Of a stretch of DNA of 64,000 bases, positions 1-64,000 are shown in pieces; the stretch's first letter is position 1; every line of letters starts with the position of its first letter. The stretch lies in contig OY751488.1 in assembly GCA_963565915.1 (NCBI GenBank), forward strand, positions 4,526,001 to 4,590,000, written 5' to 3'. Made by a program: the position numbers and the translations under genes. Under the pieces are notes generated by a model. The model saw only the letters and a program-made list of their open reading frames with translations, was not told where the DNA came from and did not search any database. Source of the DNA: Entoloma clypeatum (Eukaryota > Basidiomycota > Agaricomycetes > Agaricales > Entolomataceae).

Positions 1-289
1 GCCAGATGAACTATAAAAGAACCGAGTTACAGTCAAGAAATTGGTCTCATTCTGATAGTGATACGCACCCGCCGGATACGATAAATGTCCTGTTCTCTAT
101 CTTCATCCTCTGGATTTCACTGGGAGTAGTCTATGAGGGGTGTAAGAATGTTCACAGCGGTGGCCGCAACTCGAAGAGCCGGCATGGGTGACCGAAACGA
201 ACCTGGCCCGCAACACGTGATATTCAAGAACATACAAATCCTACATTCATTCAACGACAACAAGAAGGGAAATTAGAAAAAGGGATATA

Positions 290-2109
290 TTACGACCGAA
301 CCTCCGGCTTAAGGACAAGAATGTCGCCCACCCTGTTTCCCAGCACGATCTGTCCACTGATCTCAGCAATCGCGCAGTGTGTCATATCTTCTAGAAATTA
401 TTTCAATCACTGAGGGCCACAATCCCGCAAAGCAAGCAAAGTCTCACTTACCTCGAAGGTCATACGAAAGACTGTGATAGATGCTATGTCCACCTATCAT
501 CACATGCTCTCCGTTGTCGTCGTCCTCCCCTCGTCGCTTCTTCTCGCATACGAGGACCTCACGAAGTGTACTTCCCCTCCTTCTCTCCACCCATACAGCC
601 CGTTTCCCTTGAGGCCCAAGTGCCAGCGCACACACGAACCCACGCGGACGTGAAGCTGCCTCTACTTGCAGGATTCCGGAAGGACGTGTATATGTCGCAT
701 AGCTCGAAGGATACACTCCCACACATTTCAGGTCGGGTGAGGCAGTGAAGAGGTCAGGGGATGTTTGCAAGAAGCGAATGCGGACGTCGTAGCGAAAAAT
801 CCCCTGAATGCTGTCATATCCAAAGAAGTCAAATTGCACAGATTCCACGTTTTCCTGGGAGCCGTCGAAATGGGCACGGCAGTCAGAGAAAGAGAAATGG
901 CGGAATGTGATCGAGTGGAAGTAGTGTTTCAAAATTGGCAGTCCTCGAAGTCGGGAGTATGGATCATCCGCCTGTAAGAGAGGAGCTGGGCACTCCCTTG
1001 AACCATATTTCTGGTCATCGTTCAGCGGATGGAACTCTAAGGACCATAATTTCAGGATAACGATGTAAGGACCCATGATACGAGCCCCGGTGATACCATT
1101 CCACTGGCCACGACAGATGTGAGTCAAACGATATCTAGCAACCGCAGGAACAAACAGAGACGCACCGTTTCGTCGAGATTTTCGGTCTGTATTGTCACGC
1201 CAAGTTCGGATTGAAGTATCGTGGCATCGTGGTCCAGAGAATACCGAACGACATGTGCGTTGTAGGAGCTCGATAGAACCATCAGCTGCAAACGAGGTTC
1301 AATGGTTCTGACCATTTCAGCCACTGCATTCGACACTGTGCGAAGATGGATAAATGGAATTGTGCAGGCGGAGCCGACGGGGTTACGAAGTTCAATGCGA
1401 TATAGATGCGTCTGCCATGGCCTAAAGGTAGAATCCGCTCGTATTATTAGAGTGAAAAGCTAAAAAGGCCGGGATACTCAATCACAATGATGCACGAGAC
1501 ACAGCAAATAAGATGTGTCCCTTGGAATTGTCAAGGCTAGCGGCGAACGAGGCTACCTCGCCTAACCGATCCAAGCTAGCGCATAAGGTGATCGTTGAGT
1601 CGACGTCACCATGTCGGTTTGCGGGGAGAATGTCGAACAGATGTACGTGGCCTTCTGAATAGACGCAGAGGAGCCATCGATCCAGGAAGAGCTCTAGGCC
1701 TACGAGGGTGCCAGCAGGTTCTGGACGGAACCTCACAGGCGGCTGTTTTCGGGGTTGAGTCCAGGACTGAGCAACCAGATGCGTGGATTTCACTTCTGAC
1801 TCGATCGATATTGAGGAGAGATCAGCTGAGTCTGTAACAATGCTGTAGCCTGTGGTTGGGGACAGCGGAAGATCCCATTGCTGCTGACGACGCAGGCCCA
1901 CCCAGAGCGATTGGTCTTCAGTGACATGCAAGAATCTACGACAAGTCTATGAACGAATGCGATGTTGTACCTGTGAAGTTGAAAAGCGGATTCAAAACTA
2001 CCTGTCGCATGACAATAACTTGGTGCATGTCCAAGAACGTCAGTATGTACAGCAGTATTTCATTTGGGACCAGGATTAAAGGAACAGTGCGGAGGCTCTC
2101 TGCCAGCAT
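290..2109 (-). CDS. F-box domain protein (multi-exon)
   Basis: Exon 1 (2109-2002) starts with MLAESLRTV and contains an F-box (VPNEILLYILTFLDMHQ). It joins across a 55-bp intron (1947-2001) to exon 2 at 1946, where the frame continues as RQTCRRFLHVTEDQSLW, the usual continuation of Agaricomycete F-box proteins. The middle part resembles a beta-propeller (WLLCVYSEGHVHLFDI). The last exon begins after an intron with clean GTAAGT and CTAG ends (about 396-450) and closes with a conserved-looking tail (AEISGQIVLGNRVGDILVL). F-box proteins bind Skp1 and bring substrates to SCF ubiquitin ligases; the substrate here is unknown. The joins near 1460-1490 and 1125-1160 are unclear, so a frameshift or very short introns are possible. 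Confidence 0.75.
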
Positions 2110-2213
2110 CTCTGAAAGGAGGGTTTTGTAGTATGTATGAAGTCACGCCACTGGTACGGGTCTGCTTCCTAATAAGGAGATTCGTGTCACTTCACTGTCC
2201 CCGAACATGCAAT

Positions 2214-2310
2214 GCCCGCCTAGCTCAATCGGATAGAGCGTCAGACTCTTATACCGACACATACCGCAAACGGCATCTGAAGGCTGCGAGTTCGACCCTC
2301 GCGGTGGGCT
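2214..2310 (+). tRNA. tRNA-Lys(CTT) with intron
   Basis: The seven-base acceptor stem pairs (one G-U), the D arm and T arm are canonical, and A-box and B-box promoters are present. The anticodon stem TCAGA/TCTGA encloses a loop with anticodon CTT. A 23-nt intron sits after position 37, the normal place. Other copies share the exon sequence but have unrelated introns. Confidence 0.93.
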
Positions 2311-3326
2311 ATGGCAATATCCTTCTGCATTTTTGACTCTTTCTGTCAACTTTCAAGACTTCGACTCAGTGGGTAAGATCTTAAAGGCTACATCGAGGTG
2401 TGCAGGCTCTATCGGATGGAGCGAATGATCTTTCCCTATCAACAATGAAAGTTGGGGGATCGTGGACGCTTCAGGTGTTCACAAAGTCCTTGAAACTTGG
2501 TTGCTGTAATCTACCGACTCTTCATCAATCATCTCTGCATTGTTTCGAAAGGATCTATCTCTAATAGGCCATTACAAAGTATATAAGACGAGTAACGGGA
2601 GTGACCACAGCAAAGGAAGAATCGAGCAGAGAGATGAAAACCCAGAGTAAAGAGAAGGTCTTTATAAACCTGTCATCACAGCCCAAGGGAGCATCGCGTG
2701 AATATGTCTATGCCTGTCTTGAGGAGAAACACAGAGACAAGAGGAATTATATAGAAGGAGAGGACGGAGATTATAAAAATCCAAGGATATATAGGTGCAG
2801 CAGGAAAAAAAAAAAGAGTCAACTTGTGATGTATGTGTCGTATGATAATATATGAATGAAGGCAGGAGCCCCATGATGATGGATAGTAGACGATGACGGG
2901 AATGAATGAATGGATCGTTTGGAGTGTTATGAGATCGTGAAAAACCGGGATGAAGTAAAGTGATGAAGCAGTGAGGAGATAATCAATGGGCGGAGAGAGG
3001 TAAGAGGAAGCGAGCGGAGGCGATGCGGAGAAGAACGAGAGTGGAGTTCGATAGTAATCAAGAAGCAAAGAACATGAAACGGGAAGAAGTGCCAAGCCTT
3101 CGCGTACCGCACCAATTCATGAAAAAATGAGGACATCGGAACACAACTATGGGCAAGAGTAGGGCGGACAAGAAGACCGAAGTCACGGAGGTGCTGTACG
3201 CCAAGCCCATCAGGAAGTTATCGTAAAGGCGTTAAATCCCCCGCGCTCAATTTCTCATTCCCTTGTCATTCTTCCCTCCCACCACCACTCACCACCTCCC
3301 CCCATCTCAACCTGCTATTCGGCAGG
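2311..3326. other. intergenic, purine-rich, no gene seen
   Basis: This stretch lies between a tRNA gene and the 3' end of the next minus-strand gene. From about 2600 to 3110 the plus strand is strongly purine-rich, which creates long open frames of low complexity on both strands. None has splice sites, a recognisable motif or a plausible composition. Confidence 0.6.
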
Positions 3327-4772
3327 CTAGATCGCAGCGGGCATCGCAGGTCGATCCCTCTGGAATCGCATCGGCGAGCACGCCGCGCTCCCACACTTAG
3401 CTGTCGCCTGGGACGGAGACAGCGGCAGTGCCGACGGAGGGAGTGCCAGAGGCACCGGCACTGGCAGTTCCCTCCCCCCCATAAGAGGTGTGTGGTCTCC
3501 CCGGCCCAAATGTGGCGAGGCCAGTGGCGTCGAGAGGCTCGACGGCGTCTTGTCATCGTCGTCGTCGTCCATGTCGATCTCGACGCCGTTAACGACCATG
3601 ATGTTCCTGCGGCGCACGGGCGTGGGCGTGGGTGTGGGCGTTGGGGGGAGGCGGCAGGGCGACGGGGAGACTTCGCGTGCCTTGCGGGTGGGGAAGGCAT
3701 TCCAGGCGGTGGTGCCGGATGAAGGAGGGGGAAAGAAGAGGGAGGAGGGGCGGAGGAGGAGGGTGTTGCTGCCGTTGTCGACGCGGAGGGAGCGCATGGA
3801 GGGGAGGACATCGTCCAGGAGGGCGTCGGGGATGTGCGGGTCTGTGTGCGGGTCAAAATCGTCGGAGTGGGGCAGAGAGAGGACGCGGGGCCCGGGCTTG
3901 TCTCCGGGGAGAGAGGGGAGCTGCAGGAAGCGTGGTTCGGGGGAGGGCTCGATGGAGGAGCAGCGGGACCTGGGGCTGCTGTCGAGGGATGCGTTGGTAA
4001 GGGAGGGGGTCGGTGGGTCGTGGATGTTGCTGTCTGTGTCTGTGTCTGTGTCTGTATGCAGGTCGGGGGACGAGCTCCGGGAGGAAGGGCTTGAAGGGTA
4101 CGGCGAGGAGGATTCAGATGACGGGGGGGTGTCCAACAAGGGTAAGAATGCAAATCTGGGCTTTTCACGTTGGGGCTGGGGTTTGGACGGGAGAAGGTGG
4201 GCGAGGTGTGCGGGGTGCCATGGGCGTGGTATTGACGGAGCTGTAGCAGCGGGTCTGGGTGGTTGAGGTGGCGGTGCAAGCCAGTGTAATTTTGGAGATA
4301 GTGGGGGCGTTAGTGGTGGAGAGGTGACAGGCGAGGTGTTTGTTGATGACCCTTGAGATGATGAGGGGCTCTCGGAGAGCAGGGGCAGGAGGCCGATTGG
4401 GACTGAGGAGAGATAGTGCGAAGCTGGCTTCCCTGACACCGGGTCATCCAGCTGGTTTGCTCGCGGCAAGGACCGCTGAATTTCTTTCAGTTCGAGCAAG
4501 TCTCTGCATATATTCGTGAGTCGACCACGAAGACAGGAAGACAGGGCAAAGGTGGCAAAAAAGAAGGTGGTCGTCCAGACCGGGGAAGGGAATTATGAGG
4601 GAGACACCCACTGGTATGACAATTTCTTTGTGGGCTCGGTGGGTGTGCGATCCCAGACGTCGGCGAGGTAAACCTCTTCAACGATCTCCTCGCCAAAACC
4701 GACAGTTTTCGAACATCTATGGTTGCTCTCTGCGCAAAAGCGGGGCAACGGTGATTTCAGACAAGGTTTCAT
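3327..4772 (-). CDS. Ser/Pro-rich protein, function unknown
   Basis: Two exons are supported: exon 1 down to 4612, a 108-bp intron (4504-4611, GTGGGT...GCAG), and exon 2 from 4503 to the TAG at 3327. The join gives the continuous segment DVWDRTPTEPTKKLSY then QDLLELKEIQ. This looks like the only folded or conserved part, since the rest is a long Ser/Pro/Thr-rich stretch with an Asp run and many SP/TP sites, typical of a disordered, phosphorylated protein. I start it at the ATG at 4772; an in-frame ATG at 4829 is the alternative. A TATA-like element lies upstream at 4888-4897. I do not recognise a family with a known function. Confidence 0.65.
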
Positions 4773-4887
4773 GGCGAGCACACGACCGCAAACAAATCGA
4801 CTGTGGCTTGGAGGACCCGGGGGGGTCATTAGGCTACGCTGCTATGAGGTGAGTGGTGGCTCGTGTGTGCTGGCCAGGATGGTCAGA

Positions 4888-4897
4888 TTATATAAGG
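4888..4897 (-). promoter_or_regulatory. TATA-like element upstream of the 3327-4772 gene
   Basis: The motif TTATATAAGG lies about 60 and 115 bp upstream of the two candidate start codons of the minus-strand gene. The same core in the same flanking context occurs between SPT20 and HGH1. Confidence 0.4.
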
Positions 4898-6925
4898 GGG
4901 CTGTTGGTGGGTGGTAAGGGAACAGAGTGGTGGGATGCTGTACATATTCATTTCAAACTTGTTGAACACATAAACAACAGGTCCGATCCGGTCCATCCCG
5001 TCCCCTTAATTTCCGTCACCACCATCGCCACAACTTTCTTCAAATAAAAAAATCTAGAAAATCGTGACACTCTTCTTTTCCTCTGAATTCTATGTATTGC
5101 TTGCTCTTCTGCAAGAGAAGATGGTCCGTAGACAATACTTGAAACTGAGACCCCCCAAAAATCACGTGTGGAGCGTCTCCGATCACGGTGTCGGAACAGT
5201 AACGGAGTCTCGCCCTCCGTGGACGCGGGACGCCATAGCCATAGAGGACAAGCCATTCGTCCGACTTCATCGTTCATCGCTACGTGTCGCAATCGGCAGT
5301 ACGGGCACAACCGCTGGCAAAGCTCCAACGTACCTTGACTTGGCTGCTTGGCAGGTTCCCTCTCCCCTTCCCCACCCCCGCATCCCGCCCGGCCGTGCTG
5401 CCTAAACAGTCCAAACGTGACATCGACACCCTCGATCTGTCAATATCTGAGCCTCGTGCATCAAGCCAGACTGTATTGGAACTCTCTTTCCATTTGCTAG
5501 TAAAATCACGCTTTGATGGAGTGTTGATCAATGGATGTCCAACCCCAGCACCTACACATGGCGTCCAATAAACTGAACCACAAGAATGACAGTGATCGTG
5601 TGTGCAGTTTCGCCACAATCTTCAGATGTAAGTTTCGCCCAGTTGTCCTGAATCCTAATACGGAGCTCTCAAGTCCCAATACAGATCGAACAGTACGTAC
5701 CGTGTGAGCGAGCTTGTGCCAAATGCCACACCAAGGTTCCATTTCCTCCTTGAATCAGGTTATAACCATGATCCATGTGCATGGTCCGTCCGTCGAAGCG
5801 GTCACCCACCACGGTCCACGAGCCGATGAACGAGATTGGATACCTTCTTGACCACATCGTCACCCTGAGCATGAGAATACTTCCTTGCCGGACGGGTTAC
5901 CTTATTAGCGTACACCCAAATGATTCAACTTCACACCCACAGCCTTATGAGACCCCCCTCTTCAGGGAGAAAAAGACGAAAAAAAACCAAGCAAAACACG
6001 AGGCCTCACGTTCATGCCAGAACACGACCAGGGCAAGCGCAATCTTTTTTAATTTCCGCTCGGCGCACAACGGCCTATAAACCCGTCGGGCTTCCCTTGT
6101 CCGATCGGCCATAAATTCGATAAGTCCATCCAAGGACTCGGCCTGGGAGTGGCCTGGTGAAGACTGGAGAGCAGCAGTAAGTACAGTCATACGTATGCAT
6201 GCAGCAAGTCTGTCCTCTTGATTTCTCGCTATAGCCTGGTCAAAAGATCAACCGGCTCCACTTCTTCCCTTCGAGATAAATCAGGATAACAACGACCTCG
6301 AACCCAATCACGGCTGAATGGGCTCACGACCCAACGCCCTTTCTCATGATGCAAGCTGTGAAAATCAAAATTCGTGCCTGATGCTATCCTCGAACACTGT
6401 GAGCGCGCATGCAGCCCATCCTGTACATCTGATCTTTCCTACATCCAACGTTTGGTCGAAGATGACATACAATTGGAGGCCAGTATCAACATCATCGGCG
6501 AGAGAAGAGCAAACCTACCCATCAACATCTCCGCCGGCGAGCCAGGGATCGCTTTCCTCTGAATACCGAAGCGAATTAAGACTCGGTTCAGCGCTAACTT
6601 TGAACATTGGGCCTGCCTACTACGGCCCGTATGTACTATCTCTGACCTGATCACCCCAATTCTGTCACAGATGGTCACTACGGCATTCCATCGAGCGCCT
6701 TATACACCAGGTGACATTCCATGGAATCAATATGGAATGGTGCGTCTCTTCCGGGGCCGATCTTCCGTCTGGTATAAGAAATCGCATACCTCCGATACAG
6801 ACAGCCCGATTTCTTATCTTCAACTTGACCTTGCTTAGCTCTCGACCGCGATAGCTTCCCCCGTATGGGCCCTTCTGTGGTTTGTCGATTGTCTCTAAGC
6901 TGAATTGATCCCTCTGTCCAGAACT
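4898..6925. other. mostly intergenic; possible small spliced gene on the minus strand
   Basis: Most open frames here look accidental. The exception is 5570-6190 on the minus strand. It starts at an ATG at 6190 (MTVLTAALQ...), reads through an Arg/Lys-rich helical segment (DRTREARRVY, AERKLKKIAL) and reaches a plausible GTGAGG donor near 5995. A second open piece near 5705-5870 ends at a strong GTACGT donor. A possible last exon follows an acceptor near 5660. The joins are not unique and I recognise no domain. Confidence 0.25.
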
Positions 6926-8366
6926 ATGTCAGACTATCACCAAACTGCGCTCACCCGTTATGGTGGATGGATCGTAGCTGATCCGACCATCCACCGCGGC
7001 TTTGTTCGTAATCTATTGGATGAAGAAGCAACTCATGTCAGCCATGTCATGGCCGCTACCCCTCATCTCAAGGACACCCGTGCTGTGGCTGATTATATCA
7101 AGACCCATCATAAACAGACCGCCTCGGGACTCACGTTTTATACCCAGGCTGTCACCAATTTCGAGCGCGCAATGAACGGTGATTCGGAAATACAGGATCT
7201 ATTTGATCAGATGTTCATCCAAGCTTCCCCTGACAATCCAGTACACTCTTCTTTTCTATTCAAATTGAGTGTCGCTGATTTAAATCGATTGTTACTAGGT
7301 CTCTGACTTTGGGTCCCTGATCCTTGGCCTGAACTTGCTCATTCGTCTACCGCCCATGTATTTCACCCCAGCTGGGAGCAGTGACCCGGGCATGGTCATC
7401 TCAATCTACATGATCTTCGACTACATCAAGAACACAGCAGCCGCTTTCGATTTATTTCGTAAACCGAAGTTCAACGTCGCATTGAAGGAGTTGCTGGATA
7501 ACTGGCACACTTTTCTTAGCAGCGAGCACTCCAAGTTTTCCCTGAACGATGCGGCGTGGGGTTGGTTCAATCCTCGTTCCCTCGAAATTCTCGAGAAGGG
7601 TCGCGGGGTATTCAACGAGACGTACGAAACTCCAGATCCCAATGCCATCGGCCGTGGCTATTCCTCCTGGAACGAGTTCTTCACACGCAAACTTCAGCCA
7701 GGCGCCCGACCCGTTGTCAAGCCCGACAACGACGATGTCATCAACAACGCTTGCGAGTCCACCGTTTATCGCAAGGTCGACAATGCCAATATACATGACC
7801 AGTTCTGGCTCAAGGGCCAAGCCTACTCCCTCTACAACATGCTCAACCGCGATGCCGAGTATGCGAGAATCTTCGAAGGAGGTACCATCTATCAGGCCTT
7901 CCTCAGCATCCAAGACTATCACCGCTGGCACAGCCCTATAAATGGCGTAATCGAGAAGGTGGTGCCAGTCCTCGGTACCTACTTCGCTATCTTACCTGAC
8001 GAAGGCGCTGAGAAGCACGACGACCATCTCGAACACCGTGACCCCCGCGGAGCCAGCTCACGCTCCCAGGGCTGGCTCACGATGTTCGCCACTCGCGTGT
8101 TGATCTACATCCGCGCGTCCAATCCTCGCCTTGGTCTCGTATGCTTCATCGCCGTTGGGATGGGAGAGGTATCGACGTGCATAACCAACGTCCGCGCCGG
8201 GGATGAGGTCAAAAAGGGTGGCCTGCTTGGGATGTTCCAATTTGGGGGGTCGACACATGTTCTGATCTTTCAACGCAACAAGGTCACGTTTGAACCTGAC
8301 GTCAAGGATGGTGTGCATATCAAGATCAATAAAGTTATCGCCCGGGTGAAGCCTGCGTCCCAGTAG
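6926..8366 (+). CDS. PSD-like decarboxylase (PsiD / tryptophan decarboxylase-like)
   Basis: Exon 1 (6926-7240) and exon 2 (7299-8366) flank a 58-bp GT-AG intron and give about 460 residues. The N-terminal ~100 residues match the extra PSDC-type domain of basidiomycete phosphatidylserine decarboxylase-like proteins. The C-terminal part is the pyruvoyl-dependent decarboxylase core. It has the conserved YHRWHSPING segment and the self-cleavage motif FGGSTHVL, whose Ser would become the pyruvoyl group. Domain order and size agree with L-tryptophan decarboxylase PsiD of Psilocybe and with related enzymes of unknown substrate in other Agaricomycetes. No PsiK, PsiM or PsiH neighbour is present, so the substrate cannot be assigned. 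The ATG at 6926 is the first in a good context; an upstream non-coding exon is possible. Confidence 0.88.
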
Positions 8367-11300
8367 GAAGTCCCCAATTTACCTAGGATTTTTAGTAGTC
8401 TAGTAGGTATGAACCCTCTCGATTGTTCTCGCAGCCTTCATCGTGCTTGAGAGCGCACTTCTCCGTTTGTATCCTTTCGCTCGCACACCCTGCTTATCAG
8501 TTGTTGCGGCATCTACCAGCAGCTACCTCACCCCCCTCGCCCTGTCGAATGGGTTTCATCCATCCACGCGTATTTCTGCTCCTCCGAAGTTGAGCCTATT
8601 AACTCGAGTCCCAGACTCTCTGGGAGAATAAATGCCTTCCCGAACCTATGCTTCTCGAATCTCAACCGTATCTTCTGAGAAAGAGAAAAATTCCGCCGCC
8701 CTCATGGCTACATGGGCCCCTACGACGTGCGGGTTTGTTGCGCCGGGCATCGGTCCTCTCACGAAATACATGACACATGGCATTACAAGTTGTCGACCGC
8801 ACATTGTGTGTTTGTACCTCCACCTACTTTTTGTTCTCTTCTTCAATCCAATGAAGGCACGATGTTCGCAGTTTTCTCTACCTCAACGTCCTCGCATGGT
8901 GGGTCTTTCTTCTCAGCGTCACGGTTCCTCGGTGGGGGCCTGTCATCAAACTTCCGCATAAATCTGGGATTGCGATCTTCGAAACTTTTCTCTCTCAACA
9001 CTCCTGTGGTAAAATTACGAAGCCAGTATACTTAGAAAAGCCTGGATTCGCCCATTCAATGTGTTCGGCAAGCATCTGTTTCACCGGTCATCTCGATTCT
9101 CTTTGGAATCTTCACAAGCCCCCGTCGTGTTAATGGACTTCTTTTCCCACATCATCTCGTCTCTTCTGAGAAGACATTTCAAACTAAAGTCTCATGACTT
9201 CTTGTAAACTTGACTACGGAACCCAAGTATCGCGGTATCGCTGTGTTCTCGAACATCAGATGCATCAGACTCGCGCGGACCTGGTACGCCCGACCAGCAT
9301 CACTTATCAAACCTAGATTCCCAAACGTCTTCGTCCATATTCGCGTTCTTTCCACGCCGCTGCATTTCCAGAATGCCTTATGTGCTTTAAATCGCCGCCC
9401 AGGATGCTTCTTCCTCCGATGTCGCGCGCCTCCCCCAGGCTCATGCCGGCGCCAGGTATCGATTGACTTGGTCAGCCGTCGCTTCCTATATATGTATGAC
9501 CCGGCGTCCTTCCTACATCCGCTGAACCACCTAACAACTCTGTGGACTGTGAACTTCTAAACTTTCTCTCTCGAAAAGCGCATGTCACCCATTCTCAAAC
9601 TCTTCCTCGCCACGAGGTCAGCTGGGAAGAAACCTCCCAACCTGGTTTCTCTCGTCATTGATGCTGACATTCCTCGAAAAGATCTGTGTGGAATTTCGCT
9701 CATTTCTCAACGCTCGTCTTGGTCACAACCTTCGCGTTTTCCGCCCGGATCTACCGCGGTTCTGATTAGGGCTGCCTCTTTCGTTTTGTTGGAGCATCGT
9801 GCTGCGCGAGCCACACCGCCCCAGCCACCCTGACCACGTGTCTTTGCTGCGAGATTCATGTTGTACGTTGAATTTTTGCGCCTTCTTTCCCAAAAAAGTA
9901 TTGCAATTCAATCCTGACTAGATCCATTATTTCTGCATCGGCACAGTCTAGTTGCTGACGTGCACGAATCGCTTCAATAATGTTCGCCTTCTCTGAATCT
10001 GGCATGAGAGGTGTTTCGTTGTTCCGCGCATCGTGTTCTCCCATCGTCACGGTGGCGCTTTCTTGTTTATCCACTTTCAGTGAACGGCATGAAAAAAAAT
10101 TCGTTTGTCCAGACTAAGAAAGTAAGGAGGTGGATGATCCGTCCTCTCGCCATGGTGCGATTTCTATTCTCACAGTCTAGTCAAACGGTGCACAGGGCTG
10201 GGCCTTTCGGACTTTTCAGAATTCTTATCGCCTGGCCTCCTGGCGCAGTTTGTCCGAGTCAAGACATTCTCGCTTTTGAGATCATAGACTGCGCATTTTT
10301 TGTCCCCATTGGTCTGTGCCTAACTGCCATCAAGCCAAGGAACGCTAATTTCTGCGGTCTCTGTTCCTAATGTAGCCGACGTTTCTTGTGGCTCATCCTG
10401 CAGCCCCCGCAGTTTCCTTGTCGATAGCTCCCGCGCCGTCGTTTCTGATACGATGTCATCGCGAAAACCCAGTCCATCGAGAATGATGGATAAGGTCTCC
10501 GCATGGGCAGCCGTGCCCCTGTTATAGGACGCCCGCAGCGCATCCGTACACCGTCTGTCGCTTGTGGGACGCTCAAGTTCATTCTGCCTATCCTTATCGA
10601 CACTTGACGGTCCGACTCTCCCGAATCATTCGTGGAAGGGGTGTGGTAGATCCATGGCCCGGGGAAGGAATATGTGCCCCCTCCATCTGAATCTCAGGGT
10701 AGTGGGGAATATGCGGTGAGTCCCAGCCGATTTTCTCGCTTGATGCGATCCTGAAACAAATTTTCAGGTCTCACCATTGCACTCTGCACCTCGAGTCCAC
10801 ATCCGCCGCGCTGATAAATCCAGATGACATCGTAAACCTCCCCGCCACCCGGTCGGATTTTCGTGCGATCTTCTCCTTGTCCTGTCCTCGCCTCCCACGC
10901 TCACCACTTCCCCCCCCCCTGTTTTTCTTGAACTCCCAAGCTCAGCTCAGCCAGCCCCCGAACCCAAATCCGAACAATTTTCCAGGCGAGCGCCCCTCTT
11001 CCACCTCGGAAAAGGGGGGGGGGGCCCTTTCACCCGTGCCGCTGGAATCTCCTTCCCCGGGTAGCGAATGAAACCAATTTCAGCGCCTTTGGTTCTGTGC
11101 CTATTCCTTGAATGCCTCAGTTGTCCACAGATGTCCACAGATGTCGTCTGGTGGGATAAATGACGGGTCAGCTGGGTAATACTCCCTGCTTGGCCACAGC
11201 AGACGATTGTACCCATCCCTGTCCCCTTAACCGCCAAGGTCGCGAGTTCCGTAAAGCTCCCGGTATTCTGATGGTGCCAATATTCCCGCGATTTTTTTTC

Positions 11301-11926
11301 CCCATCAACGTCGTTGGTCCAGGTACACATTCTCGCGTCATCAAATTGTTGTTGTTAAATATAGCGCTTCTCCACCCCCCCCCCTCCCGGAAAACGTGGC
11401 AGTGCTGGGTTCATTGACCCACTCCTACCCTTCCAGGGTCGCTTTGCCCTCGGTCCGAACTTCGCCATTCGAGCTGTTACGATGTCTACATCATCATGAT
11501 GCTGCAGCATACCATCTCCTCATATTGGTTCAGTTTCGGTATCCGAGTCTATTCAGAACTGCATCTCGTTCGCGGCTCGACGGTTTTTGGACCTGTAACG
11601 GTCGGTTGCGCCTGAACCCACCTGACAGCGTGGAGAAGTGCACGGTGTACCACCGAGACACTAACCTGCAGGACTCTTTCCGTGGATTCTCTCGATCCTT
11701 GGGTTTTCTAGTCCACGCGTTCCGTGGCACAAATGTGTGATTATAAAGGAATATTCGCGGTGTACTTCTCAGGACGCCGGTGCGTACATAGATTATTCCT
11801 CATGAAGATCATATCGACATTTTCTTAGGCCGATTCTGTTAGACTGGCCACCGCAATGAGCGTTTTGAAGGGCAGTGATTGCACGGCAATGACAGTCGAC
11901 GTTCAATCTCGTGAAAACCTATCGAC
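8367..11926 (-). other. unresolved region with minus-strand coding signal
   Basis: No plus-strand gene is convincing. The minus strand holds several stop-free pieces lacking an ATG, with natural-looking composition: about 10640-10327 (contains AAHAETLSIILDGLGF and ends at a TAG), 10074-9856 (contains SEKANIIEAIRARQQLD) and about 9003-8848 (contains RPPPRNRDAEKKDPP, preceded by an ACCACAG acceptor). A GTTAGG donor at the end of the first piece could join it to the second in frame. A frameshift near 10635 separates the first piece from another open segment upstream. This could be a multi-exon gene or a decaying one. The plus strand is pyrimidine-rich, which inflates such frames, so I do not call a CDS. 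Confidence 0.3.
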
Positions 11927-12021
11927 GCCCGCCTAGCTCAATCGGACAGAGCGTCAGACTCTTATCACTCCTGGCAATTTCATACATCTGAAGGCTGCGA
12001 GTTCGACCCTCGCGGTGGGCT
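11927..12021 (+). tRNA. tRNA-Lys(CTT) with intron
   Basis: Exon sequence is the same as at 2214-2310, with anticodon CTT and an intron of 21 nt after position 37 that is unrelated to the other copies. All four arms pair. Confidence 0.93.
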
Positions 12022-12343
12022 ATGAAAGCTCCCTTTTGCAAAGGGGACTTGCAGCTGGAATATACTTCTTGTCATGCTCAAACTCTATCTTTCCATGCTA
12101 ACCTTTCCACCCATGCTTATAACCTCATTTAGTGTTCTTAGCTTAGTATTACACAATGACACCCTTCTTCCCAGTGCAGATGGTCCAGAACGCAAGAAGA
12201 GCACATACCTATTCATGTCTGGTATTTTTTGAGATCTCCTGGTAGGTGGTGACCATTTTGTGTCATACCGAAATATAATAGTAGAAGTGACATTGAGGTG
12301 GATGTGACTGTGGAAAAAAGGTTACAGTACATCTTGACACAAT

Positions 12344-12441
12344 AGCCCACCGCGAGGGTCGAACTCGCAGCCTTCAGATGACCGACAAGCACTCGCCAGA
12401 TCGTAAAAGTCTGACGCTCTATCCGATTGAGCTAGGCGGGC
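12344..12441 (-). tRNA. tRNA-Lys(TTT) with intron
   Basis: The body is the same as in the CTT copies, but the wobble base is T, giving anticodon TTT. The intron is about 24 nt. It lies 322 bp from the oppositely oriented CTT copy at 11927. Confidence 0.93.
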
Positions 12442-15242
12442 CATCAGAGGTCTTCGCAGTCACTTCCCTGCGTTGACCAATCAATCTCGTGAAAAAAAAT
12501 TGGTTCGTTTGATGTCCTCCTTCAATCAGGCTTTCACACCGCTGGTTACTTATCGCGAGCGAAACCCGGTGGAAGGAGGGGTCCTTTCGACCACAGAACG
12601 AGCTCGCTTCAACGAAAGGATCGTTGATCATCCCCGATCGTCGTTGATTCACAAGCCGAAAACTTGGAAGACGGACACGACTCTCACTCGAACGAATGAC
12701 CAGCCAATACGTCTGACTCGGAACTCGTAAAAGCCTGGGCAGATGGATTCATGTGCAGGGGTTGTCCGACTAATCTATCATATATCACCAATGGTGGGGG
12801 CAGCTAAGTATCTGAGGGGCTCGCGCGTCGGAATGTCGACGTCGACTCACTGGCAACTGCATAGGATACGGCTCCTGAGCCCAAATCGCCAAGCTCCGGC
12901 TCATATAATCCGTGAGTAGTTTTTTTACATTGTCTGATCACCATGAAGCAGTTGACCTTGGGTTACTTATGAGTTGCCGAAGCTTATGGCGCCTGACATA
13001 CCCCTGATCTGGCACTCGGCGTTCCTTCCGACCAAGTATATCTATGCTGTCTTCAAGTATCCTATTGAACTCGTGATGTCGTAAACACCAGTGAGCTTTC
13101 AATTGGGAGCGACTCAATGGTCCTTTATAAATATATACTAACAGTTCATCTGAAGCATCGGGAGTTATGTATGTATGACGATCAGGAGCACTCCTGACTC
13201 CTGATTTCCGAGAAAGTGGGCCGCTCGTTCAACTTTCTCCACTTCAAGTCCTTTTCTATCCCATTAGTAAACGGCGCGCCGCGAGACAACTTGGTGATCT
13301 CCAGTTCCCGGACGCTCTGGTACGAGCCAAACTTAGATTGCTCCATTACCCTTACGCGCCCATGGCGATAAATAAGCCCATCTCTCGAGTCCTACTCTCG
13401 ACATGGATCCAAGTGTCCGTTGGTTTGGTGACTATGCTATCAATCTTTCCGACCTGTCCGGGCATTTGTATATGTTCTGGCTCGGTCAATGTGATGGTAC
13501 CATTTTTTAACCCCTGTATCATCGTTAACCTCGGACACGTTCGAAATTTTTTCAGAGAGATCCGACCTCTCGCGGCTCATGTGGGTGTAAAACCAAGGGC
13601 AATCCTGATAGGTCAGATGGCTGTGAGGGGGGGTGTGGGGGGTCCTGCACATCCGGAGAGTCCAAGGCAGGGAACTAGAGCTTTACAACTTGAAAAAATT
13701 CCTTTTGGTGGCGAGGTGACCGGGTGGGGATCTGCATAACGGCCTCAAAGCACCTGAATGAAGTAGGTCTTACCCTACATACCATTACACATCATTATTG
13801 GGATGAGAGAACGCCAGGGATAGACGAAGAGAAACGGTCCCATTTACGTCGAACAAATTACTAAGAGTAAGTACTCAGCGACATTGTGCGCGATCACCGA
13901 TTCACGGCTTTCGCCCTTTCTCGGTGATTGAGTTCAATGCAAAGGCTGATGAGCTGTGAGTTTCCGGCACGGTGTTCATTTGCAAGCCCTATCTCAAGAA
14001 TCAAATTGGAAGAGATGTGAGAGCGAGCGAACCTGCAGGCCATATGATAGCGTCGTGAGAGGTTAAGTACAATACGCGTGTGTCACCAGGTGAGCAAAGA
14101 AGAATCGACGCATCTTCGTGAGCCCGGCGCGTGTCTATAGGGACGGAAGCAAAAAAAACAAGGTCTTTGGCTCTAACCGCAAGGGGATTACTTTTCCTTT
14201 CACAGGAAGTGGTAAGGACGAGGTAAGGATGAGACGGCAGCTGGGCACATACATAGGTCATCCCCACCGCAGTACGATGGCTCGCCTCGCGACCCAGATC
14301 GAGAAAGATTACTCTTGCGATGAGTATTTTTGGGAAATCAGGAGAGTGCTCATCGGGCAGCATCCTTGCGAGGTTTCAAGCAACCTTCAGAACTTCGATG
14401 GATCTGTCAGGTGTGCGGGATGGATGGTGGCTAGAGCAAATCAACCGTGATAAGACGTGTAGGCATCTTAGACAGTGGTAGAGTTACGGCACTCGAAGAT
14501 TGTTCGATATACGGAAAAAGAAAGCGACACCTGACAGAACTTTAAATTTCCGCCAATAAATAGAACCGTGGGCCGGGGCATGGGGGGGGGCATCATGCTC
14601 AAAATCATTCTGTGAGAGGAGCAGAATATCAATATTATTGCACTGAACCGAGATCCAGGTAATCTGACCAAAGGAATTCTGGGGCTGCGATATTCGGCTG
14701 ATAATTCAAAAATTGCGACACCAGTGGGAGGCATGAGCCCCTTAAGTACTAGTCCCGCAATGTCTCTAGAAATGTTCGAATATATTAGGGTGTGAGTGGT
14801 CATCTTGCTTCTGAGGTTGACCAGAGTATTTGGACTCCCGGCAAGGTATTCAAGACCACCCACGCTCTGCCACTAGGCGTCGGCGATCTAAAGCCGTGGT
14901 CATCACGCGGTCTGACCTAGAGTTGTGTCCAGGGTGTTCGAAGCGTCGATGGAGACCTTGAGGCAGGTCTGGTCACTCAGTCCCAAATCAGCTGCACCAC
15001 AATTCGGATCACCCGCAGATAGCATCACCAGTAGACAGATTCTATGATTATTTTTCGAGGAATCGTCGAGAGCGACGATTCCACTGGCAAAGTTGTTGAA
15101 CATCGAACTTGAGCTTGAACTCCAAGTGGGAAAATGGAAGGCCAAGCATTACATAATCCACCTTGTGTTGCTGGGTGTTGTTGGCAACGACATCCACGCT
15201 TAACGAGCTCGACGTCCCGCGCAGCGACGACTTGACCACCAA
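12442..15242. other. intergenic, no gene seen
   Basis: Open frames of 70-130 codons occur on both strands but overlap each other, show no motif and cannot be linked by plausible introns. Repeats or RNA genes are not evident. Confidence 0.55.
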
Positions 15243-18025
15243 ATGCCTATCAAACACCTTGAAAGTGAGCATTGGTCATGACCTTCTCTTCTTTTTCCAG
15301 CCAAGGAAAGCGCCAAAAAGCCTGAACAAACATTCTGATCGTTACAACCCCCAGACTATCTCGTGGAACGGAAGCACCTGCAGACCCTCCCTCTTTCTGT
15401 TCTGTCGGATTCGCGGCTAGGGATAGATGCATCCTACTACCTCTCCCAGCTCACGGATAACTCGCCTTCACGGGAGCCTTTACTCGCCGCCACGGGCGGT
15501 TTGCCTTTAGCGCTCACACAGCGCATCGAATCCGACCTACGTGCTCTGGAGAAGCTGCGTATAAAACCTGTCTTCGTGTTCCCCGGTCTCGTTCCCAACA
15601 AGCGCTGGAAACCCATCAACCACCTGGAGCACAACGAAGGGTGCAGAGACAGGAATCAAGCGTGGGCGAAGTACGAGGCCGGCCAGGAGGAAGCAGCCAC
15701 GAAATTGTTTGAGGGGCGGAGCAGCTTCGCGCAGTGGGATCTATGGAGGATGATTTTGAGGATTTTTAGGCAGAGGAACGTCGAGTTCATAATTGCTCCA
15801 TATGTCGCTTGGGCGCAAGTACGTTCTGTTACGTTTTCTTCAAATTTTGTGTCCGGCTGACTAGTCTTCTTTGTGAAGCTGATATACTTGCAGCGTCACC
15901 AGAAGGCGTATATCCATGCCATCTATGGCCCAACGGATACATTGCTCTATCCAGGTGTTGATAAACTCATTACCGCCGTTGACCTCGTCTCGCCCAGCCC
16001 GTCGTTCACGTTCACTTCGAAGCGAACGTTCTTGCAAGAGCTCGGCTTGACCGAAGACCAATTTCTTGATGTCGGACTCCTTGTCGGATTTGACCATTCA
16101 TTGCCATTCCCTCCCACAGTCCACGAACAGGCGCTGAAGGCCACCGTCGACATGGTCAAGTACTACAAGTCCGGCCATGCAGCCGTCTCCGCCTTCTGCG
16201 ACCATCCGGCCGTTAAAACTATTCAATATTCGGACCACTACGCACGCACACGGTCCATGATAAAATATTCCCTCATCTTGTCATCCGAAGGAACAGTTGC
16301 ACCCCTTCCAGTTGCTTTGAACCCGCCACACGGCCCAAGTCACCACCCACACCACCCCGGGAGCAGCGACATCCCGCAAGACCTCCATGAAATCTTCACC
16401 AATCGTCTCCCTGACGAAATTTACTTTTACCTTTCCCGCGGACTCATAGGTCCCCAAGCCCTCGTCTGGCTCACGTCCGGCCAGATTGTGGAGAACCCGC
16501 CCCTGGACAATGGCGAAACGACGGAATACAAACGTTTCGTCAAGGAGGTCATTACCGATGGGCAAACCGGCCCACGTGCTACAGCGCTTGCTCTGGTCAG
16601 CAGCGTCTCGCATTCGTTCTGGGTCAACCGAAAAGTTTTGGGCTATTTCTGGTTCGAGACACCCTCGCCGCATGCCCAGAAGGCAATCCAGCATAACTCA
16701 ACTCAGACGGCGCAGCTGGCCGAAAGGGTCGCTGGCTGGCACGTTCCGTATTCCATCGTGGAGGAGGAATTAAGGAGGCAGAATGTAAGTCTTTGTTTCT
16801 CCTAACCGACGCAGATCTGGTCATTACTGATTTGGATTTTTTTTTTTGGTGATATAGTCATCTACGATTGACTTTGCCCTTTGTTTGGGAGCCACCGCGT
16901 CGGAAAGGTATGCGGCACGTACGAAGAACAAGGCCACCTTAACACAGCCTCTTGACAAGAAGGACGAGGTGGTTGCGAACGTTATATGGAGGTTTCTGGA
17001 GCTTCGTGGGTGAGTATTGATACCTGCCTATCCTCTCCTTGTTTTTTTTTGTTTTGTTGACAATGTGATTTCCCCCCTTGACAGGTTCCTGTTGAACACG
17101 CATGTTCACTCACCCTTGGCTCGGGCGATGTACATTGCGATCAAACAGGCCCGTGTCAACGATAAATTCCAAGATCCCCTCTATCTGTTCCTAGAAATGG
17201 TCAGGGCTGGCGTGATGCATGGCCATTTATGGTCTGGGCGGGCCTTTAGTGGTGGCCCGAGTTTTGGCACAGGTGAGAAAGCGTTTCTCACGCTGATTCT
17301 ATATCAATTAACAATGATTCTGTGCGGTGTCCAGACGACGAGAAGGCATGTATGCTTTTGGTAATGCGGGTACTCAGTATTATCCCGTTGAATTTCAAGG
17401 CAAGTCTGATCTCCCGGGATTCGTCGCCCTTATATTTACCCTTATTCGATAATTGAATCTAGTCGCAGCCATGGTCTGCCCCACTGTCAAGGGAACTCTT
17501 GGTGTTCAACTCATTCGTGCGATCGCTTACGCGTGCCTTGCGCACACTGTTGGAGGTTACATCGTTAAACATGCTGCTCCGGACGGATGCCCGCCGTTCA
17601 CGGGATGACTATTTGGACATCACGCTCTCTTTACCCTTCCAGACGGAGGTGAACACTGGGTTTGGGGTGCTCGCCAAGGTGTACCTTGATGCTCTGACAC
17701 ACATCAACGGCCGGACGCGTGTGCTTGATCCCAACGCGGAAGGTGTGAAGGAGGCGAAAGCGATGGCGCTGGAGATGTGCGAAGAGACGTTCACGGGTGT
17801 GAAGATGCCGAAACTGGAAGTCGAACGGGGTTTCAGGTTTTGGGACGTGGTAAGAATATATATTTGAATCAGAGGAGGTGGAGTTGATTGTGACTGACGG
17901 GCGGACGGTGTGTTTTACAGACGCTGACAGCGATGAGACAGCTTTACTCTGAAGGGGCCGTGATGCGGGAACTGATTGATCAGTTCGAGGCAGCTGAGGT
18001 CTGGCTTGCACCCATGCGGCCGTGA
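15243..18025 (+). CDS. mkt1: MKT1 homolog, post-transcriptional regulator with XPG-like fold
   Basis: Eight exons are resolved: 15243-15264, 15355-15818, 15879-16784, 16858-17009, 17085-17272, 17335-17399, 17463-17849 and 17921-18025, for 762 residues. The first exon is only 22 nt (MPIKHLE). The N-terminal part has the FEN1/XPG-like segment (SRLGIDASYYL; further on AYIHAIYGPTDTLLYPG), followed by the Mkt1 middle and C-terminal domains (LPFQTEVNTGFGVLAKVYLD). Yeast Mkt1 acts with Pbp1 in translation-level control of HO and mitochondrial-protein mRNAs and supports M2 double-stranded RNA maintenance; it is thought not to be an active nuclease. Intron 6 (17400-17462) begins with GC rather than GT (GCAAGT). 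All phases agree, which supports the model strongly. Confidence 0.94.
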
Positions 18026-18358
18026 CGTCGGATTTGGGCGGGGTTGTCGGGCAGGGTGCAGCGTGTCGGCTGTGGGGAGGGAGGGTGATGTTGTGTTGTT
18101 GAAATGTTTTGATTTCGAGCGTGTGTGGGTAAAGTCAATCTCATTTTTGGGCAAATGGAGATGGTATCGCATGAGAAAATATGGGCAAATAAGCGGATCT
18201 ACCGGAGTTCACGTGTATGGTAGCCCCAAAGGGACATGGGAAAGTCTTGCCACGGATAGCTCTCGCGTCGGAAGGTGATCTCACCAACGAGATCTCTGCC
18301 TGATCGATCCTGATTCCCTTTCAACGATTATAGTACTTATGCTTTCTTCTACAACTTC

Positions 18359-19214
18359 ATGTCATTCGCGTGGCCCAACTATTTAATTCCCAGTCTCCTC
18401 TCACTCCCCCCTCCCAACGGAATGCTCCCCGCTCTCGCTCTCTCCTTCTCATCCGTAGACTCTTTCTCAGACCAACAACTCCCCAAGTTCTCTCCCACCC
18501 ATCTCTACTACCGCCAGCAGCACTCCGTCCAGATCATCGAGCTCGTCGAGTGCGATGCCCCCCCACCACGCAACATAGCTTCAGTCATCAACGACTCCAC
18601 CTGCTCCTCAAGCTACTCTTCTTCCTCGGAAGACGAGGACGAGGACAGCGACGAAGAGGAGGACGTCGCCACGTCGTATTGCTCATCGGACCTCTCGCCA
18701 GAGCACTCCGAATCAGCACCCCCGGCCAATGATGACTCCCCCCGCATCGAGCTGGCCTCGGAAACCTACTCCAGTATGAAGCGCATCATCGCGTGGCGCG
18801 AAAACTTTTCCAACGACTTCAGTACAGCTTTCTCAGGTATGTTTGCCACATTATTATTATTTTGACCCAAAAAAAAACCTGACTTTGTCAATCTTTCCAG
18901 AGACATCATCGCCGTCGTCGCTAAAGCGCAAATTGGAGCTCGAAGAAGATGACGATTCCGTGAGTAAATTGTCCCTGTGACTTATTTGTCCGTCGTTCGT
19001 AATAATTGATCATTTGACTAATTAGAATTCACATACATCCAAACGATCACGGTCGCAGGCTTCGCAGGGCGATGCCAGCATCATTTCCCTTGACATGCAT
19101 CCATGCCCGGCGTGTGATGCCGCTTTCCCGACACGGCATGACCTACGCCAACACGGGCGTGATGCACAGGTCAATGAGGCGTGTTGCGTCGCTGTGGAGT
19201 ACGCCCTTGAATAG
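18359..19214 (+). CDS. small acidic protein with a single C-terminal C2H2-like zinc finger
   Basis: Three exons (18359-18836, 18901-18959, 19026-19214) give 241 residues in a consistent frame. The middle has a Ser run followed by a long Glu/Asp stretch, then a basic, nuclear-localisation-like segment (SLKRKLELEE; SKRSRSQ). The C-terminus has one finger: CPACDAAFPTRHDLRQHGRD. Two Cys and two His fit, but the His spacing is not classical, and a later Cys may take part. This suggests a nuclear DNA-binding or regulatory protein; targets are unknown. The ATG at 18359 is the first in frame; an ATG at 18422 (MLPALALSF) may be the real start. Confidence 0.7.
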
Positions 19215-22200
19215 ATCGACCATGAAAAAACAAAACAAAATCTTGGGAGGTTCCACGAATCGAACCCAGGCCGGCTTTCCATTCACCCCCCAACCCACAC
19301 GCACTCTCACCCTGACACCGCACGCCCACGATTCCCTTTCTTATCTTGTCCTTCGCACACGCACACATATTCCCGGCTCTTCCTTCCTTGCGACGCTTCT
19401 CATGAACCACGATTGTCATTTCACGCGCACATGTTCCAAGCATGCGATTCGGACATTCCATCGCCATCATTTACCTCAGTGCCGTCCTAATCAGCCCGCA
19501 TTTGTACAACTATTTCAACCCATTCACACCCATCGGCTTACCTTACACACATGTACTCACACTACTATCCACCGCATCCACCGTTCTTTATTTTACAAAA
19601 ACTTTCTTGTAACTACAGCATTGTTCCACCCCGAAATGCAGGGCTATTATTAAACCTGCTAAACATATCTTCTTGTTTCCCTTTGGAGGACCAAAAATTG
19701 ATTATGTATCCTCCTAACGGAGGGGGGGGGGGAGCCATTGACTGTCCTATCACAGATCCACATCATTGAATTTGACCACGGCTGTCAATGATCTACACCC
19801 ACGCAAACACCCACCCGCACACCATCCTGATTGCCTTTCTACTCGGTTCAAAATGACAATCTGACACGAATGTATTACAAAAAGGCAGTGCGCCTCCCCA
19901 CACAACGACACTCGTGAAATTTTTTCTTTGAAATCTGATCGATTGAAATCTTGGTTTCGGCATCTAGTCGTAGGCGGTGGATGGGAAAAAAAAAAAAAAA
20001 GGACAGTGTGCACGGCCGCCTGGCGCCTACTTTACTTACTAGTGTGAGAGCCAACGTCCTTGATATGGTAGTTTTTCTCAAGGACGTCGACTCCACCCTC
20101 ACCAATTGTCCGAAATTTGAAAAGGTTCGAAATCAATTGGGAGGAGCAAACTCAGCGAGACGCACAACACCCTGAACCTGTCGAAAACCGGTCCGATGAA
20201 CGAGAGGCCATGATGGGAAGCGCTTCTGTTATTTACGCTCTTTCGGAAGTGCGCGGTCCTTGCGGATACAACGTGATAGGGTGTGTGTATGTGTGTGCTT
20301 CCAGAGAAGGTCGAGAAATATGCAGAACGGACCCTAGCTATATTGTCCAGTGCAGGTGATTGTAATTGAAAGATGGAATCAGGACTTCGGGGGCTAGCAA
20401 TCGCACTGAGGATGATGGCTCTTTGGGCCGAGATGGAAAAGAAAAAAGGAAGAAGGAAGGAAGAAAGAAAGAAAAGGAATGCCGTTGAGCCTTGAGGTGA
20501 CATTGCGTGTGTGTGTCCTCAAGAAATGCAAAGAATCACGGGTACTTACTCTTGAAAACTCTCTCATGCTGATTGAAGCTTTGATATAAGATAATCTTTT
20601 TTTTTTTCGAAAACGTTCACAGAAGGACCTCTTCGAACCAATTTGACACATCGACCATAATCGATGTCGAGAACGATTGAGAACTCCCGCCTTGAATCCG
20701 CCCCCGTTTCCCTTTCCCCCCCCTGTGAGAAATCGCCAGTGCTTTCCCGATTATTCCTTGGAACCTCGCTTTGCCTCGTTGCTTGTGCACATGTCCCCGC
20801 TTCGCGAAGTCCCCGTCGTCCTCCCTGTTTTGTTCACTCCAGGGAAGACGCACCCTGGAGGGGATCGCGTGACGATTTTCCCTGAATCTGACTGTGACCT
20901 GGCAGATGTTGATGTTTGCGAAATCTGAAGGAAAAAAAAACCTCCTCTGCCAAGGCCAAGGCAGTCCTTTTTAGCCTACGCAAATCACACGTCCGGGCTC
21001 TATACATGACGTTTTGTACATACTTACATTTCATCCCCACGGCAGTCAAGGGATTTCCGGATACCGGGCCTTTGATGCGGGAAACTTGGCGACTTCCAAC
21101 TTCCAAGCTCCTGCTGGGTGGTGGCGTCTGCGTGCAAGGGTGGTGCGTGTGCGTGTGAATGGATGTTTGACTTGGAAGATTCTTCGACAGCCTTCGGACA
21201 CTTCCTGCACCCCAGGACTTTTTGGAAGGGCAGGGTTGGGTACGGAAGGAAGGGATCCAGGTGAAAAACGGATGATAAGCATTCCGATCCGTCGAGGCTT
21301 CGAGCTTCAGGCGACCCTTTGATGCGCGGAGTATAATTGAGGCGATGAATGTCGACCTGCATCAAGCTGCATTTGGGCTGCATGGCGCTGAAAAGTTCGA
21401 TAGGAGTAGACTGGAGCCGTTTTCGCAGGATCTAGGGAAAAGTAATACACAGTCGCAGGATCAGTTGGACGTGGGCGCTTTGGTGCATAACTCCTTCTTC
21501 CACAATTGAGAATCGTGAGTCGTTATGGATTTATCTCATTCGTCAATAAGGGAAGAGAAAGTCAATACATTACGAGTCGTGAGGTAGAATGTTGGGACGA
21601 CAAGCCCCCTTGGATGCCCATGGATGCATGAGAGGTTCCGTGAGAGAAAGCGACGCACACAGAGGCGTTCCAAGGCCGTCGTGCACGTATTTGGGTAAAT
21701 ATCTTGAGCGGTCTTCGCAGACATTTGTATGGCTGCAGCCACGCACGATTGACACGGACGAGGAAGGGCGGCACTGGCTTCCCGCGAGGGTTCAAATGTT
21801 CATCGTGTTTCGCTTTCCATGTTGGGATGCGGGGGGGTGACGATTGCGATTTCTGGTGTGGGAGAGCTGGAGATCCATTTGGAAGGTAGCTCAGGACCGT
21901 GTCGAAATGCCTTCCCCCTTCCCCCTGGCACCTGCCTCTCAAAGCATCGATCCGAGGCTTGATAACCTGATGGATGCCGATATACTACTGCATGGCGTGG
22001 AGATACCTTCCGGCGATATCGCGCCATGTATGGATTAATCACCTCATCGACCCTTTGCATCCCGGATGGTGGCGTGGAGCTGGCCAGCCCATCATCATCG
22101 GTGGGAAGGAAAGTGTGAATGCGATGGGCAGTGCTTTGCTCGGCTACTAAGCTTCACGGGCCGGCAACTTGAAAACTTCCCAATACATTGCGAGTCTACT

Positions 22201-24289
22201 CAGTCACACGGACTCCGTCCCCGACATCGAGTGTGAAGGCCTCCTACTGCGCGCCAAAATGGGTCAGTGCTCAGCGTTTGCGCAAATCAACTGATTGAGC
22301 GTTGCAGAAGGAGAAATTGACGCCACCATCAACGACCGTTGGGGGGAGCAGACCACCTGTTTTTGACAACTCAATCGATCATGACAATTGACTTGAAGCC
22401 TTCAATCGGAACGGAAAAGGTACGCGGATGTACTTATCACAGGATATTCAACCCGAAGGGTCGCCGCACCGGCCAGAGCGCAACATCATCCATTCATCAC
22501 TCAAACCCACTTTCTCGCCATACTTGTGAAACTTGTACTTATTCATGGCTGTGATAGCTTGTATGGACCTTTTACACTTGTGCTAGTGGCAAGGTGATGC
22601 TGCACCCAATGTGGATCCTGGAATCATGTGGGCCAACACCACACTGGCATGTGCGAAAACCTCGTCATGGTTCCCCTGATCGTCATGTCCTCAAGGACGA
22701 ATGAATATTCATGAATTCTCTTCTCCTCGACCTTGTCTGAATGTCGCCGTTCCATTCGCCCATGGTGAAATACACTGTAACAATCGCTCTGGAGATCCGA
22801 TTTTTCTCGGAGGTTATTTGTGCGAAATTGCCATATTGCTCTGGGAAAGGACTTTTTCTTCACCGCTGCCCTCCAACAACACAGCCTTTCCCAGTGTTCC
22901 ACCACCGCAACAAGGAGACCGTGACATCAGTCGCAAACGCCACAGTTCTCCTGTTGTTACCCTGGCCCTGGGAACGTTCAAGTGTCTTGCTTACTACTAC
23001 GCTGCGTCGGAGTCGCTTACTCTCCCCAATGATCTACTTTTCTCTCACCGGTATCGCTGTCAGCCATGGACTCGTTTCCCCGCGACGAGGGGTTCTCAGG
23101 ATCAGGCAATCTATCCTGTTTTATTCAAGAAGGGCTGTTGCTGTGTTTCTCGCGTTTCGGTCGGCGGCTGTTTCAACTACATACACATCACTCTACTACT
23201 CAATATCCAATACGGGAGCGATAGGCTGTGCTGCTCCTCTCTGATCCACAACCGCTGCTGTCAGGTTCCTGGTACTACACTGTCCCTGCGGGCAGCTCGG
23301 TCTGTCGAGTCACTGTGCGCATCACACCAGATCACTTCTCCAGTTATGTAGAACTTACGGCGGTGATCTGCCGTACACCATGCGCTGTCATGATTCCCCG
23401 ACGGCGGCTACCTGAGCGCTGATCCTTGAATTGTCGCTGATGACTCTTTTTCCCCGAAACTCGGGCGTTTCAAAGGAACATGGTCCATCCAACTCCAAAC
23501 ACCACTGTTCCCTACAATTACCGCGACAATATCCGCATTGAAGGAGCAAAAATATGATACTATACTGCTCAACTCCGACTGCGCGTTGAATTGATATTAT
23601 GACCGGCCTGGATCACCGTCGAATTTACGCATCCTATTTCATATTGCGCTCCGATTTCGCGTGAGGATGTTTCTTTTTTTTTTTTTTTTTGATTTGCGTT
23701 TTCGATATGTTACTTACGCGCCTATATACGATAGGCGAAACCCTCTCCCATCGTCGCCTTGCCCCCTCCTTGCCGAATCGGCGAGATAAATCAATGGTAA
23801 CCATGGAGAGGGGGAGCATATCGTGAGGCGCTTTTGGCCTGGATCGAGGTACAGCAATAAGGAGTGAAAATCCAGGATGATCTAGTAGCTACATAACAAT
23901 TGCAGTTTGGCCGGGCCCAGGCCCCGATTTTGAATGGATGTTACTTACCCCTAGAGTGCTCGATAAGCCAAATCTTGGCTGGTAAAAGGCGCCGAGTCCG
24001 AGTCGGTCAAATGATCGACCGTAAGCATGGAATATACGTAATAGATTGGACTTTTGAAGGAATACAGTAGGCTGCGCTTACTACGAGCTTTGAGAGATAG
24101 AAGTTGCGAACAGGTACAAATGCGCCACTCGCAAAAAACTTACTGCTCATGCAACCATACCCCGAAAATTGTGAAACCGTGTATATGGGAACGAAAATGG
24201 AGAGTCCAGATTCCCTTCAAGTTGTGTGAGGTCAGCAACTTGAACATTCTTACTGGCCGGATGACTTCTGTCGTCATTCCTGTTCACCA
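19215..24289. other. long gene-poor stretch
   Basis: About 5 kb with no recognisable gene. Two overlapping open frames of 216 and 167 codons at 22701-23351 on the plus strand are the longest, but neither shows a motif or sensible composition. Mononucleotide tracts (A at 19985, T at 20598 and 23673) and a GAAA/GGAA-rich patch at 20440-20480 are present. Confidence 0.5.
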
Positions 24290-24517
24290 CGTACAGGAGC
24301 GGAAGTCGTATCGTCGTATCTTGGATATCCCAGAACTCGTTCTCTGCATACTGTCCGAATTGGTTAATCTGGTTCGAGAATTCAACGGTTAGGCACCGCA
24401 GTCAAGTTGCCCCTCCTACGGATCGCACAGACCTCAAAACATTTTCTATCTCCGGCCCTCGACATGCTTTGGAGCGGCCAATGCTCGCTCACGTCATTCG
24501 CCCTGGATATGCTGTAG
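24290..24517 (+). pseudogene. F-box gene fragment
   Basis: One frame reads RRILDIPELVLCILSELV, a typical start of an F-box. After a break of frame it continues as TSKHFLSPALDMLWSGQCSL, the usual continuation in Agaricomycete F-box proteins (cysteine-poor helix, then DxLW). The two halves are in different frames and the second soon meets a TAG. No downstream leucine-rich or propeller part follows. It is best read as the decayed 5' end of an F-box gene; an intron between the halves cannot be fully excluded. Confidence 0.45.
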
Positions 24518-25094
24518 GCCCAATCAAGAGGTCACTGATTCCCTTGCTCTCGATCGTGTCAGCATTTCATAGGAGTTGGAAGAGGTCAAGAGCTTGGTAC
24601 TAACTGAGATCTCTATTACATAAGTAGTAGACACTGGCCGACACAATCGAGCATTTGCACTGGGAACGATTCGCGTCATACGCATATCGAATACGTTTGT
24701 GGAATACAATTACAATATTGTAATTGACAGTTTTGCGCTGCTCACCAGACCCCAACGAACGGCGGGTGCCATGGCATCTCCAGCTTGGGATGGTCAGAAC
24801 GCTTTCTCACCTCGAGATCATCAGCACGGGAGATATGGAAATCCCGGGGGGACGACAATTTGTCAGTATCCGCTCAGGATGACGAGGTTGAGGAAGCTTG
24901 TCGAATTCAGAGGAACGCGTCCTCCACTTTTCAGGTAGAGCAACGGGATTCCATAAGGATTACATATGTGGATTCAACGAGCTACAAATGTGAAAACTTT
25001 GCGCAAGTCAGATATTCTAACCAGGGGGAAAAGCCGATAGATACTAGACCTTTCTTTGGATCGACAACAAAAACAGATCAATGTCCTTCAAATT
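24518..25094. other. intergenic before tRNA cluster
   Basis: No gene motif is seen between the F-box fragment and the tRNA-Lys gene. Confidence 0.5.
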
Positions 25095-25190
25095 AGCCCA
25101 CCGCGAGGGTCGAACTCGCAGCCTTCAGATACCTCCAACCTGTGGTCTTCCGTAAAAGTCTGACGCTCTATCCGATTGAGCTAGGCGGGC
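25095..25190 (-). tRNA. tRNA-Lys(TTT) with intron
   Basis: Canonical acceptor, D and T arms; anticodon TTT; 22-nt intron after position 37, unlike the introns of the other copies. Confidence 0.93.
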
Positions 25191-25477
25191 GCGAAGTATG
25201 ATCACGAAAAGATACCTCACTTCCGTTAACACGTCATTGGATATATCTCAGATCAAGAAAAATGCATAACGGATAGCGCTGAGTAGGTGAATGAACACAC
25301 GTTCGGTTGGGTTTTGACAATCTGACTGATCACCGGGTAAGGGCTTTGTGCTTGAGCATAAAGGCGTTTGTGTAGACGCGAGAAATCAGGTATACGTACC
25401 CTGTTAATCGTTGGGGAGTCATCGGAACGAAGACCTTGCCATAGTAGACTTCTTGTGAGGTAGAAAAATATTGCTAT

Positions 25478-25571
25478 AGCCCACCGCGAGGGTCGAACTC
25501 GCAGCCTTCAGATAACCAACCATCTTCTCATTATAAGAGTCTGACGCTCTATCCGATTGAGCTAGGCAGGC
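25478..25571 (-). tRNA. tRNA-Lys(CTT) with intron, one acceptor-stem change
   Basis: Same body and anticodon CTT. The acceptor stem has T at position 4 instead of C, which leaves two adjacent G-U pairs. Probably functional, but the weakest of the intact copies. Confidence 0.85.
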
Positions 25572-25902
25572 TTGGGAGACATATGGAACAAGGTGCCGAT
25601 CTGTTGGTGTTCTGGGTAGAAGGTGTCACCATTTGTAGTATTTTTTCCGGGCGAAGAAGTACAAACATACCACGAGTATGAAGGGAGAGCTCCGAGAAGG
25701 CTCTGCACTACGTTACCGGTAAGGTAGTTGTGTGGGTGCAATGTGGTGTAATCCATTGGCAATATACGGCGGCTGGTTCATTGAAAACGCGCTCTTGTTG
25801 TGCGCCAGCGCATCATACCCCTGTATATTTTGCGAATCGAATGTAGACCTGGAGCAGAGCGTTGAGCGAAGTTTCCGTCTGGGTACGAAAGACGCTCCCT
25901 GA

Positions 25903-26007
25903 AGCCCACCGCGAGGGTCGAAGTTGCAGCCTTCATATTCCCAGGAAAACAAAATATGGCGAAGGACAATAAAGGTCTGACGCTCCATTCGATTGGGATA
26001 GGCCGGC
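25903..26007 (-). pseudogene. decayed tRNA-Lys copy
   Basis: The 3' third still matches the tRNA-Lys genes. The D arm, the anticodon stem (TCAGA opposite TATGA), the T stem and the first acceptor bases have substitutions that break pairing, and the intron region is longer. The B-box is damaged. This is a tRNA pseudogene in the same cluster. Confidence 0.8.
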
Positions 26008-26374
26008 CGTGACGTGCAAAATGGGCGTCGGGATAATACCAGAAAGTCGCCGATGAACTACAAGAAAGAGATTGGCCCATATTCGTTCAGGACGGTGCAT
26101 CGGGTTCGGGTCTGGTTGGAATCTTGGGCCCTACGCCTTGAAAAGAGATTGAAAGAGCGTCAGATAGACCGCCGATGTAAAAAGTCTTATTTGAGCCGTG
26201 TCGCAGGATCGCGATCCAATGCCGAAGATGGATCAGATGGACCGAATGTCACGGAAGGAGGGGTTGGCAGACTGGAATACAAGACGATTAGTTCTGCAGC
26301 TTCGGGAGAGTAGGTGCCAGAAAGATGAGTCATTCTTGCCTTGGCTTAGAGTACCGTTGAATCCCGAGAGCACA

Positions 26375-26467
26375 GCCCGCCTAGCTCAATCGGATAGAGC
26401 GTCAGACTCTTATGTGCGGGAATCCGAATACATCTGAAGGCTGCGAGTTCGACCCTCGCGGTGGGCT
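26375..26467 (+). tRNA. tRNA-Lys(CTT) with intron
   Basis: Exons are the same as in the 2214 and 11927 copies; anticodon CTT; 19-nt intron of unrelated sequence. It lies about 250 bp upstream of DED1. Confidence 0.93.
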
Positions 26468-26713
26468 ATAATAAATATGTCGAAGCCGTTTTTTCAGCCC
26501 GTTGTGTGTTGCTGTGGCCTTGAGGCGATCGGCTGCTGATGAGTAAGCATGACTTGACTCACGGTTGTTTGGTTTTTTTTCTTTTCTGGTTGCAACTGTC
26601 ACCATCATCTTATTAGATCGACCTCTCTTTTCTTCTACACGAAGAGTCCCCTCCCCTTTCAAAAAGTAAAACCTTGCAACGACTTTGGTTTTCATCTTCT
26701 TCGACATTATAAT

Positions 26714-28823
<2,110 letters not shown>

Positions 28824-30796
28824 AGCATTGTTGTTCGCCCCATGCCCAATTCTCGCTCTACTTTCTTGTCGCCATCGCCAATCCAGAAACAGACACCATG
28901 AAACCCCTCCAAAAAAATTCTGCCTCGGTTTCTCCACCTCCGCGTATTTCCGGACGACCTCTTTTTTTTTCTCATTGGACCATATATGCCTCGTCTAATC
29001 TCGACTCAGCCGTCGGCTTTGCCGATTCTTTTTGTTCCCGGACTCAATCGTACTCGATCTCGACCTAGATTATTGAACGATGGGTTTCCATTGTTCCGTC
29101 CATGCGCTGCTCCTTAACGGTCCTCATCAATCTTCCTAATTGTCTCGTCTCGTTTTCGTCTCATCCATCCATCCATCTCTCTCTGCTCGACCTCGCAACG
29201 ACCACCAACCTTTATGATATGATTGTTTTCGCTTTCGTTCACCGACAACCCCCAGAAAAAGGAGGGTCTTACACTATAATCCTCTCGGACGACCCTTGAA
29301 GAAACAATCTACACAATGTTTGGGCGTGCAATTCCCCTTCCCCCAATTAATCATTTTGCTTCATGATCGATCGCGTTATCTTTTCCATCGACACTCGGGG
29401 GGGTTTTATATTCGATTTTCGATCATGCTATCATTAGACATACCAACCAACGCACCAATTCCATTAGACGCGGGAATGCACCCACCCACCCACAAACACG
29501 CACCCATCACGACAATTTTTGCGGAAACGAGCATTGAAATATCCTCCCCACCCCACCCCAATCAGTCTTTACGTGAAGTCATACACCCCCATTGTTTCGC
29601 GATACATTTGTTTTTTTTGCCAAGCTTTCCTCTCCCCCCCCTCTCTGACACCTGTATACCCCCACTCTCATCGCCGCCACCTGTGTATTGCGACACGACG
29701 CTATGTTTGATCTTTGCCAAAGTTTGGACTGATACCCCCCCCCCTCCCTCCCTCCCTCCCACATCCCGCATAGAAGCAACGATACGAGACAATTATCTTT
29801 TTTTTTCCAACACATACGTACCTGTTAACATGAGCATCGCATCTTTTTTCTTTGCAGTTTGTGTGTATCTTATATATTCTCCACTCCTTTCGAGGAGTTT
29901 TTCCATATGCCCTCCCTATTACTTTCTCTATCTCTCTTCTTTTTTTTTTTTTGTTACGTATGAAATCTGTTTTCTGCGACGATGGTGTATTTAAAAAAAA
30001 AATATGAATGGCGATTCTCTCTTTGTAAGTTATCATAAGATTTGCAAAAATTGAGCGGAACATGGATTTGTGTGAAAAAAAATATATATATATATATTTC
30101 GGCTGGCGGATTTGAATTTTGGGTGAGAGGTGGGATGCAGACCCAAACGTGTTGGCTTTGTGAATCATCATCATCATCATTCACATCCGTAAGCTTGCTT
30201 GCCTTGTTGTTGTCTGGAATTGAAAGAGGAAACTCTAGAACTTACTCTCATCGGCTGCGATCTGTCGTTGTCTTGTTACCATCGTTTTGGATATACGGGA
30301 AGCAGCTACTTGACCTAGTCTTTTTCGGAGGGAGTCAACTCGGTGTGTTTCTTCTTCTTATGTGCTGGCTCTGTCCACGTCACTCCCTCCATATTTCTTG
30401 GTTTTTTTTTCTTTCTTTCTTCCCTGCTCGGACTCAGTATTCAGCCCCCCGGCGGGGGCTGATGTGCTGTCGTTCTTTTCCGTGTCATTCGTGAAAAAAG
30501 CTTACGGGAGGTTTTAGGAAGGAGGGAAAACCCAAACTTGGTCCTTGATCTCTCCCCACCCCTCACCACCACCCCACCCCCCTTAAGCCAGTGCTTCCTG
30601 GGTTGGTCTGGTGGAACGCAGCTTTTTCTGCATTCCAAGGATCGTTCGTGCGATATAGAACCCTTATACAACAAAGGAACGGAATCTCTTATAGGACAGG
30701 GATAGAAGACCCAAGGACAAAGAAAAAAACGGACAACAAAAAACGTAAAACAAAGAAGAAACAAAAAGCAAAGAAAAGACCGAAGGGGAGTTGGAA
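28824..30796. other. DED1 3' flank and intergenic region, no gene seen
   Basis: Pyrimidine-rich with C and T runs (about 29740-29760 CCCT repeats, T tracts at 29940), a short TA repeat near 30084-30098 and an ATC repeat near 30166-30180. Frames here are low in complexity. The last 70 bp are A-rich and lead into the next gene's start. Confidence 0.55.
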
Positions 30797-32884
30797 ATGT
30801 ACCGAACGACGTCGCCTGCTGTCTTTGAGATGCCAGAGGTTCCGACGACGCTGAGGCGGGTGAAGCCGCTGCCGAAGCGGAGGCGCATGGGTGGGGAGGG
30901 GGAGGGGGAGGGGGAGGAGGTGGTGGTGGTGGGTGGCATGGCGACGGGCCGCCTCCGTACCGCCGCTGCTGATATCGGTGCGACGCCGCGGACGATCAAT
31001 GGGACGGCGATGGCTGCGATGGCTCACAATGTTGGTATCAGCGCAACGGCGATGGCTCGTGCGACGATGATGACGACGACGACGACGGCTGTGGCTCGCA
31101 CCTACCCGATGTTGCATGATGGGTTCCTGGATGGCCTGGAGCTGCCGGGCCCGGAGGCGACGGCGGAGGAGCTGTTGGCGCATGCGGAGGAGCTGAGTGC
31201 AAGGATGGCGATGGGGGGGTATTATGTCCCGGTGTTGAGTGGTGGTGGGGGAGGGGCCGCGTACCATGCGTCTCCCCCTCCTCCCCCTCCCCCTCCTCAG
31301 GGTGTGCCGGGGTACATCGATGTGCTGAGGTGGAGGGGGGAGGACGAGGATGCCGGGGAGGGGGACGGGGAGGGGGATTATGTGGATCATTTGCAGCAGC
31401 CTGGGAATACGAAGAAGAGGAAGGTGCCTGCGAATGCGGGGGCGGGGTTTGGGAGGGGGCATGGGGCGGGGGCGGACGGCGGAGGGGGGGAGCACTATGA
31501 GGTTGGAGATGGGGATGGGGTGGGGAGGAGTGGGGGGGAGCATGTCGTTGATGATGTGTATCAGCCGCGTTATCTGGCGGGTGGAGCGGGAGGGGGAGTG
31601 AATGTGCTGGTGGGGCGGAGGGGGAAGCTGACGGCCGCGACGCTGGCGGGCTTGCAGCACAAGGAGATGTTGAAGACGAGGAAGAGGCAGCTGGCGGCGG
31701 TGTTGGGGGCGCTGTCGGTGGGGGATACGCTGGCGCTGGATCAGGCGCTGTCGGGGGGAGGGTTTGAGGATGGGGGTGGTGGTGGGGATTTGCATAGAGT
31801 GAGGTTGTCGAAGAGGAGGGTGGTGAGGCTTGCGAGGGCGGCGAGGAGGCTGCCGAGGCATCCTGACCAGGTGCCGTTTCCCGTTGCAAAGTTCACATTT
31901 GCATGTCCTAGTGCCAGTGAGTGGTGGTTTTTGCTTATTTGTTGGTTTGAGGACGAGCATTGATGATTTATTTTTTTTCCATCTCATATTTGACTTTGGT
32001 CTGACTACTTTTGTTTCTCAGCTGCAGACCGCTTGATTGCGACCAAGGAAGAAGTGACGATGTTACGGAACAGGTTCCAGGCGGAGCTGGCACGGCAGGC
32101 GGCCAAGGCAGCCAAAGCAGCCGCTGCGAACCGGATGATGTCGTCTACAACGTCGTCACACTCTAAAGGCCGGTCCACCAAACGTGCGGAACGAGAACGG
32201 ACCCGGACGGCCAGAGGCGGGGAACCGGTGCCTGAGATTCAGCAGCAGCAACTACAGGAGGCTCTTGTGCCAGCACTGACGGGTGTGAAGGCGAAAGCGA
32301 GCAAGAAGAAGAAACGGTCTGCGCTGGCGAACGCGTCGAACCCGCACCACCTGCGGAACTACGTGCCGTCGCGGCTGCCTAGCCAGGGGGCGGCGAGTCA
32401 GGCGAGCGCGAATGCGCAGAACGCGCTGTGGCCTCCGCCGGTGCGGTTTTTGTCTGCGGAGATTGCGCCGCGTCGGGGGAAGAAGTCTGCTACAGCGGCC
32501 GGGGCGGGGGTGGGGGGAGGGGGAGGGGCGCAGTTGACGAACCCGGGGGATGAATGGGTGTGTGCGTTTTGCGAGTATGCGCTGTTTTACGGGGAGGAGG
32601 TGGGGTATCGCCGGGCGGTACGGAATCGGAAGAAGATTTTGAAGAGGAGGAGACGTGCGAAGGAGAGGGCGGCTGCTGCTGCTGGTGGAAGTGGGAATGG
32701 GAGTGTTGCGGCGAAGGTGCCGGCTGGGAAGGAGCAGGAAGAGTATGAAGGTGCGGGGTATGAGGGCGCGGGCGGTGGTGGTGTGGATGAGTTTGGGACG
32801 GTGCCGAAGCAGACGAAGTGGAAGGGGGATCCTAATAGGGATCGTGGGGGTGGTGGTGGAGGAGAGCAGGGGGGTTATGGATGA
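30797..32884 (+). CDS. basic/Gly-rich orphan protein with CxxC motif
   Basis: Two exons, 30797-31916 and 32022-32884, join in frame across a 105-bp intron (GTGAGT...CTCAG) and give 660 residues. It begins MYRTTSPAVFEMP. Long Gly/Glu-rich and Pro-rich low-complexity parts alternate with conserved-looking helical pieces (EELLAHAEELSARM; LKTRKRQLAAVLGAL; TKEEVTMLRNRFQAEL). Near the C-terminus there is a compact segment GDEWVCAFCEYALFYGEEVG with one CxxC pair, followed by a strongly basic helix (KKILKRRRRAKERA). This suggests a nuclear, nucleic-acid-associated protein, but I recognise no named family. The ATG at 30797 is the first in frame. Confidence 0.75.
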
Positions 32885-33203
32885 GACCCATCTTCGACTA
32901 ACGTTTTTACAGTCCTTACTTACAATGTTGCCAAGTTTTTCTTTGTTTCTTTGCATGCAATCGGATTCACAGCTACTTATCGCAATATTGATGGATGTTG
33001 TTATTATTCGGGGTTTAACGTCTCCCCCCTGTCTTTTCCCATTCCTTTCAAGCCACTAGGTTCGCGCGACGGGCTAGACAACTCTCTGCCTGCGCGTTAC
33101 GACGATTCAGACTATGTGAATAACATTTGTTCTCTTCTGAATCAATACTCAACATTGTCTTTCAGTGAGATTAAACATTGCATAGGATCCCTCGTCGTCC
33201 GGG
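32885..33203. other. intergenic, no feature seen
   Basis: Short spacer between two plus-strand genes, probably 3' UTR and promoter. Confidence 0.5.
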
Positions 33204-34775
33204 ATGGCGTCAGACGCCAGATACGTGTATCAACATCAACCGCTTCCCACTGCAAACTACGACTACTCGGCTTATCCGCAACAACAATACGATAATGCCG
33301 TGTCACAACAGTCCCGTCAAGTCCGCCCATCCACCCAGCCGCAGTCCCCACACCAGCAGCAATACGTCCAGCATCCCCACCCTCACACGTATCCTCCTGC
33401 TCCTCCCACTCACCCTCCGTACCACCAACACCCATACATGACCCAACCGCCACCGCCACCACCGCCCCAGTGGCCCCCGGAAGCCTGGGCGCAGTACAAC
33501 AACCACCAAGCGTACGGCCATCCACCACATCCTCAACCTCAACCTCAACCTCAACCACCACCACCACCACACTCGATACCCGGCCCTCCTCCCCAAAGCC
33601 ACGACGGGGGGCACTATGCACCGATATCGGCGAGGCAGCAAGATCCATCGCCGACCGATCAGGCTCAGAGGGGGTACCCTCCGCCGCCACCACAAACAGC
33701 GACAGGGCACCCTGATCCGAGGAGGATGGACGCGCCCCCTCCGCCGCCGTCCCAGAATGGGATGCAGCAGCAGCAGCAGCATTCGGCGCCTCCTGCACAG
33801 GCACAGGCGACGAGGGCACGAGAGAGGGAGGCTACACCAGCCGCGGCGGGTGGTGCGGCACCGCCTGCTCTGGATTTTATGAAGGTGAGCTATCATTCAT
33901 TCCATCCATCCTACTTACTTACCTCTTCTCAAAAAAAAAACCAAAAAAAAAGATATTGCACTCGTACCGCCTCATCATCGACGACGCGACTGACCTCGCC
34001 TCTGGCCCCGGAAGACCCGAGCTGCTGGACCGCATGCTCCACTCCGCCAACCAGGGCGCACAGACCCTGCATACCATCCGGAGCGCCGTTGCCCCACAGC
34101 AGCAGCAACAACAGCAGCAACAGCAACAGCAACAGCAACAACCGTTGTCGCCGAAGCCTGAACAGGATTTACACCAGTCACACCAGAACCAGCAGAACCC
34201 GCCGCCTGGGGTGGGTATGGGTGGAGGAGAGAATGGAATGAACGGGAGTAAAGTCGGTTTTTCTTTTTCTTCTCCAAAGTCTTTCTGCCCTTTCTTATGC
34301 TGTCTGTACCTTTGTAAAGAAGGCCGACGAGAACCAAAACCATAACCATAACGGTAGCGGTGCGGATGGTCAGACGTGCCTCGGGTGCAGTGCCACTTCG
34401 ACCCCGGAATGGCGGCGCGGACCGATGGGTGGGTTTTTCTTTTTGATACCCTTGTTTCTCTCTCTCTCTGTCTCTCCTACCCCGGGCCTAATTTTAACGA
34501 AAAATGAAATCATGATCAGGTCCTCGGACGCTGTGTAATGCCTGTGGACTCGTCTATGCTAAAATCGTGCGTCTCCACCTACACGAGTTGAGTATATATA
34601 TATCGAATTTTTTTTTCGACAGATCAAGCGCCGTGTCCGCGACGCAGCATCGAAGAAGAACGGGGACGGTGCGTCGAAAGATGCGGGGGATGATTCGGGG
34701 GATGATAGTGAGGATGATGAGGAGTATGATTCGCAGGGGCGCCGGAGTGAGGGTGGGGATCAGGATGGGCGTTGA
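33204..34775 (+). CDS. GATA-type zinc finger transcription factor
   Basis: Five exons (33204-33884, 33953-34252, 34320-34428, 34520-34566, 34623-34775) give 429 residues with all phases consistent. The first exon encodes a Pro/Gln/His-rich region. The second begins with a helical segment (ILHSYRLIIDDATDLA...) that ends in a glutamine repeat. Exons 3-4 encode one GATA finger of the C-x2-C-x18-C-x2-C class (CLGCSATSTPEWRRGPM, then LCNACGLVYAKI). A basic stretch and a Ser/Asp-rich acidic tail follow. Single fingers of this loop length occur in WC-2-like and other fungal GATA proteins; no PAS domain is visible, so I do not call it WC-2. Two splice junctions fall inside or beside the finger. Confidence 0.92.
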
Positions 34776-35162
34776 ACGTTGGGAGGGTGAGGTGGTGATG
34801 CTGCCCCCCTTTTTTTCGAGGATGTTTTCTTGGATGCGCGACGTTGGGCTGTTTTACTTTCTTGCCTTGGCTTTCTTTTTAATGATGATGAAAGATTTGT
34901 CCTCTTTTCGTTGTCTTTTTGCATTTCTTGGACTGGACTTTCTCTCTCTATGCATCTATCCTTTGTCCTCTCTCTGTCGACACTGCGGGCATTGGCTTCT
35001 ATATCCCATGAGCATATGCAAAATAAATCGCAAACAAATAAGTAGTTTGCATGACCGTGATGTTATTGTCGCTGGTTCAAACTCTAATCATGATGAGCGA
35101 CAGTCCAACTGCTCTGTCACTTCTCCTTTTCCCCTCTACAACTTCTATATTATAACTCATAC
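34776..35162. other. intergenic, no feature seen
   Basis: 3' flank of the GATA gene and upstream region of the Crinkler-type gene. A CT-rich tract precedes the latter. Confidence 0.5.
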
Positions 35163-37440
35163 ATGTCATCCACACTTCTTCCACCCCCAATGCCAACGAC
35201 TGAACTGTGCCAGCTGTGGTGTCTTGTTGAGGGCGATACAACCGCAGATCTGTTCAAAGTCGTTGCAAATGTCGGACAGAGCATATACGACCTGAACAAC
35301 TCATTCAAGGAGAGAGAGAAGATCTTTGCGCCGTGGCGTCGCGTCTTGTCCTCTGGAAAGTGAGGATGTTTCAATCGCCAATGTACACAATCCACTCATG
35401 CCTCGTAGCCACTTGATCCTACAGAGATCAATCCGATAGAGACTCTTTCCGATCGTCTTCCACAACTCCTTTCCGAATCTTGCATCGAGCTATACAATCC
35501 TACGGATACCATCTCGAGTCGCTTTCTTCCAGATATTCCCATGGACTGTGTACATATTATCGTGGCACGACCAGCGGGTGAGTACAGATAGATCAGATTT
35601 CTCGATCATATTGTGTCTTATTCCTGTTTCCTCGCTCTCGTTATTTTGCCTGCCCACCCCATCGCTTCCGCCATGTTTCGCATGCTCATTGCTGCTGCCC
35701 GTTCCATATTTTGGCCACCATTCCCCTATTGCCCACATCCCTAATCTAGTTCCTCCCAGCGTAATAATGACTCCATCTTCCCCGCTCGATCTCGGGAGTA
35801 GGCCCACGAATAATGGTAAGCGAACTGTCCACATTCACAATTCGACTTCGGACTGACCATAACTTGAGATCGTTGGTCGAAGCGGGAATCACTTGTGGAA
35901 GCCCTCTATGGAGCCATAGTCGCGGAGCATCTCGTTCAGGTAGGCACATGTCATCTCTAGATTACTGGACAGGAATTGACTTCTTCGGCTGCTCGTTGGT
36001 ACGGGGAACCCCTGGGTGTGGGAAGACGGTCCTCATGCACCTCCTACATCACCGCATCCGCCGGGATCACCCTAAAGCCTTCATCCGCGAGTATAGTTCA
36101 TGGCCACCCCGGGGCACCGAACGTATGGATACAGACGCATGCCTTCGCGCCCTGGACCCTAAATATCCACGAGACCAGGTTGCGTTTTTCTTGCTCGATG
36201 ACGCCCAAGACACATATGATGATGATCTCCTTTGGATTGACTTCCTTAAGGAGGTTCACGGTGAATCCAACAACTATCGGGTTGCACTATTCTGCAGCAA
36301 ACTCTTGCAAGTACACGATGGGGACTCGTCCTTTTCTCAGGGATGTAGCCCGCTTTTCTCTCCGTCCAACCGCTTTCACTTTGGGTTTGCTGCTCAGCCA
36401 GGATGAATTCCGGGATGTAGTTTGGCGATTCGATGAGGTGTGCAAGAGGTTCGATAATAGCCTGCTCGAGCGTCTCTTTAAATGGACCGAGGGTCATGCC
36501 GGTGCCCTACGTGACTTGTTACAAATTATCTGTGAGGTAAATATTTTTACTTGATACACGGTGAACGTCGACTGAATAAGAAAAAGTCTATAACTCGGAG
36601 ACAGTTTGGAAATTTCACAGATGAAGACTTCAGTCGCGAACTTCCCCTTGACGACCTTATACCGCGGATCCTTAATGGTGGGGTTGTGGCACGCGGCCTC
36701 CCCTTCAACGCGGACTACACGCCACCGGTCACCGAACTATTCCTCAAGCTGCTGGTTAACCGCCGTATCGAATGTACCAGCGCCAATGCCGAGGTCATTG
36801 AACACTGCCATCGTCAGGGGTGGCTTTTCGAAGAAACACTCGGAGAGTCCACCCACTACGTCCTACCATCCCCACTCCACATCTCCTGTATCTCGTTCAA
36901 AATAAAGCCTTCTGACGAGGCGCCACGGTTTCAGTCTGTTTTCGACCTTTGCATCGCCGTAATCCAGAACTTCAAGCGTTCGCAACTCAACTCAACAATT
37001 CGGTTTGTGGGACCCGTTACGTCGACTCGCCCACCGGAAGCCCAGTGGCAGGACGAATTTTATAGATCTGCGCTTATTGCGACAAAAGGCCTCGTCCGAT
37101 TAACCCCGGAATTTGGGTCGGCGCGGGGAGCTCAGCTCCTCGGCCGCATCGATTTTCTCATTCCGTTGGCAAAGTGGCGAATTGAAATTACTCGAGACGG
37201 TCTCAAGCTCAATCAACACGATGCGAGATTTCAACCGGGCGGAGCGTATCGGGATTGGATGGACACTGGGCATATGGACTCATACATTTTCCTCGACTTT
37301 AGGCCATCCATTCCCAGGTACTCCCATCCGAGTACGATTTCGGATTTTATTTTCTTCACTGGAAGTTTACGAAGAATTAATCATTTTTTTTCAGATATCA
37401 AAAATCTCTTCCATGTTGTCTTTGCTGATGACTTCCTGAC
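35163..37440 (+). pseudogene. Crinkler (CRN-RHS)-type gene, frameshifted and split by a transposon
   Basis: The start (35163) encodes a header-type ubiquitin-like domain (LCQLWCLVEGDTTADLFKV). Downstream come a P-loop NTPase (RGTPGCGKTVLMHLLH; LLDDAQDTYDDDLLW) and an REase-like C-terminal domain (GRIDFLIPLAKWRIEITRDG). This is the order known for Crinkler-RHS effectors, widespread in eukaryotes including fungi. The reading frame changes without splice sites at several points (about 35335-35427, 35940, 36290-36320, 37395), so the gene is decayed unless the sequence has errors. Clean introns remain, for example 36537-36580. The last codons lie beyond the Plavaka element, at 52270-52335, and return in frame when one AC is counted. 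Whether it once acted in self/non-self conflict or otherwise is unknown. Confidence 0.8.
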
Positions 37441-37459
37441 CATCAGGAAAACCCTATAT
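37441..37459 (+). repeat. left terminal inverted repeat of the Plavaka element
   Basis: Begins CATCAGGAAAACCCTA and matches the reverse complement of 52251-52269 at 17 of 19 bases. Confidence 0.85.
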
Positions 37460-38453
37460 GTGCCAATTGAACTGATGGAGCATAGAAAATATACCAATAG
37501 AACCAAATTGTCATAAAATCGTGTCGAAAGAGCCCCATATGCACCATCTGATCCAATTGACCAAAATGAGACTTCCAAGGATTACCACTGTTCCATCCTG
37601 GTCTAGTGGAACAACAATTTATGAACATGTCTGTCAAATGAGTTCCAAAGAACCAGCTACAAATCATTGAAAGCCACCCGTTTCACACCATTGAACAAAG
37701 AATATAAGAACACGATTTATTTCATATGTAGTAGACAAACGAGTGATGGGGGTAAACAAGTGACAAGTCACAATAGGTGGGAATGATGGCACGAAACACG
37801 ATCAACTGCCATAGAACTAATCTTCCATCCCCTCCAGATCCAACATCTCCATGGAGTTGTTGGCTATTGTTGTAGCTGACTGGAAATGGGAAACACTAGT
37901 TAAGTACCCCTGTTGAGTATATGGCAGCCTAAGAGAAGAAGACGGCCACTCACCTAACATCTTTGCAGATGTCTGACATGAGACGATGATACTTGAGTGG
38001 ACTCTTGTCATGAATGGTTGTCAAGAAAAGTTCGTGGCCACGGTAGACATCCTCATGAGCTTCAGCATTGAATTCTGTCTTCTTTAGAAACCCTCCACTC
38101 CAATCTTGGAGAGACACGTGCACCTGTATGAAGATTAGATGCATTCAGAAAAGATACTATTTACTACTCACAGCAGTTGCGACGAGACAGAGCATTGGTG
38201 CAGGAATCTCCAATTCTGAGTTATACGGCTCCTTCTCAAGGCTTGATGTGAAACGAGAGGCATAGCGCTTGGCTGTTGAGCCCCGTGAGCCTGAGAAAAA
38301 ATAGTCTCGAAGGGTCGAGATGATGATTGGATGTTTAAGGGTTTCGTACACAGAGCGAGACCACCCTAAATGAAAGGCACGATCAGGCAAAATATTAGAT
38401 AGATAAACAAAATGAGTATGTGCTGCTGTGCAGGGGTATATATATGTGCCGGA

Positions 38454-38911
38454 TGTTATGGTTGACAAACCCATGTGATGCTTAGGCAGAGAGGCTTAAG
38501 TAGCAAAGGTGGATACCAAGGTGATTGCTAGATCTGGGGAATACATGCAATGTATGTACCCTATATATACTAGAAGGTCGAGTCATCTAGATGACTCTAG
38601 AGCGGTTCCGGTCTGACTCCAGAAGCGGACCCGGAGTAGGTGTCTATGGTAACTGCTGCGGCATGAGTCAGAGTATCTAAGTATAGTCCAATAAGTAACA
38701 CGATGTCAAGGATGTGTGAGAGTAACTATCTAGATATGGTAACGATGACCATACTGTAGTGAGTAAGCGGAGGCCTGGGCCCGAATGATGTAAAAGTGAA
38801 TAGTAAGCATGAAACCAATAGATAAGATGAAACTGGCCATTAATCAGATAAGGCCTCTATGTCTTGTATCTTGTCTGAGCGATCAATGCCATGGATAGCG
38901 AATCCATAACA
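38454..38911. repeat. solo LTR (family A), copy 1
   Basis: 458 bp beginning TGTTATGG and ending CCATAACA, flanked by the 5-bp duplication CCGGA (38449-38453 and 38912-38916). It interrupts the DUF6532 core exon. It matches the copy at 51639-52096 with roughly ten differences by eye. Its own duplication shows that the two are independent insertions, not the ends of one element. Confidence 0.92.
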
Positions 38912-39815
38912 CCGGAGACCAAAAGCTTCTTGACATGTTCCTTGCACTCATCAACATTGCTTGGTAGGCCATAAGATATTTCAATTTTGGGAGATGTTAT
39001 CTTTTTCAGCCCATTTCATGCATTTGACGCACGAACAGCCATCTAGAGCAGTCGGAGAAAAAGAGTTAGAAAGATCAAGATGGTGGATGACTGCTTACAT
39101 GACGGGATACATATTCACAAAACTTCTTGTCGTGGATGACACATTTTAGGAGGGCTTCAAGTTCCATAATCTTTGCGATCTTCACCATACATTTGCAGTT
39201 AAATTCTTCGGCACAGGCAGGAGATGGGTACAGATTGGAAAATAATATATTACCGACTGACTCCCAGAGCATGGCATTAAGATAAGCTTGGGTCTGAGGA
39301 GGTTGTGACATTATTGCGATGTTCTGAGAGCCATATTGTGGGGCAACATAGAGACCATCTTTGATACCATAATCAGGATCAGAATCATCCAGAAGCTGGA
39401 GAATATCAGACTCGGTTGGTGAGTTAACAGCTGGTAAGTCATCATCATCTACTGAAGGTTCTTCGATGGGAGGTTTCTGGTAAGTCCGGTACTTATTCGG
39501 CACTCCTGCCCATCGCGGAACCTGAAACACTGTTGGTGAGTATTGGGAAGATGGCAGTTGGTATTGAATCCATGCCTCGGCAATTCGAGCAAGAGCTCGC
39601 ATAGATTGTGTCTACACAGGTTTGTAAGAATAATGGAGAAGGAGTAGGGACATGGTGAACCTGTTTTTTGACGAAGGCAGGTTCGTTGTCCAACTCATCA
39701 AATGAGGGAGGATAATCATGGACCATGGTATCATTGTTGTCATTGTCTGCCTCTATGTTGCAGTCAGTGTTGGCATGGTGCATCTTTCTTGTACCTTGAG
39801 TCTTCCAACGAGCAC

Positions 39816-39818
<3 letters not shown>

Positions 39819-39847
<29 letters not shown>
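39819..39847. repeat. GA dinucleotide repeat
   Basis: About 14 GA units in a non-coding part of the DUF6532 gene. Confidence 0.9.
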
Positions 39848-39852
<5 letters not shown>

Positions 39853-40333
39853 GAGATTCCAGGGAACAAGGAAAAAAGCAAGACAAACCTCAGCCCAAAG
39901 GAAATCCCATGCAGCCTTTGCAGATATAGAGGGAGTGTGTCATCCTCATTGTCGCTAACCTCATCATTGTCCGGAGCACCCCCCTGAGGATCAGATACAG
40001 AGGCTTGACTATCACAGTGTTGCTGGCGTCGTCGGGGCCTAGATACAGGGGAATCCTCAGCACCATCTTTGTCCTCATCTTCACTGGCATGAGCCTGAGC
40101 GCCACCGTCATCAGACATGTTGTCATCATCCTCATTGAGATTGATGTCTACAGGAGCTCGGCGGTGGAGAGAACGTCCAGTGGCTGAGTGATATAATGTA
40201 AATTACTGAGTTCTTCAATGGGCGGATAATGATGAAACTGGGACATGCCTTTCTTCTTTGGGGGCTCAGAAACTTCGTCAACCAGCGATGCAGGTCGCTT
40301 CCTTGTTCCCTTTGAGGCCGCTGTGTGAGACAC

Positions 40334-40882
40334 TTAAAATCACAGATGGATAAATGTGAACCAACAGGAAAAAAAAAAGAGAAAGCTCAAAAACCTTACA
40401 TGCTGGTTCTGGTACTTTTTGCTTGGAGAGACGGCCACCTGCCAGTAGAAGGTGAGGTATATCATCTCATCAATATAAATAGAATGAATAGAACGAAAGG
40501 TCAAATACGTTGCCATGGTTGTGCAGAGTCAGCGGACTTTGTTGCAACAGTGGTGGTTGTTTTTCATGGGGCCATTATAGAGAGATAGGAAAGGTGTTGA
40601 TAGAACAATAGAAAGCGCCTGCACTAGGAGAAGAAAAATAGTGAGAAGGAGGATTGAACTCAAAGCGCCTGCGCTTGAGAGAGAATATGGGAGATAAGGG
40701 GGGAGAAACTGGGGAACGCAACAGTTGTCAAAGTGGCTATTTAGGGTGGGACGCTCAGCAGGACCCTTCATGGCAACCACATGGTACAGGAACAAGTTCC
40801 GCTGTCGCTTAAGGATACCACCTGCTTTTCTTCTATGTTTGATTGAATGCAGCCCTGTTTCACCCAAATCCAACCAGCTATC
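40334..40882. other. divergent promoter region of the Plavaka element
   Basis: About 550 bp separate the starts of the DUF6532 gene and the transposase gene. No specific promoter motif is obvious. Confidence 0.45.
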
Positions 40883-41867
40883 ATGCCCAGTACCTGTCCT
40901 GGCTGTCAACAAACCTTCACAAGCAGGGGGTTCAAAAATCATGTACACAATGGCATTGACCCTCAATGCAAGCACATGGCACCATCCAAAATTCCAAGCT
41001 CGATCATCGAGAACAGTGCTGAAAACAGAATTGCGGTCGAACTGACAGGCAATTTCTTTGGAAATTACACGGACTACAATAGCTGCAACTTTGGGATGGA
41101 AGACTCAACATCAGATTCCATGTATGTAAGTGAACCAGAGGTGGATGGTGATGGATACGATACAGGGGTGGGGCCTGATGAGGACGATATGGATGCAGAC
41201 GACCTTGATGGAGCAAATAGAGAGGATGAGCATGGGCTAGAACCTCTGCGCCCTGGCGGCAGCCTTCCTGGGCAAGGTACAGATGATGAAGAACATGAAC
41301 CGCTTCCAAGTTAGATTGGGAGGTTGGGCAGTGGGCAAAGTTACGTGGTCTGAGCTCAACATCATTCACTGAACTGATGAAGATTGAAGGAGTGAGTTAT
41401 ACTGTCATTGTGTTCATGACAAATAGCCTCACCATTCAACGCCTAGGTCGTGCAGCGCCTGGGATTGTCCTTCAAGAACTCCGTCGAGCTGAAAAAGCTC
41501 ATCAATTATGCTCTCCCTGGCCGCCCTCGCTTTGAGCGCCATGAAATCATGGTCGATAATGAAGTCTTTGATGTTTACTTGCGGGACATATTTGCTTGCA
41601 TACGTGCCTTGTTTGGTGATCCAGATTTTGCGCCATACCTTGTTTTCATGCCCAAGAGGCACTACATGAACAAGGAGAAGACAAGTCGCATGTATCATGA
41701 TATGCATACTGGGCGGTGGTGGTGGGCGACACAGGTAACATGTTTGTTTGAGCTTGTGGGCGCTACTCACGCTCAGAGCTCTCTTGCAGGAACAAGTTGA
41801 AATTGACAAGCCCAGCGCAACCATTATCCCCCTCATTGTTTCAACTGACAAAACCCAACTCACTCTC

Positions 41868-42342
41868 TGTTAAGAACTGATCGACAAAACGTCGGAGCTA
41901 CGTCGGACGCGTCGGAAGGTCGGAAGGTCGGAGCGCGTGCAACGTAGGGGCAAGGACTTGGCTTCAACTTGTGTGTTGCGCCCTCGCTAATACGTTGGTG
42001 TCCTTATTTCGGAGGATCGGAGGATCGGAGGTCGGAGGTCGGACTCAAGTTAAGAGTCGGAAAGAGGACGGGAGGTATGATGTCGAATCTAAGTTGATAT
42101 TCAAACTGAAGCTAATACACGATTCTACATAAGTTTAAATACTATGTCGGAGGACGTGTGGCTTCGTCGGAGTCGGATAACGAGTGGCTGTCGGAGATTC
42201 TTAACATAAGTAAAATGATCGGATGTAAGTAATGTACGTAGTAACGAGATTCATAACAGTAAGTATGCATAATAAGTATTAGTCAAAATGTCGGAGGTGT
42301 CGGGATTGGTCGGAAATCGTCGGAATGGATCGGAATGTAACA
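41868..42342 (-). repeat. 3' LTR of the chromovirus
   Basis: 475 bp, ends TGTTA...TAACA, apparently identical to 48471-48945. It contains 20 copies of TCGGA on the plus strand and none of TCCGA by hand count. Confidence 0.95.
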
Positions 42343-42356
42343 GTATTTCCCCCTTA
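42343..42356 (-). other. 3' polypurine tract
   Basis: On the coding strand of the element the bases just before the 3' LTR read TAAGGGGGAAATAC, the expected primer site for plus-strand DNA synthesis. Confidence 0.75.
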
Positions 42357-42508
42357 GGGCCGAACCTATGAGGCCTAAGGACCTAGGTGGTCGGTGCGCG
42401 TGAACTGCGTCATGTGATGCGTTGGTTGAAAATACCGTCTGAGTGGTTTTTTCTTCTTGTTCCCCCATTCTCTTTTCGTTTTAAACTCTTCCGAAAATAA
42501 ACCTCAAT

Positions 42509-43469
42509 ATGTCGGCATCCGATTTTCAAAAGGAGATGGAGGCGCTGCAGGCTAAGCTCGCGGAGGTGGAGGCGAAAAAGCGAGCAGCGGAGGAGGAGGC
42601 TGCGAGGAAGGCTGAGGAGGAGCGGAGAGCGGAGGAAGAGAGGGCTGCGGAGGCGGCACGGTTAGCGGAGGAGATGCGTCGGGCGTCGGAGCTGGCGGCT
42701 CAGAAAAGGGCCGATGAAGTGGCCGCTGCGCAAGGCGCATCGAGCAAGGGGTCGGGGGAGCCGCAGGCGGAGAAGAAGAAGAAGACGACGAAGAAGAGGA
42801 AGGTGGAGGAAGTGTCGGCGATGGTTGGAGAGGGGTCGGGAGTCGGGGTCGGGGTCGGCACCTGTGATAGGTGCATTGTGAAGGGCGTCGAATGCGAACA
42901 CGATGAGTAAGTCCCTCTTTGGTTCGTCTCTTCTGTTTTAACCTTGTGTTTTTAGGAATAAGTCGTCCTGCAAAGGATGTATCAAAGACAAGAAGAAGTG
43001 CGAGGTCGGAGCGTCGGAGGGGAAGTCGGAGGTGAAGGAGGTGAAGAGAACGGTGAAGGTGGTTAAGGGGAAGAAAAAGGCGTCGGAGATGCCGTCGGAG
43101 AGTGGGTCGGAGGACACCGTCTTGGGTGTCCTCAAGATGATACTGGCGGAGACGAGGCAGGTGAGGCGACTGCTAACAGCAGTCGAAGGCTCGGTGAACA
43201 CCGAGTACCAACCCAAGTCGCCGGAGGTGTCGGAGGAAGGGTCGGAGTCGGAGATGGATACGGCGGAGGAGACGCACGAGTTGAGACTGGAGAAGAGGAT
43301 TGCGAGAAGGATTAGGAAGGACCTGGTGAATAGGAAAAGGTTGGAGTTGCCGGAGCTGTCGGACGATTCCGACATGTCGATTTCGGAGCCGTCGGAGAAG
43401 GCGGAGTCGGGTAAGGAGGAGTCGGACAAGGAGGAGGGTCCGTCGAACAAGAAACAACGTACTAAGTAG
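42509..43469 (+). CDS. antisense accessory gene of the chromovirus: coiled coil plus Zn2Cys6-like cluster
   Basis: Exon 1 (42509-42906) and exon 2 (42956-43469) flank a 49-bp intron with GTAAGT and TTTTTAG ends and give 303 residues. Residues about 5-75 form a highly charged coiled coil rich in Glu, Ala, Arg and Lys. A basic segment (KKKKTTKKRKVEE) follows, then six cysteines spaced C-x2-C-x6-C-x8-C-x2-C-x6-C (CDRC, GVEC, CKGC, KKC), the spacing of fungal Zn2Cys6 DNA-binding domains. The splice junction falls inside this cluster. The rest is acidic and Ser-rich. It ends 27 bp from the end of pol, tail to tail. Because it is antisense, its intron would not be spliced from the genomic RNA, which explains how the intron survives retrotransposition. 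Role unknown; a DNA-binding regulator of the element is an inference. Confidence 0.85.
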
Positions 43470-43496
43470 ATAGAATAGTACTTGTTTTTTCTTGTT

Positions 43497-46400
43497 TCAG
43501 AGCGATGTGAGCGGACCCGGTTTGTCGGGATAAGCGGAGTGAAAGTCGGAGACAAGCTCGGGGGCGTTTTCCAATTCATTGGCTGGTAGCCAAGAGAATT
43601 CTTCATCAGTGTTTTCATATCCTAACCAACGGACGAAATATAGTAGCTTGCAGCTACGTCGTCGGTCGATCTTTGAGTCGACTATTTCAGCGATCTCGTA
43701 CTCAAGTTCTCCGTCAATGTCAATCGGAGGAGGCGGAGGTTGGGTCCGATTCGGAATGGTGTTCGGAGTTGCGGGTTCAAGCATGGAGACGTGGTAGACG
43801 GGGTGAACACCGCGGAATGTGTCGGGGAGTCGGAGGGTAAAGGAGTGTGTGCCGGGTTGTGCAATGATCTCGTATGGTCCCAAGTACTTTTCTGAGAGTT
43901 TCTTGGATGGGCGTGTTGTGCGGAAGAACTGTGCTTTGACGAAAACCTGTTGTCCGACAGAAAATGTCGGAGGTGCGATCCGATTATTGTCGGAGGACTT
44001 CTGGTAACGTCGTTGAGCGTCGGAGATGGTGGCTTTCAGTTCTTGGTGAAGTTCGTCTAAGTCGGTCACGAAGGATCGGGCTCGGGAAGAGGCGAGGTCT
44101 CGTTCCGGGTGAACAGTAATGTTCGGATGGTAACCCTTGTTAGCAAAGAAGGGAGATATGCCAGTGGTAGCACTAGGTGCGTTGTTGTACGCGAACTCCG
44201 CAATCGGAAGGAGAGCGGACCAGTTGTCCTGTTGGTAGTTGCAGAATATCCGCAAGTACTGTTCGAGGGTCTGGTTAGTGCGTTCGGTTTGGCCATCGCC
44301 TTCGGGGTGGTAACCGGAGGTGAAGTGGAGGGTCATGTTTAGAGCCTTTCTGAGAGATTGGAAGAATCGGGAGACGAATTCGGGGCCGCGGTCGGAGGTG
44401 ACATGTTCGGGGACGCCGTGTTTAGAGAAGACGTGTAGTACGAAAAGTACGGCAAGGTCTTCGGAGGTGCAGTGAATTGTTGTCGGAATGAAAATACTTT
44501 GTTTCGTTAATCGGTCAACGATAACGAGGATTGAATCAAAGTTGTCGGAGGTCGGAAGGGTCTCGATGAAATCCATTGAGATAGAATTCCAAGGACGTTC
44601 GGGGATCGGAAGCTGTTTGAGTAGGCCGTAAGGCTTGTGTCTTTGTGGCTTCGATCGCATGCAAGTGGTACATGACTTGCAATAGTGTTTAACGAAATCT
44701 CGTATTCCGGGCCAGGTATAATCACGCTGAATGAGACTGAGTGTCTTGTTCTGACCTGGGTGTCCAGCAAGCATATGATCGTGCTTGTGCTGTAGGACTC
44801 GGAGTCGGAGGTCGTCGGAGTCGGGAACGTATATCCGATTGTCATGTCGGAGGAAACCATCGGGGTCGAGAGACCAGCGGGGTTTAGGATCTTTAGAAAG
44901 AGTGTCGTAAAGAGTGTCGGAAGGGAGTGCTGTGAGTATGTCGTGGTGAAGCTTTTCTGTGTCCATGATAATGGTTGCACGGAGGACGGGCTCAAGGAGT
45001 TGAGTCGCGCGAACTGAAGCGGAGAGCTGTTCTTGCGAAAAGACTGGTCGGAGGTTGGTCGGATTGATGTCGACGTAGTCGCTATTTCCCCCTTTAGGGT
45101 AGACATCCCAACGTCTAGTTAGAGAGTCAGGTTTAGTTCCCAATCGGCCGGGGCGGAATCGGATGACGAGGTTGAACTGAGAAAGGTATTCCGACCATCG
45201 GACTTGTCGGCGTGAAAGAACTTTGGTGGTGGCAAAATACTCGAGATTTTTGTGGTCGGTAACGACGTCAATCGGAGTACCGGAGCCTTCGAGGTAATGG
45301 CGCCAAATTTTAAACGCTTCGTAGATGGCAAGAAGTTCCTTATCGTGGGTGTCATAGTTTACTTCGGGGGCCGTGAAGGTGCGGGAATGGAATGCGACGG
45401 GGTGGACTTCATTGTCGGAGGTGACTATCGACAGAATAGCCGCTAGGGCATAGTCGGATGCGTCGGTTTCGACAATTATCGGAGAGTCGGGAATCCAGTG
45501 TGTCAGGATCGGAGCGGTGGTAAATGCCTTTTTCAGGTCATTAAAAGCGGTTCGAGCGTCGTCGGAGAACAGCCAAGTGGCATGTTTCCTGGTTAAACGA
45601 GTGAGTGGAATAGTGATGTTGGAATAGAATGGAATGAAACGTCGGTAAAAGTTTGCAAAACCTAAAAAGGACTGGACGTCCTTCACTCTGCGCGGTTCAG
45701 GCCAATCCTGAATAATCTTGACTTTCGCTTCCGACATTTTGAGTCCGTCGGGAGAAAGGATAAATCCAAGATATTCTACAGTTTCGGCAGAGAAATCGCA
45801 CTTGTCGGCGCGGGCGTAAAGACCATGTTGTCGGAGTCGTCGGAGGACTTCTCGGACATGTTTTTTGTGTTCCTCGGGGTTGTCGGAGTAGATCAGGATG
45901 TCGTCGAGGTAAACGGTAACGCAGTTGTCCAGAAGGTCGGAGAAGATGTCGTTCATAAAACGTTGAAAGGCTGCAGGTGCGTTAGACAATCCGAATGGCA
46001 TGACTAACCATTCAAATGATCCATAGCGAGTGCGGAATGCAGTTTTCCATTCGTCACCTTCAGCGATGCGGACTAGGTGGTATGCGTGTCGGAGGTCTAT
46101 GGTGGTATAAACGCGTGCTTTTCCGGCAGTGGCTAAGAGGTCGGAGATGAGCGGAAGTGGGTATCGGTCCTTCTTTGTGATTTTGTTCAGGCCTCGGTAG
46201 TCGACGCATAGTCGGAGTGATCCATCTTTCTTTCGGACGAAGAGGATCGGAGCGCCGTGAGGTGAACTAGAAGGTTTGATGAAACCGATATTGAGGTGCT
46301 CATCGATGAAGTCTCGGAGGGATCCAAGTTCGGATTGCGAGAGTGAGTACATCGGACCAATCGGAGGGGAAGTACCTTCCTCCAAATTGATTTTGAGGTC

Positions 46401-47200
46401 GTACGGTCGGTGGGGTGCAAGGGTGTCGGCTTTTTTCTTACTGAATACATCAGCAAAATCGTGGTATTCCTCGGGTATGCCAGAGAGGTCGGGAGCGTTG
46501 TCGGAGACAGACGCGGAATTGGCGGAGATGTCGGAGAGGTGAACGCGGAAAGCGTATGCCCCAGGAGCTTTACATGCATGGAGATATGCGGCTGCATTGA
46601 CCATGGTAATCTGTGGCGGGTCGGAGGTGTTCGGAGTGAGCGGATCGGAGGTGCCCATCGGAGAGGGCGGACACTGCAGAGGTGGCGGAGCTGCCTCAGC
46701 AGTCGACGTCGGAGTCGGACTCGGAGTGTCGGGTAACGTAGAACGGAATAAGATACTGCCCAATACCCAGTCAATCAACGGATTGTAGCGGGTGAGCCAG
46801 TTGTGTCCTAGAACCAAATTACAAGACGAATCGAGGGTTGTCACGTAAAACGCGACGGTCAGAAGTTCACCGGAAGGAAATCGGAGAGGAAGATCGATAG
46901 ATTGTGTGATATAAGTATTTGAAGAACCGTCAAAAAGTTTCAAAACCATAGGTGAAGGAATCGGAGTCGGAGATAAGTTTAAAGAAGAAATAAATCTGGT
47001 ATCTGCGAAGCAATGTGTAGAACCAGAATCAATAAGAGTCTTTATCGGAAGAGAATCGGAAAAGGTCGGAGATATCAAATCAATACATAGAGAGTTCGGA
47101 TTTGAGAGAGCGGACGCATTGAGTCGGAGGGTTTCCAAAGGTGCACGAAAGGAGTCAACGCAATCCCCAGTACGTGCTGGAATCTGAGGACTGCTTACTA
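43497..47200 (-). CDS. pol: Pol polyprotein: protease, RT, RNase H, integrase, chromodomain
   Basis: About 1,230 residues in the -1 frame relative to gag. In order: an aspartic protease (TLIDSGSTHCFADT), reverse transcriptase (YRGLNKITKKDRYPLP; catalytic VYLDDILIYS), RNase H (VETDASDYALAAIL; VTDHKNLEYF), integrase with an HHCC finger (H-x3-H region then C-x2-C in CKSCTTC) and the DDE core (MDFIETLPTSD; VTSDRGPEFV; YHPEGDGQTERTNQ). A C-terminal chromodomain (LLYFVRWLGYENTDEEFSW) marks it as a chromovirus and would direct integration by reading a chromatin mark. No stop or frameshift is seen. There is no ATG at its start; expression is expected by frameshifting from gag. Confidence 0.95.
45082..45097 (-). 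other. central polypurine tract-like site
   Basis: On the element's coding strand CTAAAGGGGGAAATAG nearly repeats the 3' polypurine tract. It lies between RNase H and integrase coding parts, where it encodes PKGGN. A second priming site of this kind is known in some Ty elements and lentiviruses. Confidence 0.55.
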
Positions 47201-48424
47201 TTTTTTTGACTCGGTCGTCTTCTCCGATTTGTCCTCAGCTTGGGCCGCGCGGGCTTTTGCTTTGGCGTTAGAAGACGATTTCTTCGAGCAGTCGGAAGCC
47301 CGATGACCAACGTTGCCGCAAAACATGCATAAATTATTGTCAAATCGTCGTTGGCGTTCTTGGGGAGTTAATTTCCCATCTTTGCCAAGTTTGTCGGAGA
47401 GGGCGGATTTCGGAGAGGTGGATGACGATTTTTGTTGTTGTTGCGAGTTGGGTTTAGACGATGAGGAGTTGTTGTTGGAGGATGATGAAGCGGGGGTCTG
47501 TTTTTTGTCGGATTTGTCGGATTTGTCGGATTTCGGAGTAGATTTGTCGGAGGAGCGCGATTTCTCGCGTTGACGTTCCCAGTAGCGAGCATCAATGTTA
47601 TGGGCCATTACTTTCAACTCGGCGAGAGTCTTTGGTTTGGGAAAAGTCCCCAAAACGTCCTTGATGCGTTCCGCTAAACCGGTATAGTACCGATATCGGA
47701 GCGCGCCATCATCCCACTGCGTGCGAGCGGAAAGACGTTTGAAGTCCACGTTGTAACGTAGGATCTTCTGATTGTCGCGCATCCGAAGGTGATCCAGGCT
47801 ATCCTCTGCTTCTCCGGTCGGATCGATAGGTCCGAATTCGGATCGGAGGATGTGCACAAAGGCGGACCAGTCGTCCAACCAGACAGAGTCGTCGTCGGAC
47901 TCTCCCAAGAGGGTGGGCTCAAACCATTCGAGCGCGGTTCCTCGGAGGTACGACAGAGCGAAACTGACTTTGTTATCATCATCGTCAAAGGCGGGGTTGT
48001 TTCGGAAATATAGTGTGCATTGTGCGAGGAAACTGGTGAGTTTCCGAGAGTCGGAACCGTCAAAAGTGTCGGGTTCCTTCGATTTCTTTTTCGGAGTTTT
48101 CGGAGTCTCTCTACGTCGGAGCTCCTGCGTCATAAGCATAATTGCTTCGGCGAGGTTTGGAGTTTGCTCGCGACGGAAAGGATTGTTATCGTCAAAAGGA
48201 GAGGTCGGCGATTTGAAAGGACGGAATTCTTCAGGAATCGGAGGTCCTTGTGTCTGAGGTGTTCGGAGACGAGGTGTCGGAGATATGGGGTCAGGTTTGG
48301 GTGCAGATTCTTCTGCGGGAATATCTTGGAACGTATGTAGAAATGTCGCCCTGGTGTCCTGCAGGTTTGAAGCTTCCGCTGCGGCTGCTGCTGCGCGGGA
48401 GTTCTGTGTGTTGCGGGCTGCCAT
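47198..48424 (-). CDS. gag: Gag protein with CCHC zinc knuckle
   Basis: 408 residues from an ATG at 48424 to a TAG at 47198. The middle is a retrotransposon gag domain (LTSFLAQCTLYFRNNPAFDD; RGTALEWFEP). The C-terminal third is basic and ends with one CCHC knuckle (CMFCGNVGHRASDC), which binds the genomic RNA. It forms the virus-like particle. The start lies 46 bp after the 5' LTR. The stop follows directly on a run of seven A. Confidence 0.93.
   Translation of the reverse strand: MAARNTQNSRAAAAAAEASNLQDTRATFLHTFQDIPAEESAPKPDPISPTPRLRTPQTQGPPIPEEFRPFKSPTSPFDDNNPFRREQTPNLAEAIMLMTQELRRRETPKTPKKKSKEPDTFDGSDSRKLTSFLAQCTLYFRNNPAFDDDDNKVSFALSYLRGTALEWFEPTLLGESDDDSVWLDDWSAFVHILRSEFGPIDPTGEAEDSLDHLRMRDNQKILRYNVDFKRLSARTQWDDGALRYRYYTGLAERIKDVLGTFPKPKTLAELKVMAHNIDARYWERQREKSRSSDKSTPKSDKSDKSDKKQTPASSSSNNNSSSSKPNSQQQQKSSSTSPKSALSDKLGKDGKLTPQERQRRFDNNLCMFCGNVGHRASDCSKKSSSNAKAKARAAQAEDKSEKTTESKK
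47201..47207 (-). promoter_or_regulatory. -1 ribosomal frameshift site between gag and pol
   Basis: In the gag frame the heptamer reads A AAA AAA, the canonical X XXY YYZ slippery form, and is followed immediately by the UAG stop of gag. A -1 slip leads straight into the pol frame, which stays open. Confidence 0.75.
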
Positions 48425-48470
48425 AACTGGAATTTGAAATACGGATAAGCGAGTGGCAGTTTGAATATAC

Positions 48471-48945
48471 TGTTAAGAACTGATCGACAAAACGTCGGAG
48501 CTACGTCGGACGCGTCGGAAGGTCGGAAGGTCGGAGCGCGTGCAACGTAGGGGCAAGGACTTGGCTTCAACTTGTGTGTTGCGCCCTCGCTAATACGTTG
48601 GTGTCCTTATTTCGGAGGATCGGAGGATCGGAGGTCGGAGGTCGGACTCAAGTTAAGAGTCGGAAAGAGGACGGGAGGTATGATGTCGAATCTAAGTTGA
48701 TATTCAAACTGAAGCTAATACACGATTCTACATAAGTTTAAATACTATGTCGGAGGACGTGTGGCTTCGTCGGAGTCGGATAACGAGTGGCTGTCGGAGA
48801 TTCTTAACATAAGTAAAATGATCGGATGTAAGTAATGTACGTAGTAACGAGATTCATAACAGTAAGTATGCATAATAAGTATTAGTCAAAATGTCGGAGG
48901 TGTCGGGATTGGTCGGAAATCGTCGGAATGGATCGGAATGTAACA
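48471..48945 (-). repeat. 5' LTR of the chromovirus
   Basis: 475 bp, apparently identical to the 3' LTR. The sequence after it shows no obvious match to a tRNA 3' end, so the primer type is unresolved; self-priming as in Tf1 is possible. Confidence 0.95.
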
Positions 48946-49819
48946 CTCTCTTCCGTAACAAGAGTGCTTATCCTGTCTACTTAACAATTGGCAATATACC
49001 TCAAAAACCCTCAACCCGTGCATATGTTTTACTTGGTTATCTGTCCATGACTCATCTTGAACGTGTTACCAACACCAGTCCTTTAACCTCCCGAAGCTTC
49101 ATTGGGCTTCCCATTACTGTACGTCTCCGCCATCAAGCTATATGGAACAACAGATAATGTCAACACTCAGTATATCGAACGACTCCACATTGATCTCGCC
49201 AAGGATGCCTATATCGCCACCAACTGCAAAGACAAGTTTTCCCCAAATGACTTTATGGCTTGAATGGAAGGAGAAGATTCTTCATCACTCCCAATACATC
49301 AAATGGTGAGAAAGCAGATCTCCTGGCTTCCAGTCAGCCGAATGGCTCCCACCAGGCCTCGAGATTGATCGTTCTATACATTTGGCAAAGCATCCCATCA
49401 TCTGGGGGGTGAGGTTTGATGACCTCAGCAAACTCTATGGTGCCCCATTCTTTCGGACGGCATTAGCCCGCTATGTCACGCGCATCAACGAACCCATGCT
49501 CAGACCCACTCAAATAGAAGCACGCCTCTGGACGATTCATATCCCATTTCAGAAGGTTTCCATTTGGCATCGCTTGAAGTATCTATGCACCGACCTGTGG
49601 ACCAAACTAATGTCAACAGCTGATGCTGTACTTGTTTGACCAGAAACAAAGGATTGGCATGGGCGCGAGGTGCCGGGACGGTTTGATACAGTGTTGGTCA
49701 ATGATGGTACAGGTGAAATGACTGGTATGAAAGGTGAGTTTACTACTACTATTTCCCACTGTGGTGGGAGTTCCAACGATATTTTTCATCCCAGGTTACG
49801 ATGTTGCTCATGTCTGTGT

Positions 49820-49834
49820 TATCTTTTCACTACC
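49820..49834 (+). repeat. left target-site duplication of the LINE
   Basis: The 15-mer TATCTTTTCACTACC recurs at 51277-51291. Confidence 0.95.
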
Positions 49835-51276
49835 TTTTTTTTTTTTTTTTTTTTTTTTTTTGGTCAACAATTTGTATAGCGGTATACTAAGGGTACAGTC
49901 CGCTTGACATAGAGTAAACTACATCGGTCCGAGGACCTACGTACGCAAGAAGAACAAGCGGCGCAAAGCTTCGTCGAGCTGTTGAGTCCTCGCGCCAGGA
50001 CGGGGGAGTTTGTTATAAACAAACGCGTTAGTATGCGCACCCGAATATTCGGCCGCGTGGTACAAGAGCACTCCAACCTTGTGAGGTTGGCCGTTAGCGG
50101 CGCTGGGGGGTGTCTGCGCCCTGCCCCCCAAAGAAGCGCCTGTGCGGTTCTTATCCTTCGATCACGTTCGCTTGCCAGAGGGGGCTGCACCCCTTTGAAC
50201 CCAGCGCGCTACCACGCGACTACCGCCGACGGTTGTGTTGGGCGTTGGACGATCCCGGAAGGCAAATGCCCCTGGGTTATCCATGATAAATTTCCCGAAG
50301 ACGTCCCAGGTGGGGGAGTTCCTCGAGAAGGTGGGCATGTCTGGTGGCCTGGTGGGGTGGTGCAGACATTTGTAGAAAACGTGGGCGAAGTCCTCGACGG
50401 ACCCCAGACCACAGTCGCATTGTTCAACTTTGTCACCGATGTTGAACCTATGTCTATAGTGGCCAATTGGGGCGTGGCTGGTGAGGCCGCGGACCGTTTG
50501 TGCCGTGAGGGATTGGGAGTGACCCACATCCTTAAGCCATGTACCGCCCTTGAGATGGGACGGCTTCATACGTTTGGCCCGAGCGTGGTCTTGGCGTCTG
50601 ACGCACGATCTCGGGAATTGATAGTGTCGGCCAACATACTTGGGGGACTGGTACAGATTGTCCCAGTCACCGAGCATGTCGTCCGTGAATTGCTTCGTGT
50701 TGAAGTCAAGGGATCTGGAGGCCGACTCACCACACTCAATGCGAATCGAGGAGGCGAAGTCGTGCACTGCACGGTGGGGTTCGAATCCATGGTCCGAAGA
50801 ATCGGGGACATGGTGAAAGATGACCTTGGAATTCAGACCAGGTTCCTCAAACCAAGGAATCAGGTTACTGATGATAGCAAGCGCAGTTGCCTGCGAGGAG
50901 TGGAGATCCGGGTCTGTGGCGCGCCGAATGGCGTTGACAGAGTCGGTGAAAATATGGATTACTTCCAGTTGAGAGAGACCCCCTAGCAGACTGACCAGGT
51001 TCGAGAACCCATGTCCGATAGCTAAGGTTTCAGTGTCATCAGAGACTGCGAGGCCGCCGGCCGCCCAGTCTTTGTCGATGGAGTGCCCCTTGTGCCAGGT
51101 TTCCCAGGCTGCAACAGCTTGGTGGCCCGACGAAAGGGAGGGAACTGCCGCGTCAGTGACAATGACGGCGGCTTTGTTGGAGCAGATGTTGGCGTCAAAC
51201 ACCTTGTTAAGGGTGATGAGGCGCGCCTTTCTGGCTTCGGCACGGTCCTTAGCGGTCTTGCCGCGGATAAGGGTGA
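49835..51276 (-). mobile_element. 5'-truncated LINE (non-LTR retrotransposon)
   Basis: About 1.44 kb on the minus strand. The 3' end is a 27-base poly(A) tail (T run at 49835-49861). A 15-bp duplication flanks it. Only the 3' part of the coding sequence remains, as expected from incomplete target-primed reverse transcription. It lies in the Plavaka transposase gene. Confidence 0.93.
50162..51276 (-). CDS. LINE ORF2 C-terminal part: RNase H and Cys-rich tail
   Basis: An open frame enters from the truncated 5' end at 51276 and runs to a stop at 50162. The first ~170 residues form an RNase H domain with acidic positions in VIVTDAAV, DTETLAIGHG and IFTDSVNAI. The C-terminal part has a Cys/His segment (CDCGLGSVEDFAHVFYKC) typical of the end of fungal LINE ORF2 proteins. 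Reverse transcriptase and endonuclease are missing, so the fragment cannot move by itself. Confidence 0.85.
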
Positions 51277-51638
51277 TATCTTTTCACTACCAGAGAGCAC
51301 ACACCGTATGTTCAACAATCCCAACCATACAATCCTCGCCCATCTAACATACATCGAATGGTACTCATCATTTGAGGAACCATTGCCCCATCACCATTTA
51401 TATAAAATTTGAGCCCTGAAGGACGACAATGGCAGCCACGTCTGTAGCATTATCCCTGTTTCTGACATTCAACACAGTATCCACCTTTTCCCTCACTTCG
51501 GATCGTGTGCCCCTGATGAATGGACCAGTAGCAATGTTCTTGACTTGTGCGACACATTCTACGTGAACATATATACTGACTGGCACTTATATAGAATCAT
51601 GCACTGTTAGTGTACCAATTTTGCACAACTGTATACTT

Positions 51639-52096
51639 TGTTATGGTTGACAAACCCATGCAATGCTTAGGCAGAGAGGCTTAAGTAGCAAAGGTGGATA
51701 CCAAGGTGATTGCTAGATCTGGGGAATACATGCAATGTATCTACCCTATATATACTAGAAGGTCGAGTCATCTAGATGACTCTAGAGCGGTTCCGGTCTG
51801 ACTCCAGAAGCGGACCCGGAGTAGGTGTCTATGGTAACTGCTGCGGCGTGAGTCAGAGTATCTAAGTATAGTCCAATAAGTAACACAATGTCAAGGATGT
51901 GTGAGAGTAACCATCTAGATATGGTAACGATGACCATACTGTAGTGAGTAAGCGGAGGCCGGGGCCCGAATGATGTAAAAGTGAATAGTAAGCATGAAAC
52001 CAATAGATAAGATGAAACTGGCCATTAATCAGATAAGGCCTCTATGTCTTGTATCTTGTCCAAGCGATCAATGCCATGGATAGCGAATCCATAACA
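51639..52096. repeat. solo LTR (family A), copy 2
   Basis: 458 bp, ends TGTTATGG and CCATAACA, flanked by the duplication TACTT (51634-51638 and 52097-52101). It lies just after the stop of the Plavaka transposase. About 2 percent different from copy 1 by eye. Confidence 0.92.
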
Positions 52097-52250
52097 TACT
52101 TTAAATGATTGTGAATCATGTCATCATGTTCAATGAAGTACAATCTATCAATAATGGATTACCATTCTATCCACACGGCACTTTGTGGTCCCACTGGGTC
52201 CAATGGTGATCATTTCGGTGCATTTGATACTCATTGATGCCAAATTCACC

Positions 52251-52269
52251 ATTTAGGGTTTTTCTGATG
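52251..52269 (-). repeat. right terminal inverted repeat of the Plavaka element
   Basis: Reverse complement begins CATCAGAAAAACCCTA; it pairs with 37441-37459. Confidence 0.85.
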
Positions 52270-52335
52270 ACTGCCACCGTTTACAACAACAACAAGCAGA
52301 TAAAAGCTGGACCGTTTACGATTTTGGAAAATTAG
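52270..52335 (+). pseudogene. 3' end of the Crinkler-type gene, cut off by the transposon
   Basis: Directly after the right terminal repeat a frame reads TATVYNNNKQIKAGPFTILE and ends at a TAG (52333-52335). It continues the phase of the left part (ending at 37440) once a single AC of the duplication is kept. This is strong evidence for the exact insertion site. Confidence 0.8.
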
Positions 52336-55300
52336 TACAGTTAGGGTAAATTCATGATTCAACTTCGATGTGTCGCTTAGGACTATCACAGGTGGCTGTG
52401 TTTTGTTCCATCTAAGATAGGGCTCATGCAGAACGCGCTAATATCACGTGCTGTGACATGACTGTGACTAGTAATTAGTGTCGCGTCCCAATCCCTTTTC
52501 CGACATCTAACTCCCGCGCTGTCGGCATGAATACGCGTTCGGGAATGAAATCAGTATCAAGTGCTCTATCATTTGACACGTCGCGTGGGTGTGGTGTCCA
52601 AAACGGGACTTTTTGTCGATGATTTGACATTCTCGTGAGTGTCAGGCTGTCTGGGGGTAACTAGACACAGGTTCTTGTTTAGGCATCTTTTGGAGAAAGG
52701 AGCGCATCGAACGCATCGAACATGTCGAAATACATTGATTAACGAGGAGAAGATAAGAATGAATGCTGATTCTGGTAATGGCCTTGTAAAATGGGACCAA
52801 ATCAAAGATCCGGCCCCACAGATATCTCCTAATGTATGATACTTACAACTCTGTGGGACGCGATTGTCTGATTTCGGACAATAGGTTATGCCATTAGAGT
52901 TTTGGTGAAATCTGTCGAAATGTCACGCAAAATCACGTGACGTTAGCGTGTTATGCATGCGTCGTGCTTCACAATGCAGCGTTGTCTCTGCACGGGTTTA
53001 TAATTATATGAGATATACATTACTGTACTGTAATGGCAACCTGCAACTTACTCCGACACATCTAGTTGTCTATCTCTGGAACCACACCGACTCGGACTCT
53101 CTCTGCCTGATGACAGGGCCAATGTACTCACGTCAACGCAGTGAAAGTTGGTATTTTCTTCAATCTCATCTAACCTTATTTCTCCGCAGAAACGGGTGCA
53201 GTGTATGTACGTTCTTAGGAACGCTCCATTGGCGCCATAATCCGGCGGTTGCGTTAGACGAGGCTGGTACAGATTCTCCCCCGTTGCCGCTGTAGGAAGC
53301 ATCCCACCTGCCATTCTTTCAGGCCTCGGAAGAGAGAAAAGATGATTGACCAAATGATGAAGCCCGGAAGTTGTCATTTCCTACTTCCTCCCCATCGACG
53401 TGTTTACAACGGAATATTACGCTCGAACATATCAACCATATACTTCGCCGCCCTCGATCTAGCAGCATCACACGTCCGGACCTCACGGTGTGTTTCACCT
53501 CCGTCCAAGAAAGACACGGGCGAAGTCGATGTCACAAAAGTCAAGATGTTTATTCTATTTCCATGTCCCTATCAACAACGCAATCCACGCAATAATTTCA
53601 CGTCCATTGGCAAAAACCAACTTCATGGTGCACGTTCAAATCACCGACGGCTTCAACAACTTTCCCTTCATCCCACCCTTCATTGCGAACGACCGCATCC
53701 TCTCCAACCCCTCTCCACAATCCCATTCGAAGGACTCAGCACCGAAGCACCGAAGCATCGCCCCATCCCCCCTCCGTCAAGGAAGCATGTACTATTCGGC
53801 GAAATCAAACGATGCGGCGTGATCCGTTACAAATATGGGTCATCGTCCAACGACGGTGATAGAATGCCACATGCCCTTCCACCAACCGCTACGTGGGCTC
53901 GATTGGGTTGCTGCCGGGAGCCTCGTCACTCAACGTCGACATCATCCGAAGTAGGTCCGAATGTCTCCCCGGACGCACAAGCCCTCTTCCGTTTCGTGCC
54001 TGCATCCCTTCCTCAATACCCAGCAGAAGCAGCTGGTTCAGCCCCGCGCTTTTTCGCTGCTGACATACCCCTCCTCGGCTATTGCTCCAGTCGCAGAGAT
54101 CAAGCGCGGCGTCGCATCTTCAGGCCGGAATCAAAGCTTGCCGACTCAGATGCACACAACGCCAAGTAACCTTAGCTATACCTATGCAACTCCTGCGGAC
54201 TACGTCCATGAATACATACCACCCCCCACCCCCTTCTTTCTCGGGTGCTGTGGCTGTTCCTTTCATCAATCTTCCAGAGGGGCACGTGCAGTCCTGAAGA
54301 CGCCCTCCCTCTGCAGCCTCCACATCCCGTCGCTACGAGGTGTTTTCCGCAGTGTCTGCGGTGTGAAGAATCCGATTCAGCAGCTTACCAGCTCTAGCAT
54401 GCTCCTTGGAATCCCCCCCATATCATTCCCAATATCATTCCCATTATCGTGCTCACTCGCGATGTGCGACATCAGGAACTCAAAAAGCTGCACACATGAC
54501 GACGCAACCTTGGTTCGTGCTGGAGACCGTGCCCGCAAGACACGCAAGGATCGTCCCGCAATCCTGCCCCGTAATTGAACGCCTTGTGTTAACCGAATTA
54601 TGTGGCAGTTTGAGGATGCCAAATCTCACCGGGCCTCACTCAGCTCCATCATCCAGCCGAAGGAAAGGGGCACACCAAACCAAACACCACAACAACCCCA
54701 TCCTCACACTCACCCTCCCCGCTCTCTGCATCGGGGTACCCCCAGAACGCACACATGGCACCGCCCCATGAGGCCAACGGCGTCTCCCGGGCTTTGGCGA
54801 GGATCGCGAGTGGAAGGAAAGGTTTTGCAGGACTCTCCGGAGGGCCTCGGGCGAGTTTGACTGCATACCGCTCTCGCAGTCTACCTTTGGCTGTTCTCGG
54901 TTGCACATCCTGTTCTCAAACCCCCGCTCACCCCACAACACCGCTCCGCCACCAATGAATAACCTTACTATGGAGAGGTTTTCTTGGGTTCCACTCTCGA
55001 TGGCGATCTTCCGTTTCGCGAGGGGGGAGCCTCCAGGCACACGCGTTGCCCCGACGTATTCAGAAACCCCATTGGAAAGATGATAGTGGTAGTGGGTGTA
55101 TACTAGCTTGAAGTTGCAGTCACCACCCACTGAAACCACTCTTCCATCCCTCCCACCGCCTCCATCACCACCACCTCATCGACAACACCTCATTCCCACC
55201 CCGTCTCTCCTCATCACTTTGCTGCACCCCAGCTGCACGCCCAACCGCGTCGAAGCCATCTTGGCGTCCGTCCAGTCCTCCCTTACAATATTTCCCTCGT

Positions 55301-55991
55301 CCGCTTGCAGGTTGCTCAGGAACAACCCGCCGGGTTTGAGCCACCTCACGATCTTGCGGACCACGAGGCCCTGGTTGGGTTGGGGAATTGGAAGAGGAGA
55401 AAGAGGGCAGGAAGGAGAGGGGAGTGATGTCTGTGTGAAGGAGAGTTAGCCAGGAGAGGAAGGAGTGGGGGTTTGGCGGAGATGTCGATAGCTCTGTTCG
55501 AGGATATCGGTGCCGGCATTGGGGTGGATGGGTTTCTCAGAGATTTATTGCATTTCACTTCGATACCAACGTTCATCGTGATAGCAGCGTCCGTGTATAC
55601 CCAGATGAGTTCGGTGGTGATTATGAATATGATGAATTATCAGGATAGTGGACAGAAATCTAATCTTCATCTATTCCCTCCGTATCCCTTCCCCTTCCTA
55701 TAACCCAACACCTTCCTTGCATCCTCATCCCGACTCGACTCGTTCATGTATGTCCACTCCAGCTCGCCGCCATACACACCTTTGGCAGATCCGGCTGTGC
55801 TTGTACCAGCTTACGCGCCCCTAGGTAGGATTTGGGAACGAAAGTTTTAGATTGAAAACGGACACGGTGCTTGAAACTCGCTTGAAACTTCATAAGATGA
55901 ACTCGAAAAGAAAGGGCGGTCGTTGAGGGGGAATGACGCACACAGAAGACATGGTACCATTTTCGGCATAGTAGCTGGGGCTCCATAAAGC
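52336..55991. other. no firm gene; weak signals on both strands
   Basis: Between 53340 and 54580 two or three plus-strand frames are open at once, with no motif; this may be a decayed gene or compositional. On the minus strand 55364-55176 contains WLKPGGLFLSNLQADEGNI, which recalls the post-I segment of class I methyltransferases. Nearby minus-strand pieces (55790-55680, with KGVYGGELEWTYMNESS; 55576-55450) also look protein-like, but I could not join them into one frame. A minus-strand gene between about 54640 and 55990 is possible. Confidence 0.3.
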
Positions 55992-57715
55992 TCAGCTCAA
56001 ATACCTGAACGCCAACAAGTCAGCCACAAATACCAGCAGCTCTAGAGAGGTGCAGGAGCGAACTTGCCTTCCACCTCTGCTGTATACATTCACCGGCTTG
56101 CAAGCAAAGCGCATGTGGTACATCTCGTGATCAAGTTCTCTGTCCACGTCGGCACCGAAGCCCTTGGTCGCCGGTCCTGGAGCTTGTGATTTGTTTTTCA
56201 ATCCAGCCGTAAACGCCGAAAGGAGGAAGGGTGGCTGATACATACCTCGTGTGGGTTGAAAGAAGTGGAAACGACGAAAGCAGTGAAGAGCATTTGCATC
56301 AGAAGGAACCGACTGCGCCGGGGTATAGCTACTATCGCCCCGAGAATACGACGCTGCCAAGCTCCGAGTCAAATCCTGGCAGAAACCACTTGACACGAAG
56401 GTGTCGACCTCTCCGTCTTCAAGAGTTTCATGTGACACACGGAAGAGCGTATCGCAAGAAGGGCTGAACAGAAATCTCAAGAATTGAAATGTTGTGCAGC
56501 AGATCGAGAACTGACCATTTAACCTCGTCACCCAGAGACGCCCTGCTGCAGAAAGACTGGCAAGCGGGACATTGACGGCCACCTGAATTTTCATGGTCGG
56601 ATCCACTAGATCCAACCAGCCGGAATCGCTTGAGCAGCATGTTCATGAGAATCGTCGCTCCAGGCTTGACCTCGTAAGGCCAAAGGGCAGCCGTGATAGG
56701 CTGATTCACCGCCAGGGCACTCGTCAAGTCGTACTGGTCGAGCTGAACGTAAAGACGTCCTGGACGCTTGCGGAACGTGAATTTCAGAAGCTCGACAAAG
56801 TCCTGTTTTTAAATTATCCAAAACGACGACGACAAAGAGGAAGAATGGGGTACATCACGCGTAGTGCATAGCTCCATGGGCAGATCGATGGTCTTGTTCA
56901 TGGCGTCGATCAAACGGACGGGTTTGGACTTGCCCCAGACCGAGGTTTCAGGTGGGATGTTTCGGTAGACGAGAAGGTATAGGTCGGTGATCGCCATTAG
57001 CTGTAGTATGCTGACCGTCAACACTAAACACATGCAAGCACCTGAAAGAAGAAAAAGTCGTCTTACGGTGAAAGTCGAGCGCAAGTCATCGATTTTCTTC
57101 TTGATCTCTGCGATCTGATCCCGGATCGCTGCGTGCTTCAAGTACCACGTCCATGCTCGAGTGTCCCGAACCATTTCATTAACAGTAGCCGAAAGTTGAA
57201 CGAGAAACCTGTGCATCGTTGTGGATGGTAATACACAGATCAAGTATTCGCTCACTCGATATATTCCTGACACTTCATCACAAAAGTTGACGAAGAGATC
57301 CCATTGCCATGGGCGACTAGCGTGTCTCGGATTGCCACGATCGTCAGGACGAGGCTGTCAGCGAGACCTTGGAATTCCTCCCGGTTGTTGTTTGCCGTCT
57401 GCATGGTCAAGTAAGTACTCTGCTGGCATTGTGCGGATGGTCTATACAACTGATGCGCCTCACCTTTATGACCTCCAGAACCTGCAGCGTAATCCCCGCC
57501 GCAACTTTGATGTAAGGGAACGGTGCTAGCCCGCCGGCGGTATTGAGCAGCTTTGTCGAAGTGATGAGATTATCAAGCCATTGGCCCTTGGATAAGTTGG
57601 GATTGCACTTCAAGAGCCTGGGGGCGAAGACTTTCCCCCAGCCTGAACGTGGCTTTGGGCCGCGAATCCGATCGTAATCATCCGAGGGCACAACGCTCAC
57701 GTCGAGCCTGGTCAT
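55992..57715 (-). CDS. MLKL-like helical N-terminus plus ubiquitin-like domain and zinc ribbon
   Basis: Exons on the minus strand: 57715-57464, 57398-57256, 57208-57067, 57000-56854, then from 56802, with another intron near 56470-56515. The N-terminal ~200 residues are helical, with the pattern PFPYIKVAAGITLQVLEVIK then FQGLADSLVLTIVAIRDTL. This resembles the MLKL-NTD-like four-helix domain common in Agaricomycete proteins and NLRs. The next part (KSKPVRLIDAMNKTIDLPME; RPGRLYVQLDQYDLTSA) fits the fungal ubiquitin-like ULD family, followed by two CPxC knuckles (CPACQSF and CPSCDTLF), a zinc ribbon. The 3' end is unsure; the frame closes at 55992 but splicing near 56225 is possible. A role in membrane signalling or cell death would be inference only. 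Confidence 0.75.
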
Positions 57716-58329
57716 GCAAATGTGAATAGAGTAAGTACTGGTACGTTCGTGTTGATGTCGTCCCTCTGATCAAGTTCTGTATTACTGGGCAAGATGTTTG
57801 ATGAATTTGGGAGCGGGACTGGGACGTGGACTTGGCTTGAGCTTTTTGGTGGAATCAGGTCAAGTGTCCATGTTGCGTAGCATGCGGCATATAAGCCCGA
57901 TGTCCACGGCCACTTATGTAGTATGTCAAAGTTTGACACTGCCAGTGGGCGAATACTCGAGTGCAGCAGTTGCAATTGCTAAATTGTTTGGATGGGGTGT
58001 GCCAAATATTGAGCATGGCAAGTTCTGTTACAGGCATCAACGAAGATCAGTACCCATTGAGTGTTATGAAAAGAATGCGTACCATCTGGCTGAGTAACAT
58101 CCCAGTCACCACCTTGACCGAACGAAAAACAACGTTGTTCACATTATAAAGTATATAACATAAAAGCAACAGCAAGGCGCCAAAGAACAAATAGAAAAGA
58201 AGAAAGGAGATCCACAACTTTAAATCAGCTATAATACAACACTTACCCAACACGCACGCCATGGTACAACAGAAAAGAAAGCGCAACACCCCCCCCCCCC
58301 CCCCCCCCCAACATGGAACAAACAGCAGA
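57716..58329. other. intergenic
   Basis: Holds the promoter of the ULD gene and the 3' flank of SPT20, with a run of 21 C at 58289-58309. No gene is seen. Confidence 0.55.
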
Positions 58330-60615
58330 CTACCGCCCCTGCCCACCCGCACCCGCACCGGCCACCGATTGCTGCTGCTGCTGCGGCCCCATCCTCGGCA
58401 CCCCAACCCGCATCCCTGGCCCAACCATCCCCACATGCATCCCCGGCACACCCGGCACCCCCCTCCCCGCCCCCGCCTGATGCTGCCAATACTGCAACTG
58501 CATCTGATACTGATAACTGTATATGCCCGGATAAAACCCCATCGCCGCCGTCGGGGGCGTGGCCCGTGGCTGGCCATCGGCTGCTCCACCACCCGCAGCA
58601 CCAGAAGCAGGAACAGGAACGCCACCGGGAACAGCACCCATCCCAGCAGCCGCCAAATGCGCCTGCAGCGCTGCGTTGGTGGGCAACATCGCGCGTACTC
58701 CTTGTTGCTGGCCCCCCTGCTGCTGCTGGACGTTCACCTGCGTCGCGACCGGCATCGGCATCGGCATCGGCGACGCCCTCGCCCCCACGGCACCAACACC
58801 AACAACAGGCTTGTTCGTCACCAACGGGCTGTTCCGCGCCGTCACCGGCGCAGGAGTACCAGCGCCCACCTGCGGCGTCGCCCTCCCCCCTCCCCCCACT
58901 CCATTCTTTTGGCGCTGCTGAAGCTGTTGCTGCGTCTGCTGCAACTGCTGCGCATACAATATCTGCGCCTGGATCGCCGCCTGCTGTTGCTGCTGCTGCT
59001 GCATCGGCGTTAACCGCTGGCCCGCTGTCCCTCCCACCAAGCCCACTGCCGCTGCCGGTACGCTCCCAGGCGCACGTCCCGGTCCCTTCGCAGCCACAGC
59101 GGCGAGGAAGTGCGCCGTAGGGACCTGCGCTTGCGCCTGGTGGAATGCCGTGGGGACCGGCGTGTGCGTTTGTGGGATCGGGACAGGGACAGAGACGGGC
59201 GGCGCTGGGGTGTGCGATGACGGCGGGCGTGGGGACTGTGTAAATCGCTGCTGTTGCTGGGCCTTGACCTGCGCCGGCGTGGGTGCGCGCTGCTTGGCCG
59301 CTTCCGTCGCGGCCTGAACGCTCGGGTAGACTTGTGGCTGCAGCGGGGACTGCGAGGTCGAGGGGGAACGGATGATGGGGGCGGTGTGGTTGATGAAGTT
59401 GTGCGTTTGGCGGGGTTGGGGAGGCTGTGGGTGTGGTTGGAGTTGGGGTTGGGCTTGAGGTGGAAGTGCTTGTGGAATTGGAGTATGGGATCCAGGGGCG
59501 CGGACGAACGCGGCAGAGGCAAAGGGGAGTTGGGGAGTGGGGGTTTTCTTGAGTTTAGGTTTCTTCTTGTCGTCAGAGTCGGTGGGGGAGTCAGCCTGAG
59601 AGACGGTGATGGCGGGTGTGGGGGGCTTGGTGGGTGGGGGCAGAGAAGAGGTGGTGGTTGTCGCATAAGGATTGATGGTGGTGAGGGTGGATGGGGGTTG
59701 TTGTGGAGGTTGGCCGTTTGGGAGGGATGTCCTGCCCTGACGGAAGTTTTGGAGGACGTCCAGTATCCGGTAACTGCAATCCGATAATCAGTTCTTAAAT
59801 ATTTGGGGGGATATATGAGAAGTCAGACCTTGGCGCACGGTTGCCGGTCTGCCTCGGATTAAGGAACTGCATGATCTTGGCTCGGCGGGCCTTCTCCGAC
59901 TCGTTCTCCTCTGTGTCCATCGCAGCTGCCTTGCGCTTCAGCGACACAGGTATCGTCGGTGTGGAGACCCTCAGGACGTGGTTTGCTATGCGGGTGAGGT
60001 GAGGGTCCGGGTCGAGACATAGAGGGGGCGAAGTCGCCAGCTGGAAATCATGTGCTCAACAACGGGAACGTATCGGCTTGCCAGACTCACGAGAATCCGC
60101 GCCTCTACGTCCACAGCATCGATGTCCGTCCATTTCCCGCCGTTCCGCTGGTTGAGAGTGCATATATCGGCCCAGAGTGTCTCTGAATTAGGATGGAGAA
60201 CCGCCCGGCTGCGTTCGGGTTTCCCTGGTGAGGGCTCTTTGGTTCGCTGCGGGCGGTAGTCCAAGAGTTCGACAACCATGCACCCTATTCCGACATGGGG
60301 TAAGTGATCGTAACACTGGGAACATCCATACCATCGTAGAACGGTACTCTCGCAGCCTCGAACAGGTCTAGGAAGTCGACGGGTATACGGTGTGCCCGTA
60401 CATCGTCTAGCAATGACTTTGTTACCAAGTCAGCGACGTTTAGCTATGCAGCCAGACGATTCACGCACCGCAATCTGGTTGTTATACAGGAACTTTGAGC
60501 CATTGTTCAGCGTCCAGTACTCAATGTGGAGGTGGACGGTGAACGAGGGCGGGAGAGCCTCTGTGCGCTCGAGAAGATCCTCGACGTAGCGTGTCCTGTT
60601 GTAGCTGGCCATCAT
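58330..60615 (-). CDS. spt20: SAGA complex subunit Spt20 homolog
   Basis: Exons 60615-60469, 60416-60332, 60284-60091, 60040-59829 and 59773-58330 read in one frame. The first ~150 residues form the Spt20 domain (PSFTVHLHIEYWTLNNG; SLLDDVRAHRIPVDFLDLF; VPFYDGCMVVELLDYR). The rest is long and disordered, rich in Pro, Gln and Gly with several Gln runs, as in other Spt20 proteins. Spt20 holds the SAGA coactivator together and links it to activators and TBP. The start is one of two adjacent ATGs (60615 or 60612); an ATG at 60666 is too close to the TATA-like site. The gene is divergent from HGH1 with about 126 bp between start codons. Confidence 0.9.
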
Positions 60616-60683
60616 CCGTCTCCGCCTCGACCACGAGCTCGCCGCGAGCTGCGATGGTGGTGGCAATTATGCTACGGGCTGAT

Positions 60684-60690
60684 TATATAA
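60684..60690. promoter_or_regulatory. TATA-like element between SPT20 and HGH1
   Basis: The nearly palindromic TTATATAA core lies 52 bp before the HGH1 start and about 70 bp before the SPT20 start, so it could serve either direction. Confidence 0.45.
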
Positions 60691-60741
60691 GGCTGTGTTG
60701 TCTAAATGAGAGATCACGTGGAGGGGTGTAATTTAATTCAA

Positions 60742-62467
60742 ATGTCGGACACCCAGCTTCACGAGGTCGGTGAAAACGACGACGATGAAGACAATTATTT
60801 TGCTCATCTACGCGCATTAGCTTATCCCGTTTCTGCGGGCGAAGAACCCCCAGGCCCGGAAGATAGCGTTGGAGAATCTTTTATCACAGACACCACCAGG
60901 GTCGCCTCACAGGAATATATTCTTTTCGGGAGTGCAGGGCGGCGGGCTGCAGGCGAAGACGAAAGAGTCGGATGTGATCAGAGACTTGAAATTGCTCTGC
61001 AGGGACCAACCGGTGAGCCTGCCGTCCACCGCGTAATCCCTCGTGGATCTGAGTATTCTTACCAGGACATCGCCCACGATGCATTTCGCGCTCTCGTCAA
61101 TCTCTCCGACTCCCCTCTCCTCCTCTCCCCGCTGTCCGAGCCAAATTTCTTGAACTTCATAATTTCCTATATAATCGTACGTGCCGCACCTCTCCACCCA
61201 CACCCCTAAATAAATAAATTCAATTCCACCCCAGAACCCCGCATCGATCCTCGCCGATCTCGCTTCCATGCTCCTCTCAAACCTCACCGCGTCCTCTCTC
61301 GCCTGCTCCACCCTCCTCTCCGCAAAAGTATCCATCATCCCGACCCCTTCTCTCCCACACCCGTTCTACGCCCCTCAATCTCGCTGCGCGACCAGCCCTT
61401 CCCTGGATCCCTATCCAACCGGCGAAACACGCGAGGTCCTTGCCCTCCCTCTCCTTCTCGACGCATTCGTAGAGGGCGCACAAGTTACGGAGTCCGGCGA
61501 TCTGTCGAAACGGACAAGAAAGGGCGAGCTCCATTTCTTAGCGAGCGTCTTCGCCAACATCAGCGTTGTCAGTCATTCTTTCACCATCCACAGTATCAAA
61601 TATATGATGTCCGCGCTTCCAGGCCCCAGCAGGACGCACCTTCTTTCTAACACCTTACCCAATCAACCCCTCAGACACTAGTTCACCGCTCGAATACCCG
61701 CTCGCCAAAATCCTCCCCTTCACCGAACACAACAACAAAATCCGCCGCGGCGGGGTCGCATCTACAATCAAGTAAGCCCCCTCCTCCACAAAAATAAACT
61801 CCTAAAAACCCGTCTCGAAAAAAGAAACTGCGCCTTCCTCGCATCAGCACATAAAGCCCTCCTCTCCCCGGACACCACCACCCTCTCCGTCCCACCCTCC
61901 ACCGCCCCCGCACCGGCCCTCGACGCTCTACAATACATCCTCCTCCCGCTCGCCGGGCCCGAAGAGTTCGACCTCGAGGTTGGTCTCTCCCCTCCTTTTC
62001 CCTCATTCTCCTCAAATTTTCCGTTTTGAACAGGACCAAGAAAAGCTCCCCGAATCCCTGCAATTCCTCCCACCTACCAAAACCCGCGAGCCGGACGCCA
62101 CTCTACGCCTCACGCACGTCGAGACGCTGCTACTGCTGTGCCACACCCGCTGGGGCCGCGACTTTCTGCGCGCGAATGGGGTGTATGAGATCGTACGGGC
62201 CGCACATGAGAGTGAGACGGTTGACAAGGTGTGACATTTTTTGTTTTCTTATCGGATCTCGTTTTGATGCTTTTAAAGGTCTCGGAGCATATTGAGAGGC
62301 TGGTACAGCTGTTGAAGGGTGACGAGCCAAAAGACCCGGGGGAGTTGGAGGAAAACCACGTGATTGAGCCTGGAGTAGTGGTGGGCGAGGACGGTCCAGG
62401 TGATGTGAAAGATGACAAGAAGGAGGTGGACGAGGAGGATGAGGAAGATTTGATCATAGAGGTGTAA
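60742..62467 (+). CDS. hgh1: HGH1 homolog, eEF2-folding chaperone adaptor
   Basis: Eight exons: 60742-60765, 60821-61012, 61066-61176, 61235-61567, 61623-61771, 61825-61978, 62034-62228 and 62279-62467, giving 448 residues with all phases consistent. It starts MSDTQLHE and continues LIPFLRAKNPQARKIALENL, an armadillo/HEAT-like repeat. DIAHDAFRALVNLSDSPLLL, NPASILADLASMLLSNLTA, RRGGVASTIKNCAF and RLTHVETLLLLC are diagnostic of Hgh1 (DUF383/DUF384). The C-terminus is very acidic. Yeast Hgh1 works with CCT/TRiC and Hsp90 partners in folding elongation factor 2. Small introns hide most of the frame, so simple ORF reading misses exon 2. Two donors are GTCGGT and GTCAGT. Confidence 0.93.
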
Positions 62468-63047
62468 CATCCGCGATTTATGTTAAGTGGTAAGTATGTA
62501 TTGTCCTTTTCTTCCCAAAGTTAGGCCGCAATGAATGACACTTTTGTTAGATTGAATCATTGTAATTGTGGATACTAGGGACGCCAAGCTCTGGTAGAAA
62601 CGTTTCCCTACGATAACCAAGAACTTTGGCAAACAAAAAGCTGAAAATAGAATATTTCCTCGCTGTGTACAGTCGGTCCTTCCACTCATTTCGTGAGTTC
62701 AGAGGGGCATAGAGGCCATTCGGAGTCTCCACCACCGCATTTTTTCGTCCTTTCTTTCTTCCCTTCAGATTTATCACACCTTCGATTTTACTTATCCAAC
62801 TCTTCCTTCATGGGGCCCACCAGACTCACGGTTTGAATCCCGGTGCAATCCTAAGATTTTCTTTTCCTTTTGCATTCTTCACGAAAGAACATTTGCAGTA
62901 AATCAGTAATTTAACTTGAGTTCCGCCAATCGTCAGCGCTCCGTTTAGTATATGGAAAATTAAAAAAAGACCAAAGCACAGCTGAGCTGCAGGAACGCGA
63001 TTCTGCGTGCTCAATCATGACAGTCGTGAGGATGTCGAGAATGTTAA
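62468..63047. other. intergenic, no gene seen
   Basis: 3' flank of HGH1. A sequence near 62829-62840 resembles a pol III B-box but lacks pairing partners. Confidence 0.5.
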
Positions 63048-63129
63048 GCATCAATGGGGTAGTGGTAACTGGGTAGTTACAGAGTTCACTGGGATCGACT
63101 CACCGGGGGTTCAATTCCCCCTTGATGTA
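63048..63129 (+). tRNA. tRNA-like gene of uncertain identity
   Basis: A seven-pair acceptor stem (one G-U), a perfect GGGGG/CCCCC T arm with TTCAATT loop, an A-box (TGGGGTAGTGG) and a B-box (GGTTCAATTCC) are present in the right order over 82 nt. The middle does not fold canonically: the bases after the A-box can form a six-pair hairpin (GTAACT/AGTTAC), and a second stem GAGTT/GACTC encloses ten bases. No normal anticodon loop can be placed, even with an intron. It may be a tRNA pseudogene, an unusual intron-containing tRNA, or a pol III-derived repeat. Confidence 0.45.
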
Positions 63130-64000
63130 TAGCGTGAGCATAATTGCCGATCCTTTTTCTCCATGGAAACATTATTTAACATCCGGCATATGTTCAAATG
63201 CTCAAGAATCCGAATCCAAGCGGCATTGTGGGATAATGCCTTCCACTCCACCACAAATCCTTCGTGATGAATCAGGGGCCGCCGCTCAATTCCGAGTTCG
63301 AAGTTTACGTAGAACTCGGTCTTTCCAGACGAGCCCTGCCAAAAATTTTCGTCACTCAATCTATTGTGAGCATGCGGGGATCTCCGACTGACTTTGAACC
63401 TTTGTGGTTCGTGATGTGTGATATTTACTAAAAGTAGCAATGATTCCTGATCGATGATCTTCCCTTGGCTCAGCTTCGTTCAGCCTCAGGACCTGGCAAG
63501 CCCAGTAATGTCACTCTCCGAGTCCCTCCGTCGTCAGTCCTCCTTCGGTTTCGCGGCGAATGCACCAAGGGCTAATTTGTTCAATCAAGCTCTCAGCCCA
63601 TGATATATTCGAGCGTAATTATTGGTGTTTCCACTTCATCTCGTTAGTGATTTGCCTGCTCACGGCCCTGGCCTGGAGTTCGTGAAGCCGTGGGCCATGG
63701 CTCACGCTGTGGCTTGAGGTTGCGAATTATCAGCTTCAAGGTTGACGTCGAAATGCGTTGATTAATCATACTGTTCCATGTTGAATCAGGTCGTGATTTT
63801 TCTTCCAAGATGCTATCCCGATCACTCACTGCAAGGCCTCAATTCGTGCTTGGTCTCTTTGTCCCGCATTGCGCCTAACTGTCACACACACTGTGGGCCA
63901 CGACGGACTTGTAAACGGAGACGGCTGGCTGGATGTGGACAGACAGACAGACGAGCACTTTGAACGGCACTCGGTTGCGCTTTCGTGTGTTTTTTTTTTC
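63130..64000. other. intergenic, no gene seen
   Basis: Short overlapping frames only; nothing recognisable up to the window end. Confidence 0.5.

Follow-up and report, generated by a model that had tools for sequence, protein, structure and literature searches.

The locus described here raises the question of whether a retrotransposon carries, on the strand opposite to gag-pol, a maintained gene for a DNA-binding protein of its own, and, if so, what that protein might recognize. A first-pass annotation of a 64,000 nucleotide stretch of the Entoloma clypeatum genome (contig OY751488.1, positions 4,526,001 to 4,590,000; hereafter the window) had proposed a two-exon antisense gene inside a pair of LTRs. 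Our analysis confirmed this arrangement, with exons at 42509-42906 and 42956-43469, a product of 303 amino acids and an identical LTR pair.

A two-exon antisense gene in a young chromovirus

The element in the window is a young, recently inserted chromovirus, because its two 475 bp LTRs are identical in sequence, the CTCTC target-site duplication is intact and its pol matches chromovirus profiles. The LTR pair, the target duplication, the order protease-RT-RNase H-integrase and the chromodomain are those of Ty3/gypsy chromoviruses, and we refer to the element as family A. The antisense gene is on the plus strand, gag-pol being on the minus strand, and is located between pol and the 3′ LTR. Features are given in window positions.

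41863..41867, no strand: target-site duplication CTCTC, left copy
41868..42342, minus strand: 3′ LTR with respect to gag-pol, 475 bp; the stretch densest in CGGA (20 on the plus strand, 0 on the minus strand)
42343..42508, plus strand: leader from the LTR to the antisense ATG, 166 bp; no CGGA on the plus strand, one on the minus strand
42509..42906, plus strand: antisense exon 1, ATG at 42509; charged helix, basic patch and first zinc-cluster half
42863..42895, plus strand: first half CDRCIVKGVEC, amino acids 119-129; aligns with the second half of Pfam Zn_clus
42907..42955, plus strand: antisense intron, 49 bp, GTAAGT...TTTTAG, phase 2, between Cys3 and Cys4
42956..43469, plus strand: antisense exon 2, stop TAG; second zinc-cluster half, C-terminal helix and basic tail NKKQRTK
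42969..43001, plus strand: second half CKGCIKDKKKC, amino acids 138-148; basic, with Lys 145 invariant in families A, B and C
43497..47234, minus strand: pol frame with profile matches to protease, RT, RNase H, integrase and chromodomain; its sense strand has 87 TCCG and 15 CGGA
47235..48424, minus strand: gag region starting at its ATG; lower boundary taken from the pol frame, gag stop not delimited
48471..48945, minus strand: 5′ LTR with respect to gag-pol, 475 bp
48946..48950, no strand: target-site duplication CTCTC, right copy
41868..48945, plus strand: element-wide CGGA array, with CGGA 181 times on the plus against 25 times on the minus strand, and TCGGA 138 against 14 times

The predicted spliced product of 303 amino acids contains CDRCIVKGVECEHDENKSSCKGCIKDKKKC and runs from a charged N-terminal helix through a basic patch and six cysteines (C-x2-C-x6-C-x8-C-x2-C-x6-C, three on either side of the intron) to a second helix and a basic tail that looks like a putative nuclear signal; both helices, and the coiled coil in the N-terminal one, were assigned by eye. 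With 27 bp between their stops, the antisense gene and pol do not overlap. The leader is the probable place of a promoter and 5′ UTR for the antisense gene, and the polypurine tract of the minus strand was placed, by eye, in the same 166 bp. Pairs of Cx2Cx6C motifs on the same strand and 40-160 nt apart occur once in the element and not at all in the remaining 56.9 kb of the window, and the pair in the element exceeds chance. Protein-database searches returned no relative at E 1e-3, in a database that is possibly poor in fungi, and a profile built from the antisense proteins of families A, B and C (see below) had no match among solved structures up to E 1. A viral contig (L040) was dropped as a homologue; it matches residues 16-58 only, a low-complexity helix.

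Copies of the antisense gene and selection on its product

We searched the genome (60 Mb, 20 contigs) and obtained at least 153 matches to exon 2 of family A, partial ones included. A total of 28 family A loci were examined, namely the 8 first listed, with the window copy as L001, and 20 diverged loci picked by choice. Same-family pol was found on the opposite strand, just downstream of the antisense gene, in 27 of the 28, the exception being L020, which is cut short next to another family. Homologs are thus not confined to host genes outside elements. LTR pairs were checked in the window copy and in single copies of other families, with L009-L028 left out of this check.

Start and splice sites could be parsed in 22 of 29 sequences (the 28 loci and the window) and not in the other 7, and 18 of the 22 parsed copies encode at least 285 amino acids with all six cysteines, which does not fit a neutral decay of the cysteines. 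Two of these 18 copies, L017 and L020, continue into other sequence at the 3′ end. Exon 1 has a length other than 398 in 11 of the 22 parsed copies, and in nine of these 11 the difference is a multiple of three. The frame-breaking lengths 402 and 406 lead to truncated products of 120 and 126 amino acids, and two further copies with exon 1 in frame, L015 and L018, also have truncated products (204 and 51 amino acids). Intron lengths among the parsed copies are 48, 49, 51, 52, 53 and 55, and follow no multiple-of-three rule.

Among the window copy (42956-43469) and L009-L028, exon 2 occurs in two C-terminal alleles of about 74% DNA identity. Since both are found on elements with pol 97-99% identical to that of the window and with closely similar exon 1, the pairing of near-identical elements with either C-terminal half points to recombination or modular exchange between elements. 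Between the alleles dS is about 0.63 and dN about 0.25. Compared with the window copy, dN/dS of the C-terminal part was 0.40 in L010, 0.40 in L016 and 0.37 in L023, with Fisher p values in the coding frame of 6.9e-5, 8.5e-5 and 1.8e-5, respectively; all three involve the window copy and the same allele and so represent one split seen thrice. The other five frames gave dN/dS of 0.67-1.47, none significant, and the part under test does not overlap pol. The check on dN/dS between copies that the first-pass annotation had called for thus came out significant in the coding frame only: the C-terminal part of the antisense gene is under purifying selection. For exon 1, which carries the first zinc-cluster half, values were 0.76, 0.14, 0.19 and 0.42 (L010, L016, L023 and L020), with too little divergence for a firm estimate. 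A chance frame or a decaying captured fragment is ruled out by the conserved intron, the cysteines and dN/dS.

A search with diverged pol identified two related families, B (L029, L030) and C (L031, L032). Pairwise alignments of pol among A, B and C show 76-77% amino acid identity. Long direct repeats at both ends and an antisense two-exon gene are present in L030, L031 and L032; in L029 the gene was not seen, and another element comes after pol. The intron lies between Cys3 and Cys4, in phase 2, in all three families alike. At the protein level B is 38% and C 26% identical to A, and a three-row alignment has as invariant columns the six cysteines, Lys145 and 37 further columns, many of which fall in low-complexity stretches. 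Exon 2 has at least 153 genome matches for family B and at least 150 for family C, pieces included, and two older C-like copies (L034, L035) also have both zinc-cluster halves. To judge from these comparisons the antisense gene is conserved and old and maintained in three related families, since the same intron recurs in two families related to A, purifying selection is detected and exon 2 has more than 150 matches. This agrees with the earlier suggestion of a maintained antisense gene.

A zinc cluster with its halves apparently in reverse order

Zn2Cys6 domains have six cysteines spaced x2, x6, x5-12, x2 and x6-8, their basic, DNA-contacting half usually comes first, and their usual target is CGG. 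The cysteines of the antisense proteins lie within these spacings, with a central spacing of x8 in A, x11 in B and x10 in C, and the proteins further resemble fungal Zn2Cys6 factors (PF00172; e.g. Gal4 and Hap1) in having a basic half with a conserved Lys. They differ in that the more basic half comes second (CKGCIKDKKKC in A, CWRCQRLKRSC in B, CQRCKDGKRVC in C), that the cluster is split by an intron and that it is encoded by a retroelement. The Zn2Cys6 spacing claimed earlier therefore stands, but the halves look to be in the opposite order and Pfam misses the domain in its natural order.

Specifically, the isolated domains in natural order scored 12.6, 13.0 and 12.2 bits (A, B, C) against Zn_clus (PF00172), with about half of the profile aligned and E values of 0.12-0.21, all below the curated cut-off. 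With whole proteins, the same profile gave no match up to E 1 for A, E 1.4 for B and no match for C. The first half of A aligned to the second half of the profile and the second half of B to its first half, as a permutation predicts; the first half of C aligned to the first half of the profile, contrary to permutation. When the halves were swapped, scores rose to 21.5 bits for A, 25.0 for B and 19.3 for C, against a cut-off of 21 that C does not reach, and the swapped domains of A, B, C and of a C3 copy (16.6 bits, under the cut-off) all aligned over nearly the whole core. As controls, Gal4 scored 48.5 bits in natural and 38.4 bits in swapped order, swapped halves from mixed families 20.8 and 19.9 bits, two first halves 15.2 bits and two second halves 14.9 bits. 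Swapping improves the score consistently, though by a modest amount and with short peptides. The domain of C in natural order had its best match to ADD_DNMT3 (E 0.014), a weak one under the cut-off.

A canonical Zn2Cys6 domain is rejected on the order of the halves, and the zinc cluster looks permuted, its halves swapped. The alignment of the swapped halves to Zn_clus makes a DNA-binding regulator, as the first-pass annotation had supposed, the likeliest predicted product. The result suggests that Zn2Cys6 clusters possibly exist in permuted order that curated profiles miss; in the open-licence literature we found no text in which circular permutation and Zn2Cys6 occur together.

A one-strand CGGA array over the whole element

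The strongest evidence for self-regulation is a CGGA motif that extends over the whole element, beyond the antisense gene at 42509..43469. It was fully counted in one copy per family (the window copy of A, L030 of B and L032 of C). The strand that encodes the antisense gene has 25.6, 25.7 and 28.6 CGGA per kb in A, B and C, against 3.5, 4.4 and 8.5 on the opposite strand and 3.8 and 3.6 elsewhere in the window. The counts of 181, 187 and 213 compare with 50.1, 47.1 and 57.1 in dinucleotide shuffles, the maxima of 200 shuffles being 67, 65 and 75. The opposite strand has counts within the shuffles in A (25) and B (32), and in C, with 63 against 34.2, exceeds the maximum of 49. In A the motif is spread over the LTR (20 in 475 bp), exon 1 (8), exon 2 (18), pol (87) and gag (27), and is absent from the leader on the plus strand and from the intron. 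The preceding base is T in 76% of cases in A, G in 48% and T in 39% in B, and T in 41% and G in 33% in C; after the motif G is favoured. All three families are enriched in direct CGGA pairs at a distance of 9 bp, to which coding periodicity may contribute.

Within pol, the TCCG counts of A, B and C are 87, 88 and 106, against 38.8, 45.6 and 57.8 in shuffles of each pol's own codons that keep protein and codon counts; the motif occupies all three reading frames. Codon usage is therefore rejected as its source. Editing of one precursor context is likewise rejected, each one-base neighbour being expected fewer than 10 times. The one-strand enrichment of CGGA in LTRs and coding sequence thus goes beyond codon usage.

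Motif sites at homologous places are shared in 40 of 83 cases between A and B, 57 of 87 between A and C and 49 of 84 between B and C, with codon-shift means of 1.9-2.7, and much of this sharing is explained by common ancestry. For NTC codons that precede CG, comparison between families shows the synonymous third-base C retained at 52 of 63 motif sites, compared with 168 of 305 others (p 2.4e-5). Differences were not significant, with few controls, for Ser TCC before G (60 of 73 motif sites, 18 of 26 others, p 0.13) and for T before Pro CCG (42 of 80 and 5 of 8, p 0.82), and TC before Arg CG, kept in 67 of 67 and 127 of 129 (p 0.43), leaves no room to differ. When the three main codon-matched tests are pooled, the numbers are 154 of 216 against 191 of 339 (p 0.00025), the family pairs not being independent of each other.

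A context-matched count of CpG decay covered 20 less diverged copies of family A, with cells counted by copy. Decayed cells amounted to 145 of 2201 for motif CpGs, compared with 295 of 3494 for other CpGs (p 0.011), 144 of 2002 for other TCG (p 0.46) and 33 of 600 for nCGGA (p 0.40). Exactly one decayed copy was seen at 50 of 139 TCGGA CpGs, 71 of 226 other CpGs, 43 of 129 other TCG and 9 of 40 other CGGA sites. In a cruder count that left out L020 and L028, which have few sites, motif CpGs were better kept in 24 of 26 copies, in some of them barely; L001 was tied and in L002 they were less well kept. Among older copies, motif CpGs had decayed less than others in L019 (13 of 71 against 41 of 123), L021 (7 of 66 against 35 of 137), L022 (34 of 127 against 80 of 232) and L027 (23 of 74 against 51 of 117), and had no advantage in L025 (43 of 97 against 65 of 182, kept less) and L026 (44 of 118 against 70 of 197, equal). 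A shielding of motif CpGs from decay or methylation is not clearly borne out by the context-matched count. Resident copies lose the motif about as readily as any CpG, so selection in the replicating lineage probably preserves CGGA.

Further families of the genome

Four further families allow the gene and the motif to be considered separately. Family E (L033 829-6929) is a multi-copy chromovirus with 435 bp LTRs whose pol ends at most 15 bp from the LTR; no Cx2Cx6C was found in any frame of at least 20 codons, so the antisense gene is absent. In sense orientation E has 110 TCCG against 36.7 and 81 CGGA against 38.6, with the one-strand bias of A-C in its LTRs and end regions and a mixture of both strands in pol. 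In family D (L020 2671-8774), which lacks the gene, pol and LTR are separated by about 540 bp; there are five scattered half motifs and no close Cx2Cx6C pair. CGGA is not in excess there (23 against 30.3 in dinucleotide shuffles), and TCCG on the sense strand, seen 36 times against 20.9, just matches the highest value of the 200 shuffles, a mild excess. Between its pol and 3′ LTR, D also has an additional sense frame (165 codons, L020 7868-8403). In 4 kb, mostly pol, TCCG and CGGA were counted 7 and 27 times in family F and 13 and 18 times in one copia family, where base composition predicts 7.8 and 15.9, and 10.9 and 13.2, respectively. The 2.5 kb downstream of F and of copia, whose 3′ ends were not delimited, held one single half motif and no pair.

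Gene and motif therefore co-occur in three related families, yet the motif is not limited to carriers of the gene. Because A, B and C are related, the pairing may go back to one ancestral coincidence. Family E is a candidate freeloader on the motif.

A possible role of the antisense protein

On balance we lean towards the reading that the antisense protein, a predicted DNA-binding protein with a permuted Zn2Cys6 cluster, binds the CGGA of its own element and keeps the copies expressed or unsilenced. The antisense mRNA would start at or near the 3′ LTR, and its intron would be spliced out between the zinc-cluster halves; the protein might dimerize or form higher multimers via its helices and act in trans on the element, with CGGA along the element's own DNA as its target. 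Self-recognition is the simplest assumption, since the protein is self-encoded, its class reads such a motif and the motif spans the element. The effect would be activation or anti-silencing rather than repression, which we favour because the gene-less E gains sites, a gain that is useful with a helper and not with a repressor; the motif excess of E is the single argument for this direction. A further-reaching proposal, which we hold tentatively and put somewhat short of an even chance, is that the lineage rewrote its whole genome, including synonymous sites of gag-pol, into a one-strand CGGA address read by its own antisense-encoded protein with a circularly permuted Zn2Cys6 cluster, and that E took over the address but not the gene and depends on the regulator of the others. 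The findings suggest that a regulatory motif may shape synonymous sites across a whole mobile genome. Three families with a candidate regulator and a candidate address, together with E as a natural test of trans action, are available in a single assembly.

A bias to one strand over 7 kb is no requirement of ordinary DNA binding. Sites on both strands might let the genomic RNA pair with itself, an idea that is contradicted by the pol of E with its motif on both strands.

The antisense protein could instead be a self-limiting repressor that binds LTRs and body via CGGA and lowers sense transcription. HTLV-1 HBZ turns down sense transcription by other means. An antisense promoter in the HTLV 3′ LTR is a known precedent (PMC7264820), and such a repressor would suit an LTR that is the densest part in motifs and a gene whose own leader is free of CGGA on the plus strand. 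We nevertheless consider a repressor improbable, since a repressed bystander should lose the motif and the gene-less E has it in excess; the exon 2 matches, at least 150 per family, are a weaker point against it.

Similarly unlikely, in our view, is that a host factor or RNA machinery reads CGGA and is exploited by all motif-rich families, the antisense protein doing other things. Such a reader would account for the motif without the gene in E, and the strand bias of A, B and C would fit an RNA function, for which the motif on both strands of the E pol is unsuited. Furthermore, the product of the gene has a zinc cluster belonging to a class generally known to read CGG, and the other families show little, with no CGGA excess in D and the counts given above in F and copia. 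That the motif arose as a by-product of mutation or codon usage, with the antisense frame open because CGGA-rich sequence favours open frames, is very improbable: TCGGAG does encode Ser-Glu, which is frequent in exon 2, and G-C skew in the element is strong (0.27-0.31), but the enrichment exceeds own-codon and dinucleotide shuffles, no one-base neighbour suffices as a source, motifs in resident copies decay about like other CpGs, and intron and cysteines are conserved with dN/dS under 1.

Comparison with known systems

To our knowledge, the means by which active transposon copies maintain themselves are understood in only a few cases, among them the plant VANDALs. VANC proteins are not known to have a Zn2Cys6 cluster. 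VANC21 is reported to bind the motif YAGTATTAY both in vivo and in vitro and to counteract silencing (PMC5735166). As in the VANDAL DNA transposons of Arabidopsis described there, the element studied here combines a protein of its own with a short motif repeated in its own DNA; it differs in being a retroelement with an antisense gene, in having the motif in gag and pol as well, where the VANDAL motif is in non-coding parts, and in that binding is predicted.

HTLV-1 HBZ, a regulator made from a spliced antisense transcript, combines basic and coiled-coil regions; it is a bZIP protein and is not known to have a zinc cluster or a motif array. The antisense gene described here, as predicted from its sequence, shares the splicing and the basic and coiled-coil parts. 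Botrytis cinerea, whose Boty-like chromovirus is considered next, is an ascomycete. The initial view that typical gypsy elements have gag and pol only was too strict, since antisense genes are present in Grande, Retand and Boty (brtn). In plant Ty3/gypsy elements antisense ORFs between pol and the 3′ LTR are described for Grande (gene23), RIRE2 and Retand, the last with TRP28, a predicted DNA-binding protein, and about half have tandem repeats there, in the portions of the sources consulted (PMC7264820, PMC11963269). The position is the same here, with the gene between pol and 3′ LTR in most copies (27 of 28 family A loci, and also in B and C). The differences are that those are plant elements, that Retand is a non-chromovirus, that TRP28 is another domain and that those sources, in the same portions, report no motif in coding regions. 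A further case is the antisense gene brtn of the Boty-like chromovirus (Zhao et al. 2011, cited in PMC8365987, PMC4227169 and PMC7264820), likewise an additional gene of a fungal chromovirus; the likeness is by description, as given in the citing papers.

A search of the open-licence literature, mostly by titles and the beginnings of abstracts, found neither a zinc-cluster antisense gene of a retroelement nor a motif array in gag-pol.

Surroundings of the insertion

The chromovirus is flanked by a direct repeat (38454-38753 and 51639-51938) of at least 300 bp, 98% identical and 13185 bp apart, given which it may be nested in an older element. Two open frames, 40847-41314 and 41447-41800, adjoin the insertion; the former begins with MPSTCPGCQQTF, a start that we take to be reminiscent of Plavaka-type transposons of Agaricomycetes. 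A GA microsatellite is located at 39820-39848, within a region of long open frames on the minus strand.
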